Below, in pieces: positions 1 to 64,000 of a stretch of 64,000 nucleotides of DNA (positions are counted from its first letter, which is position 1; the number at the start of each line of letters is the position of its first letter). The DNA comes from an uncultured bacterium (lineage in GTDB: Bacteria; Bacillota_I; Bacilli_A; RFN20; CAG-826), in the NCBI GenBank assembly GCA_949300345.1, contig CASGDR010000001.1, positions 62,001-126,000 of the forward strand. The letters run 5' to 3'. The notes under the pieces are model-generated. The model saw nothing but the letters and a program-made list of their open reading frames with translations. It was not told the origin of the DNA and searched no databases. The translations under genes and the position numbers were made by a program.

Positions 1-2
1 AT

Positions 3-20
3 GAAGGGCTTTATCCCTTC
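3..20 (-). terminator. Possible terminator hairpin after the first gene
   Basis: A 6-bp inverted repeat (GAAGGG, loop, CCCTTC) lies just past the stop codon of the membrane protein at 31-525. The window edge cuts off any U-tract, so whether it terminates cannot be judged. Confidence 0.35.
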
Positions 21-30
21 TTCTTTGTCC

Positions 31-525
31 TTACTCATTCGAAGAGCCCTCCTTTTTTGCGAATAGGCGATAGAGCCTGATATAGGCGATGATGGCCGCC
101 ACCATCAAGGCAAAGCCGATGCAGCGGAATACCATCAAGGTGATGTAAGCTTCGGTAGTCAGATGCCCATACATGCAGCAGGCAAGGATGAAGTCGATAA
201 GCACTAGAGCCGCCAAGGCGATGCCATAGCGGTACTTGGCCTTGATGGCCTTTATCGATAGATAGCCAAGAAGGAATGAGACCAGAAGGCTAGAAGCCAT
301 GAAGGCGATGTAGTTATAGACGATATTGCCCGCATATTCGCTTTGGAACATCAGCTCCCTAAGCCAATAGACGAAGCCATATGAGAAGCCGATGGAATAG
401 GTGGTCTCGAAGCAGGAAACCAGGCTTCCGAAGGCGGAAACAAAGGCCAAAACCAGCTGGCCATAGGCCAAGCGCTGGTAAAGGGCCAAGGCTTTGTCCT
501 GGCGGTGCTTGAGACTATTTTCCAT
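31..525 (-). CDS. Hypothetical integral membrane protein, 164 aa
   Basis: I do not recognise the family. The protein is a short run of four or five hydrophobic segments: residues about 17-37, 63-90, 97-118 and 125-150, with a basic loop (KAIKAKYR) and a charged C-terminus. The ATG at 525 was chosen because the longer open frame runs antisense-like through the next genes with no membrane character. It follows asp23 with only a few bases between, lacks a clear Shine-Dalgarno, and is probably translated by coupling to asp23. Function unknown; membrane localisation is well supported. Confidence 0.75.
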   Translation of the reverse strand: MENSLKHRQDKALALYQRLAYGQLVLAFVSAFGSLVSCFETTYSIGFSYGFVYWLRELMFQSEYAGNIVYNYIAFMASSLLVSFLLGYLSIKAIKAKYRYGIALAALVLIDFILACCMYGHLTTEAYITLMVFRCIGFALMVAAIIAYIRLYRLFAKKEGSSNE

Positions 526-530
526 GGGTT

Positions 531-872
531 TTAGGTCAAGGAGACCACCCGGATCTTGATGGAGAAAGGCACGGTCTCGCACATCATCTGGATGTGGGAG
601 GCGACGTTTTGCTGTATCTGCAGGCAGACGTCCTGCACTTTGGCATCCTTGCGGAGCGAGACTTCTAAGACGATGTCGATCTTGCCGTCCTTGCGGAAGA
701 TGACATTGGCCGGTCCTTTGACCTTGAAGATGCCCTTGTTCTTCTTCAGGGCCGGAGAAGCGGTGCCCACCTCCTCTACCGCCTTGTTGGCAATGGATTC
801 GAAAAGGCGGCGCGAGAGGGCGATGTTCCCGGTCGGAGAGAAGTTGTTGAGGACGACGTAATTGCTGGACAT
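531..872 (-). CDS. Asp23/Gls24 family envelope stress protein, 113 aa
   Basis: The sequence has the Asp23/Gls24 (DUF322) pattern: an N-terminal strand region with a motif around SPTGNIALS, a conserved VKGPANVIFR-like stretch, and a C-terminal amphipathic helix (QIQQNVASHIQ) before a final strand IKIRVVSL. Members are small cytoplasmic or membrane-associated proteins of Gram-positive bacteria linked to envelope homeostasis. Length is normal. No Shine-Dalgarno precedes the ATG; a TAGACT -10 lies 6 bases upstream with TTGCCT 17 bases before it, so the mRNA may be leaderless. It is followed at once by a membrane protein gene. Confidence 0.85.
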   Translation of the reverse strand: MSSNYVVLNNFSPTGNIALSRRLFESIANKAVEEVGTASPALKKNKGIFKVKGPANVIFRKDGKIDIVLEVSLRKDAKVQDVCLQIQQNVASHIQMMCETVPFSIKIRVVSLT

Positions 873-878
873 GTGGAT

Positions 879-907
879 AGTCTAGGACAAATGCCTTTAT
901 AAGGCAA
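879..907 (-). promoter_or_regulatory. Candidate asp23 promoter giving a leaderless start
   Basis: On the minus strand TTGCCT (902-907) and TAGACT (879-884) are separated by 17 bases. Only 6 bases lie between the -10 and the ATG at 872, so the expected transcription start is at or beside the start codon. The hexamers are 4/6 matches each. Confidence 0.45.
892..906 (-). terminator. Short hairpin after tkt, overlapping the asp23 -35
   Basis: TGCCTT / AAGGCA with a three-base loop, immediately downstream of the tkt stop. The following tract TTTGTCC is only partly U-rich, so termination is possible but weak. Confidence 0.4.
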
Positions 908-911
908 TTGC

Positions 912-2870
912 TTAGAAGGCCTCTTTGATGGCCATAGCCACCCCTTCCGGCGTGAAGCCATAGGCCTCCAAAACCGCCTTTTCGTTGCCTGAGGCCCCGA
1001 AGCGGTCGACCCCGATATTGGTCTTTCCGTATTTGCCCCAACCAAAGGTTGAAAGCATTTCCAGGGTAATGGTTTTATCGTGCGGTAGATGCAGCACGGA
1101 GTCTTTGTATTCCTGGCTTTGCTTCTCGAATACTTCTAGGCTCGGGGCGGAAACCACTTCGAAGTATTTTCCTTCCCCTTCTAGGATTTTGGCGGCCTGT
1201 ATGCCCAAACTCACTTCCGAGCCGGTGGCCATGATGATGCCCTCGGGCTTGATCTTGGCCTTGGGGGCATAGACGCGGTAAGCGCCTTTATTGAGCCCTT
1301 CCTCTGAGGTGTTATCAAGCAAAGGTAGGTTCTGACGCGACAAGATGATGATGACCGGGCCCTCCTTATGAGTTAAGGCAAAGCGCCAGGCGGCATAGGT
1401 TTCCCTACTATCGGCGGGGCGAAGAACCGTCACTCCGGGGATGGAGCGAAGGGCCGCCAGATGCTCGATCGGCTGGTGGGTCGGCCCGTCTTCGCCGACC
1501 GCCAAGGAATCATGGCTGAATAGATAAATGGCGGGCAGATGTTCCAAAGCGCTCATCCTGATGGCGGATTTCATGTAGTCGCTGAAGACGAGGAAGGCCC
1601 CACAGTAGCTGACCAGTCCCTTATGGAGCAAGATGCCGTTCATGGCAGAGGCCATGGCGAATTCCCTGATCCCGAAATAGATGTCATGGGCTTCGGGATG
1701 TTCCTTGGAAAATCCGGGGTCGCCGGGGACGGAGGTCTTGACCGAGGAGGCCACGTCGGCGGAACCGCCGAAGGCGAAAGGCATCTTCTTGTGCAGCTCG
1801 GCGATGATCTTGCCGGATACGTTGCGGCTGGAATCCGTCTTCAGTTCGGTCGGGATTTCGGGGATATAGGCCTCGATATCGCGGTTGAGCCCATCGAGGT
1901 AGGGCTTGGCCTCCTCGGGACGGGAGATGAAGTCATTGCGGCTATCATCGAGGGCCTTATGGCATTCATCCAGCCGCTTGGAAATGGCTTCGCGGGTGAC
2001 TCTGAGGCTTTCCTCAGGCACCTCGAAGGGGGCGTAGTCGGCCCCGAAGAACTTCCGGGTGTCCTCATAGTCTTCCCTCTTGAAGGGCGAGCCATGGCAC
2101 TTGTTGGAACCCTCTAGGGGCGAGCCGTAGCCGATATGGCTATCGATGATGATTAGGCAGGGATGCCCAAGTGATTTCTTGGCCTTGGAAATGGCCCTAT
2201 CGATGGCCTTGAGGTCATTTCCGTCTTTGACGGAGTAGACATTCCAGCCCGAGGCCAAAAAGCGTAGGGCCGCATCATCCTGCATCGATTTCTCGGTCGC
2301 GGCATCAAGGGTGGCGCCGTTACGGTCATAGATGAGGATCAGGTTGTTTAGCCCCAGGGTACCCGCCAAGGAGAGGGCTTCTTGGCTAATGCCTTCCTGA
2401 AGGCAGCCGTCCCCGCAGAGGACATAGGTCTTGTGGGAGATGAAAGCCGGAGAGCCGTACATGGCGGATAGATGCTTTTCGGCCATGGCAAGGCCGACGG
2501 CCTGGGCAATGCCTTGGCCCAGAGGGCCAGCCGTGGCATCTACCCCCGGCGTCATCCCAAGTTCGGGATGCCCTGGAGTGATGGAGCCGAGCTTGCGGAA
2601 CTTCTTCAGGTCCTCGGTTGAGAGCTTGTAGCCGGCCATATGCAGCATCGCGTAAAGCAGGGCGCTGACATGGCCGCTGCTTAGCACGAAGCGGTCGCGG
2701 GATTCCCAATTAGGATGCTCGGGATCGATGCGGAGGTGATTGGCAAAAAGCACATATAGGGCCGGGGCTACGTCCAAGGCCATGCCCGGGTGGCCCGAAT
2801 TGGCTTCCTGGATCATGTCCAGGGCGAGGACCCTCAGGTCATTGACTGCTTTGGCGTATCTTTTGTCCAT
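912..2870 (-). CDS. tkt: Transketolase
   Basis: Thiamine-diphosphate enzyme that moves two-carbon units between sugar phosphates in the non-oxidative pentose phosphate pathway. Visible motifs: HPGMALDVAP near residue 27 (substrate/cofactor His), GDGCLQEGISQEA near 150 (ThDP/Mg binding), DRNG near 185, and the pyrimidine domain motif around HDSLAVGEDGPTHQP near 460, which carries the loop that contacts the cofactor. The full 652-residue length matches bacterial transketolases, with the ThDP, pyrimidine and C-terminal domains in order. The ATG at 2870 has AAGGAG eight bases upstream. It lies downstream of rel-hisS-aspS and may be cotranscribed. Confidence 0.97.
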   Translation of the reverse strand: MDKRYAKAVNDLRVLALDMIQEANSGHPGMALDVAPALYVLFANHLRIDPEHPNWESRDRFVLSSGHVSALLYAMLHMAGYKLSTEDLKKFRKLGSITPGHPELGMTPGVDATAGPLGQGIAQAVGLAMAEKHLSAMYGSPAFISHKTYVLCGDGCLQEGISQEALSLAGTLGLNNLILIYDRNGATLDAATEKSMQDDAALRFLASGWNVYSVKDGNDLKAIDRAISKAKKSLGHPCLIIIDSHIGYGSPLEGSNKCHGSPFKREDYEDTRKFFGADYAPFEVPEESLRVTREAISKRLDECHKALDDSRNDFISRPEEAKPYLDGLNRDIEAYIPEIPTELKTDSSRNVSGKIIAELHKKMPFAFGGSADVASSVKTSVPGDPGFSKEHPEAHDIYFGIREFAMASAMNGILLHKGLVSYCGAFLVFSDYMKSAIRMSALEHLPAIYLFSHDSLAVGEDGPTHQPIEHLAALRSIPGVTVLRPADSRETYAAWRFALTHKEGPVIIILSRQNLPLLDNTSEEGLNKGAYRVYAPKAKIKPEGIIMATGSEVSLGIQAAKILEGEGKYFEVVSAPSLEVFEKQSQEYKDSVLHLPHDKTITLEMLSTFGWGKYGKTNIGVDRFGASGNEKAVLEAYGFTPEGVAMAIKEAF

Positions 2871-2933
2871 AATGTGCTCCTTAGTAGTTTTTTGGTAGGT
2901 TTTTAATTAATTCAATACTTTGTATTGTTTCCC

Positions 2934-4667
2934 CTACTCCTTGATGGCAAGGCCTAGAAGGTCAAGCTGTTTTGCGCCGACCGGCTGAGGGGCTTTGTTC
3001 ATCATGTCGGTGGCCTGCAGGTTCTTGGGGAAGGCGATGACGTCGCGGATATTGTCGGTACCACATAGTATCATACTCAGGCGGTCAAGGCCGAGGCCGA
3101 TTCCCCCATGCGGGGGCACGCCATAGGAGAAAGCCCTGAGGAACCAGCCGAATTTGCGCTCGGCTTCTTCCTGGCTTAGCCCTAGGACCTTGAAGATCTC
3201 GGCCTGGGTATCCCCGTCATAGATACGGAGGGTGCCCGAGCCATCCTCATAGCCGTTTATGACGATGTCATAGGCATAGGCAAGCACCTTGGTCGGATCG
3301 CTATCAAGAAGGGGCAGATCCTCGTCCCTAGGACGGGTGAAGGGATGGTGTTCGGCCACATAGCCTTCCTCCCCTTCCTTCTTCTGAAACATCGGAAAAT
3401 CGATGATCCAATGGAAATCGTAAGTCTCGGGTTTGATTAGTCCGAGTTCGTTGGCTAGTTTCACCCTAAGGGCCCCTAGGGCGTAGCAGGCATCCCTTCT
3501 TGAAAGGGAATAGCCAATAGCCAGTACATCGCCCTCTTCAAGATGGGCGAGTTCGAGGAGTTCCTTCTTTTTGACATCGTCTAGGAATTTCACGAAAGAA
3601 CCCGTCAATTCTTTATTTTCGTATTTGAAGAAGACATAGGATTTGAGGTTGAACTTCTGGGCTTCGGCGTTGAGTTCGTCCATCTTCTTGCGGCTTAGGG
3701 TCTTAGCGTAGCCTTTGATTAGGATGCCGCGGATATGGGCACCGGGCACATTCATGAAGCCGAGTCCAGAGAGGACACTGGAGCAATCGAAAAGCTCCAT
3801 GCCATAGCGCCTATCGGGCTTATCGGTCCCATATCTATCCATGGCCTCGTAATAGGTAACCCGGTCAAACGGAGTCTTGAGGTCGATGCCCTTGATGTCC
3901 TTCATGACCTTCTTGTAGAGCCCTTCGATCAGAGTGAGGATCTCATCCTGGCTAAGATAGGAGCACTCCACGTCGATCTGGGTGAATTCCGGCTGGCGGT
4001 CGGCCCTGAGGTCCTCGTCGCGGAAGCAGCGGGCAATCTGGTAGTAGCGTTCCATCCCCGCGATCATGAGCAGCTGCTTGTATTGCTGGGGGCTTTGGTC
4101 TAGCGCATAGAAGGAGCCCTTGTGGACGCGGGAAGGCACCAGGTATTCGGTAGCCCCTTCGGGGCTAGAAAGGCCCATGCAGGGCGTTTCTATCTCGGTG
4201 AAGCCGTTATCGTCGAAATATTCCCGCACCGACTTCATGATCTTGGCCCTGGTGCGTAGGTTCTTCTGTAGCACCGGACGCCTGAGGTCGAGGTAGCGGT
4301 AATTGAGCCTGGTATCTTCCAAGGCATCGGACTTATCGGCGATGATGAACGGGGTGGTCTTGGCCTTGGAGAGGACTTCGATGCTGCTTAGCACCACCTC
4401 CACGTCCCCGGTTTCCAGTTTGGGATTGGGCACCTTTTTCAGGCGCACCATGCCCACGGCCTTGATGACGTATTCGCTACGCACGTCGGGGAAGGCTTCG
4501 GGATTTTCCTCGATCAGCTGGACGATGCCGGAGCAATCGCGCAGATCGATGAAGGTAAGTCCCCCGAGTTTCCTAACCGTATCGGCAAAGCCGACCAGGG
4601 TGACTTCCTTTTGGGCATGTTCCTTGCGGAGCTTGCCGCAATAATGGCTTCTATTAAGGCTTTCCAT
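2934..4667 (-). CDS. aspS: Aspartate--tRNA ligase
   Basis: Class IIb aminoacyl-tRNA synthetase charging tRNA-Asp (possibly also tRNA-Asn, not decidable here). The N-terminal OB-fold anticodon domain (residues about 1-110), motif 2 around CFRDEDLRADRQPEFTQID (near 215), a GAD insertion domain and motif 3 around GIGLGLDRLSMIL (near 525) are all present. Its 577 residues are normal for the bacterial type. It starts two bases after the hisS stop; GAGGAAT at the end of hisS supplies the ribosome binding site, so hisS and aspS form an operon as in many Bacillota. Confidence 0.97.
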   Translation of the reverse strand: MESLNRSHYCGKLRKEHAQKEVTLVGFADTVRKLGGLTFIDLRDCSGIVQLIEENPEAFPDVRSEYVIKAVGMVRLKKVPNPKLETGDVEVVLSSIEVLSKAKTTPFIIADKSDALEDTRLNYRYLDLRRPVLQKNLRTRAKIMKSVREYFDDNGFTEIETPCMGLSSPEGATEYLVPSRVHKGSFYALDQSPQQYKQLLMIAGMERYYQIARCFRDEDLRADRQPEFTQIDVECSYLSQDEILTLIEGLYKKVMKDIKGIDLKTPFDRVTYYEAMDRYGTDKPDRRYGMELFDCSSVLSGLGFMNVPGAHIRGILIKGYAKTLSRKKMDELNAEAQKFNLKSYVFFKYENKELTGSFVKFLDDVKKKELLELAHLEEGDVLAIGYSLSRRDACYALGALRVKLANELGLIKPETYDFHWIIDFPMFQKKEGEEGYVAEHHPFTRPRDEDLPLLDSDPTKVLAYAYDIVINGYEDGSGTLRIYDGDTQAEIFKVLGLSQEEAERKFGWFLRAFSYGVPPHGGIGLGLDRLSMILCGTDNIRDVIAFPKNLQATDMMNKAPQPVGAKQLDLLGLAIKE

Positions 4668-4669
4668 TT

Positions 4670-6049
4670 CTATTCCTCGTGATGGTGAAGGCAGCAGCAG
4701 TGCCCTTGCCCATTCTCTTCTTTTTCTTCTTCGTGATGGCAGCAGTGCCCCTCTTCATGCTCATGGTGGCAGCCGCATCCGCAGGTCCCATCTAGCATTT
4801 CCGCTAGGGCTTCTTCCAGATCGTCGATTGAGACTTTCTTCTCCGTTAGGCTTTCTTGGTCCTTGAGGGTGATGCTACGCCCATCGAGTTCGTCCTCCCC
4901 GAATATGGCGATGACCCTAGCACCCCTCCTTTGGGCCTTCTTGAACTGGGCCGGGAGCTTTCCGCCCCCTAGTGACATCTCGCAGGAGTAGCCGAGGTTA
5001 CGGATATCCGTGGTAAGGGCAAAGCCCGGGATCTTGGTCCTTTCGCCGAGGGCTATGAGATAGACGTCGATCGAAGGGGCGACTTCGGCATTGTTGGCCT
5101 TATAGACGCTGGCGATGCGCTCGATCCCGACCCCGAAGCCGACGCCCGGCAAATCCGGTCCCCCAAGGCTAGAGAGGAGATTGTCATAATGGCCTCCCCC
5201 CACCAGGGCCCCGAGCTTTTGCCCGGATTCGTCCCTAGCGTGGATTTCAAAGACCAAACCGGAATAATAGTCCAGTCCCCTGACTAGATTGGGGTCTTCC
5301 TCGACCTCGATCCCGAAGGCTTCCAATAGATCTACGGTCTGCTGGTAGCGATCCTTGGCCTCTTCGGAGATGAAATCCGAGAGCTTGGGGGCGCCTTTGG
5401 CGATTTCCTGGTCTTCGGCTACCTTGCAATCGAGGATGCGCAGGGGGTTGAGCTTAAGGCGTTCCTTGCAGTCATCGCACATCTTTTCGATATGGCTTGA
5501 GAAATAGTCCCTGAGGGCCTCGTTGAACTTCTTTCGCCCCTCTTTGTCCCCGAGGGTATTGACCTTTAAGGTCAGATCCTTGAAGCCGAGATAGGCCAAG
5601 GAGGTATAGGCCAACAAAATGGTCTCCACATCAAGCAGCATCGAGTCGTTTCCGATGGCCTCGACCCCGAAGGTATTGAATTCCCGGTAGCGTCCGGCCT
5701 GGGGCCTTTCATAGCGGAAGGCCGGGCCATAGTAGAAGAACTTCAGGGGCAAATCTCCCACATATAGCTTATTGGAAAGGACGCTTCTAGCGATGCCGGC
5801 GGTGATTTCCGGACGCAACGTGAGCGAGCGCCCGCCCTTATCATAGAAGGTATACATCTCCTTGCGGACCACGTCGCTACCCTCCCCGGTACCCCGGTCG
5901 AAGAGCTCGGTATGCTCCAAAACGGGGACCTGGATCTTACTATACCCATATAGGGTAGCGATCTCTTCGAAGGACCCCTCTATTTCGTCGAACACCTTGG
6001 CGTCATAGCCATAGATGTCGTGCGTTCCTTTGACTGGATTGATTGACAT
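4670..6049 (-). CDS. hisS: Histidine--tRNA ligase with Cys/His-rich C-terminal tail
   Basis: Class II synthetase for tRNA-His. Seen: N-terminal motif NPVKGTHDIYG, motif 2 region RYERPQAGRYREFNTFGVE (near 115), the histidine-specific VRGLDYYSGLVFEI signature (near 257) and a C-terminal anticodon-binding domain ending near residue 405. The protein then continues for an extra tail; its last 37 residues (423-459) hold 8 Cys and 10 His mixed with Glu, a composition typical of metal-binding tails and not of HisS, which usually ends near 420-430. Start ATG 6049 has AAGGAGG. It sits between rel and aspS. Confidence 0.96.
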   Translation of the reverse strand: MSINPVKGTHDIYGYDAKVFDEIEGSFEEIATLYGYSKIQVPVLEHTELFDRGTGEGSDVVRKEMYTFYDKGGRSLTLRPEITAGIARSVLSNKLYVGDLPLKFFYYGPAFRYERPQAGRYREFNTFGVEAIGNDSMLLDVETILLAYTSLAYLGFKDLTLKVNTLGDKEGRKKFNEALRDYFSSHIEKMCDDCKERLKLNPLRILDCKVAEDQEIAKGAPKLSDFISEEAKDRYQQTVDLLEAFGIEVEEDPNLVRGLDYYSGLVFEIHARDESGQKLGALVGGGHYDNLLSSLGGPDLPGVGFGVGIERIASVYKANNAEVAPSIDVYLIALGERTKIPGFALTTDIRNLGYSCEMSLGGGKLPAQFKKAQRRGARVIAIFGEDELDGRSITLKDQESLTEKKVSIDDLEEALAEMLDGTCGCGCHHEHEEGHCCHHEEEKEENGQGHCCCLHHHEE

Positions 6050-6058
6050 GATTCCTCC

Positions 6059-8272
6059 TTAGTGGATCAGCCTTTCGGCCGAATAGACTCCCTTTAGGCC
6101 CAGTAGCTGGGCAAATGTGTCTTCCAGCGTCTTGGCGCTGGGTACATAGACGGTGAGATTGATGACATCGCAGAGGGTTTCCTGGATCAGATGGGCCTTC
6201 AGGTCGCTGACGGCGATGGACTTGGAACTTAGTACCCCGAGGATATCGGCGAGCAGGTTGGGCCTATCGTTGGCGCATAGCTCGATGTCGACGGGATAGG
6301 TGAAGACCCCGAGGTCTTCCTTCCAATGGACCTCGACCAACCGCTTGGTGAGGTTTTTGACATTGGGGCAATTGACGCGGTGGACGATGATGCCCTTGCC
6401 CTTGCTCACATAGCCGATGATATGGTCGCCGGGGATGGGCGAGCAGCACTTGCCAAGGCTTACCATGACGTTGGAAGCCCCGGGCACCACGACGGGATTC
6501 TTGTCATCCTGCGACTTGCTATGGCCCATGACCTTATAGGTCCCGGGCTTGCGCCTTATCTTCAGGAAGGAGAGGATCGTGGAGGCCGAGGGATTCTTGA
6601 CGGATACCTTGACGTAGAGTTCCTTGAGGTCCTTGCAGTTATATTCCTTGAGGACCTTTTCCTCTGAGACCAGCTTGATGGCATCTTCTTCCCCGTATCC
6701 GGCATCCTTGAAGGCTTCTAGGAGCAATTGCTTGCCCTTGTCCTCCCTTTCGTCGCGGGTTTCCTCGTTGCGCTTTTTCTGCAAGGCCCTTCTGATATGG
6801 GCCTTCGCGCTGGAGGTCTTGGCGATTTCTAGCCACCCCTCCTTGGGCCCGGTGGACATCGAGGAGGTGCGGATTTCGCAGATATCCCCGGTCTTAAGGA
6901 CGGTGTTAAGGGGTACGATGGCCCCGTTTACGGTGGCCCCGACCGCCGAATCGCCGACCTTGGTGTGGACCTTGTAGGCAAAATCCAAGGCCGTGGCCCC
7001 GGTCGGAAGGTTGATGACCCTTCCTAGTGGGGTAAAGACATAGACGTTGGCGTTGAAGACGTCGCTGGTCAAGGTATCGATGTATTCCCTAGCGTCCCCC
7101 TTCTTGTTTTCGCCGGAGATGGAGACGAAGTCGCGGAACCAATGCAACTTGGCTTCGATGTCCTTCTGCTCCTCCTTGGCCGACCTTCCGCCTTCCTTGT
7201 ACTTCCAGTGGGCCGCGACGCCGGTCTCGGCGATCGAATCCATCTCCTCAGTCCTGATCTGGACTTCGTAGACGTTGCCGTCCCCGGAGATGATCGAGGT
7301 ATGCAGGCTTTGGTACATGTTGGGCTTAGGCATGGCGATATAGTCCTTGAAGCGGCCCGGGATGGGCTTGTAGGTGCTATGGATGATGCCCAATATCTCA
7401 TAGCAGTTCATCTCGCTTTGGGTGATGATCCTAACGGCAAGGACGTCATAGATATCCTCGAAGTTATGGCCCTTTTGGTACATCTTGCGGTAAATCGAAT
7501 AGATGGATTTGACCCGCGATTCCATCCTGAAGGGAATGTGATGTTCGAACAGTATATCGGCGATCCTCTTCTTCAAGGCTTCCAAGGAGCCCTTGCGGTC
7601 GCTGGTCTTCTTGTTTAGAAGATTGAGGATCTCGTTATAGTGGACCGGGTCTTTGTATTTCAAGGAGAGGTCTTCCATCTCCGACTGCATGGTATAGATG
7701 CCAAGGCGGTGGGCGATGGGAGTAAAGACCTCCAGGGTCTCGTTGGCGATCGCCTTCTTCCTTTCGGGGGAGAGCGAATCCAAGGTCCTAAGATTATGCA
7801 GGCGATCGGCCAGCTTGACGATGATGACGCGGACGTCTTTGGCCATCCCTAGGAAGATCTTGCGGTGGTCTTCGGCTTCGAAGTCCTCTTCCGAGCGGTG
7901 GCTGAGCTTCAGGCGCTGGATCTTGGTCAGGGAGTTGACGATCTTGGCGACGTCGCTTCCGAAACGGTCCTTGATTTCCTCGATCGGGGTTCCGGTATCC
8001 TCGACCACATCGTGGAGCAAACCGGCGGCGATGGTCTCCGGGCCCGCGGTCAAGGAGGCCAAAATATAGGCCACCTCGATGGGGTGCTGGATATAGGGCT
8101 CCCCCGACTTACGGAATTGCCCTTCGTGCTTTTCCTTGGCAAATAGATAGGCCTGTTCGATCATCTCCCGGGCCTTGGGATCGGATATGTATACGAAATA
8201 AAGCGACTTCACGTCGTCGAAGCTGTGGATGGGATATCCCCCATTGACTTTCAAAGGCGCCTGCTTTTCCAC
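6059..8272 (-). CDS. rel: Bifunctional (p)ppGpp synthetase/hydrolase (Rel)
   Basis: Long RSH protein of the stringent response. N-terminal HD hydrolase domain with LLHDVVEDT (near residue 88), synthetase domain with RFKDYIAMPKPNMYQSLHTSI-type core (near 315), TGS domain with VYVFTPLGRVINLPTGATALDFAYKVH (near 400), a zinc-finger-like CCSPIPGD segment (near 608) and a C-terminal ACT domain. Both active sites look intact. Start is GTG at 8272: no good Shine-Dalgarno, but TATAAT lies 6 bases upstream, so the transcript may be leaderless. It heads an apparent rel-hisS-aspS unit. Confidence 0.96.
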   Translation of the reverse strand: MEKQAPLKVNGGYPIHSFDDVKSLYFVYISDPKAREMIEQAYLFAKEKHEGQFRKSGEPYIQHPIEVAYILASLTAGPETIAAGLLHDVVEDTGTPIEEIKDRFGSDVAKIVNSLTKIQRLKLSHRSEEDFEAEDHRKIFLGMAKDVRVIIVKLADRLHNLRTLDSLSPERKKAIANETLEVFTPIAHRLGIYTMQSEMEDLSLKYKDPVHYNEILNLLNKKTSDRKGSLEALKKRIADILFEHHIPFRMESRVKSIYSIYRKMYQKGHNFEDIYDVLAVRIITQSEMNCYEILGIIHSTYKPIPGRFKDYIAMPKPNMYQSLHTSIISGDGNVYEVQIRTEEMDSIAETGVAAHWKYKEGGRSAKEEQKDIEAKLHWFRDFVSISGENKKGDAREYIDTLTSDVFNANVYVFTPLGRVINLPTGATALDFAYKVHTKVGDSAVGATVNGAIVPLNTVLKTGDICEIRTSSMSTGPKEGWLEIAKTSSAKAHIRRALQKKRNEETRDEREDKGKQLLLEAFKDAGYGEEDAIKLVSEEKVLKEYNCKDLKELYVKVSVKNPSASTILSFLKIRRKPGTYKVMGHSKSQDDKNPVVVPGASNVMVSLGKCCSPIPGDHIIGYVSKGKGIIVHRVNCPNVKNLTKRLVEVHWKEDLGVFTYPVDIELCANDRPNLLADILGVLSSKSIAVSDLKAHLIQETLCDVINLTVYVPSAKTLEDTFAQLLGLKGVYSAERLIH

Positions 8273-8278
8273 GGGGTG

Positions 8279-8284
8279 ATTATA
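8279..8284 (-). promoter_or_regulatory. -10 element for rel, leaderless candidate
   Basis: A perfect TATAAT on the minus strand ends six bases before the rel GTG. An AAGGA stretch lies 13 bases from the GTG, too far for a normal ribosome binding site. No good -35 is visible; that region is taken by the hairpin at 8289-8306. Confidence 0.5.
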
Positions 8285-8288
8285 TTCC

Positions 8289-8306
8289 TTCTACCATCAG
8301 GTAGAA
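8289..8306 (-). terminator. Hairpin between recJ and rel
   Basis: Seven-bp perfect stem TTCTACC / GGTAGAA with loop TGAT, placed between the recJ stop and the rel -10. No U-tract follows, so it is a boundary hairpin or weak terminator and not a classical one. Confidence 0.45.
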
Positions 8307-8343
8307 AGTTATAAGCAAGCGGGCCTTGGCTTTATGCTGATGC

Positions 8344-9900
8344 CTAGGCCATGGCATCGGCCAGGAACTGGCAATAGACCCGTCCATTGAATTCGTTGCG
8401 CCTGAGACTGCCCTTGAAGACGACATGGCCTTGGGATGGGATATTGTTCTCGTTTAGCTGGAAGGAGAAGACCCGGCCTCCGTTAGGCAAACGGCTGGAA
8501 AGGTATTCCCCGCCTTTAGCAAAGGTCAATTCGCTAGCCTCTAGAGGGGGCAGTTCGAAATAGGGTTCGTTCCAGGAGTTTCCGAAAGGGGCGAAGGATT
8601 CATAGACCCTTAGCCCATCGGTCGAAACATCCTCGAAATTGAGGCAAACGGACTCCTTTTGCGCGGTTTTCGGGTATTTTAGGGCCATGAAGGCGAATTC
8701 CTTTTCAAAGGCGGGAAGCTCTTCTTTGCGGATGGAAACCCCGGCCGCATGGCTATGTCCGCCAAAGGAGAGCATATTCACCTTGGCCTCGCTTAGGGCC
8801 TTGAAAAGATCGAGCTCGGAAAGGCTAGGGGCCCTGAGGCTACCGACATAGCGCTCATCATCTCCCTCGCTTCTAGCAAAGACGGCCGCCGGCTTGTTGT
8901 AGCTGGTGGTAATCTGGGCGGCGATCAGGCCGTTAAGACCCTCGGGCAATTTGCTTATGGCCACGATCGCGGGGGCATTGGGATCGATGCTTATTTCCTC
9001 CAAGGCGCTCCTAGAGAGGTCCTTTCTTTCCTGGTTGGTGACTTTTAGGAAGGTGGAAAGCTCCTCCTTGTTGGCCCCGTCCTTGCGGAAATAGGCGAGC
9101 AGCTTCTGCATGTCGGCCTTCTTTTTGAGCCGTCCGATGGAATTAAGGGAAGGGATGACGCTGAAGCCAAGGTCATCATAGCCAAGGACGTCCTTATCGG
9201 CTAGAAGGGCAAATTCCTTGAATTTGTTCCTGTTGATGGCCTCTAGGCCCAAACGGACGATGTCGCGGTTATAGGCCCTTAAAGGCATCTGGTCGGAGAG
9301 GGTGGATAGAGCGGCCAGGCTAAGATAATAGGGATCATCATGCCCCAATAGGTCGCGGAAGAAGACATAGGAGGTATAGCCGGCCGAAACGCCATATTCC
9401 CCATAGTCGAGCAGGGCGTGATGGACGATGCCGGAGTTATGGGGCAGGCTCTCCCCTATCTCATGATGGTCGATGATGACGACTTCTAAGCCAAGCAAAT
9501 AGGCCAGATCGATGGCCTTATTACAGCTTACCCCATTATCCAAAGCAATGATGAGGGAATAGCCGGATTCGGCAATCCTTCTTACATTGTCTTCGTTTAG
9601 CCCATAGCCATCCTCATAGCGGCTGGGTAGATACCCCCTAACCTTGCCCCCGAGTTCCCTGATGGCGCCTAGGGCAATGGAGGTCGAGGCCACCCCGTCG
9701 ACGTCATAGTCGCCATAGCAAAGGATGCTTTTGCCTTCCTTTATATATCTAAGGATGGTGGACTTGGCCTTCAGATAATCCTCGGTGTTTTTGAAGCCGG
9801 GAATGGAAAGCCGCCCCAAAGGAGCGGCAATCCTATCGATGTATTCTTCTTTGCTTAGGCCATAATGGGCCAGGAGTTTTCCAAGAAGAAAGCTTCCCAT
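8344..9900 (-). CDS. recJ: Single-stranded-DNA-specific exonuclease RecJ
   Basis: 5'-3' exonuclease on single-stranded DNA acting in recombination and repair. DHH-family motifs: CYGDYDVDG near residue 75 (metal-binding Asp), ALDNG near 130, IIDHHE near 152, and the DHHA1 motif GGHSHAAG near 420. Start ATG 9900 overlaps the secDF stop (TGATG), which fixes the start and implies translational coupling; the longer open frame upstream only shadows secDF. At 518 residues it is shorter than B. subtilis RecJ (786) and closer to minimal RecJ forms with the DHH, DHHA1 and OB regions. Confidence 0.93.
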   Translation of the reverse strand: MGSFLLGKLLAHYGLSKEEYIDRIAAPLGRLSIPGFKNTEDYLKAKSTILRYIKEGKSILCYGDYDVDGVASTSIALGAIRELGGKVRGYLPSRYEDGYGLNEDNVRRIAESGYSLIIALDNGVSCNKAIDLAYLLGLEVVIIDHHEIGESLPHNSGIVHHALLDYGEYGVSAGYTSYVFFRDLLGHDDPYYLSLAALSTLSDQMPLRAYNRDIVRLGLEAINRNKFKEFALLADKDVLGYDDLGFSVIPSLNSIGRLKKKADMQKLLAYFRKDGANKEELSTFLKVTNQERKDLSRSALEEISIDPNAPAIVAISKLPEGLNGLIAAQITTSYNKPAAVFARSEGDDERYVGSLRAPSLSELDLFKALSEAKVNMLSFGGHSHAAGVSIRKEELPAFEKEFAFMALKYPKTAQKESVCLNFEDVSTDGLRVYESFAPFGNSWNEPYFELPPLEASELTFAKGGEYLSSRLPNGGRVFSFQLNENNIPSQGHVVFKGSLRRNEFNGRVYCQFLADAMA

Positions 9901-12641
9901 CAGTCGTTGATGCCGATGAAGATGGCTTCTTCGGGTTCGGAGCTCTTGCGGCCGCCCTGGTTCTTCTTGGGACGCTTCCAGGAGAGGTCGAGCTTGATCT
10001 TCGAGAACTGCTTGGCAAGGAACAGGCATCCTGGCACGATGAGCACCAAGACCATGCAGATGCTAAGCAAGATGCCGATCAGGGCCACGGCGTTGATGAG
10101 GCTGAACTCCGCGGCCCCGAAGGCGAGGAAGCAGACGAATAGGTAAGCCGCAATCACCCCATAGATGACCAGTTCCCCGGCCGCCTGGGAGTTGGCGGAT
10201 AATAGGCACTGGGCCCTGAATTCAAGGGTGGACTTATCCCTTTCGTGCGACTCGGCGGAGATTTCCCTTTCCTTACCGAGTATGAATAGGCCAAGCAGCA
10301 GGGTTATGGCCAAGACGGCGATGGCGCCGATGGCCGCAAGCGGGGTGGCCGATAGGCGGGTGAGGCTAAGTAGACCAAGGGAAATGAAGCTCGAGGCCCC
10401 GGCGATGATGGAGAGGGTAAGTCCCCTGCTAGGCCTGAACCTCAGGGCCAGATAGACGAAGCTGCAGGCTAGGCCCACGACGAGGCCGATGCAGACGCTG
10501 GTGAAGCCAGGGGTGAGGTTTTCGGGCACCACGCCTTTGACGGAGACGTCGAAGTTGGTGCTATCGAGGTTCCTGAGCTCAAGGGCGGTCTCGAAGGCTT
10601 CTTCGAGGCTGGCGATCCCGGTCACTTCGGTCTCGCCGGAGCGGACCACGAAGCTATATTCGCCGTTCTCGTCATAAACCCTATCGAAGCTGATCATGAA
10701 GTTGAGGACGGTGTAGACCCCTTCCTCGACCGAGCCGCCGGTCAGGGTGACCGAGGTGGTCTGCATCGAGATGTTGCTGACCGAGTATTCGGAGAGCATG
10801 GTGCCATCTTCATAGATGACGTTGAGCAATCCGTCACGGCCGTTATCGATGTCGTCGATGCCGTTGAGGCTGTCGTTGGTGGAGCCTTCCATCAAACGAT
10901 AGGTGACATAAGCGATGGAATTCTCCTGCTGGTCGGAGACATTGAAGGGCACGCCCGAATCCAGGGCGCTGAAGGTGGCAAGGCCGGCAACCGAAGCGAT
11001 AAGGAGCACCAGTCCGGCGATGCTTACGCCCTTCCAAGGCTTCATGAAGTTGGAATTGGCGAAAAGCCCGAAGTAGGTCTGCTTTTCTTCTTTTAGAAGA
11101 TCGGGTACCTTGGCCTTATCGATGGCTAGTTGCCCCGCCATATGGCTGGAGGCATCGCCATCCCCGGCATAGATCCACATCAGGAAGCGGGTAAGAAATA
11201 GGCTGACCAAGGTCGAGACCAGGCCGCCGATGATCATGGCAAGGCCGCACATGGAGGCCTGGGCCGGAATCAAGAAGTAAACAGCAAGGCCAATCACGAT
11301 ATAGAGGATGCCCCCGTCGATGGTGGGCCAGAAGGCTTTCTTGGCCGCCTCGGCATGGGCTTTCTTCAGGGTACGGCCCTTATAGATCTCGTCCTTGAGC
11401 TTGGCGAAATAGTATGCGCTGGAGAATAGGGATAATAGGACGACAAGGCCAAAGCCCAAGAGCATGCCGGCCCCAAACTGGGCGTGGAAATAGGCGATGA
11501 AGAGCATGGTGCCGATGAGGCTAACCCCGATCGAGGCGATCATGGCCAAGGAGCCCATCCTATAGAATAGGGCTAGCACCAAGACGATGATGGCGAGGCT
11601 AACAAGGCAGGCGATCATCGTGGAATTGAGGGCGGGATAGACCGAGAAGGAGCGCTCGATGAGGTTTTCGACCTCGGGCTGGGCGATGGCCGAGAAGGAG
11701 AAGGTCACGTCATAGCCGGCCCCGAGGTCGGCATAGTCGCTGGCATTGAATAGCGACATGTAGAAGAAGGCGCCCTTGTAGGCGGCTAGGGCCTCGCTAT
11801 CGTCGAATTCCCCGGCCCCGTTGATGGCGGCGGTGGAAGGAATGTATTGGAAGCGGGTGTAGTTGTCGTCTTCGTTATCCTCTTCGAACCAGACGTTGGC
11901 GGCGTTGGAAGCGCCGAGGAAGCGCCTGGCCACGTTGGCGTCCTGGATGCCCTCGGAGCCCGAGGTGGCCTTATCGAAGGTATCACCTTCCTGCTTGTGG
12001 GACCAAAGGACCACATAGCAGTTCTGTTCCTCGATGGAGGAGGATTCGTCGGCGTCCACGTGCTTGGACTGGCAGTATTCGATGAGCTGGCCCAGTTCCC
12101 CGTCCTCACCCTCGTAGTTGACCGGGATGACGACGACGGGAATGGTGTCGTTTTGGATGTATTCGATGGTGGCGGTCTGCCCGGTGAACATGTCGGCCCA
12201 GGAGGTGGAATAGGCGTAGTCGCTTTCCTCGTCCATGGAAGCGTCCACCGAAATGTCCCCACCGGAGAAAGGCAGATAGAACTGGAGGTATTCGTATTCG
12301 GTGTCGGAGTTGTTCTCGGTCCTTAGCCTCACCCTGATGGTGTCATAGCCTTCCTTGGTGATGGTGTAGTCGGTCACGCCCCAGTTCTCGAGGCGGTAGG
12401 ACATCTCTTCGGCGACCAGATCGACGGCGACGTAATTATCGTCATTGATATAGGAATCCGGATCGGCCGGATCGATCCCGTTATAGTTCTCCTCGCTATG
12501 GGGCGAGATCTTGAAGACCAAGTCACGGCCATAGCCATAGGATATGTCGGTATCCATGGAGACCAAGGTCGGGGTAAATACGGCAGCGGCCCCGATGATG
12601 AGGCTGCTTGTTAGTAAGGCATAGGCGACGAGACGGCGCAT
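9900..12641 (-). CDS. secDF: Fused protein translocase subunit SecDF
   Basis: Membrane proton-driven factor that helps SecYEG-SecA export. The 913 residues show the RND-like layout twice: one N-terminal membrane helix, a large extracytoplasmic domain (residues about 35-340), then clustered helices (345-500), followed by a second helix-domain-helix block (about 540-560, domain, 730-890). The usual SecD GxDxxGG motif is altered near residue 33-40 (GYGRDLVFKI), and the periplasmic-type domain is unusually long and acidic. GGAGG precedes the ATG. It is longer than B. subtilis SecDF (737). Coupled to recJ. Confidence 0.9.
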   Translation of the reverse strand: MRRLVAYALLTSSLIIGAAAVFTPTLVSMDTDISYGYGRDLVFKISPHSEENYNGIDPADPDSYINDDNYVAVDLVAEEMSYRLENWGVTDYTITKEGYDTIRVRLRTENNSDTEYEYLQFYLPFSGGDISVDASMDEESDYAYSTSWADMFTGQTATIEYIQNDTIPVVVIPVNYEGEDGELGQLIEYCQSKHVDADESSSIEEQNCYVVLWSHKQEGDTFDKATSGSEGIQDANVARRFLGASNAANVWFEEDNEDDNYTRFQYIPSTAAINGAGEFDDSEALAAYKGAFFYMSLFNASDYADLGAGYDVTFSFSAIAQPEVENLIERSFSVYPALNSTMIACLVSLAIIVLVLALFYRMGSLAMIASIGVSLIGTMLFIAYFHAQFGAGMLLGFGLVVLLSLFSSAYYFAKLKDEIYKGRTLKKAHAEAAKKAFWPTIDGGILYIVIGLAVYFLIPAQASMCGLAMIIGGLVSTLVSLFLTRFLMWIYAGDGDASSHMAGQLAIDKAKVPDLLKEEKQTYFGLFANSNFMKPWKGVSIAGLVLLIASVAGLATFSALDSGVPFNVSDQQENSIAYVTYRLMEGSTNDSLNGIDDIDNGRDGLLNVIYEDGTMLSEYSVSNISMQTTSVTLTGGSVEEGVYTVLNFMISFDRVYDENGEYSFVVRSGETEVTGIASLEEAFETALELRNLDSTNFDVSVKGVVPENLTPGFTSVCIGLVVGLACSFVYLALRFRPSRGLTLSIIAGASSFISLGLLSLTRLSATPLAAIGAIAVLAITLLLGLFILGKEREISAESHERDKSTLEFRAQCLLSANSQAAGELVIYGVIAAYLFVCFLAFGAAEFSLINAVALIGILLSICMVLVLIVPGCLFLAKQFSKIKLDLSWKRPKKNQGGRKSSEPEEAIFIGIND

Positions 12642-12877
12642 GTTGTTCCTCCAGTGACGGTAGGATATCTATAAGATATCGGTAGGCAAAAGCCGTGATA
12701 TAGGATAAGACCAAGAAAGGCTTTTGGCAATCGCATTTCCCAATTTGGTCCGCTAAAGGTGGATTTTCCATCATCCGATCGAGGGAGATTTACGCTTGGA
12801 AATACTCTTAGAATGATGAAGAAAAACCCCTTTATCCTCGCAAAAGGGGTCTAAACAATGGGTTTTTAGAGGCAGAA
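12642..12877. other. Noncoding gap between secDF and ruvB
   Basis: Besides the ruvB terminator this 236-base gap holds a near-perfect palindrome GATATC-N5-GATATC (12664-12680) just upstream of the secDF ribosome binding site. No convincing -35/-10 pair was found; the palindrome may be an operator, but nothing identifies a regulator. Confidence 0.3.
12823..12850 (-). terminator. Rho-independent terminator of the ruvAB unit
   Basis: ACCCCTTT stem (arms 12826-12833 and 12843-12850) with a nine-base loop, followed on the minus strand by TTTTTC. It lies 27 bases after the ruvB stop. Confidence 0.85.
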
Positions 12878-13891
12878 TCAGAAGAAGGTCGCCTGATAGG
12901 CCACCCCGAGGTGGGCATAGGCCTTTTCGGTGGCTACCCGTCCCCTGGGAGTGCGGTTGACCAGTCCCGACATCACTAGATATGGCTCATAGACGTCTTC
13001 GAGGTTTTCCACTTCCTCCCCGATGGCGGCGGCGATGGCCTCTAGTCCCACCGGTCCCCCTTTGAAGCGTTCGATGAGGGTGCGTAGATAGGAAATATCC
13101 ACCTCGTCTAGGCCCAGATCATCGATATGCAGGGCTTCTAGCCCCTTGATGGCGGAGGGCTTATCGATGGAGGGCTTGCCCTCATAGGTGGCAAAGTCGC
13201 GGATGCGGCGATAGAGGCGATTGGCGATGCGGGGGGTGCCACGGCTACGTCCGGCTAGTAAGGCGGCGGCATCCTTATCGATTGGCATATCGTAGACCTT
13301 GGAGGTCCGATCGATGATGGTGGCTAGCTCCCTAGGGGCATAGAAATCGATCTTGAAGGTAATCCCAAACCTCGCCCTCAAAGGCGAAGATAGGCTTCCG
13401 GCCCTGGTGGTCGCCCCTACCAATGTAAAGGGCGGAAGCGGCAGGTTGATGGCCTTGGCGGAGCCTTCGCGGGAGATGATGATGGATAGCTTATAGTCTT
13501 CCATGGCCCCGTATAGGACTTCCATGACCGCGGAAGGCAGCCGGTGGATTTCATCGATGAAGAGGACATCGCCGGGTTCAAGCTCGCTAAGCAAGGCGGC
13601 CAGGTCCCCGGTCTTTTCGATCGAGGGGCCGTTGATGGTCTTCAGATTGGAACCCATTTCGTTGGCGATCACATAGGCCAGGGTGGTCTTTCCTAGTCCC
13701 GGGGGACCATAAAGAAGGACGTGGTCGAGGGCTTCCTCGCGGTTTTTGGCCGCCGACATGAAAACGGAGAGGTTTTCCTTCAATTCCTTCTGTCCGATGT
13801 ATTCTTTAAGATGCCGGGGGCGAAGGGAGAGTTCTTCTTCGTCTTCCCCCCTCATGCGCCTGGCGTCAAGAACATCATTGCCCCTACTCAT
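12878..13891 (-). CDS. ruvB: Holliday junction branch migration ATPase RuvB
   Basis: AAA+ motor that drives branch migration together with RuvA. Walker [13 protein letters not shown] near residue 60, Walker B FIDEIHRL near 110, sensor 1 region [10 protein letters not shown] near 157, arginine finger region, and a C-terminal winged helix with TPRGR near 315. The 337-residue length is typical. Its start overlaps the ruvA stop by four bases (ATGA), with AGGAG inside the ruvA end. Confidence 0.98.
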
Positions 13892-14454
13892 TTCTTCAGG
13901 CTCCTAAGCCGCTTCAGGGCTTCGCGGATGATCTCTTCGGTCGAGGCGCCGGGCAGTGAGATGTTGCTAAGGACCTCATCGATGTCCTTGACCTTGAACT
14001 TCAGGGCTTTTAGGGCCTCGCGGGCCTCATCGTACTGCTTGGGGTTGCCCTTCTCGGTGCCGAAAACCAAAGAGCCGTGCAAATCTAGGACGATCTGGCT
14101 GGCGGCCTTGGCCCCGATGCCGGGCAGTTTCTTCAGATATGAGGTATTGTTGGACCTGATGGCCTCGATGAGTAGCTCCGGGGTCGTATTCGACAAGGCA
14201 TTGAGGGCCGTCTTCGGGCCGATGCCCTTGACCTTGATGAGGCTTAGGAAGACATCCTTTTCTTCCTTGGAGGAAAAGGCGGCCAGATAATGCTCGTTCT
14301 CGCCACTTACCTCATAGACGTAGAACTTGCCTTCGGCTTCTAGCTTAAAACGGTCCGGGTGGCTGATCAGGGCTTCATAGCCTAGGCCCCCGCATTCTAT
14401 TTCCACCGAGTCCTCGCTCAGGCGGGTTATCTTTCCCTTGATGTAGGCTAGCAT
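13888..14454 (-). CDS. ruvA: Holliday junction DNA-binding protein RuvA
   Basis: Tetrameric protein that holds the four-way junction for RuvB. N-terminal OB-fold (MLAYIKGKI...), two helix-hairpin-helix motifs (VKGIGPKTA near 75, LPGIGAKAA near 112) and a C-terminal domain that contacts RuvB. Length 188 is normal. No Shine-Dalgarno precedes the ATG at 14454; the start overlaps the end of a possible 31-residue peptide gene and may depend on coupling to it. Confidence 0.97.
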
Positions 14455-14543
14455 AGCAAAACCGCGATTAGTATAAAGGATGCGCCTAGCAATGAGGAGA
14501 TGAGGGCCAAGGCATTGACGAGGGGAAACTTCTTCTTGTCCAT
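14448..14543 (-). CDS. Possible 31-aa single-span membrane peptide
   Basis: Open frame starting six bases after the obgE stop: MDKKK, then a hydrophobic stretch of about 22 residues ([20 protein letters not shown]) ending in Cys. It ends inside the ruvA start (overlap 7 bases), filling an otherwise empty gap, and gives the positive-inside topology of a membrane microprotein. AAGGA is present but unusually close to the ATG. No family recognised; could be a translational coupler for ruvA or a chance frame. Confidence 0.4.
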   Translation of the reverse strand: MDKKKFPLVNALALISSLLGASFILIAVLLC

Positions 14544-14547
14544 ATCC

Positions 14548-15825
14548 TTACTCGCTGTAGGTGAATTCGTATTCGCCCACCTTGACGGTATCCCCCTCCC
14601 TGATGCCTTTCTCCACCAGGGCTTCTTCGACCCCCATCCGTCCGAGATAGGCCAAAAGCCTTTGCACCCCTTCTTCGGACTTGAGGTTCATGGAGGCGAC
14701 CTTCCTTAGCAGCTCTTCCCCTTCTAGGATGAATAGATCTTCCTTGGGGCGGGAAATCCTGAAGGCTTCCTTGGCGTGGCCGTCATAGACCTTGATGCCC
14801 CCTTCTTCGACATCCTTCTTGGTACCTTTTAGGGCAAACCTCGGGGCGTCTTCCAAAAGGTATCTGGCCTGCTTTAGCACTTCGTCGACCCCTTCGCGGG
14901 TATAGGAGGAAACGGGGATGGCTTTCTTGCCGATGGCCTTTTCAAAGGCCTCCAGCCTTTCCTTGGCCCCTTCCTCGTCCATTTTGGAGGCCACGATTAT
15001 TTCGGGCCGCTTTTCCAGTTCGGCCCCATAGAGCTCGAGTTCCTTGCGGATGGTCAGGTAATCGTTGTAGGCTTCCTTGCCCTCCTCCATGGAGACCAGG
15101 TGCACCAAAACCCGGCAGCGTTCGATATGCCTTAGGAAGGTGAGGCCCAAACCCTTGCCCTCGGCCGCCCCTTCGATGAGCCCGGGCATGTCGGCGAAGA
15201 CGATGCCTTCCCCATCACTGTATTTGGCCACCCCGAGGTTGGGTTCTAGGGTGGTAAAGGGATAATCGGCGGTCTTGGCCCCGGCATTGGAAATGAGGTT
15301 GAGGAAAGTCGATTTGCCGGCAGAGGGCAAACCCACGATGGCGACATCGGCGACCATCTTCAGCTCTAGAATCAGCCTTCTTCTTTCGCCCGGTTCGCCG
15401 TTTTCGGCGATCTTGGGGGCCCGGTTCCTCGAGGACTTGAACATGGCGTTGCCCTTACCGCCCCTACCGCCTTTGGCCACCACAGCCTGCTCGTCTTCCT
15501 TATCTAGATCAAAGAGCATGGCCCCGGATTCCTCATCGATGATGACGGTGCCCACGGGGACCTTACCGATATAGTCAGCTCCGTTTCTACCGGTCATCAG
15601 CTTCTTGTCGCCCTTGCCCCCGTCTTCGGCGATGAGGGCCTTGCCGTGGCGGTAGTTATATAGGGTATTGAGTTCGGAAGAGGCGAATAAAATGACGGAG
15701 CCGCCCTTACCCCCGTTGCCCCCGTCGGGACCGCCGTATTCGACGTATTTTTCATGGCGGAAGCTAAGCGCCCCGTCCCCGCCCTTGCCGGAGCGGACTT
15801 CGATCACGGCCCTATCGATGAGCAT
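14548..15825 (-). CDS. obgE: GTPase ObgE/CgtA
   Basis: Essential ribosome-assembly GTPase. Glycine-rich Obg fold at residues about 1-155 (many GGxGGxG runs), G1 motif GLPSAGKST near 163, G3 DMPG near 208, G4 region ASKMD near 275, and a C-terminal OCT domain (about 350-425) that not all Obg proteins have but Bacillota do. AAGGAGG precedes the ATG at 15825. It overlaps the upstream glycosyltransferase by 14 bases, so the two share a transcript. Confidence 0.98.
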   Translation of the reverse strand: MLIDRAVIEVRSGKGGDGALSFRHEKYVEYGGPDGGNGGKGGSVILFASSELNTLYNYRHGKALIAEDGGKGDKKLMTGRNGADYIGKVPVGTVIIDEESGAMLFDLDKEDEQAVVAKGGRGGKGNAMFKSSRNRAPKIAENGEPGERRRLILELKMVADVAIVGLPSAGKSTFLNLISNAGAKTADYPFTTLEPNLGVAKYSDGEGIVFADMPGLIEGAAEGKGLGLTFLRHIERCRVLVHLVSMEEGKEAYNDYLTIRKELELYGAELEKRPEIIVASKMDEEGAKERLEAFEKAIGKKAIPVSSYTREGVDEVLKQARYLLEDAPRFALKGTKKDVEEGGIKVYDGHAKEAFRISRPKEDLFILEGEELLRKVASMNLKSEEGVQRLLAYLGRMGVEEALVEKGIREGDTVKVGEYEFTYSE

Positions 15826-16558
15826 CGTCTTCCTCCTTGAAATAGTAGTTCTTCTTGTTGCGCTTGATCTTTAGCATGTCGGAGAAGAATTCGACCGAGG
15901 CCTTGCCGGCCCGAAGGCTCGAATCGTCGTCATTGCTCCAGATGGCCGGAAGCTCGACGATTGACTTCTTGTTGAGCTTTAGCATATAGAGGTATTCCAC
16001 ATCGAAGGCAAAGCGGTCGATGATCTGATGCTTGGCCATCTGCTTGGCTATAGCGGTCCTAAAGCACTTGTAGCCGCATTGGGTATCCTTGATGCCCTTG
16101 AAGCGGAACATCCATTTTATGAGGATCCTTGAGCCTTTGGAGACGATCCTCCTTTTTAGGGGCTGCCTGACCTTGATCCTGGCCCCCTTGCAATACCTCG
16201 AGGCGATGATGGCGTCCTTCTTTCCGAGGTATTTCTTCACCGAGTCGAAGATGGATAGATCGGTAGACATGTCCGCGTCCATGAAAAGGACATAGTCCCC
16301 GGTAGCCTTCATAATCCCCACCTTCACACCGTGGCCCTTGCCCTTATGGGGGTCTTCCGGCGTAAGCGAAAAGTTCATCGGAAGCTCCTTCATGGCCTCT
16401 TCTAGGATCCGGTATTGTTCATGGCAAGAGCCGTCGGCGACGATGATCGCGTCATAGGTAAGGCCGCAGGCATCGAAATAAGGGATGACTTTGTTTTTGA
16501 TTCCTTCGAGCAATTTGGCGCTTTGGTCCTTGACGGGGAAAACGAGTGTGACTTTCAT
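15812..16558 (-). CDS. GT2 glycosyltransferase, polyprenyl-phosphate sugar transferase type
   Basis: GT-A fold glycosyltransferase of the kind that makes dolichyl- or undecaprenyl-phosphate sugars. Motifs: VFPVKDQ at the N-terminus, ADGSC near 41, GKGHGVKVG near 74, DxD as DADMSTD near 95-100, and SRYCKGA near 123; a C-terminal acceptor region with KCFR and FDVEYLYML. At 248 residues it has no C-terminal membrane helices, unlike many polyprenyl-phosphate mannosyltransferases. Likely makes a lipid-linked sugar for envelope polymers; substrate unknown. ATG at 16558 lacks a Shine-Dalgarno and has TAAAAT eight bases upstream. Confidence 0.85.
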   Translation of the reverse strand: MKVTLVFPVKDQSAKLLEGIKNKVIPYFDACGLTYDAIIVADGSCHEQYRILEEAMKELPMNFSLTPEDPHKGKGHGVKVGIMKATGDYVLFMDADMSTDLSIFDSVKKYLGKKDAIIASRYCKGARIKVRQPLKRRIVSKGSRILIKWMFRFKGIKDTQCGYKCFRTAIAKQMAKHQIIDRFAFDVEYLYMLKLNKKSIVELPAIWSNDDDSSLRAGKASVEFFSDMLKIKRNKKNYYFKEEDDAHR

Positions 16559-16566
16559 TACTGATG

Positions 16567-16572
16567 ATTTTA
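16567..16572 (-). promoter_or_regulatory. -10 element for the GT2-obgE unit, leaderless candidate
   Basis: TAAAAT on the minus strand, eight bases before the ATG at 16558. It directly follows the AAACCC/GGGTTT hairpin, and no -35 is evident. Confidence 0.4.
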
Positions 16573-16587
16573 AACCCTAAGGGGTTT
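16572..16587 (-). terminator. Hairpin after the VOC pseudogene
   Basis: Six-bp stem AAACCC / GGGTTT with loop CTTA, followed only by AAAATC. It may end the VOC transcript, but the U-tract is missing. Confidence 0.35.
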
Positions 16588-16600
16588 GCACTACTAGGGG

Positions 16601-16977
16601 CTACTCGGTGATCTCCGGCTTGAAGGATTCATAGCCTTCGATCAGGGCCTCATAGTAGCCATCCGCGGTGGTCCTAGGGCCAAGAAGGACCCTATAGCCA
16701 TCTAGGGCAAACCGCTTGATTAAATCATCCACGGCCTTCTTGCTACCAAGCCTGATGGCGATATGGGCGAGGCCGGGCTGCCCATTTTGGGGCATAAGCA
16801 TATCCGGGAGTTCATTATCTCTATATGGCCCTCCCCTTGCGGGAAGCTTAGGAAATAGGAAGAAAAGCCGGTCTTAGGATTATGGTAGAGGCCATTGCCG
16901 GTGATAGAAAAATACTTACGGAAGAACTCCTTGGCCCCTTCGAGGCCGCTTACGTAGATACCGATATGCCCGAGCAT
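16601..16977 (-). pseudogene. Frameshifted VOC (glyoxalase/bleomycin-resistance fold) gene
   Basis: Two frames together spell one VOC protein of about 125 residues. Frame A (from ATG 16977) gives MLGHIGIYVSGLEGAKEFF and KTGFSSYFLSFPQGEGHIEIM; frame B then gives PQNGQPGLAHIAIRLGSKKA, LLGPRTTADGYYEALI and ends EITE. The break is near 16795-16806. One extra G in the CCCGG run would restore NSRDMLMPQNG, exactly what family members show there. So either a single-base deletion killed the gene or it is an assembly error. Metal-ligand positions (His near the start, Glu in HIEIM, His in LAHIAI, Glu near the C-terminus) are all recoverable. Confidence 0.75.
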
Positions 16978-17068
16978 GATTGATAACCCTGGCTGATTAT
17001 CCAAGAAAGGCGGGTTGGTATATCAGCGTAAAAACCAAACGGAACGGGCTTTCTGCGGGGATTTCATA

Positions 17069-17095
17069 ATAAAAGGAGCCGCGCATGGCGGCTCC
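17069..17095 (-). terminator. Terminator of the amylase gene at 17108
   Basis: Eight-bp stem GGAGCCGC / GCGGCTCC (17075-17082 and 17088-17095) followed on the minus strand by TTTTATT. Confidence 0.85.
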
Positions 17096-17107
17096 CATAT
17101 CCGAAGC

Positions 17108-19828
17108 TTAGTTCTTCTTAAGCAGCAAGGCGGAGTAGGCCGGGATAAAGGTCGGGGTCGCTCCGTTATAGGAAGCCAGGGTGGTGTAGCCCTCAAAGCC
17201 GGCCCCGCAGTCGGTGGGACCGAGGTTAACGACGACCTGGAACTCTTCGTTGCCCATCTTCCTGACGAAGTTGACCATGTAGTCATAGGTCTGGTTATTG
17301 ACTTTCCAATCATAGGGAGTGAAGGCACCCCTGATAAGGGTCGGCTCGGTGGACTTATACTGGGCAAAGCCAGCCAGGGCGCTATAGTGGCTAGAAGCAT
17401 TCTCAGCCTGGGTTTCGGCCGGAGAGACCAAGCTTGAAGCGTTGATGTCATCAAGGGCCACGGATTCGGAAGAACCGGTGATATCAAAGGCCGGACGCTC
17501 GGAGCTATCCTCCCACTTCATGGGCTGGCGGTAATAGACGTCGGCATAGCTGGAAGTCGAGGTGATCCCGTTGGGGAAGTTCCCGGTCATGCCAAGCTCA
17601 TCGCCATAATAGATCCAGGTAAGGCCCGGAAGCATCAGCTGGGCGATCTGGACGCAGGTGGCGGCCTTGTTCAAGGTCTCATAGTTGGAGCTGGTGACCC
17701 TGCCCTGGGATGCGATGCCATCATCATTGAAGGAGGTGGCGGCCACCCTATTGATGGAGCGGGCGATGTCGTGGTTTGAGGTGAAGGTGCCGTTGATGGC
17801 GGTGTACTCCCCGGCCGTGCCATAGTCGATGGCGGAGCCGCCGCGGTACTGGTTATAGGTGTTCAGCACGCTGAAGAGGTTCCAATATCCGCTATAGGTG
17901 ATGGACTTGTCGCTACCGGCTAGGGCGCTATCCGAGGCGGCGGTATATTGCCCGCCGTTTTTGCCCTCGTTGGCCCCTAGGAAGCCATAGGCATTGCCCT
18001 GATAGGCCCCGGAGTTGCCTCCGTTTTGGGCCCTCGCGGCGATGGAGGTCAGATTGAAGTAGCTATAGAAGTCGAATAAGGAGTCAAAGCCTTCATAGAA
18101 GGGGGCGACATGGTAGGCATGCCCATCGAAGTTCTCGCCCACGATGAAGGCATTGGGGTAATCCTTCTTGAGGTCGGCATTGATGTCGCGCCAGAAGTGC
18201 AGGTTCTTGGTCAGGTCGCTGGAGTAATCCCCGGCCGCCGCTTCATCGACGATATAGGTGTCACTAGCCTCATAGGCGACTTCGTCGCGCATATAGATGT
18301 GCTTGACCGCGTCGATCCTGAAGCCGTCGACCCCGATTTCGCACCAGTTCTTGATGATGGACTTCACGGCCTCGCGGGTCCCGGTATAGGAGTAATTGAG
18401 CTCAGGCATCCCGGAGCCGAACTTGGCATAGTAGCTATAGACGTGGTCGCCATAGGGATACCAGCAGTTTTCCTGGGTGATATCGGTCCCGGTTTCGTGG
18501 TTGGCCCAGCGGTAATAGCCGCGCATGGTCTCATGCAGCTGGGCCGAATCGATGAACCACTTGTTCCCGGTAGAGGTGTGGTTGATGACAAGGTCCATGA
18601 TGACGGCGATGCCGCGCTTATGGCATTCGTCGAGCAGTTGCTTGTAATCGGCCGCCGCGGTCTTTGAGGTCACGCTGCCGCCGTTGGCCTTGGCCGCATC
18701 GGAGACGCTGGAGCCGTAGCGCGGATCCACGCTCAGGTAGTCGGTGATGTCATAGCCGTGGTAGGAATCCGAGGCTTGGATCGGAGTAAGCCAGAGGACA
18801 TTGACGTTGAGTCCTTCGATGTAGTCGAGTTTCTGATAGATGCCATAGATGTCGCCAAAGCCGTCGCCATCGGAGTCGCAGAAGGAAGACACCATGATTT
18901 GGTAGCCGACCCCGGCCCCGTTTTTGAGGACCCCATCGGAATTGCCCTTCAGGAATTCGGGGCTGGTAGCGGCTTTATCGGCCGTTATTGAGAAATCGAC
19001 GTCATTGTACTTCTCGTTGTTGTAGGTCTCGTTGGTCCCATCATCTTCCTCGAAGGGATCGACGATTTCCCCTAACGGGGTGGCCGAGGGGCTTTGGACC
19101 TGGTCCTGGACCACGAAGCAGTGATAGGAAGTGGTTCCGTCATCGTTTTCCAGGGCATAGTCGGCCACCGGGATCTTGAGGTCGCCCGAATCGTTGGTCC
19201 AGAAGCCCGAACCGGAAGTGCGGGTTTCGGATTTGACGATCTGCAGGCCCAGCCATTCGGTCTCCGGATTGGCGTGGTTTTCAGCAAAGGAGACGGTTTC
19301 CTCGCCCATGGTCTTGCTGGCAGTGTCCCAGCCGCCCTTGTAGTCGGTCTTATTAAGATCGACGGCGATATGGGCATAGCCGAAGCTATCGACGATGGCA
19401 TCCCCAGTAGCGCTTAGATAATCCGAAGAGGTGGTACGTCCGACCCAGTCAAACTTGACCCCCTGCCCGGCCTTTTCCTTATAGGGCCAGCACCAGACGT
19501 CCCATTCATTGTAGGAAGCCGGAGTCGTGTCATAGCGCAGGTAATGGTAATAGAAGTGGTCGCCCTCGGAGGTCGCGGCCAGATTATCCATATAGGCATC
19601 TATTTCCTCTTGGGTGTGTCCGTCGATGCTTCCGCTGGAAGAACTCGATGAGGAAGAACCCGAGGAGGAAGAGGAAGTTCCGGATGAAGACGAGGAAGTG
19701 CCGGATGAGGAAGTAGCCGATGTATCTCCCCCTCCCGAGGAGGAAGTCCCACCCCCGCCGCAGCCGGATAGGGCCAATAGGCATATGGCGCCTAGGACCA
19801 ATAGATGGGTTTTGCTTTTGCTTTCCAT
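17108..19828 (-). CDS. Lipoprotein alpha-amylase (GH13) with N-terminal starch-binding-like domain
   Basis: Extracellular, membrane-anchored starch hydrolase of 906 residues. Signal peptide with lipobox LSGC (Cys23), then a Gly/Ser/Thr-rich tether to about residue 66. Residues about 90-165 (FYYHYLRYD, EWDVWCWPY) resemble CBM41/PUD modules of pullulanases. The GH13 barrel runs from about 305: region I DLVINH, region II GFRIDAVKH with nucleophile Asp506, region III VGENFD with acid/base Glu565, region IV FTSNHD with Asp687. All catalytic residues are present. AAGGAG precedes the ATG. It lies downstream of the anchored starch-binding protein, separated by a weak hairpin, with no clear promoter of its own. 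Confidence 0.92.
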   Translation of the reverse strand: MESKSKTHLLVLGAICLLALSGCGGGGTSSSGGGDTSATSSSGTSSSSSGTSSSSSGSSSSSSSSGSIDGHTQEEIDAYMDNLAATSEGDHFYYHYLRYDTTPASYNEWDVWCWPYKEKAGQGVKFDWVGRTTSSDYLSATGDAIVDSFGYAHIAVDLNKTDYKGGWDTASKTMGEETVSFAENHANPETEWLGLQIVKSETRTSGSGFWTNDSGDLKIPVADYALENDDGTTSYHCFVVQDQVQSPSATPLGEIVDPFEEDDGTNETYNNEKYNDVDFSITADKAATSPEFLKGNSDGVLKNGAGVGYQIMVSSFCDSDGDGFGDIYGIYQKLDYIEGLNVNVLWLTPIQASDSYHGYDITDYLSVDPRYGSSVSDAAKANGGSVTSKTAAADYKQLLDECHKRGIAVIMDLVINHTSTGNKWFIDSAQLHETMRGYYRWANHETGTDITQENCWYPYGDHVYSYYAKFGSGMPELNYSYTGTREAVKSIIKNWCEIGVDGFRIDAVKHIYMRDEVAYEASDTYIVDEAAAGDYSSDLTKNLHFWRDINADLKKDYPNAFIVGENFDGHAYHVAPFYEGFDSLFDFYSYFNLTSIAARAQNGGNSGAYQGNAYGFLGANEGKNGGQYTAASDSALAGSDKSITYSGYWNLFSVLNTYNQYRGGSAIDYGTAGEYTAINGTFTSNHDIARSINRVAATSFNDDGIASQGRVTSSNYETLNKAATCVQIAQLMLPGLTWIYYGDELGMTGNFPNGITSTSSYADVYYRQPMKWEDSSERPAFDITGSSESVALDDINASSLVSPAETQAENASSHYSALAGFAQYKSTEPTLIRGAFTPYDWKVNNQTYDYMVNFVRKMGNEEFQVVVNLGPTDCGAGFEGYTTLASYNGATPTFIPAYSALLLKKN

Positions 19829-19861
19829 ATAGTTTGCTCCTTATTGCTTAACATAAGGCAA

Positions 19862-19877
19862 AGCCCCTTTCGGGGCT
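19862..19877 (-). terminator. Weak terminator or attenuating hairpin
   Basis: AGCCCC / GGGGCT with loop GAAA, followed by TTTGCCTT. It sits between the starch-binding-like gene and the downstream amylase; because the U-tract is broken, partial read-through into the amylase is likely. Confidence 0.55.
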
Positions 19878-19897
19878 CTGTCTTAATTTACTATTCG

Positions 19898-21178
19898 CTA
19901 GCTTCTAGCGCGGCGCTTGCGCCTAATGGCAAGGACGGAAATCCCACCTAGCAAGACCATGGAGGAGGTGATGGCTGCTCCAAAGAGATAAGGATTGGAG
20001 GCGATATCGAAGGTTGGGGCCGAAGGGCTGTTGCTGGATTGGTTGGCAATCATGCTCTGGATCTTGGTGTAGCAATCGACCCCGGCTTTGACCCTGCCGG
20101 ATTTATAATCGGGCATTATACCATCTTCTGATTCGGTCCATCCATAGTCATCGATGGAAGCGTCGCCATTTTTCAAAACGACTTTGCCCTCTTTTTCAAA
20201 CCAGGTGTTCCAAACCTGCTGGGCCGCTCCAAAGCCATTATCGGCATTGGTTTCGCAGGTGAAATAAGCACCAAGGATCAGCGGAGCCATCGTGGCGGTA
20301 TTGAAGTTGGCATTATCGTCCAGGATGCCTTTAGTCAAGAGATGATTTTGATGAGCAACAGAGTCATCTGATTCATAGAACAGATAAGCATTGTCTCCAC
20401 TTAAATAAGAGGTATTCTCCGTAGTGCTGATCGAAGTGTAATGATCGACTGCTCCGGTAGTGGCGTTATAGCACCTGAACTGAAATTCCTTGCCGATGGC
20501 AGAGGTCGGAACATCGAAGTAGACCAGATGATTGTTGTCCCCAGAGGTCGTATATTGGGCATAGCCAGTAGGAGCAATGGCCTCGTCTATGCCCTCCCCC
20601 CAATAATGGTAGGAGTGGACAAAACCATCCAAGCAATATTTAGAACGTTTCAGCCACACCCTATAAGTATCCGGGGTGAGAGAAGTAAGGTTGCGGTCCA
20701 CACCCCAATAGGAGAAGGACGTCGATCCATCAAGACCGCTTATCCCGACATACAGAGTTTGTTTGTTGTTGAACCGATGTTTAACGCTATCCGCGCTTAA
20801 GTTGCCAGTCTGATCTTTTCCGTTGTTGACGATAAAGTGTGCCATGTTGCTAGGCATCTCCTCGACCGTAATCTTATAGACATCGTTGTCAAGCGAGTAC
20901 ACCTCGCAGGGTGTTCCAGGCCATCCTACTTCATATTTTCCGTCAGCATCCCAACAATAGAAATACAACTTTTTTTTTCCAGTATCTAGGTTCGCTACAG
21001 CTAGGTCAGCTACATTGCTTCCGAATCTAATGTCGAAGGTATAGGTTCCATCGCTATTGATGGCGGCATCGGCTTGCTTGACACCGGAATTGTCCACATA
21101 GATCTGAGAGGCCACTCCAACCCCCACTGCGGTGGCGCACAGGAAGGCTGCTGATATGAGTATGGATGAGATTCTCAT
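19898..21178 (-). CDS. Secreted, C-terminally anchored protein with CBM26-like starch-binding module
   Basis: 426 residues with an N-terminal signal peptide (hydrophobic to about residue 23, no lipobox Cys at the right place) and a C-terminal membrane segment (about 397-418) followed by RRKRRARS, so it should be fixed in the membrane facing out. Residues about 68-127 (LYFYCWD, GWPGTPC, VYKITVEE, FIVNNGKDQTGNLS) follow the CBM25/26 pattern with aromatic platforms. Residues 165-265 look like a second, diverged beta-sandwich. No catalytic motif. The gene is visibly more AT-rich than its neighbours. Likely a starch-binding surface protein working with the adjacent amylases; specificity is inferred. 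Confidence 0.65.
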   Translation of the reverse strand: MRISSILISAAFLCATAVGVGVASQIYVDNSGVKQADAAINSDGTYTFDIRFGSNVADLAVANLDTGKKKLYFYCWDADGKYEVGWPGTPCEVYSLDNDVYKITVEEMPSNMAHFIVNNGKDQTGNLSADSVKHRFNNKQTLYVGISGLDGSTSFSYWGVDRNLTSLTPDTYRVWLKRSKYCLDGFVHSYHYWGEGIDEAIAPTGYAQYTTSGDNNHLVYFDVPTSAIGKEFQFRCYNATTGAVDHYTSISTTENTSYLSGDNAYLFYESDDSVAHQNHLLTKGILDDNANFNTATMAPLILGAYFTCETNADNGFGAAQQVWNTWFEKEGKVVLKNGDASIDDYGWTESEDGIMPDYKSGRVKAGVDCYTKIQSMIANQSSNSPSAPTFDIASNPYLFGAAITSSMVLLGGISVLAIRRKRRARS

Positions 21179-21200
21179 ATAAAATTATTTCCTTTCTTTA

Positions 21201-21212
21201 GAAAGCGCTTTC
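21201..21212. promoter_or_regulatory. CcpA/LacI-type operator (cre-like)
   Basis: Perfect palindrome GAAAGCGCTTTC, 14 of 16 positions fitting the cre consensus. It lies just downstream of the predicted transcription start of the gene at 19898-21178, the position expected for repression. Confidence 0.65.
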
Positions 21213-21225
21213 AGGCTTGTGAATA

Positions 21226-21253
21226 TTTATATTCCTTAAATTTCCTGTGTCAA
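21226..21253 (-). promoter_or_regulatory. Sigma-A type promoter of the starch-binding-like gene
   Basis: Perfect TTGACA (21248-21253), spacer 16, then TATAAA (21226-21231) on the minus strand. The predicted start near 21219 is followed by the operator at 21201-21212 and the ATG at 21178. Confidence 0.8.
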
Positions 21254-21411
21254 GGGATTTTATCGTAAGAAATGGCTTTTTTCATCATTGGGGGCCATTT
21301 GGCTTTAAAACGTGGCTTTTGCTAGGAGGCATCATGGCTTTTCGAAGCATTTATAGATGATCGTCCCCCATTGCTTCCGAACCTCTATTTTGCCATGGCC
21401 TTACGCCGCGG

Positions 21412-21436
21412 AAAAAGGGGGCCAGCAAGCCCCCTT
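21412..21436 (-). terminator. Terminator after pullulanase gene
   Basis: Eight-bp stem AAGGGGGC / GCCCCCTT with loop TTGCTG, then TTTTTCC-like tract on the minus strand, 20 bases after the pulA stop. It ends the malE-to-pulA operon. Confidence 0.88.
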
Positions 21437-21456
21437 GCCTTAGATTTATCGATAGC

Positions 21457-24400
21457 CTAGGCCTTCTGAAGGACCAAGAGCTCGTATTGGGCTACGCCCA
21501 TGGTGTTGTCTGAGACGGTGAAAGTGGTTCCCGCCGTATGGTCAAAGGAGGAAGAATAGACGACCTTATAGGTGTCATTTCCGCAGGGTAGGTCGCTATA
21601 CTGGTTGCTAGAGCGCCCCCCTAGCATCACATAGTAGTTCTCCGACACATTGAGGTTTATGGCGATGGCCGTCTTGTCCAAGGTCCCGGCCGCGGTGGCC
21701 GCATTCCAGGCATCCGCACTTGTCAGTTCGCCCCAGAGGGTAGCATCCACATAGTATTCGTCCCCCATGGTAAGGCCCAAGACCCCGGCTTCGAGCAATT
21801 CGTTGCGCAGGCGGATGGACTCGATGGTGGTGCTATACTCCTCATAGTATTTGGCCTTGCGGTCCCATTTGAAGGAGTTGCACTCGTCCCCATAGGTATA
21901 GGAGTTGCGGACCATGATGTTGCCATCGCCCATGACGAATCCGTCGATGGCCTGGGTCGATGTAGCCTCGACTATGCAGAGGTCATAGAAGGGATCCTCG
22001 GGGGTGAGGTACTTCTGGCGGAAGAATTCGTCCCCGCCGTTGAGGAAGGCCATGCCCTGGGACATCATCATCGAAGCGTTCAAAGCCATGGTGGCCTTGA
22101 TGGCCTCTTCCCTGTCCTGGATGCTGACTCCGGAGGCGGTTCCGTCCCCGAAGCAGAAGTTCATCTGGTCATAGAGGGTGTAATTGTCATGGCAGGCCAC
22201 ATAGTTCAGGGTCTGGATGGGGTTGCTGCCCCCGCGGGAGTTGGTCCCGATGAACTGCAGGGCCGCCTCATTGACCGTCGAATACTGGATGTGCTCCTCC
22301 CCTTGGCTCATGAAGCCATAGGCCGGGAGGTTACTCTCCCACTGGGTTTCGCCCTTGAGTCCGTCGCGGCCTCCGCCGTTGAAGCAGCCGACGGAGCCTT
22401 TGCCTTGGTCATATAGTTCTTTATAGACGTTTTGCTGGTTGGCTTCTAGATAACCTTCGGTAAGCCCGGAGCCGGAATAGCCGGTCCAGCCCTCGCCATA
22501 GACCACGATCTGGGGATCGATGTCATGTAGGGCATCCTTGACCGCCCTCATGGTGATGGTGTCATGGCAGCCCATGAGGTCGAAGCGGAAGCCCTTGATC
22601 CCATAGGTAGAAGCCCAGAAGGAGACGGAATCGACGATGAATTTCCTCACGAAGGGGCGCTCGGAAGCGGTGACGTTGCCGGTGCCGGAGCCATCGTGGT
22701 AATTCCCGTTGGCGTCCTTCCTCATGAAGTAATCGGGAACGATCTTGTTGTAGGAGAAGTTGGTGACCGAGGAGACATGGTTATAGACCACGTCCATGAT
22801 GATCCTGATCCCCTCTTCGGCGAAGGCCTGCACCAAGCCCATGTATTCATTGATGCGGACCTCGGGCTCCCAGGGATCGGAAGAGTAGGCCCCTTCCACC
22901 ACATTGTAGTTCTGGGGGTTATAGCCCCAGTTGTAGCTGGGCCAGGCCGTGACGTTACCCTCCTCGTCAGTGGTAAACCTCTCGTCGTTATCCTGGTCGA
23001 AGACCGGCAATAGCTGCACGGCATTGACCCCGGTTTCCACGATGTGGTCGAAGCCGGTCTTGACGGTGATGGTCTCGCCCGACTCGGTGGTCCCGGTATA
23101 GGTCGTGCCTTTTTCATGGAAGGCCTTGAAGGTACCGGGGATCTCCTTGCCGTTCCAGGTATCGTCCATGGTCAAATCGCGGATATGGGCTTCATAGACG
23201 CTAAGCTCATTGGGGGTATCGATCCCATAGGTGGTCTCAAGCCCCTGTATGGCCGCATCAAAGCCCTCGGGTTTTAAAGCATTGAAGTCCTCATCGGTGA
23301 TGCGGTAGGCCCTGATGCCGTTGATGGAAGCGGCCTTGGCGTAGGGGTCGATGGCCTCGTTGGTGCCCGAGGCATTGGTAACCGAGAAGGTGTAGTACTC
23401 GTGGATGATCTCATCAAGGGGGACGCTATAGGTCCACACCCCCTTCTCCCCGCGGGTCATTTCCATGGTGCGGTGGTTGGAAAGGGTGGGGTCGATATGC
23501 CCGGTGAGGTTGATCTCCGGGGTCCTTCCGGTCAGATATAGGAAGAGCTGGACCCGGCTGGCGGTCGGGGCCCAGAGCTTGAAGACGGCATTACCATCCA
23601 CCTCGCTATAGCCGAGGTCATCCCCTTCATAGACCAGTTCCTCTTGGAACTTTTCGGTATCGTAAAGTCCGGAGAAGGAGACCGATTTGCTACGCGTCTT
23701 ATCGGGATTCTGGGCAAAGGTGGCCTCGATCACGTAGTTGAGGCTAGGATCGGCATCTTCGTCCAAAGAGATGGTGAATTCCTTGCTATCCGGAATCCCC
23801 TCCTTGATGAGGTACTCGGACATATCGGGGGTTTTGTTGTCATCAAGGGCCTGATAGTACTCGCTACCATAGGCATAGAGGCTATAGTGGCTGACCTTGC
23901 CGACGTCTTCCTCTTCGCGCTCGCCCTTTGTACCGGTTCCGATAGCCACGATGCTATTCCAGGAAGATAGATAGGCGAATTCCAGCCTATCGCCCATGGC
24001 ATCCTCCTTGGAGACATAGGTTTCCACTTCCTGCCCATTGCCCTGTACGGCATAGCAGGTGATCATCTCCTGACCCGACTCGGTCGTGGTCTTGTTGGAA
24101 ATGAAATCGCCGAAATTAAGCAGGATGTCCTTGCTTTGGCCCGCCCAGGTCCCGGCATCCTTGACGATGAAGGAGATGGAACTGTATTCGGTCCCCGCGA
24201 AGGGCTCGGCGGACATGTCGATGTCCTTATAGACCCCATAATCATCGGGGCTATCTTGGTTATCGAAGCGGGTTTCGCCCAAAATATTGCCGTCCACGTC
24301 GGTGGCCCAGATCCACAGGCGCTTGTTGATGTAGTCGTTGGCGTCGTTATGGTAATAGATCCTGACGATGCCTCCGAACGCGACGATTTCCCCGCTGGGA

Positions 24401-24570
24401 TCTTCCCCGGAGGAAGTCGTAGAGCTGCCCGAAGAGGGCGTGGTGCTCGAGGATGAAGAGGAAGCTCCGCTACTGGAAGAGCCAGAAGAGCTGGAAGAGC
24501 TCATTTCGCTAGGCCCGCAGGAAACAAGCATCAACCCCAAAAGCAATAAACTAAGTCCGCGCAATTTCAT
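21457..24570 (-). CDS. pulA: Lipoprotein pullulanase, type I
   Basis: Debranching enzyme cleaving alpha-1,6 bonds in pullulan and starch, 1037 residues. Lipobox LVSC (Cys18), Ser/Thr/Gly linker to about 60, CBM41-like module at about 66-155 (IVRIYYHND, RLWIWATD), a CBM48-type region at about 325-425, and a GH13_14 barrel with the type I signature YNWGYNP (546-552). Catalytic residues: Asp664 in GFRFDLMG, Glu693 in VYGEGW, Asp795 in ACHD. Twelve bases separate it from the upstream amylase stop and AAAGGAG precedes its ATG, so it is the last gene of the maltodextrin operon. Confidence 0.94.
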   Translation of the reverse strand: MKLRGLSLLLLGLMLVSCGPSEMSSSSSSGSSSSGASSSSSSTTPSSGSSTTSSGEDPSGEIVAFGGIVRIYYHNDANDYINKRLWIWATDVDGNILGETRFDNQDSPDDYGVYKDIDMSAEPFAGTEYSSISFIVKDAGTWAGQSKDILLNFGDFISNKTTTESGQEMITCYAVQGNGQEVETYVSKEDAMGDRLEFAYLSSWNSIVAIGTGTKGEREEEDVGKVSHYSLYAYGSEYYQALDDNKTPDMSEYLIKEGIPDSKEFTISLDEDADPSLNYVIEATFAQNPDKTRSKSVSFSGLYDTEKFQEELVYEGDDLGYSEVDGNAVFKLWAPTASRVQLFLYLTGRTPEINLTGHIDPTLSNHRTMEMTRGEKGVWTYSVPLDEIIHEYYTFSVTNASGTNEAIDPYAKAASINGIRAYRITDEDFNALKPEGFDAAIQGLETTYGIDTPNELSVYEAHIRDLTMDDTWNGKEIPGTFKAFHEKGTTYTGTTESGETITVKTGFDHIVETGVNAVQLLPVFDQDNDERFTTDEEGNVTAWPSYNWGYNPQNYNVVEGAYSSDPWEPEVRINEYMGLVQAFAEEGIRIIMDVVYNHVSSVTNFSYNKIVPDYFMRKDANGNYHDGSGTGNVTASERPFVRKFIVDSVSFWASTYGIKGFRFDLMGCHDTITMRAVKDALHDIDPQIVVYGEGWTGYSGSGLTEGYLEANQQNVYKELYDQGKGSVGCFNGGGRDGLKGETQWESNLPAYGFMSQGEEHIQYSTVNEAALQFIGTNSRGGSNPIQTLNYVACHDNYTLYDQMNFCFGDGTASGVSIQDREEAIKATMALNASMMMSQGMAFLNGGDEFFRQKYLTPEDPFYDLCIVEATSTQAIDGFVMGDGNIMVRNSYTYGDECNSFKWDRKAKYYEEYSTTIESIRLRNELLEAGVLGLTMGDEYYVDATLWGELTSADAWNAATAAGTLDKTAIAINLNVSENYYVMLGGRSSNQYSDLPCGNDTYKVVYSSSFDHTAGTTFTVSDNTMGVAQYELLVLQKA

Positions 24571-24582
24571 ATTGTCTCCTTT

Positions 24583-26235
24583 CTACTCCTTGAGGAGGAT
24601 GGAATTGAAGGAAGGTAAGATCAGATGGTCCCCTTCCTTCTTGGCCTTGTAGGTCGAGGTATAGATTTCCTCAACTACATCCATCGAGGCGGGAAGGTCG
24701 GCTTCCCGGGCTTCTTCGGCCACATTGTGGTATAGGTAATAGACATTGCCTTCGGCATCGCTGATCTTGAAGCCGGCGATGCCACTGGTGAGGTCTGCCC
24801 CTTCCCAGGTGCTATCCATATCGAAGAGATTGGGATACTTGTTCCTGAGGTTGATGACCTTCTTGTAATGGTTGGTAAGCGAGAAGGCTTCCTCTAGCAA
24901 TACATTGGCCCCGGGGCTGGTCTGCTTGGAAGAATCGTCATAGTGTTCCAAATTGTCGGCCCTAGGATCCCCGTTGCCCCAGATCATCGATAGCCTTCTG
25001 GCAATATCGCTATTCTCGCTGCCTCTGGTCCCCCAGAGGTCGATTTCCTCGCCATAGTAGACCCAGGGCGTGCCCGGGGTGAGCAGATACAAGGAAGCGA
25101 GAGCCTTCTTGTAATCCTCCTCGCGATCCCCCTTGACCAGGAAGTAGTTGTAGGGACGGTCGAGGTCATGGTTGCTGACCATGTTGCTGAAATAGGATTC
25201 CGGGGCGTTGCGCTTGAACTTGGTGAGGATTTCCGCGGTAGTCTTGCCGTATCTTGAGGCATTGGTCTCGTTTTGCAACATCATCCCCGGAGAGCTTGAG
25301 TTCTTCTGGCTGGTCGGAAAGTTGAAATAGCTTAGCCCCGTGCTTCTAGCATATTCATAGATGAAGGTCTGCGAATTGTCCATGGCCTCCCCGATGATGT
25401 AGGCATCTTCCTTGATGGCTAGGCAGGTATCCTTGAACCAGCGCAGGAATTCCTTGTTGGAAGAGGCGTTGCCCACATAGTACCAAATGACGGCGTCAAG
25501 CCTAAAGCCATCGATATCGTGGTCGTTTAGCCAAAAGGAAACGATGTTTTCGATTTCCGAGCGGACTTCTTCGTTATCGAGGTCGAATTCGGGCATCCCC
25601 GAATCGAAGTTGCATTCATAGTAGGCCTCGGCCGTGGAATTGTAGGCATAGCCGCCGGCGCTATGTTCGCTCCAGACATACCAGTCCTTCTTGGAATTTG
25701 TGCCGCTATAATCGTTGCGGTAATCCTGGGCGGACTGGATGAACCATGGGTTCTGGCTCGAGGAGTGGTTGAGCACCAGATCGATGATGACCTCTAGGCC
25801 CAGTTCATGGGCGCTCTTTACCAAGGAATCGAAGTCGTCCAAGGTGCCGAAATCCGATCTCACGTCATAGTAATCGATCACGTCATAGCCGTGGTAGCTA
25901 GGCGAAGGGTGGATCGGGGTAAGCCAGATCCTTTCAAAGCCGAGTTCCTTGATATAAGGCAATTTCTGCTCGATGCCCTTGAAGTCGCCTTTACCGTCGC
26001 CACTACCGTCATAGTAGGCCCCGGTGAAGATTTCATAGCCGACCCCTTGGTAGGGAGCCTCGGTTTCTTCTATCTCATAGGAAGCGGCTTTTTCAAAGCC
26101 ATAGTCGATGCTAGTTGAGCTAGTTGAGCTATCGGAAGCGCTAGTGCTGCTTCCTCCATTTCCAGCACAGGAGACAAGGGGGAGCAACAACAAGGAAAGG
26201 GCCAGATAAAGGCCCTTCCTACTAGTCGAATTCAT
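24583..26235 (-). CDS. Lipoprotein alpha-amylase/neopullulanase-type GH13 enzyme
   Basis: 550-residue outer-face enzyme. Signal peptide with lipobox LVSC (Cys23) and short Ser/Thr linker to about 45, then a compact GH13 domain: GYEIFTGAYYDGSGDGKGD near 66, region I IDLVLNH near 151, region II GFRLDAV (Asp247), region III IIGEAM (Glu283), region IV SNHD (Asp357). No extra binding module, so probably an oligosaccharide-cutting amylase. ATG 26235 is four bases past the malG stop, choosing this start over the longer frame that shadows malG. Cotranscribed with the transporter. Confidence 0.93.
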   Translation of the reverse strand: MNSTSRKGLYLALSLLLLPLVSCAGNGGSSTSASDSSTSSTSIDYGFEKAASYEIEETEAPYQGVGYEIFTGAYYDGSGDGKGDFKGIEQKLPYIKELGFERIWLTPIHPSPSYHGYDVIDYYDVRSDFGTLDDFDSLVKSAHELGLEVIIDLVLNHSSSQNPWFIQSAQDYRNDYSGTNSKKDWYVWSEHSAGGYAYNSTAEAYYECNFDSGMPEFDLDNEEVRSEIENIVSFWLNDHDIDGFRLDAVIWYYVGNASSNKEFLRWFKDTCLAIKEDAYIIGEAMDNSQTFIYEYARSTGLSYFNFPTSQKNSSSPGMMLQNETNASRYGKTTAEILTKFKRNAPESYFSNMVSNHDLDRPYNYFLVKGDREEDYKKALASLYLLTPGTPWVYYGEEIDLWGTRGSENSDIARRLSMIWGNGDPRADNLEHYDDSSKQTSPGANVLLEEAFSLTNHYKKVINLRNKYPNLFDMDSTWEGADLTSGIAGFKISDAEGNVYYLYHNVAEEAREADLPASMDVVEEIYTSTYKAKKEGDHLILPSFNSILLKE

Positions 26236-26239
26236 GGGC

Positions 26240-27187
26240 TTAGCCCTTGACGGCGCCCCCGGTAACGCCGGAGATATAGTACTTCTGCATGCACAGGAAG
26301 ACGATGACGACCGGAATCGAGACGATGACCGCGCCGGCACAGAACTGGCCCCAGTAGGAATTCTTGTTCTTGCCGTCGTCGCCGCCGTAGATGAAGTTGC
26401 GGAGTAATAGGGCCACCGTCCAGTTGTCCTTTTGGGTGGAGTAGCCGCCCAGCATGTAGCTCGAGGTGATGTATTCGCCCCAGGGCGCCATGAAGGCGGT
26501 AAGGGCGGTGTAGACCACGATGGGCTTGGATAGCGGCAGGATAATCTTATAGAAGATCTGGAAGCGGGTCGCCCCGTCGACCATGGCCGCTTCGTCGATC
26601 TGCTTGGAGATGGTATCGAAGAAGCCCTTGGAGATGTAGTAGCCCATGCCGGCCCCGGCGCAGTAGATGACGGCCAGGATCCAGATGTTGCCGGTGAGGT
26701 TAACGGCTTTGAGCAGCCAATACATGATGATGAGGGAGAGGAAGCCCGGGAACATGCCCATGACCAAATTGATGCGCATCATGGCACCCCTGCTCTTGAA
26801 GCGGAGGCGGGAGAGGCCATAGGCGCTCATCAGGGTAAGCAGGGTCGAGAAGACCATGCAGATGAGGGCCAATAGCAAGGTGGCCGGGAAGGCCCCGAGG
26901 GTCGGGGTAAGGCCGCCACTATCGTTTGCAACATTCATGAAGAAGAAGTTGTAGTTGGAATCGATCAGGGCCCCCGAGGTGTCATACACCTTGTTGGTGA
27001 AGAGGTTGACATATTGCTCGAAGCTCCAGACCTCGGGCCAGAAATCAGCCTGGGAGGCGATGGTCGGGGTCCTGGTCCCGGTGAAGGACTGCAGAATCAG
27101 CCAGAGGATCGGGGAAATCCAGATCAGTGAGAGGATCGTCAATATGATGTAGACGATGACGTCGAGGGTAATTCTTCTTGCTTTCAT
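26240..27187 (-). CDS. Carbohydrate ABC transporter permease, MalG type
   Basis: 315-residue permease with six predicted membrane segments and the EAA loop EAAMVDGATRFQIFYKIILPL near residues 198-218, which docks the ATPase. It pairs with the MalF-like protein just upstream, whose stop overlaps this start (TAATG). Given the neighbouring amylases and pullulanase, the cargo is most likely maltodextrins. No ATPase gene is in the locus. Confidence 0.93.
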   Translation of the reverse strand: MKARRITLDVIVYIILTILSLIWISPILWLILQSFTGTRTPTIASQADFWPEVWSFEQYVNLFTNKVYDTSGALIDSNYNFFFMNVANDSGGLTPTLGAFPATLLLALICMVFSTLLTLMSAYGLSRLRFKSRGAMMRINLVMGMFPGFLSLIIMYWLLKAVNLTGNIWILAVIYCAGAGMGYYISKGFFDTISKQIDEAAMVDGATRFQIFYKIILPLSKPIVVYTALTAFMAPWGEYITSSYMLGGYSTQKDNWTVALLLRNFIYGGDDGKNKNSYWGQFCAGAVIVSIPVVIVFLCMQKYYISGVTGGAVKG

Positions 27188-30096
27188 TATTGGAAGGCCT
27201 CCTCGTTCTTGACGCTGCCAAGGCGGTTATAGACCACCATGGAGATGATGCCGCACACCGCGAAGATCATCATGCCGATGATCGACGCCATGTTGTATTC
27301 CTTTTGGTTGCCGGTGACCATGCGGTAGAGCCAGGTGATCAATAGGTCGGTCCTGGAGGCGGAAGCTACCAAGCCCCCCTGCCCGGCCCCGAGGCCTTCG
27401 GCTCCGATAAGGAAGTAGATGACGTTGAAGTTGTTGATGTTGCCCACGAAGGTGGTAAGCAAGCTGGGTCCGGTGACGAAGAGGATGTAAGGCATAGTGA
27501 TGGAAATCAGTTGCCTGAAGGGTCCGGCCCCGTCGATCCTCGAGGATTCATAGAGGTCTTCGGGGATGTTCATCAAGATGCCTGATACCGAGAGAATGGT
27601 ATAGGGCACGCCGACCCATATGTTGATGATGATGACCATCACCTTGGGCAACAGCGCGTCATTGGCTGTATCGGAGAGGAATTTGATGGGATTGTCGACC
27701 CCGGTTACCGAATAGATGAAGGAGTTGATGGGGCCTGACAGGGAGAGGAGCTGGTTGACTGCGAGTAGTGAGATGAACTGCGGGACGGCGATGGCCAAGA
27801 CGAACATGGTCCTAAACACCGTCTTGCCCTTGATGGACTTGCGGTTGATGACCAGGGCCAAGATGATGCCGATGATATAGTTGGTGAAGGTGGCAAACAC
27901 GGCCCAGATGAGCGTCCAGCCCAATAGATAGACGAAGGTGTAGCTATAGGACTGGGAACCGGAACTGGAGAAGGTACCGAAGAGGTTGGCAAAGCCATCG
28001 ATCGACCAGGTGAAGTAGCCGTCCTGGTTGTGGCGGTCCCAGTTGGTGAACCCGGCCGCGATGGAGATGATAAGCGGCAGGATGCAGACCAGCACGGCAC
28101 CGGCCACGGGCAGGAACATGACCGAGAAGGCGAACTTCTCGTCGGCGAACTGCTTGACCCGTTTGCCGGCCATGACGACCTTGCCATGGAAAGGCGATTT
28201 GGCTTCCGTGACGCTGGATTCGTAGCGCTCGGCCTTCTTTTCAAGAAGGGCAATGGTCTTGGCCTCGTCGTCTTCGGTCTGCTTGATGGCGTCCTTGAAG
28301 TCCCTATAGACCCCTTTGGCGTCATGCTTGGTAAGCCCGATGGAAGTGGTCAGATGCCCGATGAAGGCATCCTTGCCGGTATCATAGACCAAGCGTAGCT
28401 TACGGTAGTTGCGGTAGCATTCCTGGCGGGTTAGCGCCTCATCGAGGGCGTCATGCTTGTAGAGGGTTTCGTATTCGGCGGCCGCCCTTTCGTAATCGAC
28501 CGAGAAATCGGCAACTTCGGCCAGGAAGCGGTTCTTGACCGAAGCCCCCTCTTCCCCGTCCTTGTTCAGACGCCTGAGCAGGCCCAGCGACTTGCTGGCC
28601 ACCTTCTTGGCGGCTTCAAGGGGCACTTCGAAGGCCCCGACGATGGACATGACGGCCTCCTTGACCTTGATGGCATCCCCTTCATTATGGGGTTCAAGGC
28701 CGTTTCTTTGGGAAACCGGATCCCTTTGGTAGATGGCATCATAGAGCAATTGCCCCTTGCCATAGACCCCCGCGAGGATCCTCATGTCGCGGATATAGCT
28801 TTGGTAATCGTTGTATTTGTCGAAGGTGTGGCGGAAGGAAATCGACTGCAAGGAGTAGCCCTTCTTCACATATTCGAGACCCCTCTTGGGTTCATGGTCG
28901 GGCTTTTTGGGCTCGAGATAGCGCTCAAAAGGAGTCGACCAGGTCTTCGAACGGAGCCAGCGGGCAAAGCCCATGTATTTTTCATATAAGTTGTCCTGGA
29001 AGACATGGAAGCTGATGGCAAAGCCCGAACTCTTGTAGGTCCCGTCTTCGAGGGCCTTAGCGCAGGCCTCTTTGAAGGCGACACCTTCCTTTTGGGAAAG
29101 CCGGTATAGCCCGATCGAATCCTTGGCCAAGGACCTAGCGGTCTTCCATCCCACATGGAATTCGGCCTGGATCCTCAGGGCGGCTTCCTCCTTGGCAATC
29201 GGATTCCCCGCCGTAGCGATGCAGGCAACTAGCCTATCGGAGTCCCTATAGGCTCTAGCGGTAACCGAGGGGTCGCGGGCGACCTTCTTGAAATCCAGAT
29301 AGCTTATGTAGCGGGCCGACATCGGGGTATAACCCATCTGGGTCCGCATCAGCTTGTTGACCTTATGCCGGCTTAGGTCTTCGAGGTAGAGGGTCTTTCC
29401 GTCCTTGCCTTCGAAGGTGAATTCGTCATAGTGGTCCAAAACATAGGCGGCATCGCTTCTAGCGGCCCTGAAATCGGGCAGATGGACGATGCGGTAGCAG
29501 TCATACATGCCCCGGATGGACATGAAGTAGATGATGATCCAGCCGATGACCACGAAGATGGAGAAGAAGCCATAGATGAGGACCGAGGGGTTCTCGCCTT
29601 GGCCGATGTCCCATTCACCGAGTACGGGGTTCCAGACATAGATGGGGTCGGTGGAAAGGACGATGACCTTTCCGATATAGGTGACCCCGACCGTCACGGT
29701 GAATACCAATAGCGCCACGTTGGCGATCAGATAGACGAAGCCGTCGAGGTATTGCTTGCGGCGGATGTTTTCGAATCCGGGGATGAGGAAGCTGAGGCGT
29801 CCGCCCCAGTCCACGTCCCTGAACACGCGGCAGACCCATCTCAGACCCTTGTAGATGCCATAGATGACACCGGGGATGAGAAGGACTATGACCTTGAGGA
29901 TCTTGAATAGAGTCAATACGACGTCGATCACTACCCCAAGGACGAACAAAACGATTTTTAGGAAACCGTCTTTGAGGGAACGGCCCGTGGAAATGTACCA
30001 GGCTTCCTTCTGGTTGTCCCCTTCCGCCATCGAAGCGAGGGCGGAATAGTCGGAAGAACCAGTTTCCGAAATGCCGTTATATTCCTTTTCTTCCAT
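27187..30096 (-). CDS. MalF-type ABC permease with 650-residue N-terminal extension
   Basis: 969 residues, about three times a normal permease of this class. Residues about 665-969 are a standard MalF-like domain with six membrane segments and the EAA loop (LYESSRIDGAGPFRQLISITMP, near 848-869). The first 650 residues are extra: hydrophobic segments at about 45-85, 118-146 and 172-195, then a charged, mostly helical soluble region of about 450 residues containing three related helical units (about 309-345, 485-522, 581-615). I recognise no domain in the extension. GGAGG precedes the ATG. The gene has continuous codon structure, so it is a true fusion and not a misread frame. Confidence 0.88.
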   Translation of the reverse strand: MEEKEYNGISETGSSDYSALASMAEGDNQKEAWYISTGRSLKDGFLKIVLFVLGVVIDVVLTLFKILKVIVLLIPGVIYGIYKGLRWVCRVFRDVDWGGRLSFLIPGFENIRRKQYLDGFVYLIANVALLVFTVTVGVTYIGKVIVLSTDPIYVWNPVLGEWDIGQGENPSVLIYGFFSIFVVIGWIIIYFMSIRGMYDCYRIVHLPDFRAARSDAAYVLDHYDEFTFEGKDGKTLYLEDLSRHKVNKLMRTQMGYTPMSARYISYLDFKKVARDPSVTARAYRDSDRLVACIATAGNPIAKEEAALRIQAEFHVGWKTARSLAKDSIGLYRLSQKEGVAFKEACAKALEDGTYKSSGFAISFHVFQDNLYEKYMGFARWLRSKTWSTPFERYLEPKKPDHEPKRGLEYVKKGYSLQSISFRHTFDKYNDYQSYIRDMRILAGVYGKGQLLYDAIYQRDPVSQRNGLEPHNEGDAIKVKEAVMSIVGAFEVPLEAAKKVASKSLGLLRRLNKDGEEGASVKNRFLAEVADFSVDYERAAAEYETLYKHDALDEALTRQECYRNYRKLRLVYDTGKDAFIGHLTTSIGLTKHDAKGVYRDFKDAIKQTEDDEAKTIALLEKKAERYESSVTEAKSPFHGKVVMAGKRVKQFADEKFAFSVMFLPVAGAVLVCILPLIISIAAGFTNWDRHNQDGYFTWSIDGFANLFGTFSSSGSQSYSYTFVYLLGWTLIWAVFATFTNYIIGIILALVINRKSIKGKTVFRTMFVLAIAVPQFISLLAVNQLLSLSGPINSFIYSVTGVDNPIKFLSDTANDALLPKVMVIIINIWVGVPYTILSVSGILMNIPEDLYESSRIDGAGPFRQLISITMPYILFVTGPSLLTTFVGNINNFNVIYFLIGAEGLGAGQGGLVASASRTDLLITWLYRMVTGNQKEYNMASIIGMMIFAVCGIISMVVYNRLGSVKNEEAFQ

Positions 30097-30125
30097 GTTG
30101 GTTTTAGCCTCCGTGTTAAGAGTAA

Positions 30126-30147
30126 GGGGACCGGGTGGCCGGCCCCC
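30126..30147 (-). terminator. Strong intercistronic hairpin between malE-like and malF-like genes
   Basis: Nine-bp stem GGGGGCCGG / CCGGTCCCC (one G-U pair) with a four-base loop, without a U-tract. Such hairpins stabilise the upstream message or cause partial termination, giving more binding protein than permease. Confidence 0.65.
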
Positions 30148-30167
30148 TGGGAATCAGATGGTGCTAA

Positions 30168-31496
30168 TTAATCGTGGATGCTCCAGCCTTTGGAATCGCC
30201 GAGGATGCCAGTGACGGCTTCTTTGACGCTGGCATAGTCACCCCACTGGCTGGCAGTCTTGGCGTTGTTGACGATGCAGTCGCCGAAGTTGGTCATCGGG
30301 GTCCAGAAGTCATCGGTGACGGAGACGCCCTGTCCAACGGTGCGGCCGGCCGCAACCATTCCGCCGAGAGCGACGTTGAACTTGTTGGAGCTGTAAGCGG
30401 GGTCTTCCACGACGGTGAGGTTGGTGACGCCATACTTGGTGGCATCGAAGAAGACCTTGGCGCCTTCATCGGAGACGAAGTAGCGGGCCAGAGCATAGGC
30501 GGCGCGGGCCTTGGCGGTATCGCTTCCGGTGGCAGTGGTGTTGTTGATGCACATACCCTTGAAGCCGTTGAAGGCCTTGAACTCATAAGAGGTCCCGTTG
30601 ACTTCCATGCTCGGGAGGGAGGTGGCAACGATCCTGTCGGGGTCATTGACCTGGGCTTCATAGGTGGCGATGTTGTTCCACTGGATGACAGCGGCAGTCT
30701 GATCGTTGAAGTTGATGTTGGCATTATCCAAGGAGGCAACCAAGCCGCCGGTGGTATTGATGGTGGCACCATACTCCTTGTAGAGATCGGAGATGTGCTG
30801 CAGGCCGGCTAGGACGGTCGGGTTGAGGAAGTTGGCATCGATTTCGGTGCCGTCGGCATTCGGGGTGAATTCGCCTCCGGTAGCCCAGAAGTAGGCGGGA
30901 CTATACCAGGCGTCGCTGATGTCGAAGCAGAAATCCCATCCGTTGGTAGCGCACTTTTGGATGATGGTTTCAAGGCTGAGGACATCGGTGGCACTCAGCT
31001 TCTGGTTGTCATAGATGAGGACATAGGAGTTGTCGGCACGGTGCGGGAAGGCATAGGTATTGCCGTTGATGGAAACGGCATCAAGAACGCCTTCGCCGCA
31101 GTGTTCGACCACGTATTCGGTGTAGGTAGTGCCAAGGCGGGCCAAGGCGTTGGCGTTGACGGCCTTGCGGATGTTGTCGTCGGCGATGGCCATGACGTCG
31201 GCGCAAGCGGAAGCGTCGGAAACAAGCCTGTCACCAACGGCGTTTTCAGCGACGTTTTCGGTGATTTCGACGGTGACGCCGGGGTTGGCCTTTTCGAAGG
31301 CATCGATGACGGCCTGATAGGCGGCGTTGTCACCTTCGGGGCACCAAAGGGAGAGAGAGGCAGGATCAAGGGGCGCTTCGCTGCTGGCTGTGCTGCCGCC
31401 GCCCGGGCCTGTGCTGCCGCCCGTGGGGCCGCAGCCGACTAACGCAAGGAGTCCGGCAGTTGCTAGTACGGCCAATCCATACTTTTTGTTGATCAT
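30168..31496 (-). CDS. Carbohydrate-binding lipoprotein of ABC transporter, MalE type
   Basis: Extracellular solute-binding protein, family 1, 442 residues. Lipobox LVGC near residue 22, Gly/Ser-rich tether, then the first lobe with SLWCPEGDNAAYQAVIDAFEK and NPGVTVEI, and typical family 1 segments (GKTYAFP-like NGNTYAFP, GMCINN, GWSIHD end). It is the first gene of the maltodextrin operon and feeds the two permeases downstream. ATG 31496 was chosen over the longer frame because it starts the signal peptide and has AAAGGAG at the right distance. Confidence 0.92.
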   Translation of the reverse strand: MINKKYGLAVLATAGLLALVGCGPTGGSTGPGGGSTASSEAPLDPASLSLWCPEGDNAAYQAVIDAFEKANPGVTVEITENVAENAVGDRLVSDASACADVMAIADDNIRKAVNANALARLGTTYTEYVVEHCGEGVLDAVSINGNTYAFPHRADNSYVLIYDNQKLSATDVLSLETIIQKCATNGWDFCFDISDAWYSPAYFWATGGEFTPNADGTEIDANFLNPTVLAGLQHISDLYKEYGATINTTGGLVASLDNANINFNDQTAAVIQWNNIATYEAQVNDPDRIVATSLPSMEVNGTSYEFKAFNGFKGMCINNTTATGSDTAKARAAYALARYFVSDEGAKVFFDATKYGVTNLTVVEDPAYSSNKFNVALGGMVAAGRTVGQGVSVTDDFWTPMTNFGDCIVNNAKTASQWGDYASVKEAVTGILGDSKGWSIHD

Positions 31497-31589
31497 TAAA
31501 TTTGCTCCTTTCCAATTGTCTGGGGATCGCATGCCCTAGCGAAACAAGGACATGGCTTTCCCGCTGCAATTTAATCTCAACATGACCAT

Positions 31590-31617
31590 ATTCTATCTAG
31601 GATTGTTCGATATGCAA
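31590..31617 (-). promoter_or_regulatory. Candidate promoter of the maltodextrin operon
   Basis: TAGAAT (31590-31595) with TTGCAT (31612-31617) 16 bases upstream on the minus strand. The -10 is good (5/6), the -35 poor (3/6), which suits a promoter that needs an activator or is set low. Leader to the malE-like ATG is about 88 bases. Confidence 0.55.
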
Positions 31618-31626
31618 GGGGAAAAA

Positions 31627-31638
31627 GTAAGCGCTTAC
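31627..31638. promoter_or_regulatory. CcpA/LacI-type operator upstream of maltodextrin operon
   Basis: Perfect palindrome GTAAGCGCTTAC, 15 of 16 positions fitting the cre consensus when flanks are included. Unlike the site at 21201 it lies upstream of the -35, a placement seen for CcpA-activated genes or for looping repressors. Confidence 0.65.
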
Positions 31639-31639
31639 A

Positions 31640-31888
31640 ACCGTTGGCATCCCAAACATTTGCCTTTTGGCAATCATCCGATGGGACAAGGCTTTTTTAA
31701 GTGAATGGGCAGGATAACACCCTTTCGGAATCAAACGAACGGGGAAAATTAGCCGAAGTTGGTTACATAAGCCTTTCCAGAGCGTTTTAGATTCTCATAT
31801 ATACTTCTTGAGATGGGCGCATACGTATCGTGCGCGCATATACACGCTCTAGATAGACAATGGACAATAAAGAATGGCTTGGGCAAAA
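31640..31888. other. Noncoding stretch between the maltodextrin promoter and rpsU terminator
   Basis: About 250 bases with no credible open frame, AT-richer than average. It holds one small hairpin (GCGCA...TGCGC, 31817-31835). I recognise no RNA family. Confidence 0.4.
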
Positions 31889-31908
31889 GAAAACGCCCCT
31901 AAGGGCGT
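31889..31908 (-). terminator. Terminator of rpsU
   Basis: ACGCCC / GGGCGT stem (31893-31898, 31903-31908) with loop TTAG, followed by TTTTCTTTTG on the minus strand. Confidence 0.88.
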
Positions 31909-31914
31909 AGGGCC

Positions 31915-32091
31915 TTACCACTTCTTGCGGCGGGCCAGCTCGGATTTCATCTTGCGCTTGAGGGAGGTCTTCAGGTAGAACTCGCGCTTGCGGGTCTCTA
32001 GCAAGACGCCGGACTTGTTGACCGAACGCTTGAAGCGCCTGAGGGCTTCGTCGAGGGATTCCCCTTCCCGTACCACGGTTTTGACGCTCAT
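31915..32091 (-). CDS. rpsU: 30S ribosomal protein S21
   Basis: 58 residues, basic, with the S21 signature [12 protein letters not shown] near the N-terminus and [12 protein letters not shown] in the middle. The ATG at 32091 has AAGGAAGG upstream; the longer frame to 32151 overlaps the promoter and is not used. Monocistronic, with its own promoter and terminator. Confidence 0.97.
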
Positions 32092-32122
32092 TGATTTCAC
32101 CTTCCTTTCGCGAAACGCGTTT

Positions 32123-32151
32123 ATTTTAGGAGGTAGGAACCTTCTTATCAA
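32123..32151 (-). promoter_or_regulatory. Promoter of rpsU
   Basis: TTGATA (32146-32151), 17-base spacer, TAAAAT (32123-32128) on the minus strand; each hexamer is 5/6. Predicted leader about 25 bases. Confidence 0.8.
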
Positions 32152-32379
32152 CTAGAATCACTCGCCCAATGCGGACAAAACAGCAAGGAGCCATCTTCAT
32201 CCCTACAATACCCAATGGGAAAAGACTTGATTCAAGAATTACGATCCCCATGGTGCCATCTGGAGAATATATACCAGACCATGGCAATGCTCCTGGTGCG
32301 TTAGCCCCATATATAGTGCCCAAGGAAGGAATTTGGCGCTCATCCCCTTTTGTCCCATCAAAAACCGCTCCCCTTCCTG
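32152..32379. other. Unexplained stretch between divergent rpsU and deoC
   Basis: About 230 bases between two divergent genes. One frame on each strand is free of stops (71 codons on plus, over 100 on minus), but neither has a ribosome binding site or a recognisable protein. Could be a gene remnant. No RNA family recognised. Confidence 0.35.
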
Positions 32380-32385
32380 TATAAT
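32380..32385 (+). promoter_or_regulatory. -10 element of deoC
   Basis: Perfect TATAAT preceded by TG, 20 bases upstream of the deoC ATG; no clear -35 at normal spacing. The leader carries AGAGGA as ribosome binding site. Confidence 0.55.
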
Positions 32386-32405
32386 TTGCCCTAGAGGAAC
32401 AGACA

Positions 32406-33047
32406 ATGGAAAACCTAGCCAAATACATCGACCACACCCTTCTTAAGGCCACGGCCAAGAAGGAGGACATCAAAAAGCTCTGCCTAGAGGCCAAGGAGTA
32501 TCATTTCGCCTCCGTATGCGTCAATCCCTGCTACGTGGGTTATTGCCACGCTTTGCTCAAGAATAGCGATGTCAAGGTCTGCACCGTGATCGGCTTCCCC
32601 CTAGGGGCCAATACCCCCACCACCAAGTGCCAGGAAGCCCAGGAGGCTGTCCGCCTTGGAGCCCAGGAAGTCGATATGGTCATCAATATCGCAGATGCCA
32701 AGGACGGGAACTTCAAGGCCATCGAGGAGGAAATCGCCCTAGTCAAGAAGGCCTCCTACCCCGCCTTATTGAAAGTGATTCTGGAGACCTGCTACCTAAG
32801 CGACGAGGAAATTGTGCAAGCCTGCAAGGCCGCAAAAGCGGCCAAGGCCGACTTCGTGAAGACCTCCACCGGCTTTGGGACCGGGGGTGCCACTACCCAC
32901 CACGTCGAACTGATGAGAAAGACCGTGGGACCGGATATGGGCGTCAAGGCCTCAGGCGGGGTAAGAAGCAAGGAAGATGCCCTGGATATGATCAAGGCCG
33001 GGGCCACTAGGATCGGGACCAGCAATGGCCTAGCCATCGTCGAATAA
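32406..33047 (+). CDS. deoC: Deoxyribose-phosphate aldolase
   Basis: Cleaves 2-deoxyribose 5-phosphate to acetaldehyde and glyceraldehyde 3-phosphate in deoxynucleoside catabolism. Class I aldolase with its catalytic set intact: DHTLLK near 9-14, Asp90 in EVDMVIN, Schiff-base Lys152 in FVKTSTGFG and Lys181 in VKASGGVR. Length 213 is normal. Followed nine bases later by a glycosyltransferase gene on the same strand. No other deo gene is in the window. Confidence 0.97.
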
Positions 33048-33055
33048 GCCGCAGA

Positions 33056-34093
33056 ATGGACAAGAAACTGAGGATATTGATGCTTTCCACTGCCGATTCG
33101 GTGGAAGGACAGGGCGTGGGTTCGGCCTACAAGGAACTGCTCAAGCTTTTGGATGACTGCCCCGAATTCGAGGTCAAGGTCAATAAGGGCAACAAATGCG
33201 ACATCCGCCACGTCCATACGGTCAATCCGACCTATTTTTTGAAGATGAACAGGAAGGGCGTGAACGTGGCCTATGTCCACTTCCTGCCCGATACCCTGGA
33301 CGGTTCTTTGAAACTGCCCAAGCCCATCTTCGCCATCTTCAAATGGTATGTGAGGAAGTTCTACAGGAAGGCCGATGAGATCGTCGTGGTCAACCCCATC
33401 TTCATCAAGCCCCTCGTGGAAATGGGCATCAAGGAAGAAAACATCACCTACATCCCTAACTTCGTCGACCATAATGACTTCAAAAAAGACGAAGGGCTAA
33501 GGAAGGCCACTAGGGAAAAATATGGGCTTAAACAAGACGCCTTCCTAGTCCTCGGGGTCGGACAGGTCCAGCACCGCAAGGGGGTGCTCGACTTCATCGA
33601 AGTGGCCAAGAAAAATCCGGATGTTTCCTTCGTCTGGGCCGGGGGTTTCTCCTTCGGCAGGATCACCGACGGCTACAAGGAACTCGAAAAGGTCTATAGC
33701 AATCCGCCTAGCAACGTGAAGTTCATCGGCATCATCAAGCGCGAGGAAATGAATGCCGTCTACAATATGGCCGACGTCCTTTTCATGCCCTCCTACAACG
33801 AGCTCTTCCCCATGGCCATCCTCGAGGCGGTCAATCTCTCCCGCCCGGTGCTGCTTAGGGACCTCGAGCTATATGAGGACATCCTATTCGGCAATTACCT
33901 AAAGGCCTCCGACAATGACGGATTCAGCGCGCAAATCGCTAGACTAAGGGAAGATCCTTCATTTTATGAAGAGGCGGCTCAAAAAAGCGCGGCCATCGCC
34001 GACTACTATTCCAGGGAGCATGTGCAGGCCTTATGGAAAGAGTACTATCCTAGGGTTTACGCCAAATATCCCAAGAAGCGGCGGAAGTCATAG
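33056..34093 (+). CDS. GT4 glycosyltransferase, likely membrane glycolipid synthase
   Basis: GT-B retaining glycosyltransferase, 345 residues. The N-terminal MLSTADSVEGQGVGSAYKE, HVHTVNPTYFLK and YVHFLPDTLDGSL segments match, from memory, the CpoA/LafB-like group that adds a second sugar to glucosyl-diacylglycerol in Gram-positives. The C-lobe has VGQVQHRKG near 162 and the EX7E nucleotide-sugar motif in NELFPMAILEA near 245. Basic C-terminus (KKRRKS) fits membrane association. No Shine-Dalgarno; likely coupled to deoC. Product assignment is an inference. Confidence 0.78.
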   Translation: MDKKLRILMLSTADSVEGQGVGSAYKELLKLLDDCPEFEVKVNKGNKCDIRHVHTVNPTYFLKMNRKGVNVAYVHFLPDTLDGSLKLPKPIFAIFKWYVRKFYRKADEIVVVNPIFIKPLVEMGIKEENITYIPNFVDHNDFKKDEGLRKATREKYGLKQDAFLVLGVGQVQHRKGVLDFIEVAKKNPDVSFVWAGGFSFGRITDGYKELEKVYSNPPSNVKFIGIIKREEMNAVYNMADVLFMPSYNELFPMAILEAVNLSRPVLLRDLELYEDILFGNYLKASDNDGFSAQIARLREDPSFYEEAAQKSAAIADYYSREHVQALWKEYYPRVYAKYPKKRRKS

Positions 34094-35029
34094 ATCGACC
34101 AAGCAGTCTTCAAGATCCAATGAGAAGAGGTTCCCCTTGCCAAGGGGCCCTTTTTTCTTGATGGAGGCAAGTTCGTCGAGGATGGCGTCCCTATAGTCCT
34201 TGAAGTTCCCCTCGTAGTACTTTTTGTCCCTTCTTAGGTCATATTGTAGGGACAGCTTGATGCGGGGCAGCTTATTGAGGAAGAGCTCATAATGTTCCGG
34301 GTAGAGGTCGCTTAGATAGGCCCCTACCGCTTCATAGACGAATAGATGGCCGCGCGCCCTATCCTGCCTGGGCCTTTCGCTACAGGAGGACACGATGTCC
34401 TTGCGGTAATGGTAAAGGGGCTTGGATATGGCCTTGAAGGAGTTAGCCTTCTCAAATAGGGAGACGACCATCATGATGTCTTCCCCGTGGCTTTTGCCTA
34501 AAGTATCCGGCAGGGTCAGGAACCTTCCGGCAAACAGGCTTCTTTTGAAGAGCTTGCACCACATGAAGCTACGCACCTTGAAGTCTCCCAAAAGCAGTTT
34601 GATGGCCTGCTTGCGCCCAAAGACCCCGGTGGTATAAAGGCGGTTTTTGGTCGATTTTCCGTTCTTGGTCACGTAGTAGTTGAATAAAAGGACGTCGTGG
34701 CTTCCGATTTCTTCCAGCATGGTTTTCAAGGCCCCGGGCTCAAGGTAATCGTCCCCATCGACGAAATAGATGTAATCGCCCTTGGCCAACTTGACTCCCT
34801 CCAGCCTTTGCCCGGCGGGGCCATGGAGGTCCAATACGGCCTTGAAGCGGGGATCGTGGCCCACTTTGGAGCGCACCAGCTTCATGCCTGGGGCATCAAC
34901 GTCCTGGCTTTCGATAAGGAAAATAGCCTCGAATGAGGCTTCTTGGATAGTGAGCGAATCGATCAGCCTTTCCAAAGGTTCCCGGGCCGGGGATGAGGGC
35001 AAGGGTATTATGAGGCTAAGCGATGGCAT
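34088..35029 (-). CDS. GT2 family glycosyltransferase
   Basis: 313-residue GT-A enzyme: LSLIIPLPSS at the start, DLHGPAGQRLEGVKLAKGDYI-type core near 70-90 and the DxD motif VDGDD near 93-97, then GEDIMM near 183 acting as the catalytic acid region of this clade. Typical for capsule or cell-wall polysaccharide side chains; donor and acceptor unknown. It overlaps the convergent GT4 gene by six bases. It lies four bases after the DeoC-like gene with no Shine-Dalgarno, so translation is probably coupled. Confidence 0.85.
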   Translation of the reverse strand: MPSLSLIIPLPSSPAREPLERLIDSLTIQEASFEAIFLIESQDVDAPGMKLVRSKVGHDPRFKAVLDLHGPAGQRLEGVKLAKGDYIYFVDGDDYLEPGALKTMLEEIGSHDVLLFNYYVTKNGKSTKNRLYTTGVFGRKQAIKLLLGDFKVRSFMWCKLFKRSLFAGRFLTLPDTLGKSHGEDIMMVVSLFEKANSFKAISKPLYHYRKDIVSSCSERPRQDRARGHLFVYEAVGAYLSDLYPEHYELFLNKLPRIKLSLQYDLRRDKKYYEGNFKDYRDAILDELASIKKKGPLGKGNLFSLDLEDCLVDL

Positions 35030-35033
35030 CTAA

Positions 35034-35672
35034 CTAAAGCAGCTTCAGCGGATCGCTGGTCCCAATTAAGGAAGCCCCGCATTTCAGAAGCAGTTTGGCC
35101 TGGCGCTGGCTAAGGACGGCCCCGGTGGCCTTGACGATGGCGTTTTCGCCCATGGCATTGCGGATGATCTTGATATGGTCGGATTTGACCCCGGTATAGC
35201 CAAAGGGAGTGCCGCTTACGACGGCTTTGCCCCCGGCATTGCGGACGCTGGCGGCGGTTTGGTAGAGTTCCTTGGCGCTAAGCAATGAGCTCTCGATGAC
35301 ATAACGCGCGGTAGCCTTGCCGAGAATGACTTTTTCCACCTCGCTTACCTCGCGCATGATATAGCGCCAGTCGTGGGCCTTGATCATCGAGTGGTTGAGC
35401 ACCACTTCGACGACTTGGGCTCCCCTTTCAGCGGCATCCTTGGCAATCATGGCCTTCATGGCGGTCGAGTCTTGCCCCAAAGGATAGCTCACCGCGGCCA
35501 CGGCCTTGGTGTAAGAACCCCTGAGCAGCAAGGCGGCCGTCTTCACGTAGAAAGGAGAAACGACGACCCCGTATAGGCCGAGTTCCTTGGCCTCGATGCA
35601 AAGGGATTTGATTTCGTTGACGTTGGCATCGGCATATAGGTAGGCCGATTCGATTCTATACTTGAGCTCCAT
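35034..35672 (-). CDS. DeoC-fold paralogue lacking the Schiff-base lysine
   Basis: 212 residues alignable with deoC at 32406. The acid-base Asp of the VDMVIN motif is Glu89 (VVEVVLNH), the Schiff-base Lys of VKTSTGFG is Ser153 (AVVSGTPFG), while the second lysine is kept (Lys181 in IVKATGAV). The N-terminal DHTLLK motif is also lost. By the known mechanism it cannot act as an aldolase through Lys; role unknown. ATG 35672 is preferred because TAAAAT lies exactly seven bases upstream and no ribosome binding site exists; a second ATG at 35678 is possible. Confidence 0.8.
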   Translation of the reverse strand: MELKYRIESAYLYADANVNEIKSLCIEAKELGLYGVVVSPFYVKTAALLLRGSYTKAVAAVSYPLGQDSTAMKAMIAKDAAERGAQVVEVVLNHSMIKAHDWRYIMREVSEVEKVILGKATARYVIESSLLSAKELYQTAASVRNAGGKAVVSGTPFGYTGVKSDHIKIIRNAMGENAIVKATGAVLSQRQAKLLLKCGASLIGTSDPLKLL

Positions 35673-35679
35673 TGGCATA

Positions 35680-35685
35680 ATTTTA
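35680..35685 (-). promoter_or_regulatory. -10 element of the DeoC-like gene, leaderless candidate
   Basis: TAAAAT preceded by TTAGGC on the minus strand, seven bases before the ATG at 35672. The same 12-base string TTAGGCTAAAAT occurs upstream of lepA. Confidence 0.45.
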
Positions 35686-35720
35686 GCCTAAAGAGGCCTT
35701 CTTTGTACCCCCATTGATAT

Positions 35721-35741
35721 AAAAAGGAACCCGAAGGTTCC
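35721..35741 (-). terminator. Terminator of rpmF
   Basis: GGAACC / GGTTCC stem (35726-35731, 35736-35741) with the stable UUCG tetraloop, followed by TTTTTAT on the minus strand. Confidence 0.93.
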
Positions 35742-35751
35742 GTGTGCCCTT

Positions 35752-35934
35752 TTAGTCGGCTTTCTTGATCACGACCGGCTTGCCGTCGTAGTACCCGCAT
35801 TCGGGGCAGACGCGGTGGCTCTTGACCTTGGCGCCGCAGTGGGGGCAATCGACCAGTCCGGTCACTTCTAGCTTGAAGTGGCTCCTTCTCATCCGCTTGG
35901 CGGTTTTGCTGGTCCTTCTGAATGGTACTGCCAT
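35752..35934 (-). CDS. rpmF: 50S ribosomal protein L32
   Basis: 60 residues starting [19 protein letters not shown], the L32 hallmark. A zinc ribbon of two CxxC pairs is present (CPHC near 30, CPEC near 43), so this is the zinc-binding form. AAGGAG precedes the ATG at 35934; the longer frame to 35970 runs into the leader. Monocistronic. Confidence 0.98.
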
Positions 35935-35971
35935 GTGATATCTCCTTAATGGGCAAGCGCTATTATCCAAG

Positions 35972-36012
35972 AAAAAAGGACACCGTCAACCCAAAGAGTT
36001 GGACAATGTCCT
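35972..36012 (-). terminator. Terminator after the membrane protein at 36034
   Basis: AGGACA / TGTCCT outer stem with a partly paired interior, followed by TTTTTTC on the minus strand. It separates the membrane protein gene from rpmF. Confidence 0.7.
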
Positions 36013-36033
36013 AAAAATTCCGAATTCCTTCGA

Positions 36034-36894
36034 TTATTCCGTGTCGGATTTCTTGCGGCCGACCCAGATGACCTTTTTCTTGGTCACGGTCAAGGGCTCG
36101 CGGCCTTCCTCGACGATCTGGTTGATGATGACCTGGCGGTTGACCAAGACGCCGACATTCTCGCCTCTATCGACCAAGCGATGGGCCCAAGCGATGACCA
36201 CAAGGGCCAAGGGAAGGATGAAGAGGGTGCCGGCCACAGCGCCAAGTAGATCGGGGACCTGAAGCGGGGTCGAAGTGGTCAGATAGACCCCAAGGGCGCT
36301 TAGGCCCGAGATGAATAGTTGGAAGCCGATAAAGAAGAGGATGGGGAAACCGATGACGGCGAAGGCCAGACGGGTAGCGGCAAAGCCGAGTCTCTCGCTA
36401 GGAACCAGCCCCATGATGAAGGCGATGAGAGATAGGAGGGCGCAAAGGCATAATCCGCCGATCGGGAAATAGATGGCCGCCGCGGTAGAAGAGACGCTAA
36501 GCGAAGTGGCCAACGTGGTGGTTACCAGGACGACCGAGAATAATCCGAAGAGCAGCTCCAAGGCATGGGAGGTGGTCTTCATTCCGGCTCCGGCAAAGAC
36601 GGCAACCAGAAGTCCGAATAAGGCCATCAGGCAATAGATGAGGGGCAGATACCATGCGGCAATCCAAGTGGCAAAAGCAGACATGCTGCTAGGAATGGCA
36701 ACCTGAATGAGGTCCGGCCACGGGGCCGAGACGATCCCGAGGACACCGACGATGAGTAGCACGATGCCGGCGGCCATGTCGATGGCCTTGACGTGCTTAC
36801 GACCCGAATCAAGCGGGGTCACATAGTATTCCGCAACCGGAGAATCCTCGACAATCGGGGTCTCCTGGCGGATGGTTGTTTTGGTTTCTTCCAT
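36034..36894 (-). CDS. Hypothetical polytopic membrane protein, 286 aa
   Basis: No family recognised. An acidic N-terminal stretch of about 40 residues precedes roughly six membrane segments (residues about 48-66, 83-113, 122-144, 152-178, 190-222, 232-255), and a basic/acidic C-terminal tail follows. ATG 36894 was chosen because AAAGGAGG lies eight bases upstream. Its own terminator and the gap upstream make it a single-gene unit. Confidence 0.75.
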   Translation of the reverse strand: MEETKTTIRQETPIVEDSPVAEYYVTPLDSGRKHVKAIDMAAGIVLLIVGVLGIVSAPWPDLIQVAIPSSMSAFATWIAAWYLPLIYCLMALFGLLVAVFAGAGMKTTSHALELLFGLFSVVLVTTTLATSLSVSSTAAAIYFPIGGLCLCALLSLIAFIMGLVPSERLGFAATRLAFAVIGFPILFFIGFQLFISGLSALGVYLTTSTPLQVPDLLGAVAGTLFILPLALVVIAWAHRLVDRGENVGVLVNRQVIINQIVEEGREPLTVTKKKVIWVGRKKSDTE

Positions 36895-36967
36895 AAAGTT
36901 AGCCTCCTTTGGGAAACTCTGTTTCAACTTACGCCATTATGGGCGATTTGAGATTTTAAATAAAGGC

Positions 36968-38257
36968 TTAGGCGCAAAATTTGTCGCTATTTTTTATCAA
37001 ATCGGGATATTTGCCCAAAATCAGATGTCCCCTGCTATTTGGCTCCCCGCTGGTCCTTAGGGTCAAAAATTCGGAGGTCGTGCCTTCATAGATGCCCGGA
37101 GCAATCTCTTCTTCAAGAAGGACCATCGTGGGTTTGCCGGCTAGGGAAATCCGGTATTCCTCCCCTAGCTCCTTTGCTAGGGAAATCAGCTCCTTTACCC
37201 GGGCTTTTTTGATGATGGAGGGCACTTGGTCCTTCATCTTCTCGGCCTTGGTCCCCTTCCTGATCGAATAGGGAAAGGCATGGACGAAGGCTAGCTTGGC
37301 TTTCCTTACGAAGTCCATGGTGGCTTTCCATTCCTCTTCGGTTTCGCCCGGAAAGCCGGCGATGATGTCGGCGGCGATGGCGATGTCTGGCCGGGCCTGG
37401 CGGAGTTTTGCGCAGTTATCGAGGTATTCCTTGGTGAGATATGGCCTACCCATCCTTCTTAGGACCGAGTCCGAGCCCGATTGCAAAGGCATGTGGAAAT
37501 GGCTGGCTAGCCGCGGCTCCTTCTTGAGCAAGGCAAGGATCTTATCGTCGACCTCGCTGACCTCGATGGAGCCAAGCCGTACCCGGACATCGGAAGGCAA
37601 AGCCTCGAAAAGCATGCCAAGCAAGTCGCCGAGATCGATCCTCGGGCTCAGGTCTATGCCATACATCCCGATATGGATGCCGGTGATGACGATTTCATGG
37701 AAGCCCTTCTCCGCCAAAGCCTTGGCTTCTTCGATCACGCATCGAGGATTGCGGGAGCGGCTATGTCCCCTGAGGTAGGGAACCAGGCAATAGGCGCAGT
37801 AGGCGTTGCAGCCGTCTTGGATCTTGAGATAGGCCCTTGCCCTTTCGCTATAGGAGGCCGGGGCCTCCTCATAGGATGTATTTTTTCCTTCGGGTTTAAA
37901 AATATAGGCATCATCGCTGGGCTTTTTGTCTACCAAACGGTCGATAAGAAGGCTTTTGCCATAGGTGCCAAGGACGATGTCGGCCCCTAGATGCAGGAAA
38001 GCTTCCCCATCTTCTTGGCTCGCGCAGCCGCAGACGCCAAAAGTGGCACCGGGGTTCTTTTTGCGCAAAGAAGAGAGGCTTTGCCGGGATTTGCGGGCCG
38101 CCTCCGAGGTCACCGCGCAGGTATTTAGGACCAAGATATCGGCGTTCTTTGGGTCCAGGGTCCTTTCAAAGCCGCGGGCGGAAAGTTGGCCCTCCATCAT
38201 GCAGCTTTCGTAAAAATTGACCTTGCAGCCAAGGGTATGGACGTAGTACTTCCTCAT
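36968..38257 (-). CDS. mtaB: tRNA t6A37 methylthiotransferase MtaB
   Basis: Radical SAM methylthiotransferase converting t6A to ms2t6A at position 37 of ANN-decoding tRNAs. N-terminal UPF0004 domain with the three cluster cysteines (LGCKVNFYES near 10, NTCAVT near 46, VCGCA near 76), the radical SAM CxxxCxxC in GCNAYCAYCLVPYLRG near 150, and a C-terminal TRAM-like segment. The HTLGCKVN start and RGHSRSR motif fit MtaB better than MiaB or RimO. Start overlaps the stop of the upstream gene. Confidence 0.92.
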   Translation of the reverse strand: MRKYYVHTLGCKVNFYESCMMEGQLSARGFERTLDPKNADILVLNTCAVTSEAARKSRQSLSSLRKKNPGATFGVCGCASQEDGEAFLHLGADIVLGTYGKSLLIDRLVDKKPSDDAYIFKPEGKNTSYEEAPASYSERARAYLKIQDGCNAYCAYCLVPYLRGHSRSRNPRCVIEEAKALAEKGFHEIVITGIHIGMYGIDLSPRIDLGDLLGMLFEALPSDVRVRLGSIEVSEVDDKILALLKKEPRLASHFHMPLQSGSDSVLRRMGRPYLTKEYLDNCAKLRQARPDIAIAADIIAGFPGETEEEWKATMDFVRKAKLAFVHAFPYSIRKGTKAEKMKDQVPSIIKKARVKELISLAKELGEEYRISLAGKPTMVLLEEEIAPGIYEGTTSEFLTLRTSGEPNSRGHLILGKYPDLIKNSDKFCA

Positions 38258-39015
38258 CGCTTGAGGCGTTCCTTCTGCACCTTGTGGAGGATCTTGCCGC
38301 TGACGAGGCGGTTTTCCGATAATGCCCTGATGAGGGCACCCCTATCGAAATCGTAGTAGGCCCTCGCCACCGGGATGGAGCGTTCGATGATGCGGGTGCG
38401 GCTAGGACGGATCAGGTATTTGTCGAAATAGCAGACCATGGCGTCGAGCCGGCCCTGGGAATTGACGAAATATAGCCTTTCGGCATCCACGTCATAGAAG
38501 GCTTGACCGCCGCTACCGTGATAGACGGGGCAAAGCCGGGTGAACAGGGATTCGAATAGCGGGGTCGAATAGGTTTCGAAGGCGTCGCTAAGCAAACCCT
38601 CGGCCGAGCCGATCAGGGTGTCATAGGGACGCTGCAGGAGCTTCTCCGGGCTTTGGTCATATAGCCTATTGGCGCTCTTGGGCAAGAAAGGCACGTAGAT
38701 CTTCACTCCGGATACCAGTAGATAAGGTAGGCCCTTCTTGGCCTCATCGAGGTGCTTGGATAGGTCAAAGCCGGGATTCTTCTTGATGAAAGAGGCGGCT
38801 TCTTTAAGGGCTTCGTCCATCTTCTTCTTGGCGAATAGTCCCCGTATGAGGATATTGGCCCTAACGATATCGAAGGTGTCCTCGGGTTTTAGGAAATGCT
38901 CGAAGGAAGGGATGGAAACCAAAGCCTGGGAGTTGGAGGAAAAATAACGGAATTCCTCGCAGTCGAGGTAATGGGTCTTGCCCTGGTGGGCCTTCAGGAT
39001 GCTATATAGCGACAT
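38254..39015 (-). CDS. Hypothetical protein, 253 aa
   Basis: I do not recognise this protein. It is soluble, basic, with no signal peptide or membrane segment. Residues 20-110 look helical (EALKEAASFIKKNPGFDLSKHLDEAKKG), and the C-terminal half is mixed (QAFYDVDAERLYFVNSQGR, RTRIIERSIPVARAYYDFDRGAL). ATG 39015 is three bases from the rsmE stop with GGGGGA nearby, and its stop overlaps mtaB. Being locked between two RNA-modification genes hints at an RNA-related role, but that is only context. Confidence 0.65.
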   Translation of the reverse strand: MSLYSILKAHQGKTHYLDCEEFRYFSSNSQALVSIPSFEHFLKPEDTFDIVRANILIRGLFAKKKMDEALKEAASFIKKNPGFDLSKHLDEAKKGLPYLLVSGVKIYVPFLPKSANRLYDQSPEKLLQRPYDTLIGSAEGLLSDAFETYSTPLFESLFTRLCPVYHGSGGQAFYDVDAERLYFVNSQGRLDAMVCYFDKYLIRPSRTRIIERSIPVARAYYDFDRGALIRALSENRLVSGKILHKVQKERLKR

Positions 39016-39017
39016 GG

Positions 39018-39725
39018 CTAATCCCCCAGAGCCGAGCATATGGAGGCGGCGTATATGGCCGCGGTTTCGGCCCTCAATATCCTTTTGCCCAAACTTATCG
39101 GCCTATAGCCCTTGGATTTGGCCAGTTCGACTTCCTCAGTAGCAAATCCCCCTTCGGGTCCTATGAGGATGGAAACCTCATGGGCATCCTTGAGCGCCTC
39201 AAGCAAACTGTCCCCTGAGCCTAATTCCCCTTCATAGGCGATGAGCCTTTCTCCCGGGAGATTGTCCAAGACGTCCTTGAAGGGCAAGACCTCAGCGACC
39301 TCGGGCACCATCAGGCGGTGGCATTGCCCCGCGGCGGCTAGGGCTACGGCGAGGAGCCTTTCTTTCTTGCTAGACGATTTTTTCCCATCGAGCCTGATTA
39401 TCGACCTAAGCGAGAGGAAGGGATGGAAGGAAGAAACCCCTAGCTCGGTCCCCTTCTGGACGATGAGCTCGGAACGGTCGCCCTTTAGAAGGGAAAAGGC
39501 CAGATGGCATTTGAGCCGGGGCTCGCTATCTTCCTCGATGAGGGAGTCGATGAGGGCGCATAAGGGATCCCTTGAAAAGATGTGACAGGCATATAGCCGA
39601 CCTTCGTGGAGGACTTCCAAAGCATCGCCTTCCTTCAGGCGGTTGGCCCTAAGGATGTGGTTTTCTTCCTGCGCCCCGAAATAGACGCGGTCGCCTTGGA
39701 CTTTCTCCCCCACATAGCGGTCCAT
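39018..39725 (-). CDS. rsmE: 16S rRNA m3U1498 methyltransferase RsmE
   Basis: SPOUT-class methyltransferase. N-terminal PUA-like part (MDRYVGEK to about 70), QKGTELGVSSFHPF near 90, and the C-terminal trefoil knot with IGPEGGFATEEVELAKSKG near 187 and SLGKRILRAETAAIYAAS near 212. Length 235 is slightly short but complete. Its start codon abuts the stop of the TM2 gene; no separate ribosome binding site. Confidence 0.95.
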   Translation of the reverse strand: MDRYVGEKVQGDRVYFGAQEENHILRANRLKEGDALEVLHEGRLYACHIFSRDPLCALIDSLIEEDSEPRLKCHLAFSLLKGDRSELIVQKGTELGVSSFHPFLSLRSIIRLDGKKSSSKKERLLAVALAAAGQCHRLMVPEVAEVLPFKDVLDNLPGERLIAYEGELGSGDSLLEALKDAHEVSILIGPEGGFATEEVELAKSKGYRPISLGKRILRAETAAIYAASICSALGD

Positions 39726-40160
39726 TTACCTAAGCAGTTCCCCTTTGGCGTCCTTCATCGTGTTGCCTTTGATTAGATAAAGGAAGCCTCTGACGATGCC
39801 GGGTAGATACATCAGGGCGATCCCGATGATGAGGCCAAGCAGGAGATTGCCCATCCCTAGGAAGAGGCCAAGGAAGGGAGCGAGGAAAAGAACGACGGAA
39901 ACGCCAATCGCGAACACCCCGTTCTTCTTATAGCCAAGATAGAAGAAATCAGAGCCTACAAAGCCAAGCAGGATGGACAAGACGGCGCAGGCGAGGTGGG
40001 ATTTGGACTTGGGCAAATCATAGCCTTCAAGGGTCCTGATGTCTCCGGTTTCGTCCATGGTCCGGTAATCGGAGGAAATGGGATTTTTGGCTCCGCAATA
40101 AGGGCAGATATCCTTGTCAAAAGAGGATATCTCATGATTGCAATTCTGGCACTTTGGCAT
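39726..40160 (-). CDS. Zinc-ribbon TM2-domain membrane protein
   Basis: 144 residues. N-terminal zinc ribbon of two CxxC pairs (CQNC at 4-7, CPYC near 19-22), a linker, then a TM2 domain: hydrophobic hairpins with LLGFVGSDFFYLGYKKNGVF near 63-82 and two further hydrophobic stretches. TM2 proteins are widespread small membrane proteins of unknown function. Starts two bases after the deaminase stop without a Shine-Dalgarno, so probably coupled. Confidence 0.85.
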   Translation of the reverse strand: MPKCQNCNHEISSFDKDICPYCGAKNPISSDYRTMDETGDIRTLEGYDLPKSKSHLACAVLSILLGFVGSDFFYLGYKKNGVFAIGVSVVLFLAPFLGLFLGMGNLLLGLIIGIALMYLPGIVRGFLYLIKGNTMKDAKGELLR

Positions 40161-40161
40161 A

Positions 40162-40623
40162 TTAGTAGGAGGTCTTTCCTTGGCTATTCAGATAGTCGCG
40201 ATAGAGCACCAAGCAGGCGGAACGGTCGAGTTCCTTGAGGTACTCGGCCTTGGTTTCGGGGTTATTTAGCAATTCGTAGAACTTCTCGTCGCGGAAGCCG
40301 ATCTTGGCGGTATCCACCACATTGCAGCCGTAATAGACCTTGGAAATATTGGCCCAATAGATGGCCCCTAGGCACATGGGGCAGGGTTCCCCGGTCGTAT
40401 AGATGAGGCATCCGGAAAGATCGAAGGTACCTAGATTTTGACAGGCATCGCGGATGGCCATCATTTCCCCATGGCAGGTCGGGTCGTGGCGCTTTACCAC
40501 CTCATTATGACCCCTTCCGACGATCACGCCGTCTTTGACGATGACCGCGCCGAAGGGTCCCCCATGGAGGTTATCGATGCTTTTGTAGGCTTCCGTGAGG
40601 GCTTCTTTCATGAATCGATCCAT
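40162..40623 (-). CDS. Guanine deaminase-like nucleoside deaminase
   Basis: 153-residue zinc enzyme of the cytidine deaminase fold. Zinc ligands: His51 and catalytic Glu53 in TCHGEMMAI, then PCPMC near 83-87. The H-x-E is HGE where most members have HAE. Length, GGPFGAVIVKDG near 21 and the C-terminal KFYELLNNP region fit the short guanine deaminase group (GuaD of B. subtilis) rather than TadA, which lacks that tail. AAGGAG precedes the ATG. Confidence 0.85.
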   Translation of the reverse strand: MDRFMKEALTEAYKSIDNLHGGPFGAVIVKDGVIVGRGHNEVVKRHDPTCHGEMMAIRDACQNLGTFDLSGCLIYTTGEPCPMCLGAIYWANISKVYYGCNVVDTAKIGFRDEKFYELLNNPETKAEYLKELDRSACLVLYRDYLNSQGKTSY

Positions 40624-40635
40624 GTTCTTTGCTCC

Positions 40636-41133
40636 TTAGGCTTGCGCCTGTTCGAGATATTTCCTTCCTAGGCTTTCCATGATGGGTAGGGCCCCGGCAA
40701 ATAAGCCGAGGATCCCAGGCACCAGGAAACCATCGGAAGGATAGATGCTATAGCCGTCTTGGGTAGGGATGCGCAGGAATCCGAATAGTAGGAGGATTCC
40801 CGCAAGGGCGCTTAGGGCGGCCCCGATATGATAAAGATGGCGGCCCAGCCCCTTTTCCATTATATGGAAGGAAAGGGCGAAGACATAGGCCAAAAAGCCG
40901 AGGATATAGATAAGGAGGGCAATCTTCAGATAGATGTCCCCGTCCTGGCTATAGGGGGCTTCCTGATATCCAAAGGCCAGATATAGGGCCCTATAGTTGA
41001 AGCTGGCGACCACGAACTGCTGCCCTTCTACTCCCAGCATGGCCCCGGAGCCGAAATAAAAGGCCAAGGCCCCGAGCAAGCAAAGAAGGCATCCTAGGGC
41101 GATGAGATAGATCCGGGTCATGTCTTTTCCCAT
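40636..41133 (-). CDS. Hypothetical membrane protein, 165 aa
   Basis: Four or five hydrophobic segments (about 8-28, 68-92, 98-120, 130-152) and a short polar C-terminus; no family recognised. Start: ATG 41133 lies seven bases after CATAAT with no Shine-Dalgarno, fitting the leaderless pattern; ATG 41121, four codons in, has a weak GGGA upstream and is the alternative. It precedes the deaminase gene by 12 bases and shares its transcript. Confidence 0.7.
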   Translation of the reverse strand: MGKDMTRIYLIALGCLLCLLGALAFYFGSGAMLGVEGQQFVVASFNYRALYLAFGYQEAPYSQDGDIYLKIALLIYILGFLAYVFALSFHIMEKGLGRHLYHIGAALSALAGILLLFGFLRIPTQDGYSIYPSDGFLVPGILGLFAGALPIMESLGRKYLEQAQA

Positions 41134-41140
41134 AGATGGG

Positions 41141-41146
41141 ATTATG
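41141..41146 (-). promoter_or_regulatory. -10-like CATAAT, leaderless candidate
   Basis: CATAAT on the minus strand, seven bases before the ATG at 41133. No -35 of note. Confidence 0.35.
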
Positions 41147-41169
41147 CCCCCAATTCAACCAAGAGGGAA

Positions 41170-41182
41170 GGGGCTATGCCCC
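41170..41182 (-). terminator. Hairpin containing the stop codon of the gene at 41174
   Basis: GGGGC / GCCCC stem with loop ATA; the TAG stop starts in the loop. It is followed by TTCCCTCTTGG, only loosely U-rich. Possible compact terminator. Confidence 0.4.
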
Positions 41183-41521
41183 TATGGGTATGTAAGGGAC
41201 GATCACTTGGCTATATAGATACCAGGTAAAGACCGCGCAGCTAGCGGCGGCGATAAGCAAAGCGAACAAGGATAGCATCTTCCCCGTCGGCTTGAAGAGC
41301 AAAGCCAGAAGGCTTTTGACCAGCAAAACATACTGCCCCACGAACGAATAGCCGAATAGGCAAAGGGCCACTAGGCCCACGAGGATGACCCGGCAGATCA
41401 GATCGAAGAGGGAGGAATCCCCGGTAAAGACCCTGATCGCATAACCTATCGAATAGGAAGCCAAATAGACGCATAGCCACATCAGGGGCACGTTGATGAG
41501 GACGAGGATGAATCTTTTCAC
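41174..41521 (-). CDS. Hypothetical membrane protein, 115 aa
   Basis: Three hydrophobic segments (about 4-28, 42-66, 84-106) and little else; no family recognised. Start is GTG at 41521, seven bases after a perfect TATAAT, with no ribosome binding site between, so the message is probably leaderless. It lies directly behind the dnaJ terminator. Confidence 0.65.
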   Translation of the reverse strand: MKRFILVLINVPLMWLCVYLASYSIGYAIRVFTGDSSLFDLICRVILVGLVALCLFGYSFVGQYVLLVKSLLALLFKPTGKMLSLFALLIAAASCAVFTWYLYSQVIVPYIPIGA

Positions 41522-41528
41522 GAGGATG

Positions 41529-41534
41529 ATTATA
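41529..41534 (-). promoter_or_regulatory. -10 element TATAAT directly after the dnaJ terminator
   Basis: Perfect TATAAT on the minus strand with TG in front, one base from the U-tract of the dnaJ terminator and seven bases from the GTG at 41521. Confidence 0.55.
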
Positions 41535-41559
41535 CAAAAAAGGAAGGACTATGCCTTCC
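41535..41559 (-). terminator. Terminator of the dnaK operon, enclosing the dnaJ stop codon
   Basis: GGAAGG / CCTTCC stem (41554-41559 and 41542-41547) with the dnaJ TAG in the six-base loop, then TTTTTTG on the minus strand. Confidence 0.85.
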
Positions 41560-42673
41560 CGAAGAATTTGCGGAAGCCCTTCTTGTCCTTTTTGGATTGG
41601 GCGAGCAGTTCCTTGTATAGGGCCTTTTCCGAGTCGCTCAGCTTGGTGGGCGTGACCACCTTGACGTGGACGAATTGGTCGCCAGGGCGGCCGGACACCC
41701 TATCCTTGACCCCCTTGCCCTTGAGCTTGAGGATCTGGCCCGATTGGGTGCCTTCGGGCACCGACATACTCACCGTCCCATAGACCGTCTCGACGTCGAT
41801 TTGGGCGCCGAGGGCGGCTTCGGGGAAGCAGATGAGGGCTTCGGTATGGATATCGTTGCCGTTGCGGGTGAACTTATCGCTATTTTGGACGATGACTTCG
41901 ATATAGAGGTCCCCGTTGGGTCCCCCCGCAAAGCCGCGCTCGCCCATGCCCTTGAGGCGGACCTGCTGACCGGAGCTGATGGAAGCCGGGATATTGACTT
42001 CCAAGGTCTTCTTGACTCTGGTATATCCCCTTCCGCGGCAGCTCTCGCAGGCATTTTTGACGATCTTGCCGGTTCCGCGGCACCTGGAGCAGGTGGCCTC
42101 GGATACCATGGGGCCGAAGATGGATTGGCTACGGATCTGGACCCGGCCGGTACCGTGGCACTCCGGGCAATTGACGTAGTCACTCGGGGTCTTGGCGCCG
42201 GTGCCCCCGCATTTGGAGCAGGGCTCGTCGTAGTCGACCGGGATGTTGACCTTGGTCCCCTTGATGGAATCCATGAAGGAGATCTTGATGCGGTAGATCG
42301 CGTCATTGCCCTTGCGGGGCCCGGAGGGTCCCCTCCTGGCACCGCCTCCTCCGAAGAAGGAGGAGAACAGATCCCCGAGGTCCATTTCCGAGAAGCCGCT
42401 GGAGGAGAAGCCCTGCCCGAAGGGGTTGCCCGCCCCGCCGGTGGAGCTGCCCTGTTCGAAGGCGGCCATCCCGAATTGGTCATAGGTCTTGCGCTTAGTA
42501 TCGTCGTAAAGGACGTCATAGGCCTCTTGGATTTCCTCGAATTTCTTCGCGGCATCCGGGGCTTTGTTGAGGTCCGGGTGGTATTGTTTGGCCAGCTTGC
42601 GGTAAGCGGCCTTGATGTCATCCTTGCTACACCCCTTGGAGAGGCCGAGGACTTCATAGTAGTCGCGTTTCAT
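41549..42673 (-). CDS. dnaJ: Chaperone protein DnaJ
   Basis: Class A J-protein that delivers substrates to DnaK and stimulates its ATPase. J domain with the HPD motif (QYHPDLN near 32), G/F-rich region (about 75-115), zinc-finger domain with four CxxCxGxG repeats (CSKCGGTG, CPECHGTG, CSRCRGTG, CESCRGRG, about 150-215), then the two substrate-binding C-terminal domains. Length 374 is normal. CAAGGAGGG precedes the ATG. Confidence 0.98.
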   Translation of the reverse strand: MKRDYYEVLGLSKGCSKDDIKAAYRKLAKQYHPDLNKAPDAAKKFEEIQEAYDVLYDDTKRKTYDQFGMAAFEQGSSTGGAGNPFGQGFSSSGFSEMDLGDLFSSFFGGGGARRGPSGPRKGNDAIYRIKISFMDSIKGTKVNIPVDYDEPCSKCGGTGAKTPSDYVNCPECHGTGRVQIRSQSIFGPMVSEATCSRCRGTGKIVKNACESCRGRGYTRVKKTLEVNIPASISSGQQVRLKGMGERGFAGGPNGDLYIEVIVQNSDKFTRNGNDIHTEALICFPEAALGAQIDVETVYGTVSMSVPEGTQSGQILKLKGKGVKDRVSGRPGDQFVHVKVVTPTKLSDSEKALYKELLAQSKKDKKGFRKFFGKA

Positions 42674-42698
42674 GTTTAACCCTCCTTGGAGGCAAAGA

Positions 42699-42714
42699 CG
42701 CCCAGAATTGGGCG
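42699..42714 (-). terminator. Hairpin between dnaK and dnaJ
   Basis: CGCCCA / TGGGCG perfect stem with loop ATTC, 10 bases after the dnaK stop, followed by TCTTTG. Likely partial terminator or mRNA stabiliser that sets DnaK above DnaJ. Confidence 0.55.
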
Positions 42715-42724
42715 CCCATGAGCC

Positions 42725-44569
<1,845 letters not shown>

Positions 44570-44584
44570 ATTTGGTTTCCTCCT

Positions 44585-45187
44585 TTAGGCCTGGTGGATT
44601 TCTTCCACGGGCTCTTTCTTTTCTTCTTTGGGCTCCGTTTTTTCGATGGTCGCGGTGACCATGACCGGGCGGAGCAGCCGGTCTTTGAGCTTATAGCCCT
44701 TCGCGTGCACCTTGGCTACCAGTCCCCCGGTCTTGGCTTCCTCGACCTCGAGGGCGTGCATGAAGGTGGCGTCGAAGTGGTCGCCGATCTTGGGTTCGAT
44801 GGCCGCGAAGCCTTCTTTTTCCAAGGCGGCGATGATCTGACTATAGATGTAGGTGAAGCCCGTGCGGTAGTTCTCAGCCTCCTTGCTCGGGGCCGGGGCG
44901 CTCAAGGCGCTATAGAAGGCATCCAGGGCCGGAACGAGGTCCTGTATGAAGCCTTCGGCCCGATACTTTAGGGCGTTGCGGTGGTCTTCTTCGAGGGATT
45001 TCCTGAGGTTGGCCGTATCGGCATAGACCCGGTAGTATTCCTCTTTCCAGTGCTTGGCTTCGGCTTCGGCCTTTTCCAAGTCCGCGAGGAGCTTATTTTG
45101 CTTCTTCAGCTCTTTTTTGCTTTTTTCGGGCTGCTCTGTTTCTTGGGGTTCGGGGCCGTTTTCGGGGCCGGTTTCTCTTTCTTCCAT
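44585..45187 (-). CDS. grpE: Nucleotide exchange factor GrpE
   Basis: 200-residue dimeric exchange factor for DnaK. Long charged, coiled-coil N-terminal half (about 20-90), then a beta-wing domain with EGFAAIEPKIGDHFDATFMHAL near 135 and the C-terminal VAKVHAKGYKLKDRLLRPVMVTA signature. The ATG at 45187 lies within the end of hrcA (82-base overlap); its AAAGGAGG sits 15 bases upstream, inside hrcA. Confidence 0.97.
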   Translation of the reverse strand: MEERETGPENGPEPQETEQPEKSKKELKKQNKLLADLEKAEAEAKHWKEEYYRVYADTANLRKSLEEDHRNALKYRAEGFIQDLVPALDAFYSALSAPAPSKEAENYRTGFTYIYSQIIAALEKEGFAAIEPKIGDHFDATFMHALEVEEAKTGGLVAKVHAKGYKLKDRLLRPVMVTATIEKTEPKEEKKEPVEEIHQA

Positions 45188-46221
45188 TCTGGCTGTTGGC
45201 TACCTCCTTTGAAATATTCGTCGAGGGCGGCGCTTAGGTATCTAAGCAGGGCGGCGACCCTCGCATAGTCCATCCTCGAGGGACCTAGCACCGATAATGA
45301 GGTGCTGGCTTCCCCGGGAAGGTTGACTTGGCTGGATATCACGGCAATGTCCTCAAGGCCCTCTTCGGTCCCGATATGGACATAGAGCCCGTCTTTTTCC
45401 ACCGAATCCTCCACGGCCGACCTGACGGCGTTGGGATCTTCGAGGAAATCCAGCAGGGCCCGGGTCTTGGCCGCATCATTGGCGAATTCGGGTTGGCTGA
45501 GCAGTTCGCTTTTCCCATAAAGGGCCATGCGGTCGCGGGCGAATTGGACAAAGGCACTGAGCAAGGCCCGATAGACCACGTCCTGCCCGACCATGTAGTC
45601 GGTGAGGATGGGCCTCATGGCTTCCATCTTTTCGGGAAGCTGGCTCACCGGGGTGCCCTTGAGGCGTTCGGAGATGATAGCGATGGACTTGGCTATGCTA
45701 TCCATGCCCAGGCCCTCTTCGAGGACGAAGGTCTTGTTTTCGACATAGCCCTTATCGGTAACGAAGACGCAGGTCGCGGTGTTTCCGCCAAGGGGGATGA
45801 TCTGCACCGAATGCAGCTTCTCCTCGTCCGAGCGGGGTCCTAATACCGCCGAGGCCAGTCCGGTCAAGTCATTGAGGATCTCGCAGGATTCCTTGATGAC
45901 TTCCTGGACCGACTTGGTCCTCTCGTCGAGGATCTGGGCGATCGCGTATTTGGCGCGTTCGTCCACCGCCTCGTCGCGAAGGTGGTCGACGTAGTATTTG
46001 TAGCCCTCCTTGGAAGGAACCCTTCCCGAGGAGGTGTGCGTCTTTTCCAAAAAGCCTTCGTTTTCGAGGGCGTTCATCTCGTTCCTGATCGTGGCGCTCG
46101 AGCAGCCTAGGCCATAGGTTTCAAGCAAGGTCTTGCTGCCCACCGGCGCCCCGGTCTTCACGAAGTGCTCGACGATGAGCTTGAGGATCCGGTCGCGTCT
46201 GGTCATAGTGGTTTTTGGCAC
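45106..46221 (-). CDS. hrcA: Heat-inducible transcription repressor HrcA
   Basis: Repressor of the dnaK operon that binds CIRCE. Winged-helix DNA-binding part at the N-terminus (RRDRILKLIVEHF, SATIRNEM near 45), GAF-like middle domain and the C-terminal GPSRMDYARVAALLRYL segment where HrcA proteins usually end. Here about 35 further residues follow, rich in Lys and Pro, encoded over the grpE start. Start is GTG 46221 with GGAG seven bases upstream; the internal ATG at 46206 has no such site. The start codon lies inside a CIRCE element. Confidence 0.96.
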   Translation of the reverse strand: MPKTTMTRRDRILKLIVEHFVKTGAPVGSKTLLETYGLGCSSATIRNEMNALENEGFLEKTHTSSGRVPSKEGYKYYVDHLRDEAVDERAKYAIAQILDERTKSVQEVIKESCEILNDLTGLASAVLGPRSDEEKLHSVQIIPLGGNTATCVFVTDKGYVENKTFVLEEGLGMDSIAKSIAIISERLKGTPVSQLPEKMEAMRPILTDYMVGQDVVYRALLSAFVQFARDRMALYGKSELLSQPEFANDAAKTRALLDFLEDPNAVRSAVEDSVEKDGLYVHIGTEEGLEDIAVISSQVNLPGEASTSLSVLGPSRMDYARVAALLRYLSAALDEYFKGGSQQPEWKKEKPAPKTAPNPKKQSSPKKAKKS

Positions 46222-46241
46222 TCGTTATCTCCGATTGCCAA
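46215..46241. promoter_or_regulatory. CIRCE element overlapping the hrcA start codon
   Basis: TTGGCACTC-N9-GATTGCCAA; one arm mismatch from a perfect 9-9-9 inverted repeat. The GTG of hrcA lies in one arm and its ribosome binding site in the spacer. Confidence 0.85.
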
Positions 46242-46245
46242 GGCT

Positions 46246-46273
46246 ATTATAGGCCGAGGTTTGGCACTGTCAA
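46246..46273 (-). promoter_or_regulatory. Sigma-A promoter of the hrcA-grpE-dnaK-dnaJ operon
   Basis: Perfect TTGACA (46268-46273) and perfect TATAAT (46246-46251), spacer 16, minus strand. The -35 overlaps the upstream CIRCE. Confidence 0.93.
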
Positions 46274-46287
46274 CATGGGAGTGCCAA
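46261..46287. promoter_or_regulatory. CIRCE element covering the -35
   Basis: TTGGCACTG-N9-GAGTGCCAA, one mismatch between arms. Binding of HrcA here would block the -35. Confidence 0.9.
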
Positions 46288-46351
46288 AACTTTGTCCCCA
46301 TTCATGCGCGTGCTTCATTTCTGAAAGACCAAGGAACCTGCGCGGGCAAAG

Positions 46352-46370
46352 AAAAACGCCCTATCGGGCG
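46352..46370 (-). terminator. Terminator of the hemW-RDD unit
   Basis: CGCCC / GGGCG stem with loop GATA, followed by TTTTTC on the minus strand, about 18 bases after the RDD gene stop. Confidence 0.85.
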
Positions 46371-46387
46371 CCTTATAGGATGTTATG

Positions 46388-46804
46388 TTATCCCCTTCTT
46401 ACGTCGATGACCTTGGTCTGGCTCATCCGATCGATGGGCGATAGCTCGCTATGGACATGGAGCATGAAGATGGCCTCGACCGCCATCGCGGCCAAGACCC
46501 CGCCGACGGCCCCGCGGATAAGGGCGTCCCCGAAGCCTAATCTCCTACCGTCTTCATGGATGGCCCTGATCCCGAATATGGCAAAACCCAGGGTCCTTCC
46601 GTCGAAGATGAGGTTGCATAGGGTAACGATCAATATATAGGCCCCATAGGCCAAGACGGCCGAAAGGAGGGTATTGAGGAACCAGGAATCGTCCATGATC
46701 CCGAAGTGGAGGAAAACGATGAGCACGGCCACGCCGATTAAACAGGCCAGTACCTCATCGATGAGGTAGGCGCATACCCTTTTTTCATAGCGAGCGATTC
46801 CCAT
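46388..46804 (-). CDS. RDD family membrane protein
   Basis: 138 residues with the RDD layout: Arg near the N-terminus (YEKRVCAYLIDEV near 6-18, R/D/D positions in the first helix), hydrophobic segments about 14-36, 45-70 and 92-112, and TLGFAIFGIRAI near 72-84. Function of such small RDD proteins is unclear; transport or ion antiport has been proposed for some. Start overlaps the hemW stop (TAATG). Confidence 0.85.
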   Translation of the reverse strand: MGIARYEKRVCAYLIDEVLACLIGVAVLIVFLHFGIMDDSWFLNTLLSAVLAYGAYILIVTLCNLIFDGRTLGFAIFGIRAIHEDGRRLGFGDALIRGAVGGVLAAMAVEAIFMLHVHSELSPIDRMSQTKVIDVRRG

Positions 46805-47907
46805 TAGGCGATAAGTTCCAATAGCACGGAGTCAAGCAGCAACATCCCCTTGTCGGTGAGGGCCAAGACATCCTTAGAAGATTTTACCAACCCCTGCTTC
46901 TCTAGCAAGGCCAAGCGGGGCTCAAGTTGCCCGAGTTTGCCCTTAAAGCGCTCTTCGAACTCCTTTTTGCTTATCCCTTCCTCCAGCCTCAGGTTGGTAA
47001 GTAGATAGTATTCGAGCCTTTCTTGCAGTGAGGGTATATCCTCAGTGGCCTTCCCCTTATTGCCGTTTAGGTAATCGCTCAGGCTTTTGGAATTGGTGTA
47101 GTGCCTGCCATCGATATAGCCCCCGGCCCCCAGTCCGGCCCCAAAGTAGGGTTCATCCTTCCAATAGGCTAAATTATGGCGGCATCTATGGCCCGGTTTA
47201 GCGAAGTTGCTCACCTCATATCGTTCATAGCCATAGCTTCTAAGTAAACCAAGCATCCTTTCATAGCATTCGGCGAGTATAGCCTCGTCGGCTTCCCTGA
47301 TCCCCTTCTGATAGAAAGGCGTCCCCTGGCTTACGGTAAGCGAATAGCAGGATACGTGGGGCGGATCTAGCTGCATCAATGTCTTTAAATCAGCGATGAA
47401 ATCATCCGGACTCTCAAAGGGAAAGCCATAGATGAGGTCGAGGGAGAAATCCTCGATCCCGTATTTCCTAAATAGCGATACCGCCTTTTCCACGTCTTCC
47501 CTCTGGTGATGGCGGCCCATGAGCTTAAGTAGCCTCGGATCGAAGGACTCGGCCCCCATGGAGAGGCGGTTGACCCCATAATGGGAAAGTAGGGCGATCT
47601 TTCCCTCCTCTACCGTATCGGGGGAACACTCCACGGTAAATTCCCCACCTTCTTCTAGAAGGGGGGATAGGAAAGAAACTAGGCTCTTTAGTTCCTCTTC
47701 GTCCAGTGCGGTCGGAGTACCCCCGCCAACATAGATGGTCGGATATCTTTCTTGGCCAAAGCCTCTTATTTCCCCAAAAAGGGCGCTGAGGTAATCCCGC
47801 GCCCTGAAATGGCTATAGGAGAGTTTATCGAAGTCGCAATATCCGCAGATATGGCGGCAAAACGGGATGTGCAGGTAAAGGGAAGCCTTATTTCTTTTCC
47901 TGTCCAT
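46804..47907 (-). CDS. hemW: Radical SAM protein HemW (heme chaperone-like, CPO-III-like)
   Basis: 367 residues from ATG 47907 (an ATG at 47919 is equally possible). Radical SAM cluster CRHICGYCDF near 15-24, YVGGGTPTAL near 64, GAESFDPRLLKLMGR near 120, and a C-terminal HemW domain. The CxxxCxxCxF arrangement and short N-terminus fit HemW, not true HemN. Known members carry heme for insertion into respiratory enzymes; a fermenter without heme genes nearby may use it differently. Overlaps the upstream gene by 20 bases. Confidence 0.9.
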   Translation of the reverse strand: MDRKRNKASLYLHIPFCRHICGYCDFDKLSYSHFRARDYLSALFGEIRGFGQERYPTIYVGGGTPTALDEEELKSLVSFLSPLLEEGGEFTVECSPDTVEEGKIALLSHYGVNRLSMGAESFDPRLLKLMGRHHQREDVEKAVSLFRKYGIEDFSLDLIYGFPFESPDDFIADLKTLMQLDPPHVSCYSLTVSQGTPFYQKGIREADEAILAECYERMLGLLRSYGYERYEVSNFAKPGHRCRHNLAYWKDEPYFGAGLGAGGYIDGRHYTNSKSLSDYLNGNKGKATEDIPSLQERLEYYLLTNLRLEEGISKKEFEERFKGKLGQLEPRLALLEKQGLVKSSKDVLALTDKGMLLLDSVLLELIA

Positions 47908-48259
47908 CCTCTTGGCCATATTCCTCGATGGCCTTCTTGGCCTCGGGATCATCGACGGGTTCGAGGATGCGGTCGAGGCTTTCCTGGGCCGCTTCTTCCT
48001 GGGTGGGCGGGACTTCCTTATTCTTGGGCTTGGCGAATTCCTCCATGGCCCTTTTGGCCTCGGGGTCTTCGACGTCTTCTAGTAGACGATTGAGTTCCTC
48101 TTCGGCAATCTCGCGGTCGGACTTGGGCTTTTCGTTGCTCTTGAAGGGCTTGGCGAACTTCTTGACCAAGATGACGGCGACCACGATGGCACCGAAGATC
48201 AATAGTAGGAAGAGGATGATTATCAAAGGGTTGCTTAACCAGCTTGATAGGATGGGCAT
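47888..48259 (-). CDS. Small membrane protein with two tandem acidic-helical repeats
   Basis: 123 residues, no family recognised. One membrane segment (about 10-32) with a basic flank (KKFAKPFK), then a soluble charged tail made of two related units: EELNRLLEDVEDPEAKRAMEEF and ESLDRILEPVDDPEAKKAIEEY, joined by a Pro-rich linker. AAGGAG precedes the ATG. It lies three bases after the Fic-like gene, so the two are cotranscribed. Confidence 0.75.
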   Translation of the reverse strand: MPILSSWLSNPLIIILFLLLIFGAIVVAVILVKKFAKPFKSNEKPKSDREIAEEELNRLLEDVEDPEAKRAMEEFAKPKNKEVPPTQEEAAQESLDRILEPVDDPEAKKAIEEYGQEDGQEKK

Positions 48260-48262
48260 TTT

Positions 48263-49828
48263 CTATTCTCCTTGCTTGATGGGCGTATAGACGAACTTGT
48301 TCTTGTAAGACATTTTCTTGTAGAAACCCAGCTCCGCGAGCTTGTCCATGCTCGTGCGGGCCGTCTCATAGGCGCAGCGGCAGTATTTCTTGTACTGCTG
48401 AATCACATAGTAGCGCCCCATGGTGCAGTGGGCAGAATAAAACTTCGCCTGCCCTTTGGAAAGTTCGGGATTGGTCTCGATGAGGTATTTGGCATATTCC
48501 TTGGCTTCTTTTTCGTTTAATGCTTCCTGGGCACTAGCGAGGGATTTCCTATCGATCGCGGCTTCAGATGGCACTTCCTCGTATGGCCTATGCTTGGCCG
48601 CGGGCTTAGTGACAGGCTTGGGTTCCTCGACCTCGATCATGGGGGTAGGCACTTCGGCCTTGGGCTCGGGTTCTAGCTCTTCTATCGGCTCAAATAGCGG
48701 CTCATAGGCCGGCTCCTGGATCTTCGTTTCCTCGATCGGGGCAGCTTCTTCTTCCTTCTGGCGGTAGTCCTGCCTGGGTTCTTGGTAGACCCCCCTTTCC
48801 TGGGCCTGCTTTACCTCGTTCTCATCGAGGCGGTTGAACTCATAAACCAGGGAGGTCGGCGTGAGCTTATCGAATTCGCGCAAGATCCCGTTCACGGCCT
48901 TGGTGATGACTTCGGCGGCATAGAGGACCACATAGGTGGCATCCCCGGTCTTCTGGGATTCGGAAGAGGCTAGGCCATAGCGTTTGGCCCCCGTGTTGCG
49001 GAGCATTTCCGCTAGGGGGAGATAGAAGGCCGAGGGGCCAAGCCCGCTTTTGGCCAAGATGGATAGCCCCAAAAGCACCCCGACTTCCTTTACATGCCTA
49101 TCGAAGGGCTTGATGGCGTCGAAATAGAAGGCGGCTAGGACCGCTTTGGCAAAAGGCGAGACCGCCGCAGGGATAAGACCTTCGTACATCTTGTCAACCA
49201 GGCCTTCGATTTCCGCGGCGGGAGCCCCGTCGTCATAGATGTAGCCAAGCCCTCCCATGCGCAAGGTATCCGAATCGGTGGTCCGATAGAAGGAGACCAG
49301 TTCCACCCCTCCTAGCATCGTCTGGTAATAAAAGGCCAGTTCGTCGGTATCCAAGGCGAATTGGCTGGCATCGCGGTCGGAGAGATCGCGGACGGCCCCG
49401 ATGTAGTTCCTTAGCACTTCCGATCCGGGTTCGTCGCCCACGTACATGTTGGCGGCCATGGCCTTGATGGCCACGTCGTTGAAGTGGAGCCCTTCGGCTT
49501 CCATGAGGGCAGAGCAGGACTGGAAAAGGAGTTTGCGGGCCGCGATCTCAAAACGGGAACCCTGGTTCTCGTTGAGCCTCATGATGAGCTGTTCTAGACG
49601 CGAATAGGCCTCGTCGATCCGGCGTTTGGTCTCTTGGGTCAAAGTCAGGCGGAAGGGACGGTTATTGATGGTGCAGAAAGGGGCCAGGCTCAAAGAACTG
49701 GCGGCCCTATAATCCTCGATTTCCTTCCAAAAGCCATCCACCGAGGCGATCCTCATGATGGATTTGAGCTGGCGTTTTGAAAGGTAATCCGAATCGGTAT
49801 AGCGGCTGGCGAAATTCTGCTCGGACAT
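48263..49828 (-). CDS. Fic-fold protein with degenerate active-site motif and C-terminal winged helix
   Basis: 521 residues. Residues about 85-320 look like a Fic domain, but where HPFxDGNGRxxR should stand the sequence reads AIKPFDRHVKEVG (238-250): the catalytic His is Lys240 and the GNGR loop is gone. A long acidic, Pro/Glu-rich linker (about 345-420) follows, then a helical part and a winged-helix-like end (GRYYVIQQYKKY, YETARTSMDKLAELGFYKK, FVYTP) of the kind found at the C-terminus of many Fic proteins. AMPylation activity is unlikely; a regulatory or DNA-binding role is an inference. ATG 49828 preferred to TTG 49852. Confidence 0.65.
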   Translation of the reverse strand: MSEQNFASRYTDSDYLSKRQLKSIMRIASVDGFWKEIEDYRAASSLSLAPFCTINNRPFRLTLTQETKRRIDEAYSRLEQLIMRLNENQGSRFEIAARKLLFQSCSALMEAEGLHFNDVAIKAMAANMYVGDEPGSEVLRNYIGAVRDLSDRDASQFALDTDELAFYYQTMLGGVELVSFYRTTDSDTLRMGGLGYIYDDGAPAAEIEGLVDKMYEGLIPAAVSPFAKAVLAAFYFDAIKPFDRHVKEVGVLLGLSILAKSGLGPSAFYLPLAEMLRNTGAKRYGLASSESQKTGDATYVVLYAAEVITKAVNGILREFDKLTPTSLVYEFNRLDENEVKQAQERGVYQEPRQDYRQKEEEAAPIEETKIQEPAYEPLFEPIEELEPEPKAEVPTPMIEVEEPKPVTKPAAKHRPYEEVPSEAAIDRKSLASAQEALNEKEAKEYAKYLIETNPELSKGQAKFYSAHCTMGRYYVIQQYKKYCRCAYETARTSMDKLAELGFYKKMSYKNKFVYTPIKQGE

Positions 49829-49831
49829 ATC

Positions 49832-49850
49832 GGGGACATTATAAGTCCCC
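49832..49850 (-). promoter_or_regulatory. Inverted repeat enclosing a TATAAT, upstream of the Fic-like gene
   Basis: GGGGAC / GTCCCC with TTATAAT in the loop on the minus strand. The TATAAT (49838-49843) ends nine bases before the ATG at 49828 and there is no Shine-Dalgarno, so the leader would be about two bases. The palindrome could be an operator over the -10. Confidence 0.45.
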
Positions 49851-49892
49851 AAAGACTAAAAAACTACTAGCAAAGCGCGGATTGCCAAGGCC

Positions 49893-50306
49893 CTAGCAGT
49901 CCTTTTTCCCTCTTGCCCCATTGGGTCTAAGATTGAAGCAGCTTATCCAGTACAAAAGAGTGGAAATGCCTAGGAAGGCCCAATATTGGAAATAGCCCCA
50001 GAAGCTTAGTCCGAATAGCACCGTGCTTAGGCTCATCATAACCGAGGCGGCAATAAGCCACTTCCAAGATGAATCAAAGCCATAGCGCCCGAAATAGAAA
50101 GCCATCCACACGATGGTTAGGGCGGTGGCGGAAGATAGGCAGATTATGTCGATCACCCCTAGGGCAAGGTCTTTGCTAGAGGAATCCAGTAGGCTATATA
50201 GGGGCCAGATGTTATCCCCCAAGGGGATGAGGCAGAAGCTTATGGCGATGATAGACCCGATGGCAACCATCAGGAAATAGGCTAGCTTTTCGCCCTTTTC
50301 CATCAT
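49893..50306 (-). CDS. Hypothetical membrane protein, 137 aa
   Basis: Four hydrophobic segments (about 7-28, 43-66, 75-97, 100-118) ending in a basic tail (RPNGARGKK). No family recognised. The ATG at 50306 overlaps the lepA stop (ATGATG), which fixes the start and indicates coupling. Confidence 0.7.
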
Positions 50307-52111
50307 TTGTCGTCTTCTAATGAAAGCACGCTCATGAAGGCTTCCTGGGGCACTTCGACCGAGCCGATGGACTTCATGCGCTTCTTGCCCTCCTTCTGCT
50401 TCTCGAGCAGTTTCTTCTTCCTGGATATGTCCCCGCCGTAGCACTTGGCCAAGACGTCTTTTCTGACGGCCTTGATGTCGGCCCTGGCCACGACCTTGCC
50501 GTTGATGGCGGCCTGAACCGGGACCTCATAGAGCTGGCGCGGGATGATTTCCTTGAGCTTGGAGACGATCTTGATGCCCCGCTCATAGGCCCAGGGCCGA
50601 TAGACGATGAAGCTCAATGCGTCGATGGGCTCGCCGTTTAGCAAGATATCCATCTTGGCCAGTTCGGATTTTTTATAGCCTTCCATCTCATAGTCAAGGG
50701 AGGCATAGCCTTTCGAGCAGCTCTTCAGCTGGTCGAAGAAGGAATAGATGATTTCGCTTAGAGGCAGGGAATACTTGACGATGGTCCTAGTGTCATCGAC
50801 ATAGGTCAAATCATTGTAGATTCCCCTTCTTTTCTCGCAGAGTTCCATGATGGGGCCCACATATTCCTTGGGGGTCGATATCGAAGCGGCCACATAGGGC
50901 TCCTCGATCTGGGCGATCTTGCTGGGATCGGGAAGTTCGGAGGGGTTGGAGATGTATTTCTCCTCCCCGTCGGTCTTCACCACCTTATAGACGACCGATG
51001 GGGCGGTCAGGATGAGGGAGAGGTTATATTCCCTCTCCAGCCTTTCCTGGATCACGTCCATATGCAGAAGGCCGAGGAATCCGCATCTAAATCCGAAGCC
51101 AAGGGCCTTCGAGGATTCGGGGGCAAAGGTCAAGGAAGCGTCGTTCAAAGAGAGCTTTTCAAGGGCGTCCTTGAGATTGGGGTAGTCCTTCGAATCTGAG
51201 GGATATAAGCCCGAATAGACCATGGGGTTGATCTTGCGGTAGCCAGGAAGCGGCTCCTTGGCCCTATTTAGGTCATGGGTGATGGTTTCGCCAGGGAAGA
51301 CATCGTGGATGTCCTTGATGGTGGCGGCCACATAGCCGACCTCCCCCGGACCGAGTTCCCCGGTCATGACCTCGCGCGGGGTGCGGATGCCGACCTCGGT
51401 GGTCTGATAGCTCTTGCCGGTGGCCATCAGATAGATCATGTCCCCGGTCCTAAGGGTCCCTTCCTTGACCCTGATGTTGGCGATGACTCCCCGATAAGGG
51501 TCATAGTAGCTATCGAAGATGAGGGCCTTCAAAGGAGCCTCGGGATCCCCTTCCGGGGCCGGAATGAGCTCGACGACCTTCTCAAGGGCCTGCTTGACCC
51601 CCTGCCCCGTCTTGGCCGAAACCGGCACGCAGTCCTCAACCGATAAACCGATCCTTTCGGCTATCTCCTTCTTGGCCCGCTCGATGGAGGCCGAAGGCAG
51701 ATCGATCTTGTTTATCAAAGGGATGACCATAAGGTCATTGTCGATGGCCAGATAGACATTGGCGAGGGTCTGGGCTTCCACCCCTTGGGTGGCATCGACC
51801 ACAAGCAAAGCCCCTTCGCAGGCCGCCAAAGAACGCGAGACCTCATAGGAAAAGTCCACATGCCCCGGGGTATCGATGAGGTTGAATAGGTACTTCTTCC
51901 CGTCATCGGCTTCATAGGTCAAGGAGACGGCGTTGAGCTTGATGGTGATGCCCCTTTCCCTCTCTAGGGCCATGGAGTCGAGCATCTGGGGCTTGAACTC
52001 GCGCTTATCGACGGCTCCGGTCAGTTCCAAAATCCGGTCGGCCAGGGTCGATTTGCCGTGGTCGATGTGGGCGATGATGGAAAAGTTGCGGATCAGGCTC
52101 TTGTCTTTCAC
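50303..52111 (-). CDS. lepA: Elongation factor 4 (LepA)
   Basis: Ribosome-associated translational GTPase. G1 [10 protein letters not shown] near 14, switch region RERGITIK near 50, G3 DTPGH near 77, G4 NKID near 131, then domains II, III, V and the LepA-specific C-terminal domain (DRR..-like [37 protein letters not shown] near 555-592). Length 602 is typical. GTG start at 52111 lacks a Shine-Dalgarno; TAAAAT lies seven bases upstream. Confidence 0.98.
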
Positions 52112-52118
52112 GTGGCGT

Positions 52119-52147
52119 ATTTTAGCCTAATGGCTACCCTTTGTCTT
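52119..52147 (-). promoter_or_regulatory. Candidate lepA promoter giving a leaderless start
   Basis: TAAAAT (52119-52124) with AAGACA (52142-52147) 17 bases upstream on the minus strand, seven bases before the lepA GTG. The upstream helicase stop lies between the hexamers. Confidence 0.5.
52123..52136 (-). other. Small hairpin at the helicase stop, overlapping the lepA -10
   Basis: TAGCC / GGCTA with loop ATTA; the helicase TAG stop runs from loop into stem and the hairpin shares two bases with TAAAAT. Confidence 0.35.
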
Positions 52148-54466
52148 ATAGAATCGTCCTAGCGCGGCGGTTATGTCCTCGGGACGGGTGGCGATTTCGG
52201 CGCTTCCAAAGCGTTCCTCGAACATGTCGCGGACTTTTCCGCGGTATCTCGAATCAATCAGCAGCATGGCCCCGTAGTCGGACTCCGAACGGATGAGCCT
52301 TCCTAAACCCTGCATCACCTTGTTTAGTCCCGGGGCCACATAGGCTTCATAGAAGCCGTCCCTTTCCTTCTCGATGGCCCTTTGCCTGATGAGTTCCCTC
52401 TCGCTGGAGACGGTAGGTAGGCCCAGGCCCACCACCGCGACCCCGATGAGGCGGTCATCAAGCAGGTCCACCCCTTCGGCGAAGGAGCCCCCGAGGACCG
52501 AAATCCCCACGGTGGTCAGGCTGGGATTGGGCTGGAAGGCCTCTAGGAACTCCTCTTTTTCCCAGGCGCTCATGTTGCGCTTCTGGATGAGGACCTTGGC
52601 CCTACCGAAATCCAGTTTCTTGGAAATCTTATAGAGGTATTCGAAACTCGGCAAAAAGATGAAATAGTTCCCCGTCTTGGCCCTCACAAAAGCCTCGAGC
52701 ATCCGCTTGACCTCATCCAGGGTACGATCCCTATCCTGATACCTGATGGAAACGGGGGCGATGATGAGCTTCTGGGCATCATTAGGGAAAGGCGAAGGCA
52801 AAGATAGCTCAAAGGCCTTTTGGTTAAGCATATAGGTGAATATCTCATTCCTAAAATGTCCGATGGGGGCCAAGGTCCCCGAATATAGTAAGGCCCCTTT
52901 GGCCTGCTCTAGACACTCGGACAAGGGGGCGGTGGCATCGGGGGTGAACTTGTTCAAGGAGAAGATCTTCCCTTCTTTGTTTTTCTCCAGAAACGCAATG
53001 GCGGTGCCGATTTCGTCGATCACCCCATAGCGGTAGCATTCCCGCCCGAAATCCTTGAGCTCGCTAGGTATATTAAGGCCCGGTTCCTTCTGCAGGTCGA
53101 GGAGGTCCTCGCTAAGATGCTTGGCCTGCTCCAAAAACAAGGCATCCGAATAACCTTCTTCGCCTTCCCCTTCCTCGATCGCGGCCTTCATCTTGTTCAG
53201 CCTTTTGATGAGGGAAGTTATGGCCTTGTTTTTCTTTTCGGACTTTAACAGGGTCAGACAATTATCGATATCGGCGGTATGGATGAGGCTGGAGAAGCAA
53301 GCCCGGCCCCGGTCAGGGAGGTTATGGGCCTCGTCCACGAGCAGGAAATAAGGCACTTCGGGCCCATCCATCGGAGAGAAGAAGCGTTCCAATTTGCTCA
53401 CCGGATCGAAGAAATAGTTGTAGTCGATGGCGATGAGGTCGCTATGAAGGGCGAAATCAAGCTGGGCCTCGAAGGGGCAAAAGACATGTTCCTGGGCCAG
53501 TTTCCTAACATATGAGGGCGTGAGGTTCCTTCTAGAGGCCAAGACCTCGGGCAAGGCCTGGCGGATCTTCGAATAGTAGTTCCTTGCATGTTCGCAGGCA
53601 TCCGGATTGCATTCGGGATAGCCCAAAAAACACATCTTCTTGCGCCCTAGTATCGAGGAGTAACGGAGCCTTAGCCCTTCCTTCTTGAGCAGGCTTACGG
53701 CCTTATCCACCGATTCCTTCCCGGTGGTCTTCGCGGTCAGATAGAAAATGCGTCCGACCTGGTGCTTGCCTAAAGCCTTCAAAGAGGGATAAAGGGCCGC
53801 CATCGACTTACCGATGCCGGTCGGAGCCTCGACCATCCCAATAGTTTCTTCCTTGATGGCCTTTTCGACGGCTTTCATCATCTCTTCTTGCCCCGATCTT
53901 ATTTCAGGAAAGGGAAAAGGCAGGGACTTCAATGACTTATCGCGCTTTTTCTCATATTCGATGCGGGAGTGGAACAGCTTAAGATAGTCGCGGATATAGC
54001 CCTCGACCTTGCTTATCAATTCCTCTCTTTCATAGCGGTAGTTCTTATAGAAGGTCTCTTCCTTGATCTGGGAGAGATAGCATAGCCTCAAGGCTATTTC
54101 CTTTATATCGGGGTGCTCCAACAAGTACATGGCCCCATAGCATTCGGCTTGGCCTAGATGCCAGGCCTCTTCCTTTTGGCTAAAGGCGTGAAGGTCCCCG
54201 TTGGTGGACTTGATTTCCTCGATGAGGGGAAAGCTTTCGATGAGCCCATCGGCATAGCCGCTTAGGGTGAGATTACCCTCTTCCAGTTCGAAGCGGTGGC
54301 TAAAACGCACCTCGGCTTGGTAGCCATTTCCCTGGCGCGATTGGTAGATCTGATGGAGGCGGCTACCCTCCTTCATGGTTTCGGAATTGTAGTAGCGGCT
54401 ATCGATGTCCCCGCTTCTTAGAAGGGCGTCGACCAGGCCATGGACCGAAAGGGAGAGTTCGATCAT
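52127..54466 (-). CDS. Rad3/XPD-family helicase with N-terminal PD-(D/E)xK nuclease-like domain
   Basis: 779 residues. N-terminal RecB/Cas4-like fold with YADGLIE (Asp73) and LIEEIKST (Glu84, Lys86). Helicase motifs: Walker A EAPTGIGKS near 213, DEAH box VDEAHNLPD near 380, motif VI region with RLIRSESD near 735. Four Cys for an iron-sulfur cluster are placed as in XPD/DinG (MCFLGYPEC, DAC, VFC, about 283-335). This domain pairing is known among Gram-positive DinG-like helicases acting in DNA repair. Its start overlaps the fmt stop by four bases. Confidence 0.88.
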   Translation of the reverse strand: MIELSLSVHGLVDALLRSGDIDSRYYNSETMKEGSRLHQIYQSRQGNGYQAEVRFSHRFELEEGNLTLSGYADGLIESFPLIEEIKSTNGDLHAFSQKEEAWHLGQAECYGAMYLLEHPDIKEIALRLCYLSQIKEETFYKNYRYEREELISKVEGYIRDYLKLFHSRIEYEKKRDKSLKSLPFPFPEIRSGQEEMMKAVEKAIKEETIGMVEAPTGIGKSMAALYPSLKALGKHQVGRIFYLTAKTTGKESVDKAVSLLKKEGLRLRYSSILGRKKMCFLGYPECNPDACEHARNYYSKIRQALPEVLASRRNLTPSYVRKLAQEHVFCPFEAQLDFALHSDLIAIDYNYFFDPVSKLERFFSPMDGPEVPYFLLVDEAHNLPDRGRACFSSLIHTADIDNCLTLLKSEKKNKAITSLIKRLNKMKAAIEEGEGEEGYSDALFLEQAKHLSEDLLDLQKEPGLNIPSELKDFGRECYRYGVIDEIGTAIAFLEKNKEGKIFSLNKFTPDATAPLSECLEQAKGALLYSGTLAPIGHFRNEIFTYMLNQKAFELSLPSPFPNDAQKLIIAPVSIRYQDRDRTLDEVKRMLEAFVRAKTGNYFIFLPSFEYLYKISKKLDFGRAKVLIQKRNMSAWEKEEFLEAFQPNPSLTTVGISVLGGSFAEGVDLLDDRLIGVAVVGLGLPTVSSERELIRQRAIEKERDGFYEAYVAPGLNKVMQGLGRLIRSESDYGAMLLIDSRYRGKVRDMFEERFGSAEIATRPEDITAALGRFYKTKGSH

Positions 54467-55383
54467 AGGGGCAAAACATGGTGGCCGTTGAGATAGTCCC
54501 TCGCCTCCATGGGCGATTTGCCCTCGACCTGGAGTTTCCTAACCTGTATGGAGCCTTCCTTGCAACCGAGGTAGAGCTCTTTGCTAGCACTTCTAAGCTC
54601 CCCGGCTGGGACTTCACGGACCGAAAGGACGCCGTTTAGGATCTTCACTTTCTTTCCCTCGATATAGACGAAGGCGCCCGGGGTAGGAGAAAGGCCTCTG
54701 ATGCGGTTGAAACACTCTGTTGCATTCAGTTCCTTGACCGATAGTTCTTCATCGCTAGGCAGGATCTTGTCAGCAAAGCTCACCTGGCTTTCATCCTGGG
54801 GCACTTCTTTAAGCTTCCCTTGGGCCAGGGCGAGGAAATCGCGGTCGATGAGCTTGGTGGCAAGAAGGGAGAGTCTGCTACACATCGAGCCGTAGTCGTC
54901 ATAGGGCTCTATGTGGCATTCCATGATGGAAAAGACCCCGCCGGCATCCATCTTGTCCACCATCCGCATCAGGGATAGCCCCGTCTTTCTTTCCCCGTTC
55001 ATGATGGCCCTTTGTATGGGGGCGGCGCCCCGGTACTTGGGAAGGATGGAACCATGGACGTTATAGGCGCCTAGCGGAGCCATGTCCAATAGGTCGATAG
55101 GCACGATCTGCCCATAGGCAAAGGTCAGGATGATATCGAAATGCAGCTGTTTGGCCCATTCGTAGTCCTTCCTGATCCTATGGGGCGTAAAGACGGGGAC
55201 ATTGTAGCGATTAGCCACTTCCTTGACCGGGGAGGGCGTCAATATCCCCTTGCGGCCGACCTTCTTGTCTTCCTGACTTACGGCCCCAACAAAGCGAAAA
55301 CCCTCCTTGAGCATATGCTCAAAAAGGTAGGCGGACATCTCGGGGGTACCCATATAAAGAATCTTGAGATCGCTTTTTTCCAT
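54463..55383 (-). CDS. fmt: Methionyl-tRNA formyltransferase
   Basis: Formylates initiator Met-tRNA using 10-formyl-THF. N-terminal catalytic domain with VHGSILPKYRGAAPIQRAI near 110 (catalytic Asn-x-His in YNVHGS), MVDKMDAG near 142 (catalytic Asp) and a C-terminal OB-type domain with GLSPTPGAF near 220. HGS replaces the more common HAS. 306 residues, normal. Divergent from the adenylation gene. Confidence 0.96.
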   Translation of the reverse strand: MEKSDLKILYMGTPEMSAYLFEHMLKEGFRFVGAVSQEDKKVGRKGILTPSPVKEVANRYNVPVFTPHRIRKDYEWAKQLHFDIILTFAYGQIVPIDLLDMAPLGAYNVHGSILPKYRGAAPIQRAIMNGERKTGLSLMRMVDKMDAGGVFSIMECHIEPYDDYGSMCSRLSLLATKLIDRDFLALAQGKLKEVPQDESQVSFADKILPSDEELSVKELNATECFNRIRGLSPTPGAFVYIEGKKVKILNGVLSVREVPAGELRSASKELYLGCKEGSIQVRKLQVEGKSPMEARDYLNGHHVLPL

Positions 55384-55418
55384 CGGCTTTTTGCTTCCAA
55401 TTTTCCCCCTTAGGCCCG

Positions 55419-55426
55419 ATTATAAC
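55419..55426. promoter_or_regulatory. Shared -10 region between fmt and the adenylation gene
   Basis: The sequence ATTATAAC reads TATAAT on the minus strand (toward fmt, leader about 28 bases) and TATAAC on the plus strand. -35 elements are poor on both sides. Confidence 0.4.
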
Positions 55427-55447
55427 CCTAATGGAGCGACTAAACGA

Positions 55448-57430
55448 ATGAAACTCACCTTAGACAATGTCCAAAAAACGATAGATACTGCCGAGCTTCT
55501 CTTTGAAAATGGCACCCCGACCTTCCAGAGGATATACCAGCTTTGCCTCACCGAACCTAAAATGAAGGCGGCCACCTACTACGACGAGTCCGGGAACTGG
55601 GTGTCCTATGACTATGCCCAGTACAAGGAATACGCCGAAAAGTATGCCCGCCACCTATGCGGATTGCTTAAGGGCTATCCCCAGGGGGCGGTCGTGGGAC
55701 TGAAGATGAAGAATTCCCACATCTGGCCCTATCTTTTCTGGGGTATCTTGGCCTCGGGACACATTCCCCTGCTACTGGATTATAGGCTCGAAAAGGAGAA
55801 GACCGAGGTCCTGCTTGACGAATCCGGAGCCGTAGCCCTACTAGCCAGCGAGGTGAACCAATACGGCGTTCCCCTATACGGCAACCCCGAAATCCTGATG
55901 GCGGAGCAGATCGAACCCTCAATTTGGGAGGATAAGATCATCCTCTGCACCTCCGGAACCACCGGGGCTTCCAGGATGATGGTCTATCGGGGCAAGAACA
56001 TGGCCCACCAGATCCTCTCTAGCAAGAACATGCCCAAGGAAACCTTGGACATCGTGGGTCCCCAGAAGATCAACATCCTGGCCATGATTCCCCTGCACCA
56101 CATCTTCGGGCTGGTCGCGGTGTTTTTATGGTATAGCTTCTATCACAAGAACCTCGTCTATCCCGCCTCGACCTCCAGCAAGGATATCCTCAGCGCCATC
56201 AGGCAAGGCAAATGCACCCACGTCTATTCGGTGCCGATGCTATTCGACTCCCTTTCCACTTTGGTGGGACGCACGATGGCCAAGAAGTCCAAGCGCATCT
56301 ATTCTTGGTACCAGAAGATGGTGGCCTATAACTGCGGGGAAATAAGCAAGAAGGAAGCCGGCGTCGGCGGAACCAGGTTCTTCAATAACCTGGTCAAGAA
56401 GCAGGTCCTAGGCAAAAGCCCGGTCTATCTCATCTCCGGGGGCGGCTATCTCAAAGAGAGCACCAACCGCACCGTAAACGGGCTGGGATACCCCCTATAT
56501 AACGGCATTGGGATGACCGAAGTCGGAGTGACCTCCGTCGAACTCTCGCCCGATCCCAAAGAGAGGCTCAAAGGCTCGGTCGGACACGCCCTATACGGGG
56601 TCGAATACAAGGTTGATTCCAATGGGGAACTACTCATCAAAAGCCCGGTCATCCACGAAGAGGAAATCATCGGGGGCAAGAAGCGCCCGACCCCGCTTGA
56701 GGATGGCTATTTCCGCAGCGGCGACCTCGTGGAGATGGACGATAAGGGCAAGGTCTATGTAAAGGGCCGCCTCAAGGAGGTCATCATCAACTCCAACGGG
56801 GAAAACGTCTATCCCGACGAACTGGAAGCCCACTTCAAGGAGTTGCCCCACCTCGTCCGACTTTCGATCATGGGCATCAAGAAGAAGGACGGAAATGAGG
56901 AAATCGCCTTGGTGGGCGAGCCCGAACCCGGTTTGGACAATGAAAAGACCGCCGAGCTGAAGAAGGCCTTTGAGGAGCAAAACGACCTGCTTGGCTCCAC
57001 CAGGAGGGTAGAACGCTTCTATCTGGCCACCAAACCCCTGCCCCTAGCCAACGGCATCAAGATCAAGCGCCTCGAAGTCGCTAGGAACATCGCTAAGGGC
57101 GAGGGGGATTTCATCGACCTATACGAAGAAAACAGGGGCCAACAAAGCTTCCATGAATCCCTAGCATCCTATGACCCAAACGAGGTCAGGGACATCCTTG
57201 GAAAAATAAAGAAGGCCTTTGCATCCACCCTCTTGCTCAATGAGGTTTCCATCCGGGACGATTCGGATTTCGGAAACGACCTCGGCGGGGATTCGATGTC
57301 CTATGTGAGCATGGTCTTCGACCTCAACGAGGCCCTAGGGATCGAGCTGCCCGAGGAGCAATACGGGAAGCTGCTTACCCCAACTGACTTCGCCTTGTTC
57401 GTCCTTAGGCTACGCCACCCCGAGCAATAG
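55448..57430 (+). CDS. Adenylation (acyl-CoA/NRPS-like) domain fused to a carrier protein
   Basis: 660 residues. An AMP-forming domain (about 1-560) with CTSGTTGASRMMVY (167-180; the usual Lys after the Gly/Ser loop is Arg), YNGIGMTEVG near 355, YFRSGDLVEMDDKGKVYVKGR near 425, and the A10-like NGIKIKR near 538. A carrier domain follows (about 585-660) with NDLGGDSMSY, Ser616 being the phosphopantetheine site. No condensation, reductase or thioesterase domain is attached or nearby. It could load a fatty or amino acid for an envelope lipid or small product. ATG 55448 has GGAG 10 bases upstream. Confidence 0.85.
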   Translation: MKLTLDNVQKTIDTAELLFENGTPTFQRIYQLCLTEPKMKAATYYDESGNWVSYDYAQYKEYAEKYARHLCGLLKGYPQGAVVGLKMKNSHIWPYLFWGILASGHIPLLLDYRLEKEKTEVLLDESGAVALLASEVNQYGVPLYGNPEILMAEQIEPSIWEDKIILCTSGTTGASRMMVYRGKNMAHQILSSKNMPKETLDIVGPQKINILAMIPLHHIFGLVAVFLWYSFYHKNLVYPASTSSKDILSAIRQGKCTHVYSVPMLFDSLSTLVGRTMAKKSKRIYSWYQKMVAYNCGEISKKEAGVGGTRFFNNLVKKQVLGKSPVYLISGGGYLKESTNRTVNGLGYPLYNGIGMTEVGVTSVELSPDPKERLKGSVGHALYGVEYKVDSNGELLIKSPVIHEEEIIGGKKRPTPLEDGYFRSGDLVEMDDKGKVYVKGRLKEVIINSNGENVYPDELEAHFKELPHLVRLSIMGIKKKDGNEEIALVGEPEPGLDNEKTAELKKAFEEQNDLLGSTRRVERFYLATKPLPLANGIKIKRLEVARNIAKGEGDFIDLYEENRGQQSFHESLASYDPNEVRDILGKIKKAFASTLLLNEVSIRDDSDFGNDLGGDSMSYVSMVFDLNEALGIELPEEQYGKLLTPTDFALFVLRLRHPEQ

Positions 57431-57453
57431 CCCCTTGCCATAGCGATTTTCGG

Positions 57454-57482
57454 TTGTTCTATAAGAAGGGGTGCTATATAAT
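57454..57482 (+). promoter_or_regulatory. Promoter of rpsT
   Basis: TTGTTC (57454-57459), 17-base spacer, perfect TATAAT (57477-57482). Leader about 27 bases, with AGGAAA before the ATG. Confidence 0.85.
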
Positions 57483-57515
57483 CGAGCACGCAAAGTTTTT
57501 AAGCAGGAAATCAAA

Positions 57516-57776
57516 ATGGCAAATATCAAATCACAGATCAAACGCAACAAGACCAACGAGAAGAAGAGGCTGCTCAACAAGTCCAAAAAGGCTGCCGCCC
57601 ATACCGCCATCCGCGGGGTGGAAGAAGCCGTCAAGGCCGGGAAGAAGGAAGAAGCCCTCAAGGCCCTCAGCCTCGCCCACAAGAGGATCGACAAGCTCGC
57701 CGGCGACGGAGTCATCAGCGCCAACAAAGCCGCTAGGCTCAAGAGCCACCTCGATAGTGCAGTCAACGCCCTCTAA
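57516..57776 (+). CDS. rpsT: 30S ribosomal protein S20
   Basis: 86 residues, very basic and helical: MANIKSQIKRNKTNEKKRLLN start, then IRGVEEAVKAGKKEEA and NKAARLKSHLDSAVNAL, the S20 helical-bundle pattern. It sits beside holA on the opposite strand, as often in Bacillota. Own promoter and terminator. Confidence 0.98.
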   Translation: MANIKSQIKRNKTNEKKRLLNKSKKAAAHTAIRGVEEAVKAGKKEEALKALSLAHKRIDKLAGDGVISANKAARLKSHLDSAVNAL

Positions 57777-57796
57777 TAGGTAACAAATCTCAAATA

Positions 57797-57819
57797 AAAG
57801 GCCCCTCACGGGGCTTTTT
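57797..57819. terminator. Bidirectional terminator between rpsT and the phosphoesterase gene
   Basis: GCCCC / GGGGC stem (57801-57805, 57810-57814) with A-run on the left and T-run on the right, so it can stop transcripts arriving from both sides. Confidence 0.9.
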
Positions 57820-57824
57820 GTTTA

Positions 57825-58262
57825 TCAGATGTCCTTGAAGGAGACCTTTGCTCCCCCATCATTGATTTCCAGTAAAGCATAGCTAGGGCCCTTCATGTCC
57901 CTAGGCCTAGCGACCGAGCCGGGGCAGATGATCCGGATGCCTAGAAGCTCCTCATTCCTTCTAATATGGGTATGGCCATGGACATAGATCCTTACTCCTT
58001 CAAGATAGAGATGTTTGAGCAATTCCTTATCCGGGGGGTAATGGGACATGTACAAGATTCCCATCGGGGTATCCATCTTCAGATGGCTAGGGTAATCAAA
58101 ACCCGCATCGCAGTTGCCCTTCACCCCAAGGAAGGGAAGGATTTCCCTATCCGGGGCTTCCGAGTCCCCGGCAAAGAGGTACATGTCGGCGTAGTTTAGT
58201 CTAGCAATGCGCGACAAAACCCCGCTGTCTCCATGGGAATCCGAGGCTAGGATAATCTTCAT
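57825..58262 (-). CDS. YfcE/MJ0936-type metallophosphoesterase
   Basis: 145 residues. Metal-binding motifs of the calcineurin-like fold: ASDSHGD near 7, FAGDSE near 31, VKGNCD near 49, MSHYPP near 73 and YVHGHTH near 95. The GNCD form marks the small YfcE/YsnB phosphodiesterase group. Physiological substrate unknown. ATG 58262 overlaps the holA stop by four bases, so it is coupled to holA. Confidence 0.92.
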   Translation of the reverse strand: MKIILASDSHGDSGVLSRIARLNYADMYLFAGDSEAPDREILPFLGVKGNCDAGFDYPSHLKMDTPMGILYMSHYPPDKELLKHLYLEGVRIYVHGHTHIRRNEELLGIRIICPGSVARPRDMKGPSYALLEINDGGAKVSFKDI

Positions 58263-59230
58263 TTCGCGCTGGCTTGGGCCAAGAAGATGCAAAAGGCCGT
58301 AGGGGCATCCTTCTTGCCGGTGAGGATATCGAGGTCGGCCTTATAGATCTTCTCGATGATGAGGGCGACGTCCACCAAGCCATAGTCCCTCCCCTTGCCC
58401 AGGGCCATCCTTACCCTAAAGGGCGAGGCTTTTAGGGTTGAGGCGATCGAATTCTCATTCATCCCCTCCCCTTTCAGCTTCAGACACTGGGACAAAAAGC
58501 GGAACTGGCTGGCTAATAGATGCAGGGTGGGGACCTCCACCGCGCTTTTTAGGGCGATATCATGGTAGATGGAAAAAGCCTTCTCCCCATCCCTAGCCAA
58601 GATGGCCTCATATAGATGAAAGGCATTTTCGTCCAAAGGCGGCGAGACGAGCTTTTCGACGTCCTTATGGGAGATGGTATTTCCATTGGCGTAGGCCAAA
58701 AGCTTGCCGGCCTCATTGAGGAATGTGGCGTAGTCGCCCTGGGTCCTTTCATAGAGGAGTTCGATGGCCCCGGCATCGATGTCCGAGCCCCTTTTCTTGA
58801 GGTAATTGGGGATAAAGGAGAGCCATTCCTTCTTATCGAAGACCTTGACCGGGTTGATCCTGGCCCCACCTTTATTAAGGGCATCCATGAATAGCCCGCC
58901 TTTTGGCAAATCCTCAACGGTGGCGAGCAAAAATAGATCCACGTCATCAAGGGGATCCTTCAGATATTCATAGAAGGCTTCCCCCTTCTTGGGCTCGCCC
59001 TTGATATAGCTCACCCCCTTCTCCTTGAGCAAGAAGGCGCAGTCGGAGGCAATGATGAGGCGGTGCTCGCTAAGCAAGGAACCAGAATAGAGCAGATCGA
59101 CCAAGGACTGCAGGGTTTCTTCCTGCAGGTCGACCTTGATGGTTTCCCTATCTTCAGGCAGGTTTTTGGTGAGTTTGCGTAGCCCGGCCTCAAGCATCGC
59201 GGCCTGGGGCGAATATAGGAGCTGGATCAT
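58259..59230 (-). CDS. holA: DNA polymerase III subunit delta
   Basis: Clamp-loader delta subunit, 323 residues, with the usual weakly conserved features: LLYSPQAAMLEAGLRKL at the start, a central ATPase-like fold with VEDLPKGGLF, KRGSDIDAGAIELLYERTQGDYA near 150, and a C-terminal helical domain (LLASQFRFLSQCLKLKGEGM). Position next to comEC and rpsT supports the call. ATG has no proper Shine-Dalgarno; TATAAT is seven bases upstream. Confidence 0.92.
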   Translation of the reverse strand: MIQLLYSPQAAMLEAGLRKLTKNLPEDRETIKVDLQEETLQSLVDLLYSGSLLSEHRLIIASDCAFLLKEKGVSYIKGEPKKGEAFYEYLKDPLDDVDLFLLATVEDLPKGGLFMDALNKGGARINPVKVFDKKEWLSFIPNYLKKRGSDIDAGAIELLYERTQGDYATFLNEAGKLLAYANGNTISHKDVEKLVSPPLDENAFHLYEAILARDGEKAFSIYHDIALKSAVEVPTLHLLASQFRFLSQCLKLKGEGMNENSIASTLKASPFRVRMALGKGRDYGLVDVALIIEKIYKADLDILTGKKDAPTAFCIFLAQASAK

Positions 59231-59237
59231 CTTCTAG

Positions 59238-59243
59238 ATTATA
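59238..59243 (-). promoter_or_regulatory. -10 element of holA, leaderless candidate
   Basis: Perfect TATAAT on the minus strand, seven bases before the holA ATG, in the 29-base gap after comEC. No -35 found. Confidence 0.45.
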
Positions 59244-59259
59244 GAAGAAAAGCGCCCCT

Positions 59260-61320
59260 TTAGTTAGATATGAGCGCCTCTTCCTGCCTGATCGGAAGCA
59301 GGAAGTCCAATAGACCAAGATAACTTAGGCCATAATGCCTATATTCGATGGTCCCCTCCTCATCGGTCCTTCGTATGGAAATGCCTAGTGACTGGCATCT
59401 ATGAAGCACCGATTCATGGGGATGGCCATACCTATTGCCCTCCCCGCAGGAGATGACCGCTTCCCTTGGGGAAGCCGCCTTGAGGAAAGAGAGGGAACTA
59501 GAGGTATCCGAGCCATGGTGGCCGAGCTTAAGGATATCGCAGTCCACCTCTAGGCCTTTGTCCAGGATCTTGGCCTCGGCCTTGATCCCGGCATCCCCGG
59601 TCAGTAAATAGACGGTTCCCCCTAGATCGAACCTTAGGACCAAGGAATCCTCATTGCCATCGCCAAAGCCCCCTTCGTTGAGGGAGCTTATTTCCATGTT
59701 TCCGAGCCTGATGGGAAATTGTTGGTGGCTGGTAAGCAAGGCCCCGACCTTGAAGTTTTCCAATAGGCTATCCTTCGCCCCATCATGATCGAAGTCGCCA
59801 TGGGTGATGACGAGGTATTCGAGGAAATAGACCTTCTTTTTCCTAAGATAGGGAATGAGCACTTCCTCAGCCATATCGAAGGAGAGGCTGCCCCCCGTAT
59901 CCACTAGCATCGAATGGGTACCGTTTCTTACAAGGATGCTATCCCCTTGCCCCACGTCGATGAAGGCGACCTCACCGGATATCGGCTGGGAAACGGGCAC
60001 CAATAATAGAAGCAGGCATCCGCTTAAGCCAAAAGAATAGGTCCTCAGGTATTTCAAGAAGCCGATCTCGAATAGATACATCAGGGCAAATATGGCCAGA
60101 TAATAGAAGACCGTGTAGTTGCTTAAATCAACGAAAGGCACGCTGGTATCTAATCTATCAAGGATATTTATTACATTGTCTAATACACTTCCGTAACCAT
60201 TGAGCAAAGCGGTGAACGGGAAGGTGAGGAAACTGATGGCCCCTAGGGCCGCAAAGGGCAAAAACATCGGCACCAATAGGGCGCTATAAAGGGGCGAAAA
60301 TAGATGGATCTCGCTCCCCGATGAGAAGGAGGGAAGAAGGAAGAGATATAGAAAGAGGATCCCGATGTATTTCCGGTTCCTCTTGCGGCTATGGATGTAG
60401 CCCGAACCCAAGGAGAGCACATAGGAAATAAGAAAGCCCGAGATGAAGCTCTGCGACATGGCGTAATAGGGATTGAATAGTAGCAGGACGATGGCCGCCT
60501 TTTCGCGGGCATCCTTATGCCTTTTCTTATCTAGATAAGTGAATAGATAGACCAGATACACCCTGAGGATGGAAGGCTTGGATAAGGCAAGGGGCAGATA
60601 GAGGGCCCCGATTACCAAGGCGACCCTTTTGGAGTACTTGATCGAAAAGATGCCAGTGAGTTTCTCAAGACCTTTTAGAAATATGCCATAGTAGAGTCCC
60701 GAAGCCGAAAGGAAATAGAGGCAGCCGATGGCATCGCCCCTAGCGATGATGGCGGCATCATAGTCCTTAATCCCGAATAAGAGCGATAGCAAAAGTGCGC
60801 CCGTGGTATCCGAAAAGTTGGCCTTGAACCTATACATTTTATCTACCAAACGGAAGGGAGTAAGGAATATTTCCTCCACCTGGTCGATATCAAGCTCTGC
60901 CCTTACTCCCCTTCTAAGCAGATAGTCCCCGAAATCAAAACGGGACTCATAGGAAGAAAAGGATAGCTCTTCGGCTAGGCCGTCGATTTTGAGGATGTCC
61001 CCCAGTTCATAGCCATGGCCCTTGGAATAGACGTAATAACGGGATAGCCCGCTTTGGAAGATGAAATAGTCCTGCCTTGCGAAGATGACCATCCCCGTTC
61101 TAGCCCCATAGAGGAATGGATCGCCTATCTTGATGAAGGAAAAGGCTAATCCCAGAGCCAAGAAGCCGATGAAGAAATGAAGTTTTTTATGGCGAAAGAG
61201 GAACCAGCCGGATACCAATATGAGGATGAGGTATCCGGCCAGTCCTTGCAAATTGACGAAGGCGGCATTGGCCCCCAGCACGAAGCCAAGGACCCCGCCT
61301 AGAAGGGCGAAGCGTCTCAA
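59260..61320 (-). CDS. comEC: DNA uptake channel protein ComEC/Rec2
   Basis: 686-residue membrane protein for transport of single-stranded DNA in competence. N-terminal hydrophobic segments and OB-like region, central competence domain with about seven helices (about 170-420), and a C-terminal metallo-beta-lactamase-like domain: DVGQGDSILV near 457, VITHGDFDHDGA near 505 and LKLGHHGSDTSSS near 600. The His/Asp metal-ligand motif is complete. Start overlaps the comEA stop by four bases. Confidence 0.93.
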   Translation of the reverse strand: MRRFALLGGVLGFVLGANAAFVNLQGLAGYLILILVSGWFLFRHKKLHFFIGFLALGLAFSFIKIGDPFLYGARTGMVIFARQDYFIFQSGLSRYYVYSKGHGYELGDILKIDGLAEELSFSSYESRFDFGDYLLRRGVRAELDIDQVEEIFLTPFRLVDKMYRFKANFSDTTGALLLSLLFGIKDYDAAIIARGDAIGCLYFLSASGLYYGIFLKGLEKLTGIFSIKYSKRVALVIGALYLPLALSKPSILRVYLVYLFTYLDKKRHKDAREKAAIVLLLFNPYYAMSQSFISGFLISYVLSLGSGYIHSRKRNRKYIGILFLYLFLLPSFSSGSEIHLFSPLYSALLVPMFLPFAALGAISFLTFPFTALLNGYGSVLDNVINILDRLDTSVPFVDLSNYTVFYYLAIFALMYLFEIGFLKYLRTYSFGLSGCLLLLLVPVSQPISGEVAFIDVGQGDSILVRNGTHSMLVDTGGSLSFDMAEEVLIPYLRKKKVYFLEYLVITHGDFDHDGAKDSLLENFKVGALLTSHQQFPIRLGNMEISSLNEGGFGDGNEDSLVLRFDLGGTVYLLTGDAGIKAEAKILDKGLEVDCDILKLGHHGSDTSSSLSFLKAASPREAVISCGEGNRYGHPHESVLHRCQSLGISIRRTDEEGTIEYRHYGLSYLGLLDFLLPIRQEEALISN

Positions 61321-61859
61321 TCCTTCAGCATGATGTAGTCCTTGACCTTCTCATAGGTCGCCGGACCGATCCCGTCCACGTTCTTGATTTCCTCAAGGGA
61401 GCGGAAGCTCGAAGTCTCTTCGCGGTAAGTGATGATGGCGCTGGCCAAAGCGGTCCCGATCTGGTCGATTTCCATCAGGGCCGACTTATCGGCCGAATTG
61501 ATGTTGACCTTCTCGATGGGCGTGACGGCGCAGACATCGGAGTTGTCATAGATGGGGGCGATGTAGAAACTTAGCCCGCTGATGAGCTCATAGTCGCTAT
61601 AGTAGCAGCGGCTATCGGCGTTTCCGGTGACACCGTCGGCACTATCGAGGAGATCGGCCAGGGTGGAATCCTCCTCCAACAGGTAGGTTCCCGGGCGGTT
61701 TACTTCTCCGGATACGGTGACCGAAATGGCCCCTTCTTCGATGGCCGAGGTGTTGGAGACGTCGCTGACGTTGCTTTGGTTGATGCCGGTGTTGACCACG
61801 GCGAGGGCGGCAATCAAAACGAAAGTCAGGATCAAGCCGCCGATGATGATTTTGAGCAT
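61317..61859 (-). CDS. comEA: Competence DNA receptor ComEA
   Basis: 180 residues: an N-terminal membrane anchor (about 4-24), an SLBB-like middle (VTVSGEVNRPGTYLLEEDSTLADLL near 47-71) and C-terminal helix-hairpin-helix repeats (VNINSADKSALMEIDQIG, LEEIKNVDGIGPATYEKVKDYI) that bind double-stranded DNA. AGGAGG precedes the ATG. Hands DNA to ComEC, encoded next. Confidence 0.95.
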   Translation of the reverse strand: MLKIIIGGLILTFVLIAALAVVNTGINQSNVSDVSNTSAIEEGAISVTVSGEVNRPGTYLLEEDSTLADLLDSADGVTGNADSRCYYSDYELISGLSFYIAPIYDNSDVCAVTPIEKVNINSADKSALMEIDQIGTALASAIITYREETSSFRSLEEIKNVDGIGPATYEKVKDYIMLKD

Positions 61860-61931
61860 GGTTGTTACCTCCTACTAGTTGATAGACCCCGAATATGGGA
61901 ATCGTCTCAAAAGTCGAAGGTAAATTTTTCC

Positions 61932-61962
61932 AAAAGAAAACCTGCCCCCATAAGGAGGCAGG
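61932..61962 (-). terminator. Terminator of greA
   Basis: Nine-bp stem CCTGCCTCC / GGGGGCAGG (one G-U pair) with loop TTAT, followed by TTTTCTTTTG on the minus strand, about 12 bases after the greA stop. Confidence 0.88.
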
Positions 61963-61974
61963 AACAAGCTTGCT

Positions 61975-62469
61975 TTAGCGGCTGCTTACGGCCTTGAGGA
62001 TGATGATGTCGTAGGGTTCGGGGGATTCGACCCTGACCTCGAGGTCGCTGGGGACCTTGTCCATCAGGGCTTTGCCTAGCGCCGATTCGTTGCTGACCAG
62101 AGGAATCGGCTCGGCGAAGGGGTCGGCTTCGACCGAACCCACCAGCTTGATGGTGTATTCTTCGCCCGACTTCACTTCCTTGTAGGTCACGGTATTGCCT
62201 AGGAAGATGCGCTTGCCGTTTTTGGGGGCGTCGACGATCTTGCAGTGGCTCTTGATGTGCTCGATCTCATTGATGCGGGCTTCGATCTGGGCCTGGCGGT
62301 TGCGCGCGGCGTCGTAGTCGGCATTTTCGCTGAGGTCGCCTTGGGCACGGGCAGCCTTCAGCTGTTCGATGACCTCGGGCCGGTCGACGTCGATGAGGTG
62401 GCGGTACTCTTCTTCGAGTTTGTTGTAACCTTCTTGGGTCAATGTGATTTTGTTGTCTTCGATAACCAT
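61975..62469 (-). CDS. greA: Transcription elongation factor GreA
   Basis: 164 residues. N-terminal antiparallel coiled coil (about 8-78) with the acidic tip DLSENADYDAARNRQ that reaches the polymerase active site, then an FKBP-like C-terminal domain (VTYKEVKSGEEYTIKLVG, SALGKALMDK). AAGGAT precedes the ATG. Lies after the DUF1292 gene on the same strand. Confidence 0.97.
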   Translation of the reverse strand: MVIEDNKITLTQEGYNKLEEEYRHLIDVDRPEVIEQLKAARAQGDLSENADYDAARNRQAQIEARINEIEHIKSHCKIVDAPKNGKRIFLGNTVTYKEVKSGEEYTIKLVGSVEADPFAEPIPLVSNESALGKALMDKVPSDLEVRVESPEPYDIIILKAVSSR

Positions 62470-62513
62470 TGTTTTCTAATCCTTCAGTATCTTAATGATT
62501 TCCTCTTGATTAC

Positions 62514-62774
62514 TCAAGAGTTCTGGGTGAGGCTGCCGTCCTCATAGGCATCTAGCATCTCCTGGCACTCCTCGAGTTCTTCCTCGTCGACGTCCATCAA
62601 AGAGACCCCGTCGCTGGAGGCCATGACGATGAGATTGTCCTCATCATCTTCCCTATATAGGAAATAGAAATCCTTGCCCCTTTCCTCATTGTGGAAATAG
62701 AACAGGATCTTATAGGTGTCCACCACCCCGTCTTCGCGGGTGATTTCCATGGTGTTGTCGGTAATTTCCATCAT
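62514..62774 (-). CDS. DUF1292 family protein (YrzB-like)
   Basis: 86 residues, strongly acidic, with the DUF1292 pattern: EITREDGVVDTYKILFYFH, KDFYFLYRED near 38 and a C-terminal acidic helix. Function unknown, but the alaS-ruvX-yrzB order is conserved in Bacillota. Start overlaps the ruvX stop by four bases. Confidence 0.88.
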   Translation of the reverse strand: MMEITDNTMEITREDGVVDTYKILFYFHNEERGKDFYFLYREDDEDNLIVMASSDGVSLMDVDEEELEECQEMLDAYEDGSLTQNS

Positions 62775-63199
62775 CCTTGCATCTCCTTTTTCCTCAGGTG
62801 GGATTCCAATATGGCCACCGCGCTTTGCTGGTCGATGACCTCGTGGCGCTTCCTGCCGTTGAGCCCGGCGTCATAGAGCCACTGGGTAGCCATCACGGTG
62901 GTGAGCCTCTCGTCTACGAGATAGACGGTGACATTGGGGCAAAGCTCTTCGATTTGCGCCTTGAAGCGTTCCGAGCTTTTGGCCCTTTCCCCGGCCGAGC
63001 CGTCCATGTTCAGGGGATAGCCTAGGGCTATCTCGTCGATTCCTTCCTTTTCTAGGACCTCCTTGACCTTGTTCAAGGCCTGGCGGTAGGCCTTTTCTTG
63101 GAAGCGGAAGTTCTCCCGTCCGTGGGCGATGCCTAGGCTATCGCTTACGGCGATGCCGAGGGTCTTGGTGCCTAGATCGAGCCCAAGCACCCGCTTCAT
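62771..63199 (-). CDS. ruvX: Pre-16S rRNA nuclease / Holliday junction resolvase-like YqgF (RuvX)
   Basis: 142 residues with an RNase H fold: GLDLGTKTLGIAVSD at 5-19 (catalytic Asp), IDEIALGYPLNMDGSAGERA near 55, VYLVDERLTT near 95 (catalytic Glu) and VIDQQSAVAIL near 122 (catalytic Asp). Known members trim the 5' end of 16S rRNA. Start overlaps alaS by four bases. Confidence 0.95.
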   Translation of the reverse strand: MKRVLGLDLGTKTLGIAVSDSLGIAHGRENFRFQEKAYRQALNKVKEVLEKEGIDEIALGYPLNMDGSAGERAKSSERFKAQIEELCPNVTVYLVDERLTTVMATQWLYDAGLNGRKRHEVIDQQSAVAILESHLRKKEMQG

Positions 63200-64000
63200 C
63201 TTAGGTGGCTCCTTAATATCTCGACGGCCTTATCGAACTCATCGAGGCTCTTGGCCGAGCCGCCGGCGAAGTTGGGCTTGCCGCCCCCAGAGCCCAATAG
63301 CACCGGGGCGATTTCCTTCATCAAGGCGCCGGCCGGAGCCTTCTTGATGGCTTCCCCGTTGCTGGAAAGAAGAAGGTCATGCCTTGGGGCTACTCCGCCC
63401 ACTAGAAGGATAAGCGAATCCGGCATCCTGGCCTTAAGCCCGTCGAGCAATTGGGAGAGCTCTTCACGGGAAGTGGCCGGGCTTTTGAGGGCCAGCATCA
63501 TGATGCCGTTGATATTCTCGGCTTTGGAAACGAGTTCCAAGGCCTGAAGGGATGAGACCTTTTCGGAGAGCTGCTTCCTCTTTCTTTCAAGTTCGGCTTC
63601 CTTTTCCTTTTCGGCGGCGAGCTTATCGAGGAAGTCGCTGTCCCCGGAGTTGAATAGGCCTTCGGCCTCATCCAGCAGGATTCCCCTCTTCCTGGCGTAG
63701 TGGTAGGCATTCACCGAGGTATAGGCGGTGATGCGCCTGACCCCGGAAGAAACGGCTTCATCGGAAGCGATCATGAAGGTTCCGATTTCGGAGACGTCGG
63801 AGACATGGGTGCCCCCGCAGAGCTCCTTGGAATAATCCCCGAAGCTGACGACCCTGACCTCGGAGCCGTATTTCTCGCCGAATTCGGCTTCGGCCCCGGA
63901 CTTCAGGGCTTCTTCAAGGGGCATGGTCTCGGTCTTGGTCTTGATGCCCGAGCAGATGAAGAGGTTGATGGCCTCTTCTATTTCCATCAGGTCCTTCTTC
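63196..64000 (-). CDS. alaS: Alanine--tRNA ligase, C-terminal part (gene runs past the window)
   Basis: The last 268 or so residues of AlaS. Seen: the editing (SAD) domain with FGDYSKELCGGTHV, where Cys-Gly-Gly-Thr-His holds zinc ligands, GVRRITAYTS, then a coiled-coil of Lys/Glu-rich sequence and the C-terminal DHHA1-type domain ending GGGKPNFAGGSAKSLDEFDKA-like. The aminoacylation domain lies beyond 64000. First gene of the alaS-ruvX-DUF1292 unit. Confidence 0.96.
   Translation of the reverse strand, partial: KKDLMEIEEAINLFICSGIKTKTETMPLEEALKSGAEAEFGEKYGSEVRVVSFGDYSKELCGGTHVSDVSEIGTFMIASDEAVSSGVRRITAYTSVNAYHYARKRGILLDEAEGLFNSGDSDFLDKLAAEKEKEAELERKRKQLSEKVSSLQALELVSKAENINGIMMLALKSPATSREELSQLLDGLKARMPDSLILLVGGVAPRHDLLLSSNGEAIKKAPAGALMKEIAPVLLGSGGGKPNFAGGSAKSLDEFDKAVEILRSHLR

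Follow-up and report, generated by a model that had tools for sequence, protein, structure and literature searches.

The MalF-type permease of a starch cluster in an uncultured bacterium is an ordinary CUT1 permease that carries an undescribed domain, predicted to be cytoplasmic. The window, i.e. the whole stretch of 64,000 nucleotides that was analysed (contig CASGDR010000001.1, positions 62,001 to 126,000), belongs to a 1.05-Mb assembly of 10 contigs that is 93% complete and is labelled G000 here. The domain is inserted at a site where related permeases have a short linker. It is under purifying selection, and searches of Pfam, NCBIfam, and the PDB gave no match for it; a new fold is not claimed.

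The permease and its insertion

The cluster lies on the minus strand in the order sugar-binding protein (SBP), MalF, MalG, GH13 lipoprotein, pullulanase-like lipoprotein, CBM26 protein, and a further GH13 protein (Table 1). A MalG partner and a sugar-binding protein adjoin the window MalF, as in CUT1 importers. The initial annotation had recognised a MalF-like permease at 28132-30096. The assignment is borne out by the BPD_transp_1 match, the adjacent MalG and sugar-binding protein genes, and the EAA loop. These coordinates cover the first 655 codons only; the gene is a single 969-codon open frame that encodes the permease together with its insertion and occupies 27187-30096 of the minus strand. 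BPD_transp_1 was the sole Pfam family on the protein (aa 741-959, 52.5 bits versus a cut-off of 26.4), and no Pfam or NCBIfam family exceeded its cut-off in aa 1-655. Among the NCBIfam models, MalF (NF008232) ranked best for the window protein, at 158.3 bits, and did not reach its cut-off of 392. A few kilobases upstream of the cluster lie two DeoC-like (deoxyribose-phosphate aldolase) genes, at 32406-33047 (+) and 35034-35678 (-). The latter is strongly diverged, and a comparable diverged gene was found near locus L028.

Table 1. Genes of the starch cluster and parts of the MalF-type permease, in window positions
Feature	Position	Strand	Basis
Third GH13 protein of the cluster	17108..19828	-	Pfam; conserved beside other insert-bearing loci
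Protein with CBM26 starch-binding module	19898..21178	-	Pfam
Pullulanase-like GH13 lipoprotein (PUD, CBM48)	21457..24570	-	Frame list, Pfam
GH13 lipoprotein, lipobox LVSC; true start probably ATG at about 26232	24583..26340	-	Frame list, Pfam
MalG permease	26240..27187	-	Pfam, NCBIfam
MalF-type permease with insertion, whole gene, 969 aa	27187..30096	-	Frame; phmmer to E. coli MalF
Sugar-binding lipoprotein (SBP_bac_8)	30168..31532	-	Frame list, Pfam
N-terminal long hydrophobic/amphipathic helix, aa 39-90	29827..29982	-	Hydropathy; AlphaFold2 helix 33-94, low to moderate confidence
Two-helix membrane unit with outside hairpin, aa 92-200, common to short MalF/MdxF-type permeases	29497..29823	-	Alignment, profile
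All-helical insertion domain, predicted cytoplasmic, aa 201-635	28192..29496	-	Alignment with short forms, AlphaFold2, dN/dS
Sub-insertion, aa 280-360	29017..29259	-	Alignment; low pLDDT
Motif HTFDKYNDY, aa 423-431, conserved [FY]x[KRS][FY]Nx[FY]	28804..28830	-	Alignment, pattern scans
Ancestral linker (FHGK...DEKF) into the permease core, aa 636-655, also in short forms	28132..28191	-	Alignment
Permease core (BPD_transp_1), aa 656-969	27190..28131	-	Pfam, NCBIfam, phmmer, Foldseek
EAA loop (DLYESSRIDGAGPFRQLISITMP), aa 847-869	27490..27558	-	Sequence; invariant alignment columns

Three hydrophobic stretches (aa 39-89, 115-150, and 169-201 by hydropathy) precede about 450 charged, mostly helical residues, as the initial annotation had described. 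It had assigned all of this to a 650-residue block in front of the permease. An unusual stretch does precede the core, but aa 92-200 are ordinary. Homologues from congeners were aligned with shorter relatives of 453-521 residues. The short homologues align with aa 92-200 and 656-969 of the window protein, with a linker of about 30 residues between the two. Since aa 92-200 correspond to the membrane pair of short permeases, the alignment leaves aa 201 to about 635 as the extra part, an insertion of about 435 residues within the protein; an N-terminal block was ruled out. A profile of the two-helix unit indicated that the ordinary form consists of membrane unit plus core, mostly in frames of 440-570 residues; it had matches in 45 of 195 genomes and 33 of 85 genera in a sample across the phylum. 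Inserts at the linker site measured 211-508 residues in the first set of long forms and 992 residues in locus L209. About 50-70 residues of the sub-insertion were present in the window protein only. Four helical look-alikes (239-275, 297-335, 474-512, and 571-607) were considered as internal repeats and rejected, as HMMs of the units gave no off-site match above shuffled sequences.

The core is homologous to that of E. coli MalF (NF008232; PDB 2r6g_F and 4jbw), with a phmmer match over window aa 685-954 (E 1e-38, approximately 30% identity), and the conserved EAA loop, MalG pairing, and sugar-binding protein are common to both. E. coli MalF aligns with the window protein from its residue 245 onward only. 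Its P2 domain is periplasmic, whereas the equivalent loop of the window MalF (684-722) has about 40 residues and no P2. The window insertion is an unrelated helical domain in the preceding, cytoplasmic loop; P2 and the insertion are predicted to lie on different membrane faces. By segment order, we take this loop to correspond to the TM2-TM3 loop of E. coli MalF. Gram-positive MdxF/MalC-type permeases consist of a two-helix unit and a core, as do the 440-570 aa homologues across the class, and MdxF itself presumably has the two-helix N-terminal membrane unit. In place of the roughly 30-residue linker of MdxF/MalC-type proteins, the window MalF has a domain of 435 residues.

Fold, membrane side, and selection

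AlphaFold2 prediction of the insertion alone (20 rows) gave a mean pLDDT of 81 and a pTM of 0.69. The model is nearly all helix, including one helix of about 45 residues; pLDDT is 86-97 in its core, and confidence is lower in the sub-insertion around 280-360. The full-length model likewise had the core of the insertion among its best-predicted parts. Invariant residues of the insertion include H423, D426, K427, Y428, N429, R436, and G487.

The remark in the initial annotation that the extra part resembles nothing nameable agrees with the searches of families, sequences, and PDB structures. Pfam gave nothing above cut-off on 20 homologous inserts. Foldseek of the insertion model against the PDB gave no match (best E 0.64), and the best VIA-align score, Z 6.7 to gyrase A, was within the background for helical models. 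A sequence profile of the insertion searched against PDB sequences returned apolipoprotein A-I and other helical noise at E >= 0.16. Foldseek with the full-length model returned permease matches alone, and the insertion was therefore also modelled by itself. The family and fold searches contained no pointer to an enzyme-binding or ligand-binding domain, and nothing relevant on a cytoplasmic MalF domain turned up in the literature search. The two parts were not found as separate known genes, an outcome that the initial annotation had considered; all profile matches lay inside long MalF-type frames.

The insertion is flanked by basic residues (RGMYDCYR and KRVKQF), and four membrane segments are predicted between the insertion and the EAA loop. 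In this superfamily, the EAA loop, whose motif is defined in PMC5730181, is cytoplasmic and contacts the ATPase. Because the flanks are basic and the number of segments up to the cytoplasmic EAA loop is even, the sequence strongly argues that the insertion lies in the cytoplasm, near the ATPase subunits and the point where the sugar leaves the transporter.

The insertion is under purifying selection. Nei-Gojobori dN/dS was 0.08-0.29 in the insertion versus 0.02-0.15 in the permease core for the pairs where it was computable, the values for L029/L030 and L056/L028 being rough since synonymous distances were above 1.4. Between L056 and L028, 376 residues of the insertion could be aligned without a single gap. 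The evolutionary rate of the insertion is roughly double that of the core, and its length varies almost fivefold.

Distribution and two types of insertion

The initial annotation had proposed a profile search for the architecture. Of the 279 genomes of the order, 46 had an insert at this site, and GH13 or pullulanase genes lay next to it wherever the flanking sequence sufficed. Recurrence in many independent genomes shows that the architecture is not an artefact. A scan of the whole collection with the single window protein gave no matches. An alignment-based scan found 20 public loci carrying an insertion of the window's type (type 1). Their labels are Bacilli, Erysipelotrichaceae, Mollicutes, or Firmicutes, and every one comes from an uncultured or metagenome assembly. 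The type-1 insertion profile matched 23 of the 279 genomes. A single family accounts for all of them, with 14 genomes from the window's genus, 8 from a second genus, and one partial match in a third. No match outside that family was found among 392 genomes sampled over the phylum. In locus L072 (144-2581), the long MalF of RUG14760 is broken into two frames inside the insertion, by an assembly error or as a pseudogene.

A profile of diverged inserts (type 2) matched a further 23 genomes of the order, which belong to three families; two of these matches, in G090 (which holds the giant MalF of L209) and G030 (which holds L038), are weak or partial. Zero genomes had both types. Type-2 inserts look coiled-coil-like and are widely variable in length, with 421-557 residues in the members measured. 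The longest MalF, at L209:5075-9619 (-) of G090:C2, has 1514 residues with an insertion of 992 residues at the same site, in a cluster that contains MalQ, GH13, pullulanase, and ATPase genes.

Type-2 permeases (e.g. L208, L207, and L209) share with the window protein the insertion site, a starch cluster, and the motif [FY]x[KRS][FY]Nx[FY], and differ in the rest of the insert sequence. The motif, a pattern widened after both types had been viewed, occurs in exactly one copy in each long form scanned (FDKYNDY in the window) and is absent from 8 of 8 short forms; its chance in shuffled inserts was 0.001-0.014 per insert. Five of the 20 rows scanned were from previously seen genomes, so that the clean out-of-sample set is the 15 others, which are mutually related. 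When the type-1 profile was compared with one built from five type-2 rows, the ancestral 22-column linker aligned and nothing else. With 20 rows, the whole length aligned with the motif in register, at E 9e-4 and a probability of 23%, which is only suggestive of common descent of the two types. A tree of the permease core needs one change between long and short forms, with weak support (63/26) and with the short row L045 on a long branch. A single origin of the insertion would be compatible with this tree, and is not proven by it.

Genomic context and possible roles

GH13 and/or pullulanase genes adjoin the SBP-MalF-MalG genes at all insert-bearing loci with enough flank. Three starch-type loci (L040, L041, and L045) have no insertion; hence, starch import does not depend on it. 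The galactan importer of the window's genome (L232) has a MalF of 589 aa with a short linker and no ATPase gene in its cluster; its neighbours are GH53-like endo-galactanases, a name that comes from sequence resemblance and not from a family search. Because an importer without an operonic ATPase gene has a short linker, the insertion goes with starch and not with an ATPase encoded elsewhere. The galactan-type MalF (L232:7763-9532 (-), G000:C8) apparently has the N-terminal membrane unit twice (FLPGVGTAIMGAYEKG and FFVMGVPQMFYQQFIKG).

We read the insertion, with a probability of roughly 40%, as a putative domain for docking or regulation that is particular to the starch importer; the initial annotation, too, had suggested a regulator, which it may be. 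The Phe/Tyr-rich DKYNxY region would bind a partner from cytosolic alpha-glucan metabolism, such as an alpha-glucosidase or a 4-alpha-glucanotransferase; alternatively, it would bind a protein or metabolite signal of sugar status. Such binding would link the uptake of long malto-oligosaccharides with their consumption. HPr was not found in the 93% complete assembly of the window's genome, while the control genomes were positive, and is likely absent. Classical PTS control of a maltose importer is probably unavailable, since HPr was not found. More tentatively, the insertions may form an undescribed family of cytoplasmic domains inside MalF that senses or docks intracellular alpha-glucan metabolism and couples starch import to use in bacteria without the PTS; at one site, this family would have grown from about 200 residues to about 1000.

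A different role, which we consider doubtful, would be that of the transporter's own arm, gripping or gating an MsmX-like ATPase dimer that is encoded elsewhere, and so tuning coupling or selecting the ATPase. The insertion loop is on the ATPase side of the membrane, and the window cluster and most type-1 clusters have no ATPase gene. B. subtilis MsmX is encoded apart from its importer (PMC5730181), and the window's genome likewise has an ATPase elsewhere. This stand-alone MalK-type ATPase with OB_MalK (G000:C9:6269-7630) is apart from permease genes and adjoins a GH13 alpha-glucosidase-like gene and a PucR-type regulator; orthologues occur in other long-form genomes, G018 giving a weaker partial match only. 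However, the rule that the insertion accompanies the lack of an operonic ATPase, which holds for the window and most type-1 clusters, is refuted by the many type-2 loci that have the insertion and an ATPase gene (L037, L207, L208, L209, L233-L237, L239, L241, L242, L244, and L245), and the galactan importer of the window's genome has neither. In addition, identity across genomes is mostly 71-87% for the best-matching ATPase orthologues, versus 24-40% for the insertion. Short maltodextrin-type loci, as well as L040, L041, and L045, have a MalK-type ATPase gene adjoining MalG or immediately upstream. The orthologue of the stand-alone ATPase type in G052, an otherwise complete genome in one contig, is in two frames of 282 and 203 (G052:C1:795376-796673), through a frameshift or a real break.

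It is unlikely that the insertion is a structural scaffold, whose helical rods oligomerise or space importers into clustered starch uptake sites. The nearly all-helical model with its long helix and the coiled-coil-like type-2 inserts of widely varying length, up to 992 residues, agree with such a scaffold. The type-1 core, however, is predicted to be compact with invariant residues, and not a simple coiled coil. The fast evolution and variable length of the insertion fit a scaffold as well as a specific receptor, and were counted against the docking or regulatory reading.

That the insertion is functionless, tolerated bloat in a lineage whose transporter genes tend to gain insertions is very improbable. 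The length range of 211-992 residues, the sub-insertion seen only in the window protein, and an insertion of about 130 residues in an ATPase of the same genome speak for it; it is disfavoured by the dN/dS values and the retention of the motif across long forms, together with the gap-free alignment of a diverged pair and the high-confidence predicted fold. In the ATPase concerned, a MalK-type protein (L115:8901-10382 (-), G000:C8), the insertion is inside the ABC_tran domain, where the Pfam match spans 28-292 for a model of 137 positions; other MalK-type frames in the genus have 570-630 aa.

An extracellular docking platform for GH13 lipoproteins, in line with the initial suggestion of a platform for the adjoining starch enzymes and with the co-occurrence of the insert and GH13/pullulanase genes, is hardly tenable, because the lipoboxes (LVSC) of the GH13 neighbours place these enzymes outside the cell, where they cannot directly touch an insertion that the basic flanks and the parity with the EAA loop put inside.

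Known type I importers have their extra domains either in the periplasm, as P2 of MalF, or attached to the ATPase, as the MalK regulatory domain. If the permease itself has a large conserved domain in the cytoplasm, ABC importers could be regulated or organised at a third location. The insertion occurs in Bacilli of gut and rumen that have small genomes and conspicuous gene clusters for starch degradation. It offers a concrete handle on the control of glycan uptake in such bacteria, here apparently without HPr, with the natural short forms and the galactan importer of the same genome as ready controls.
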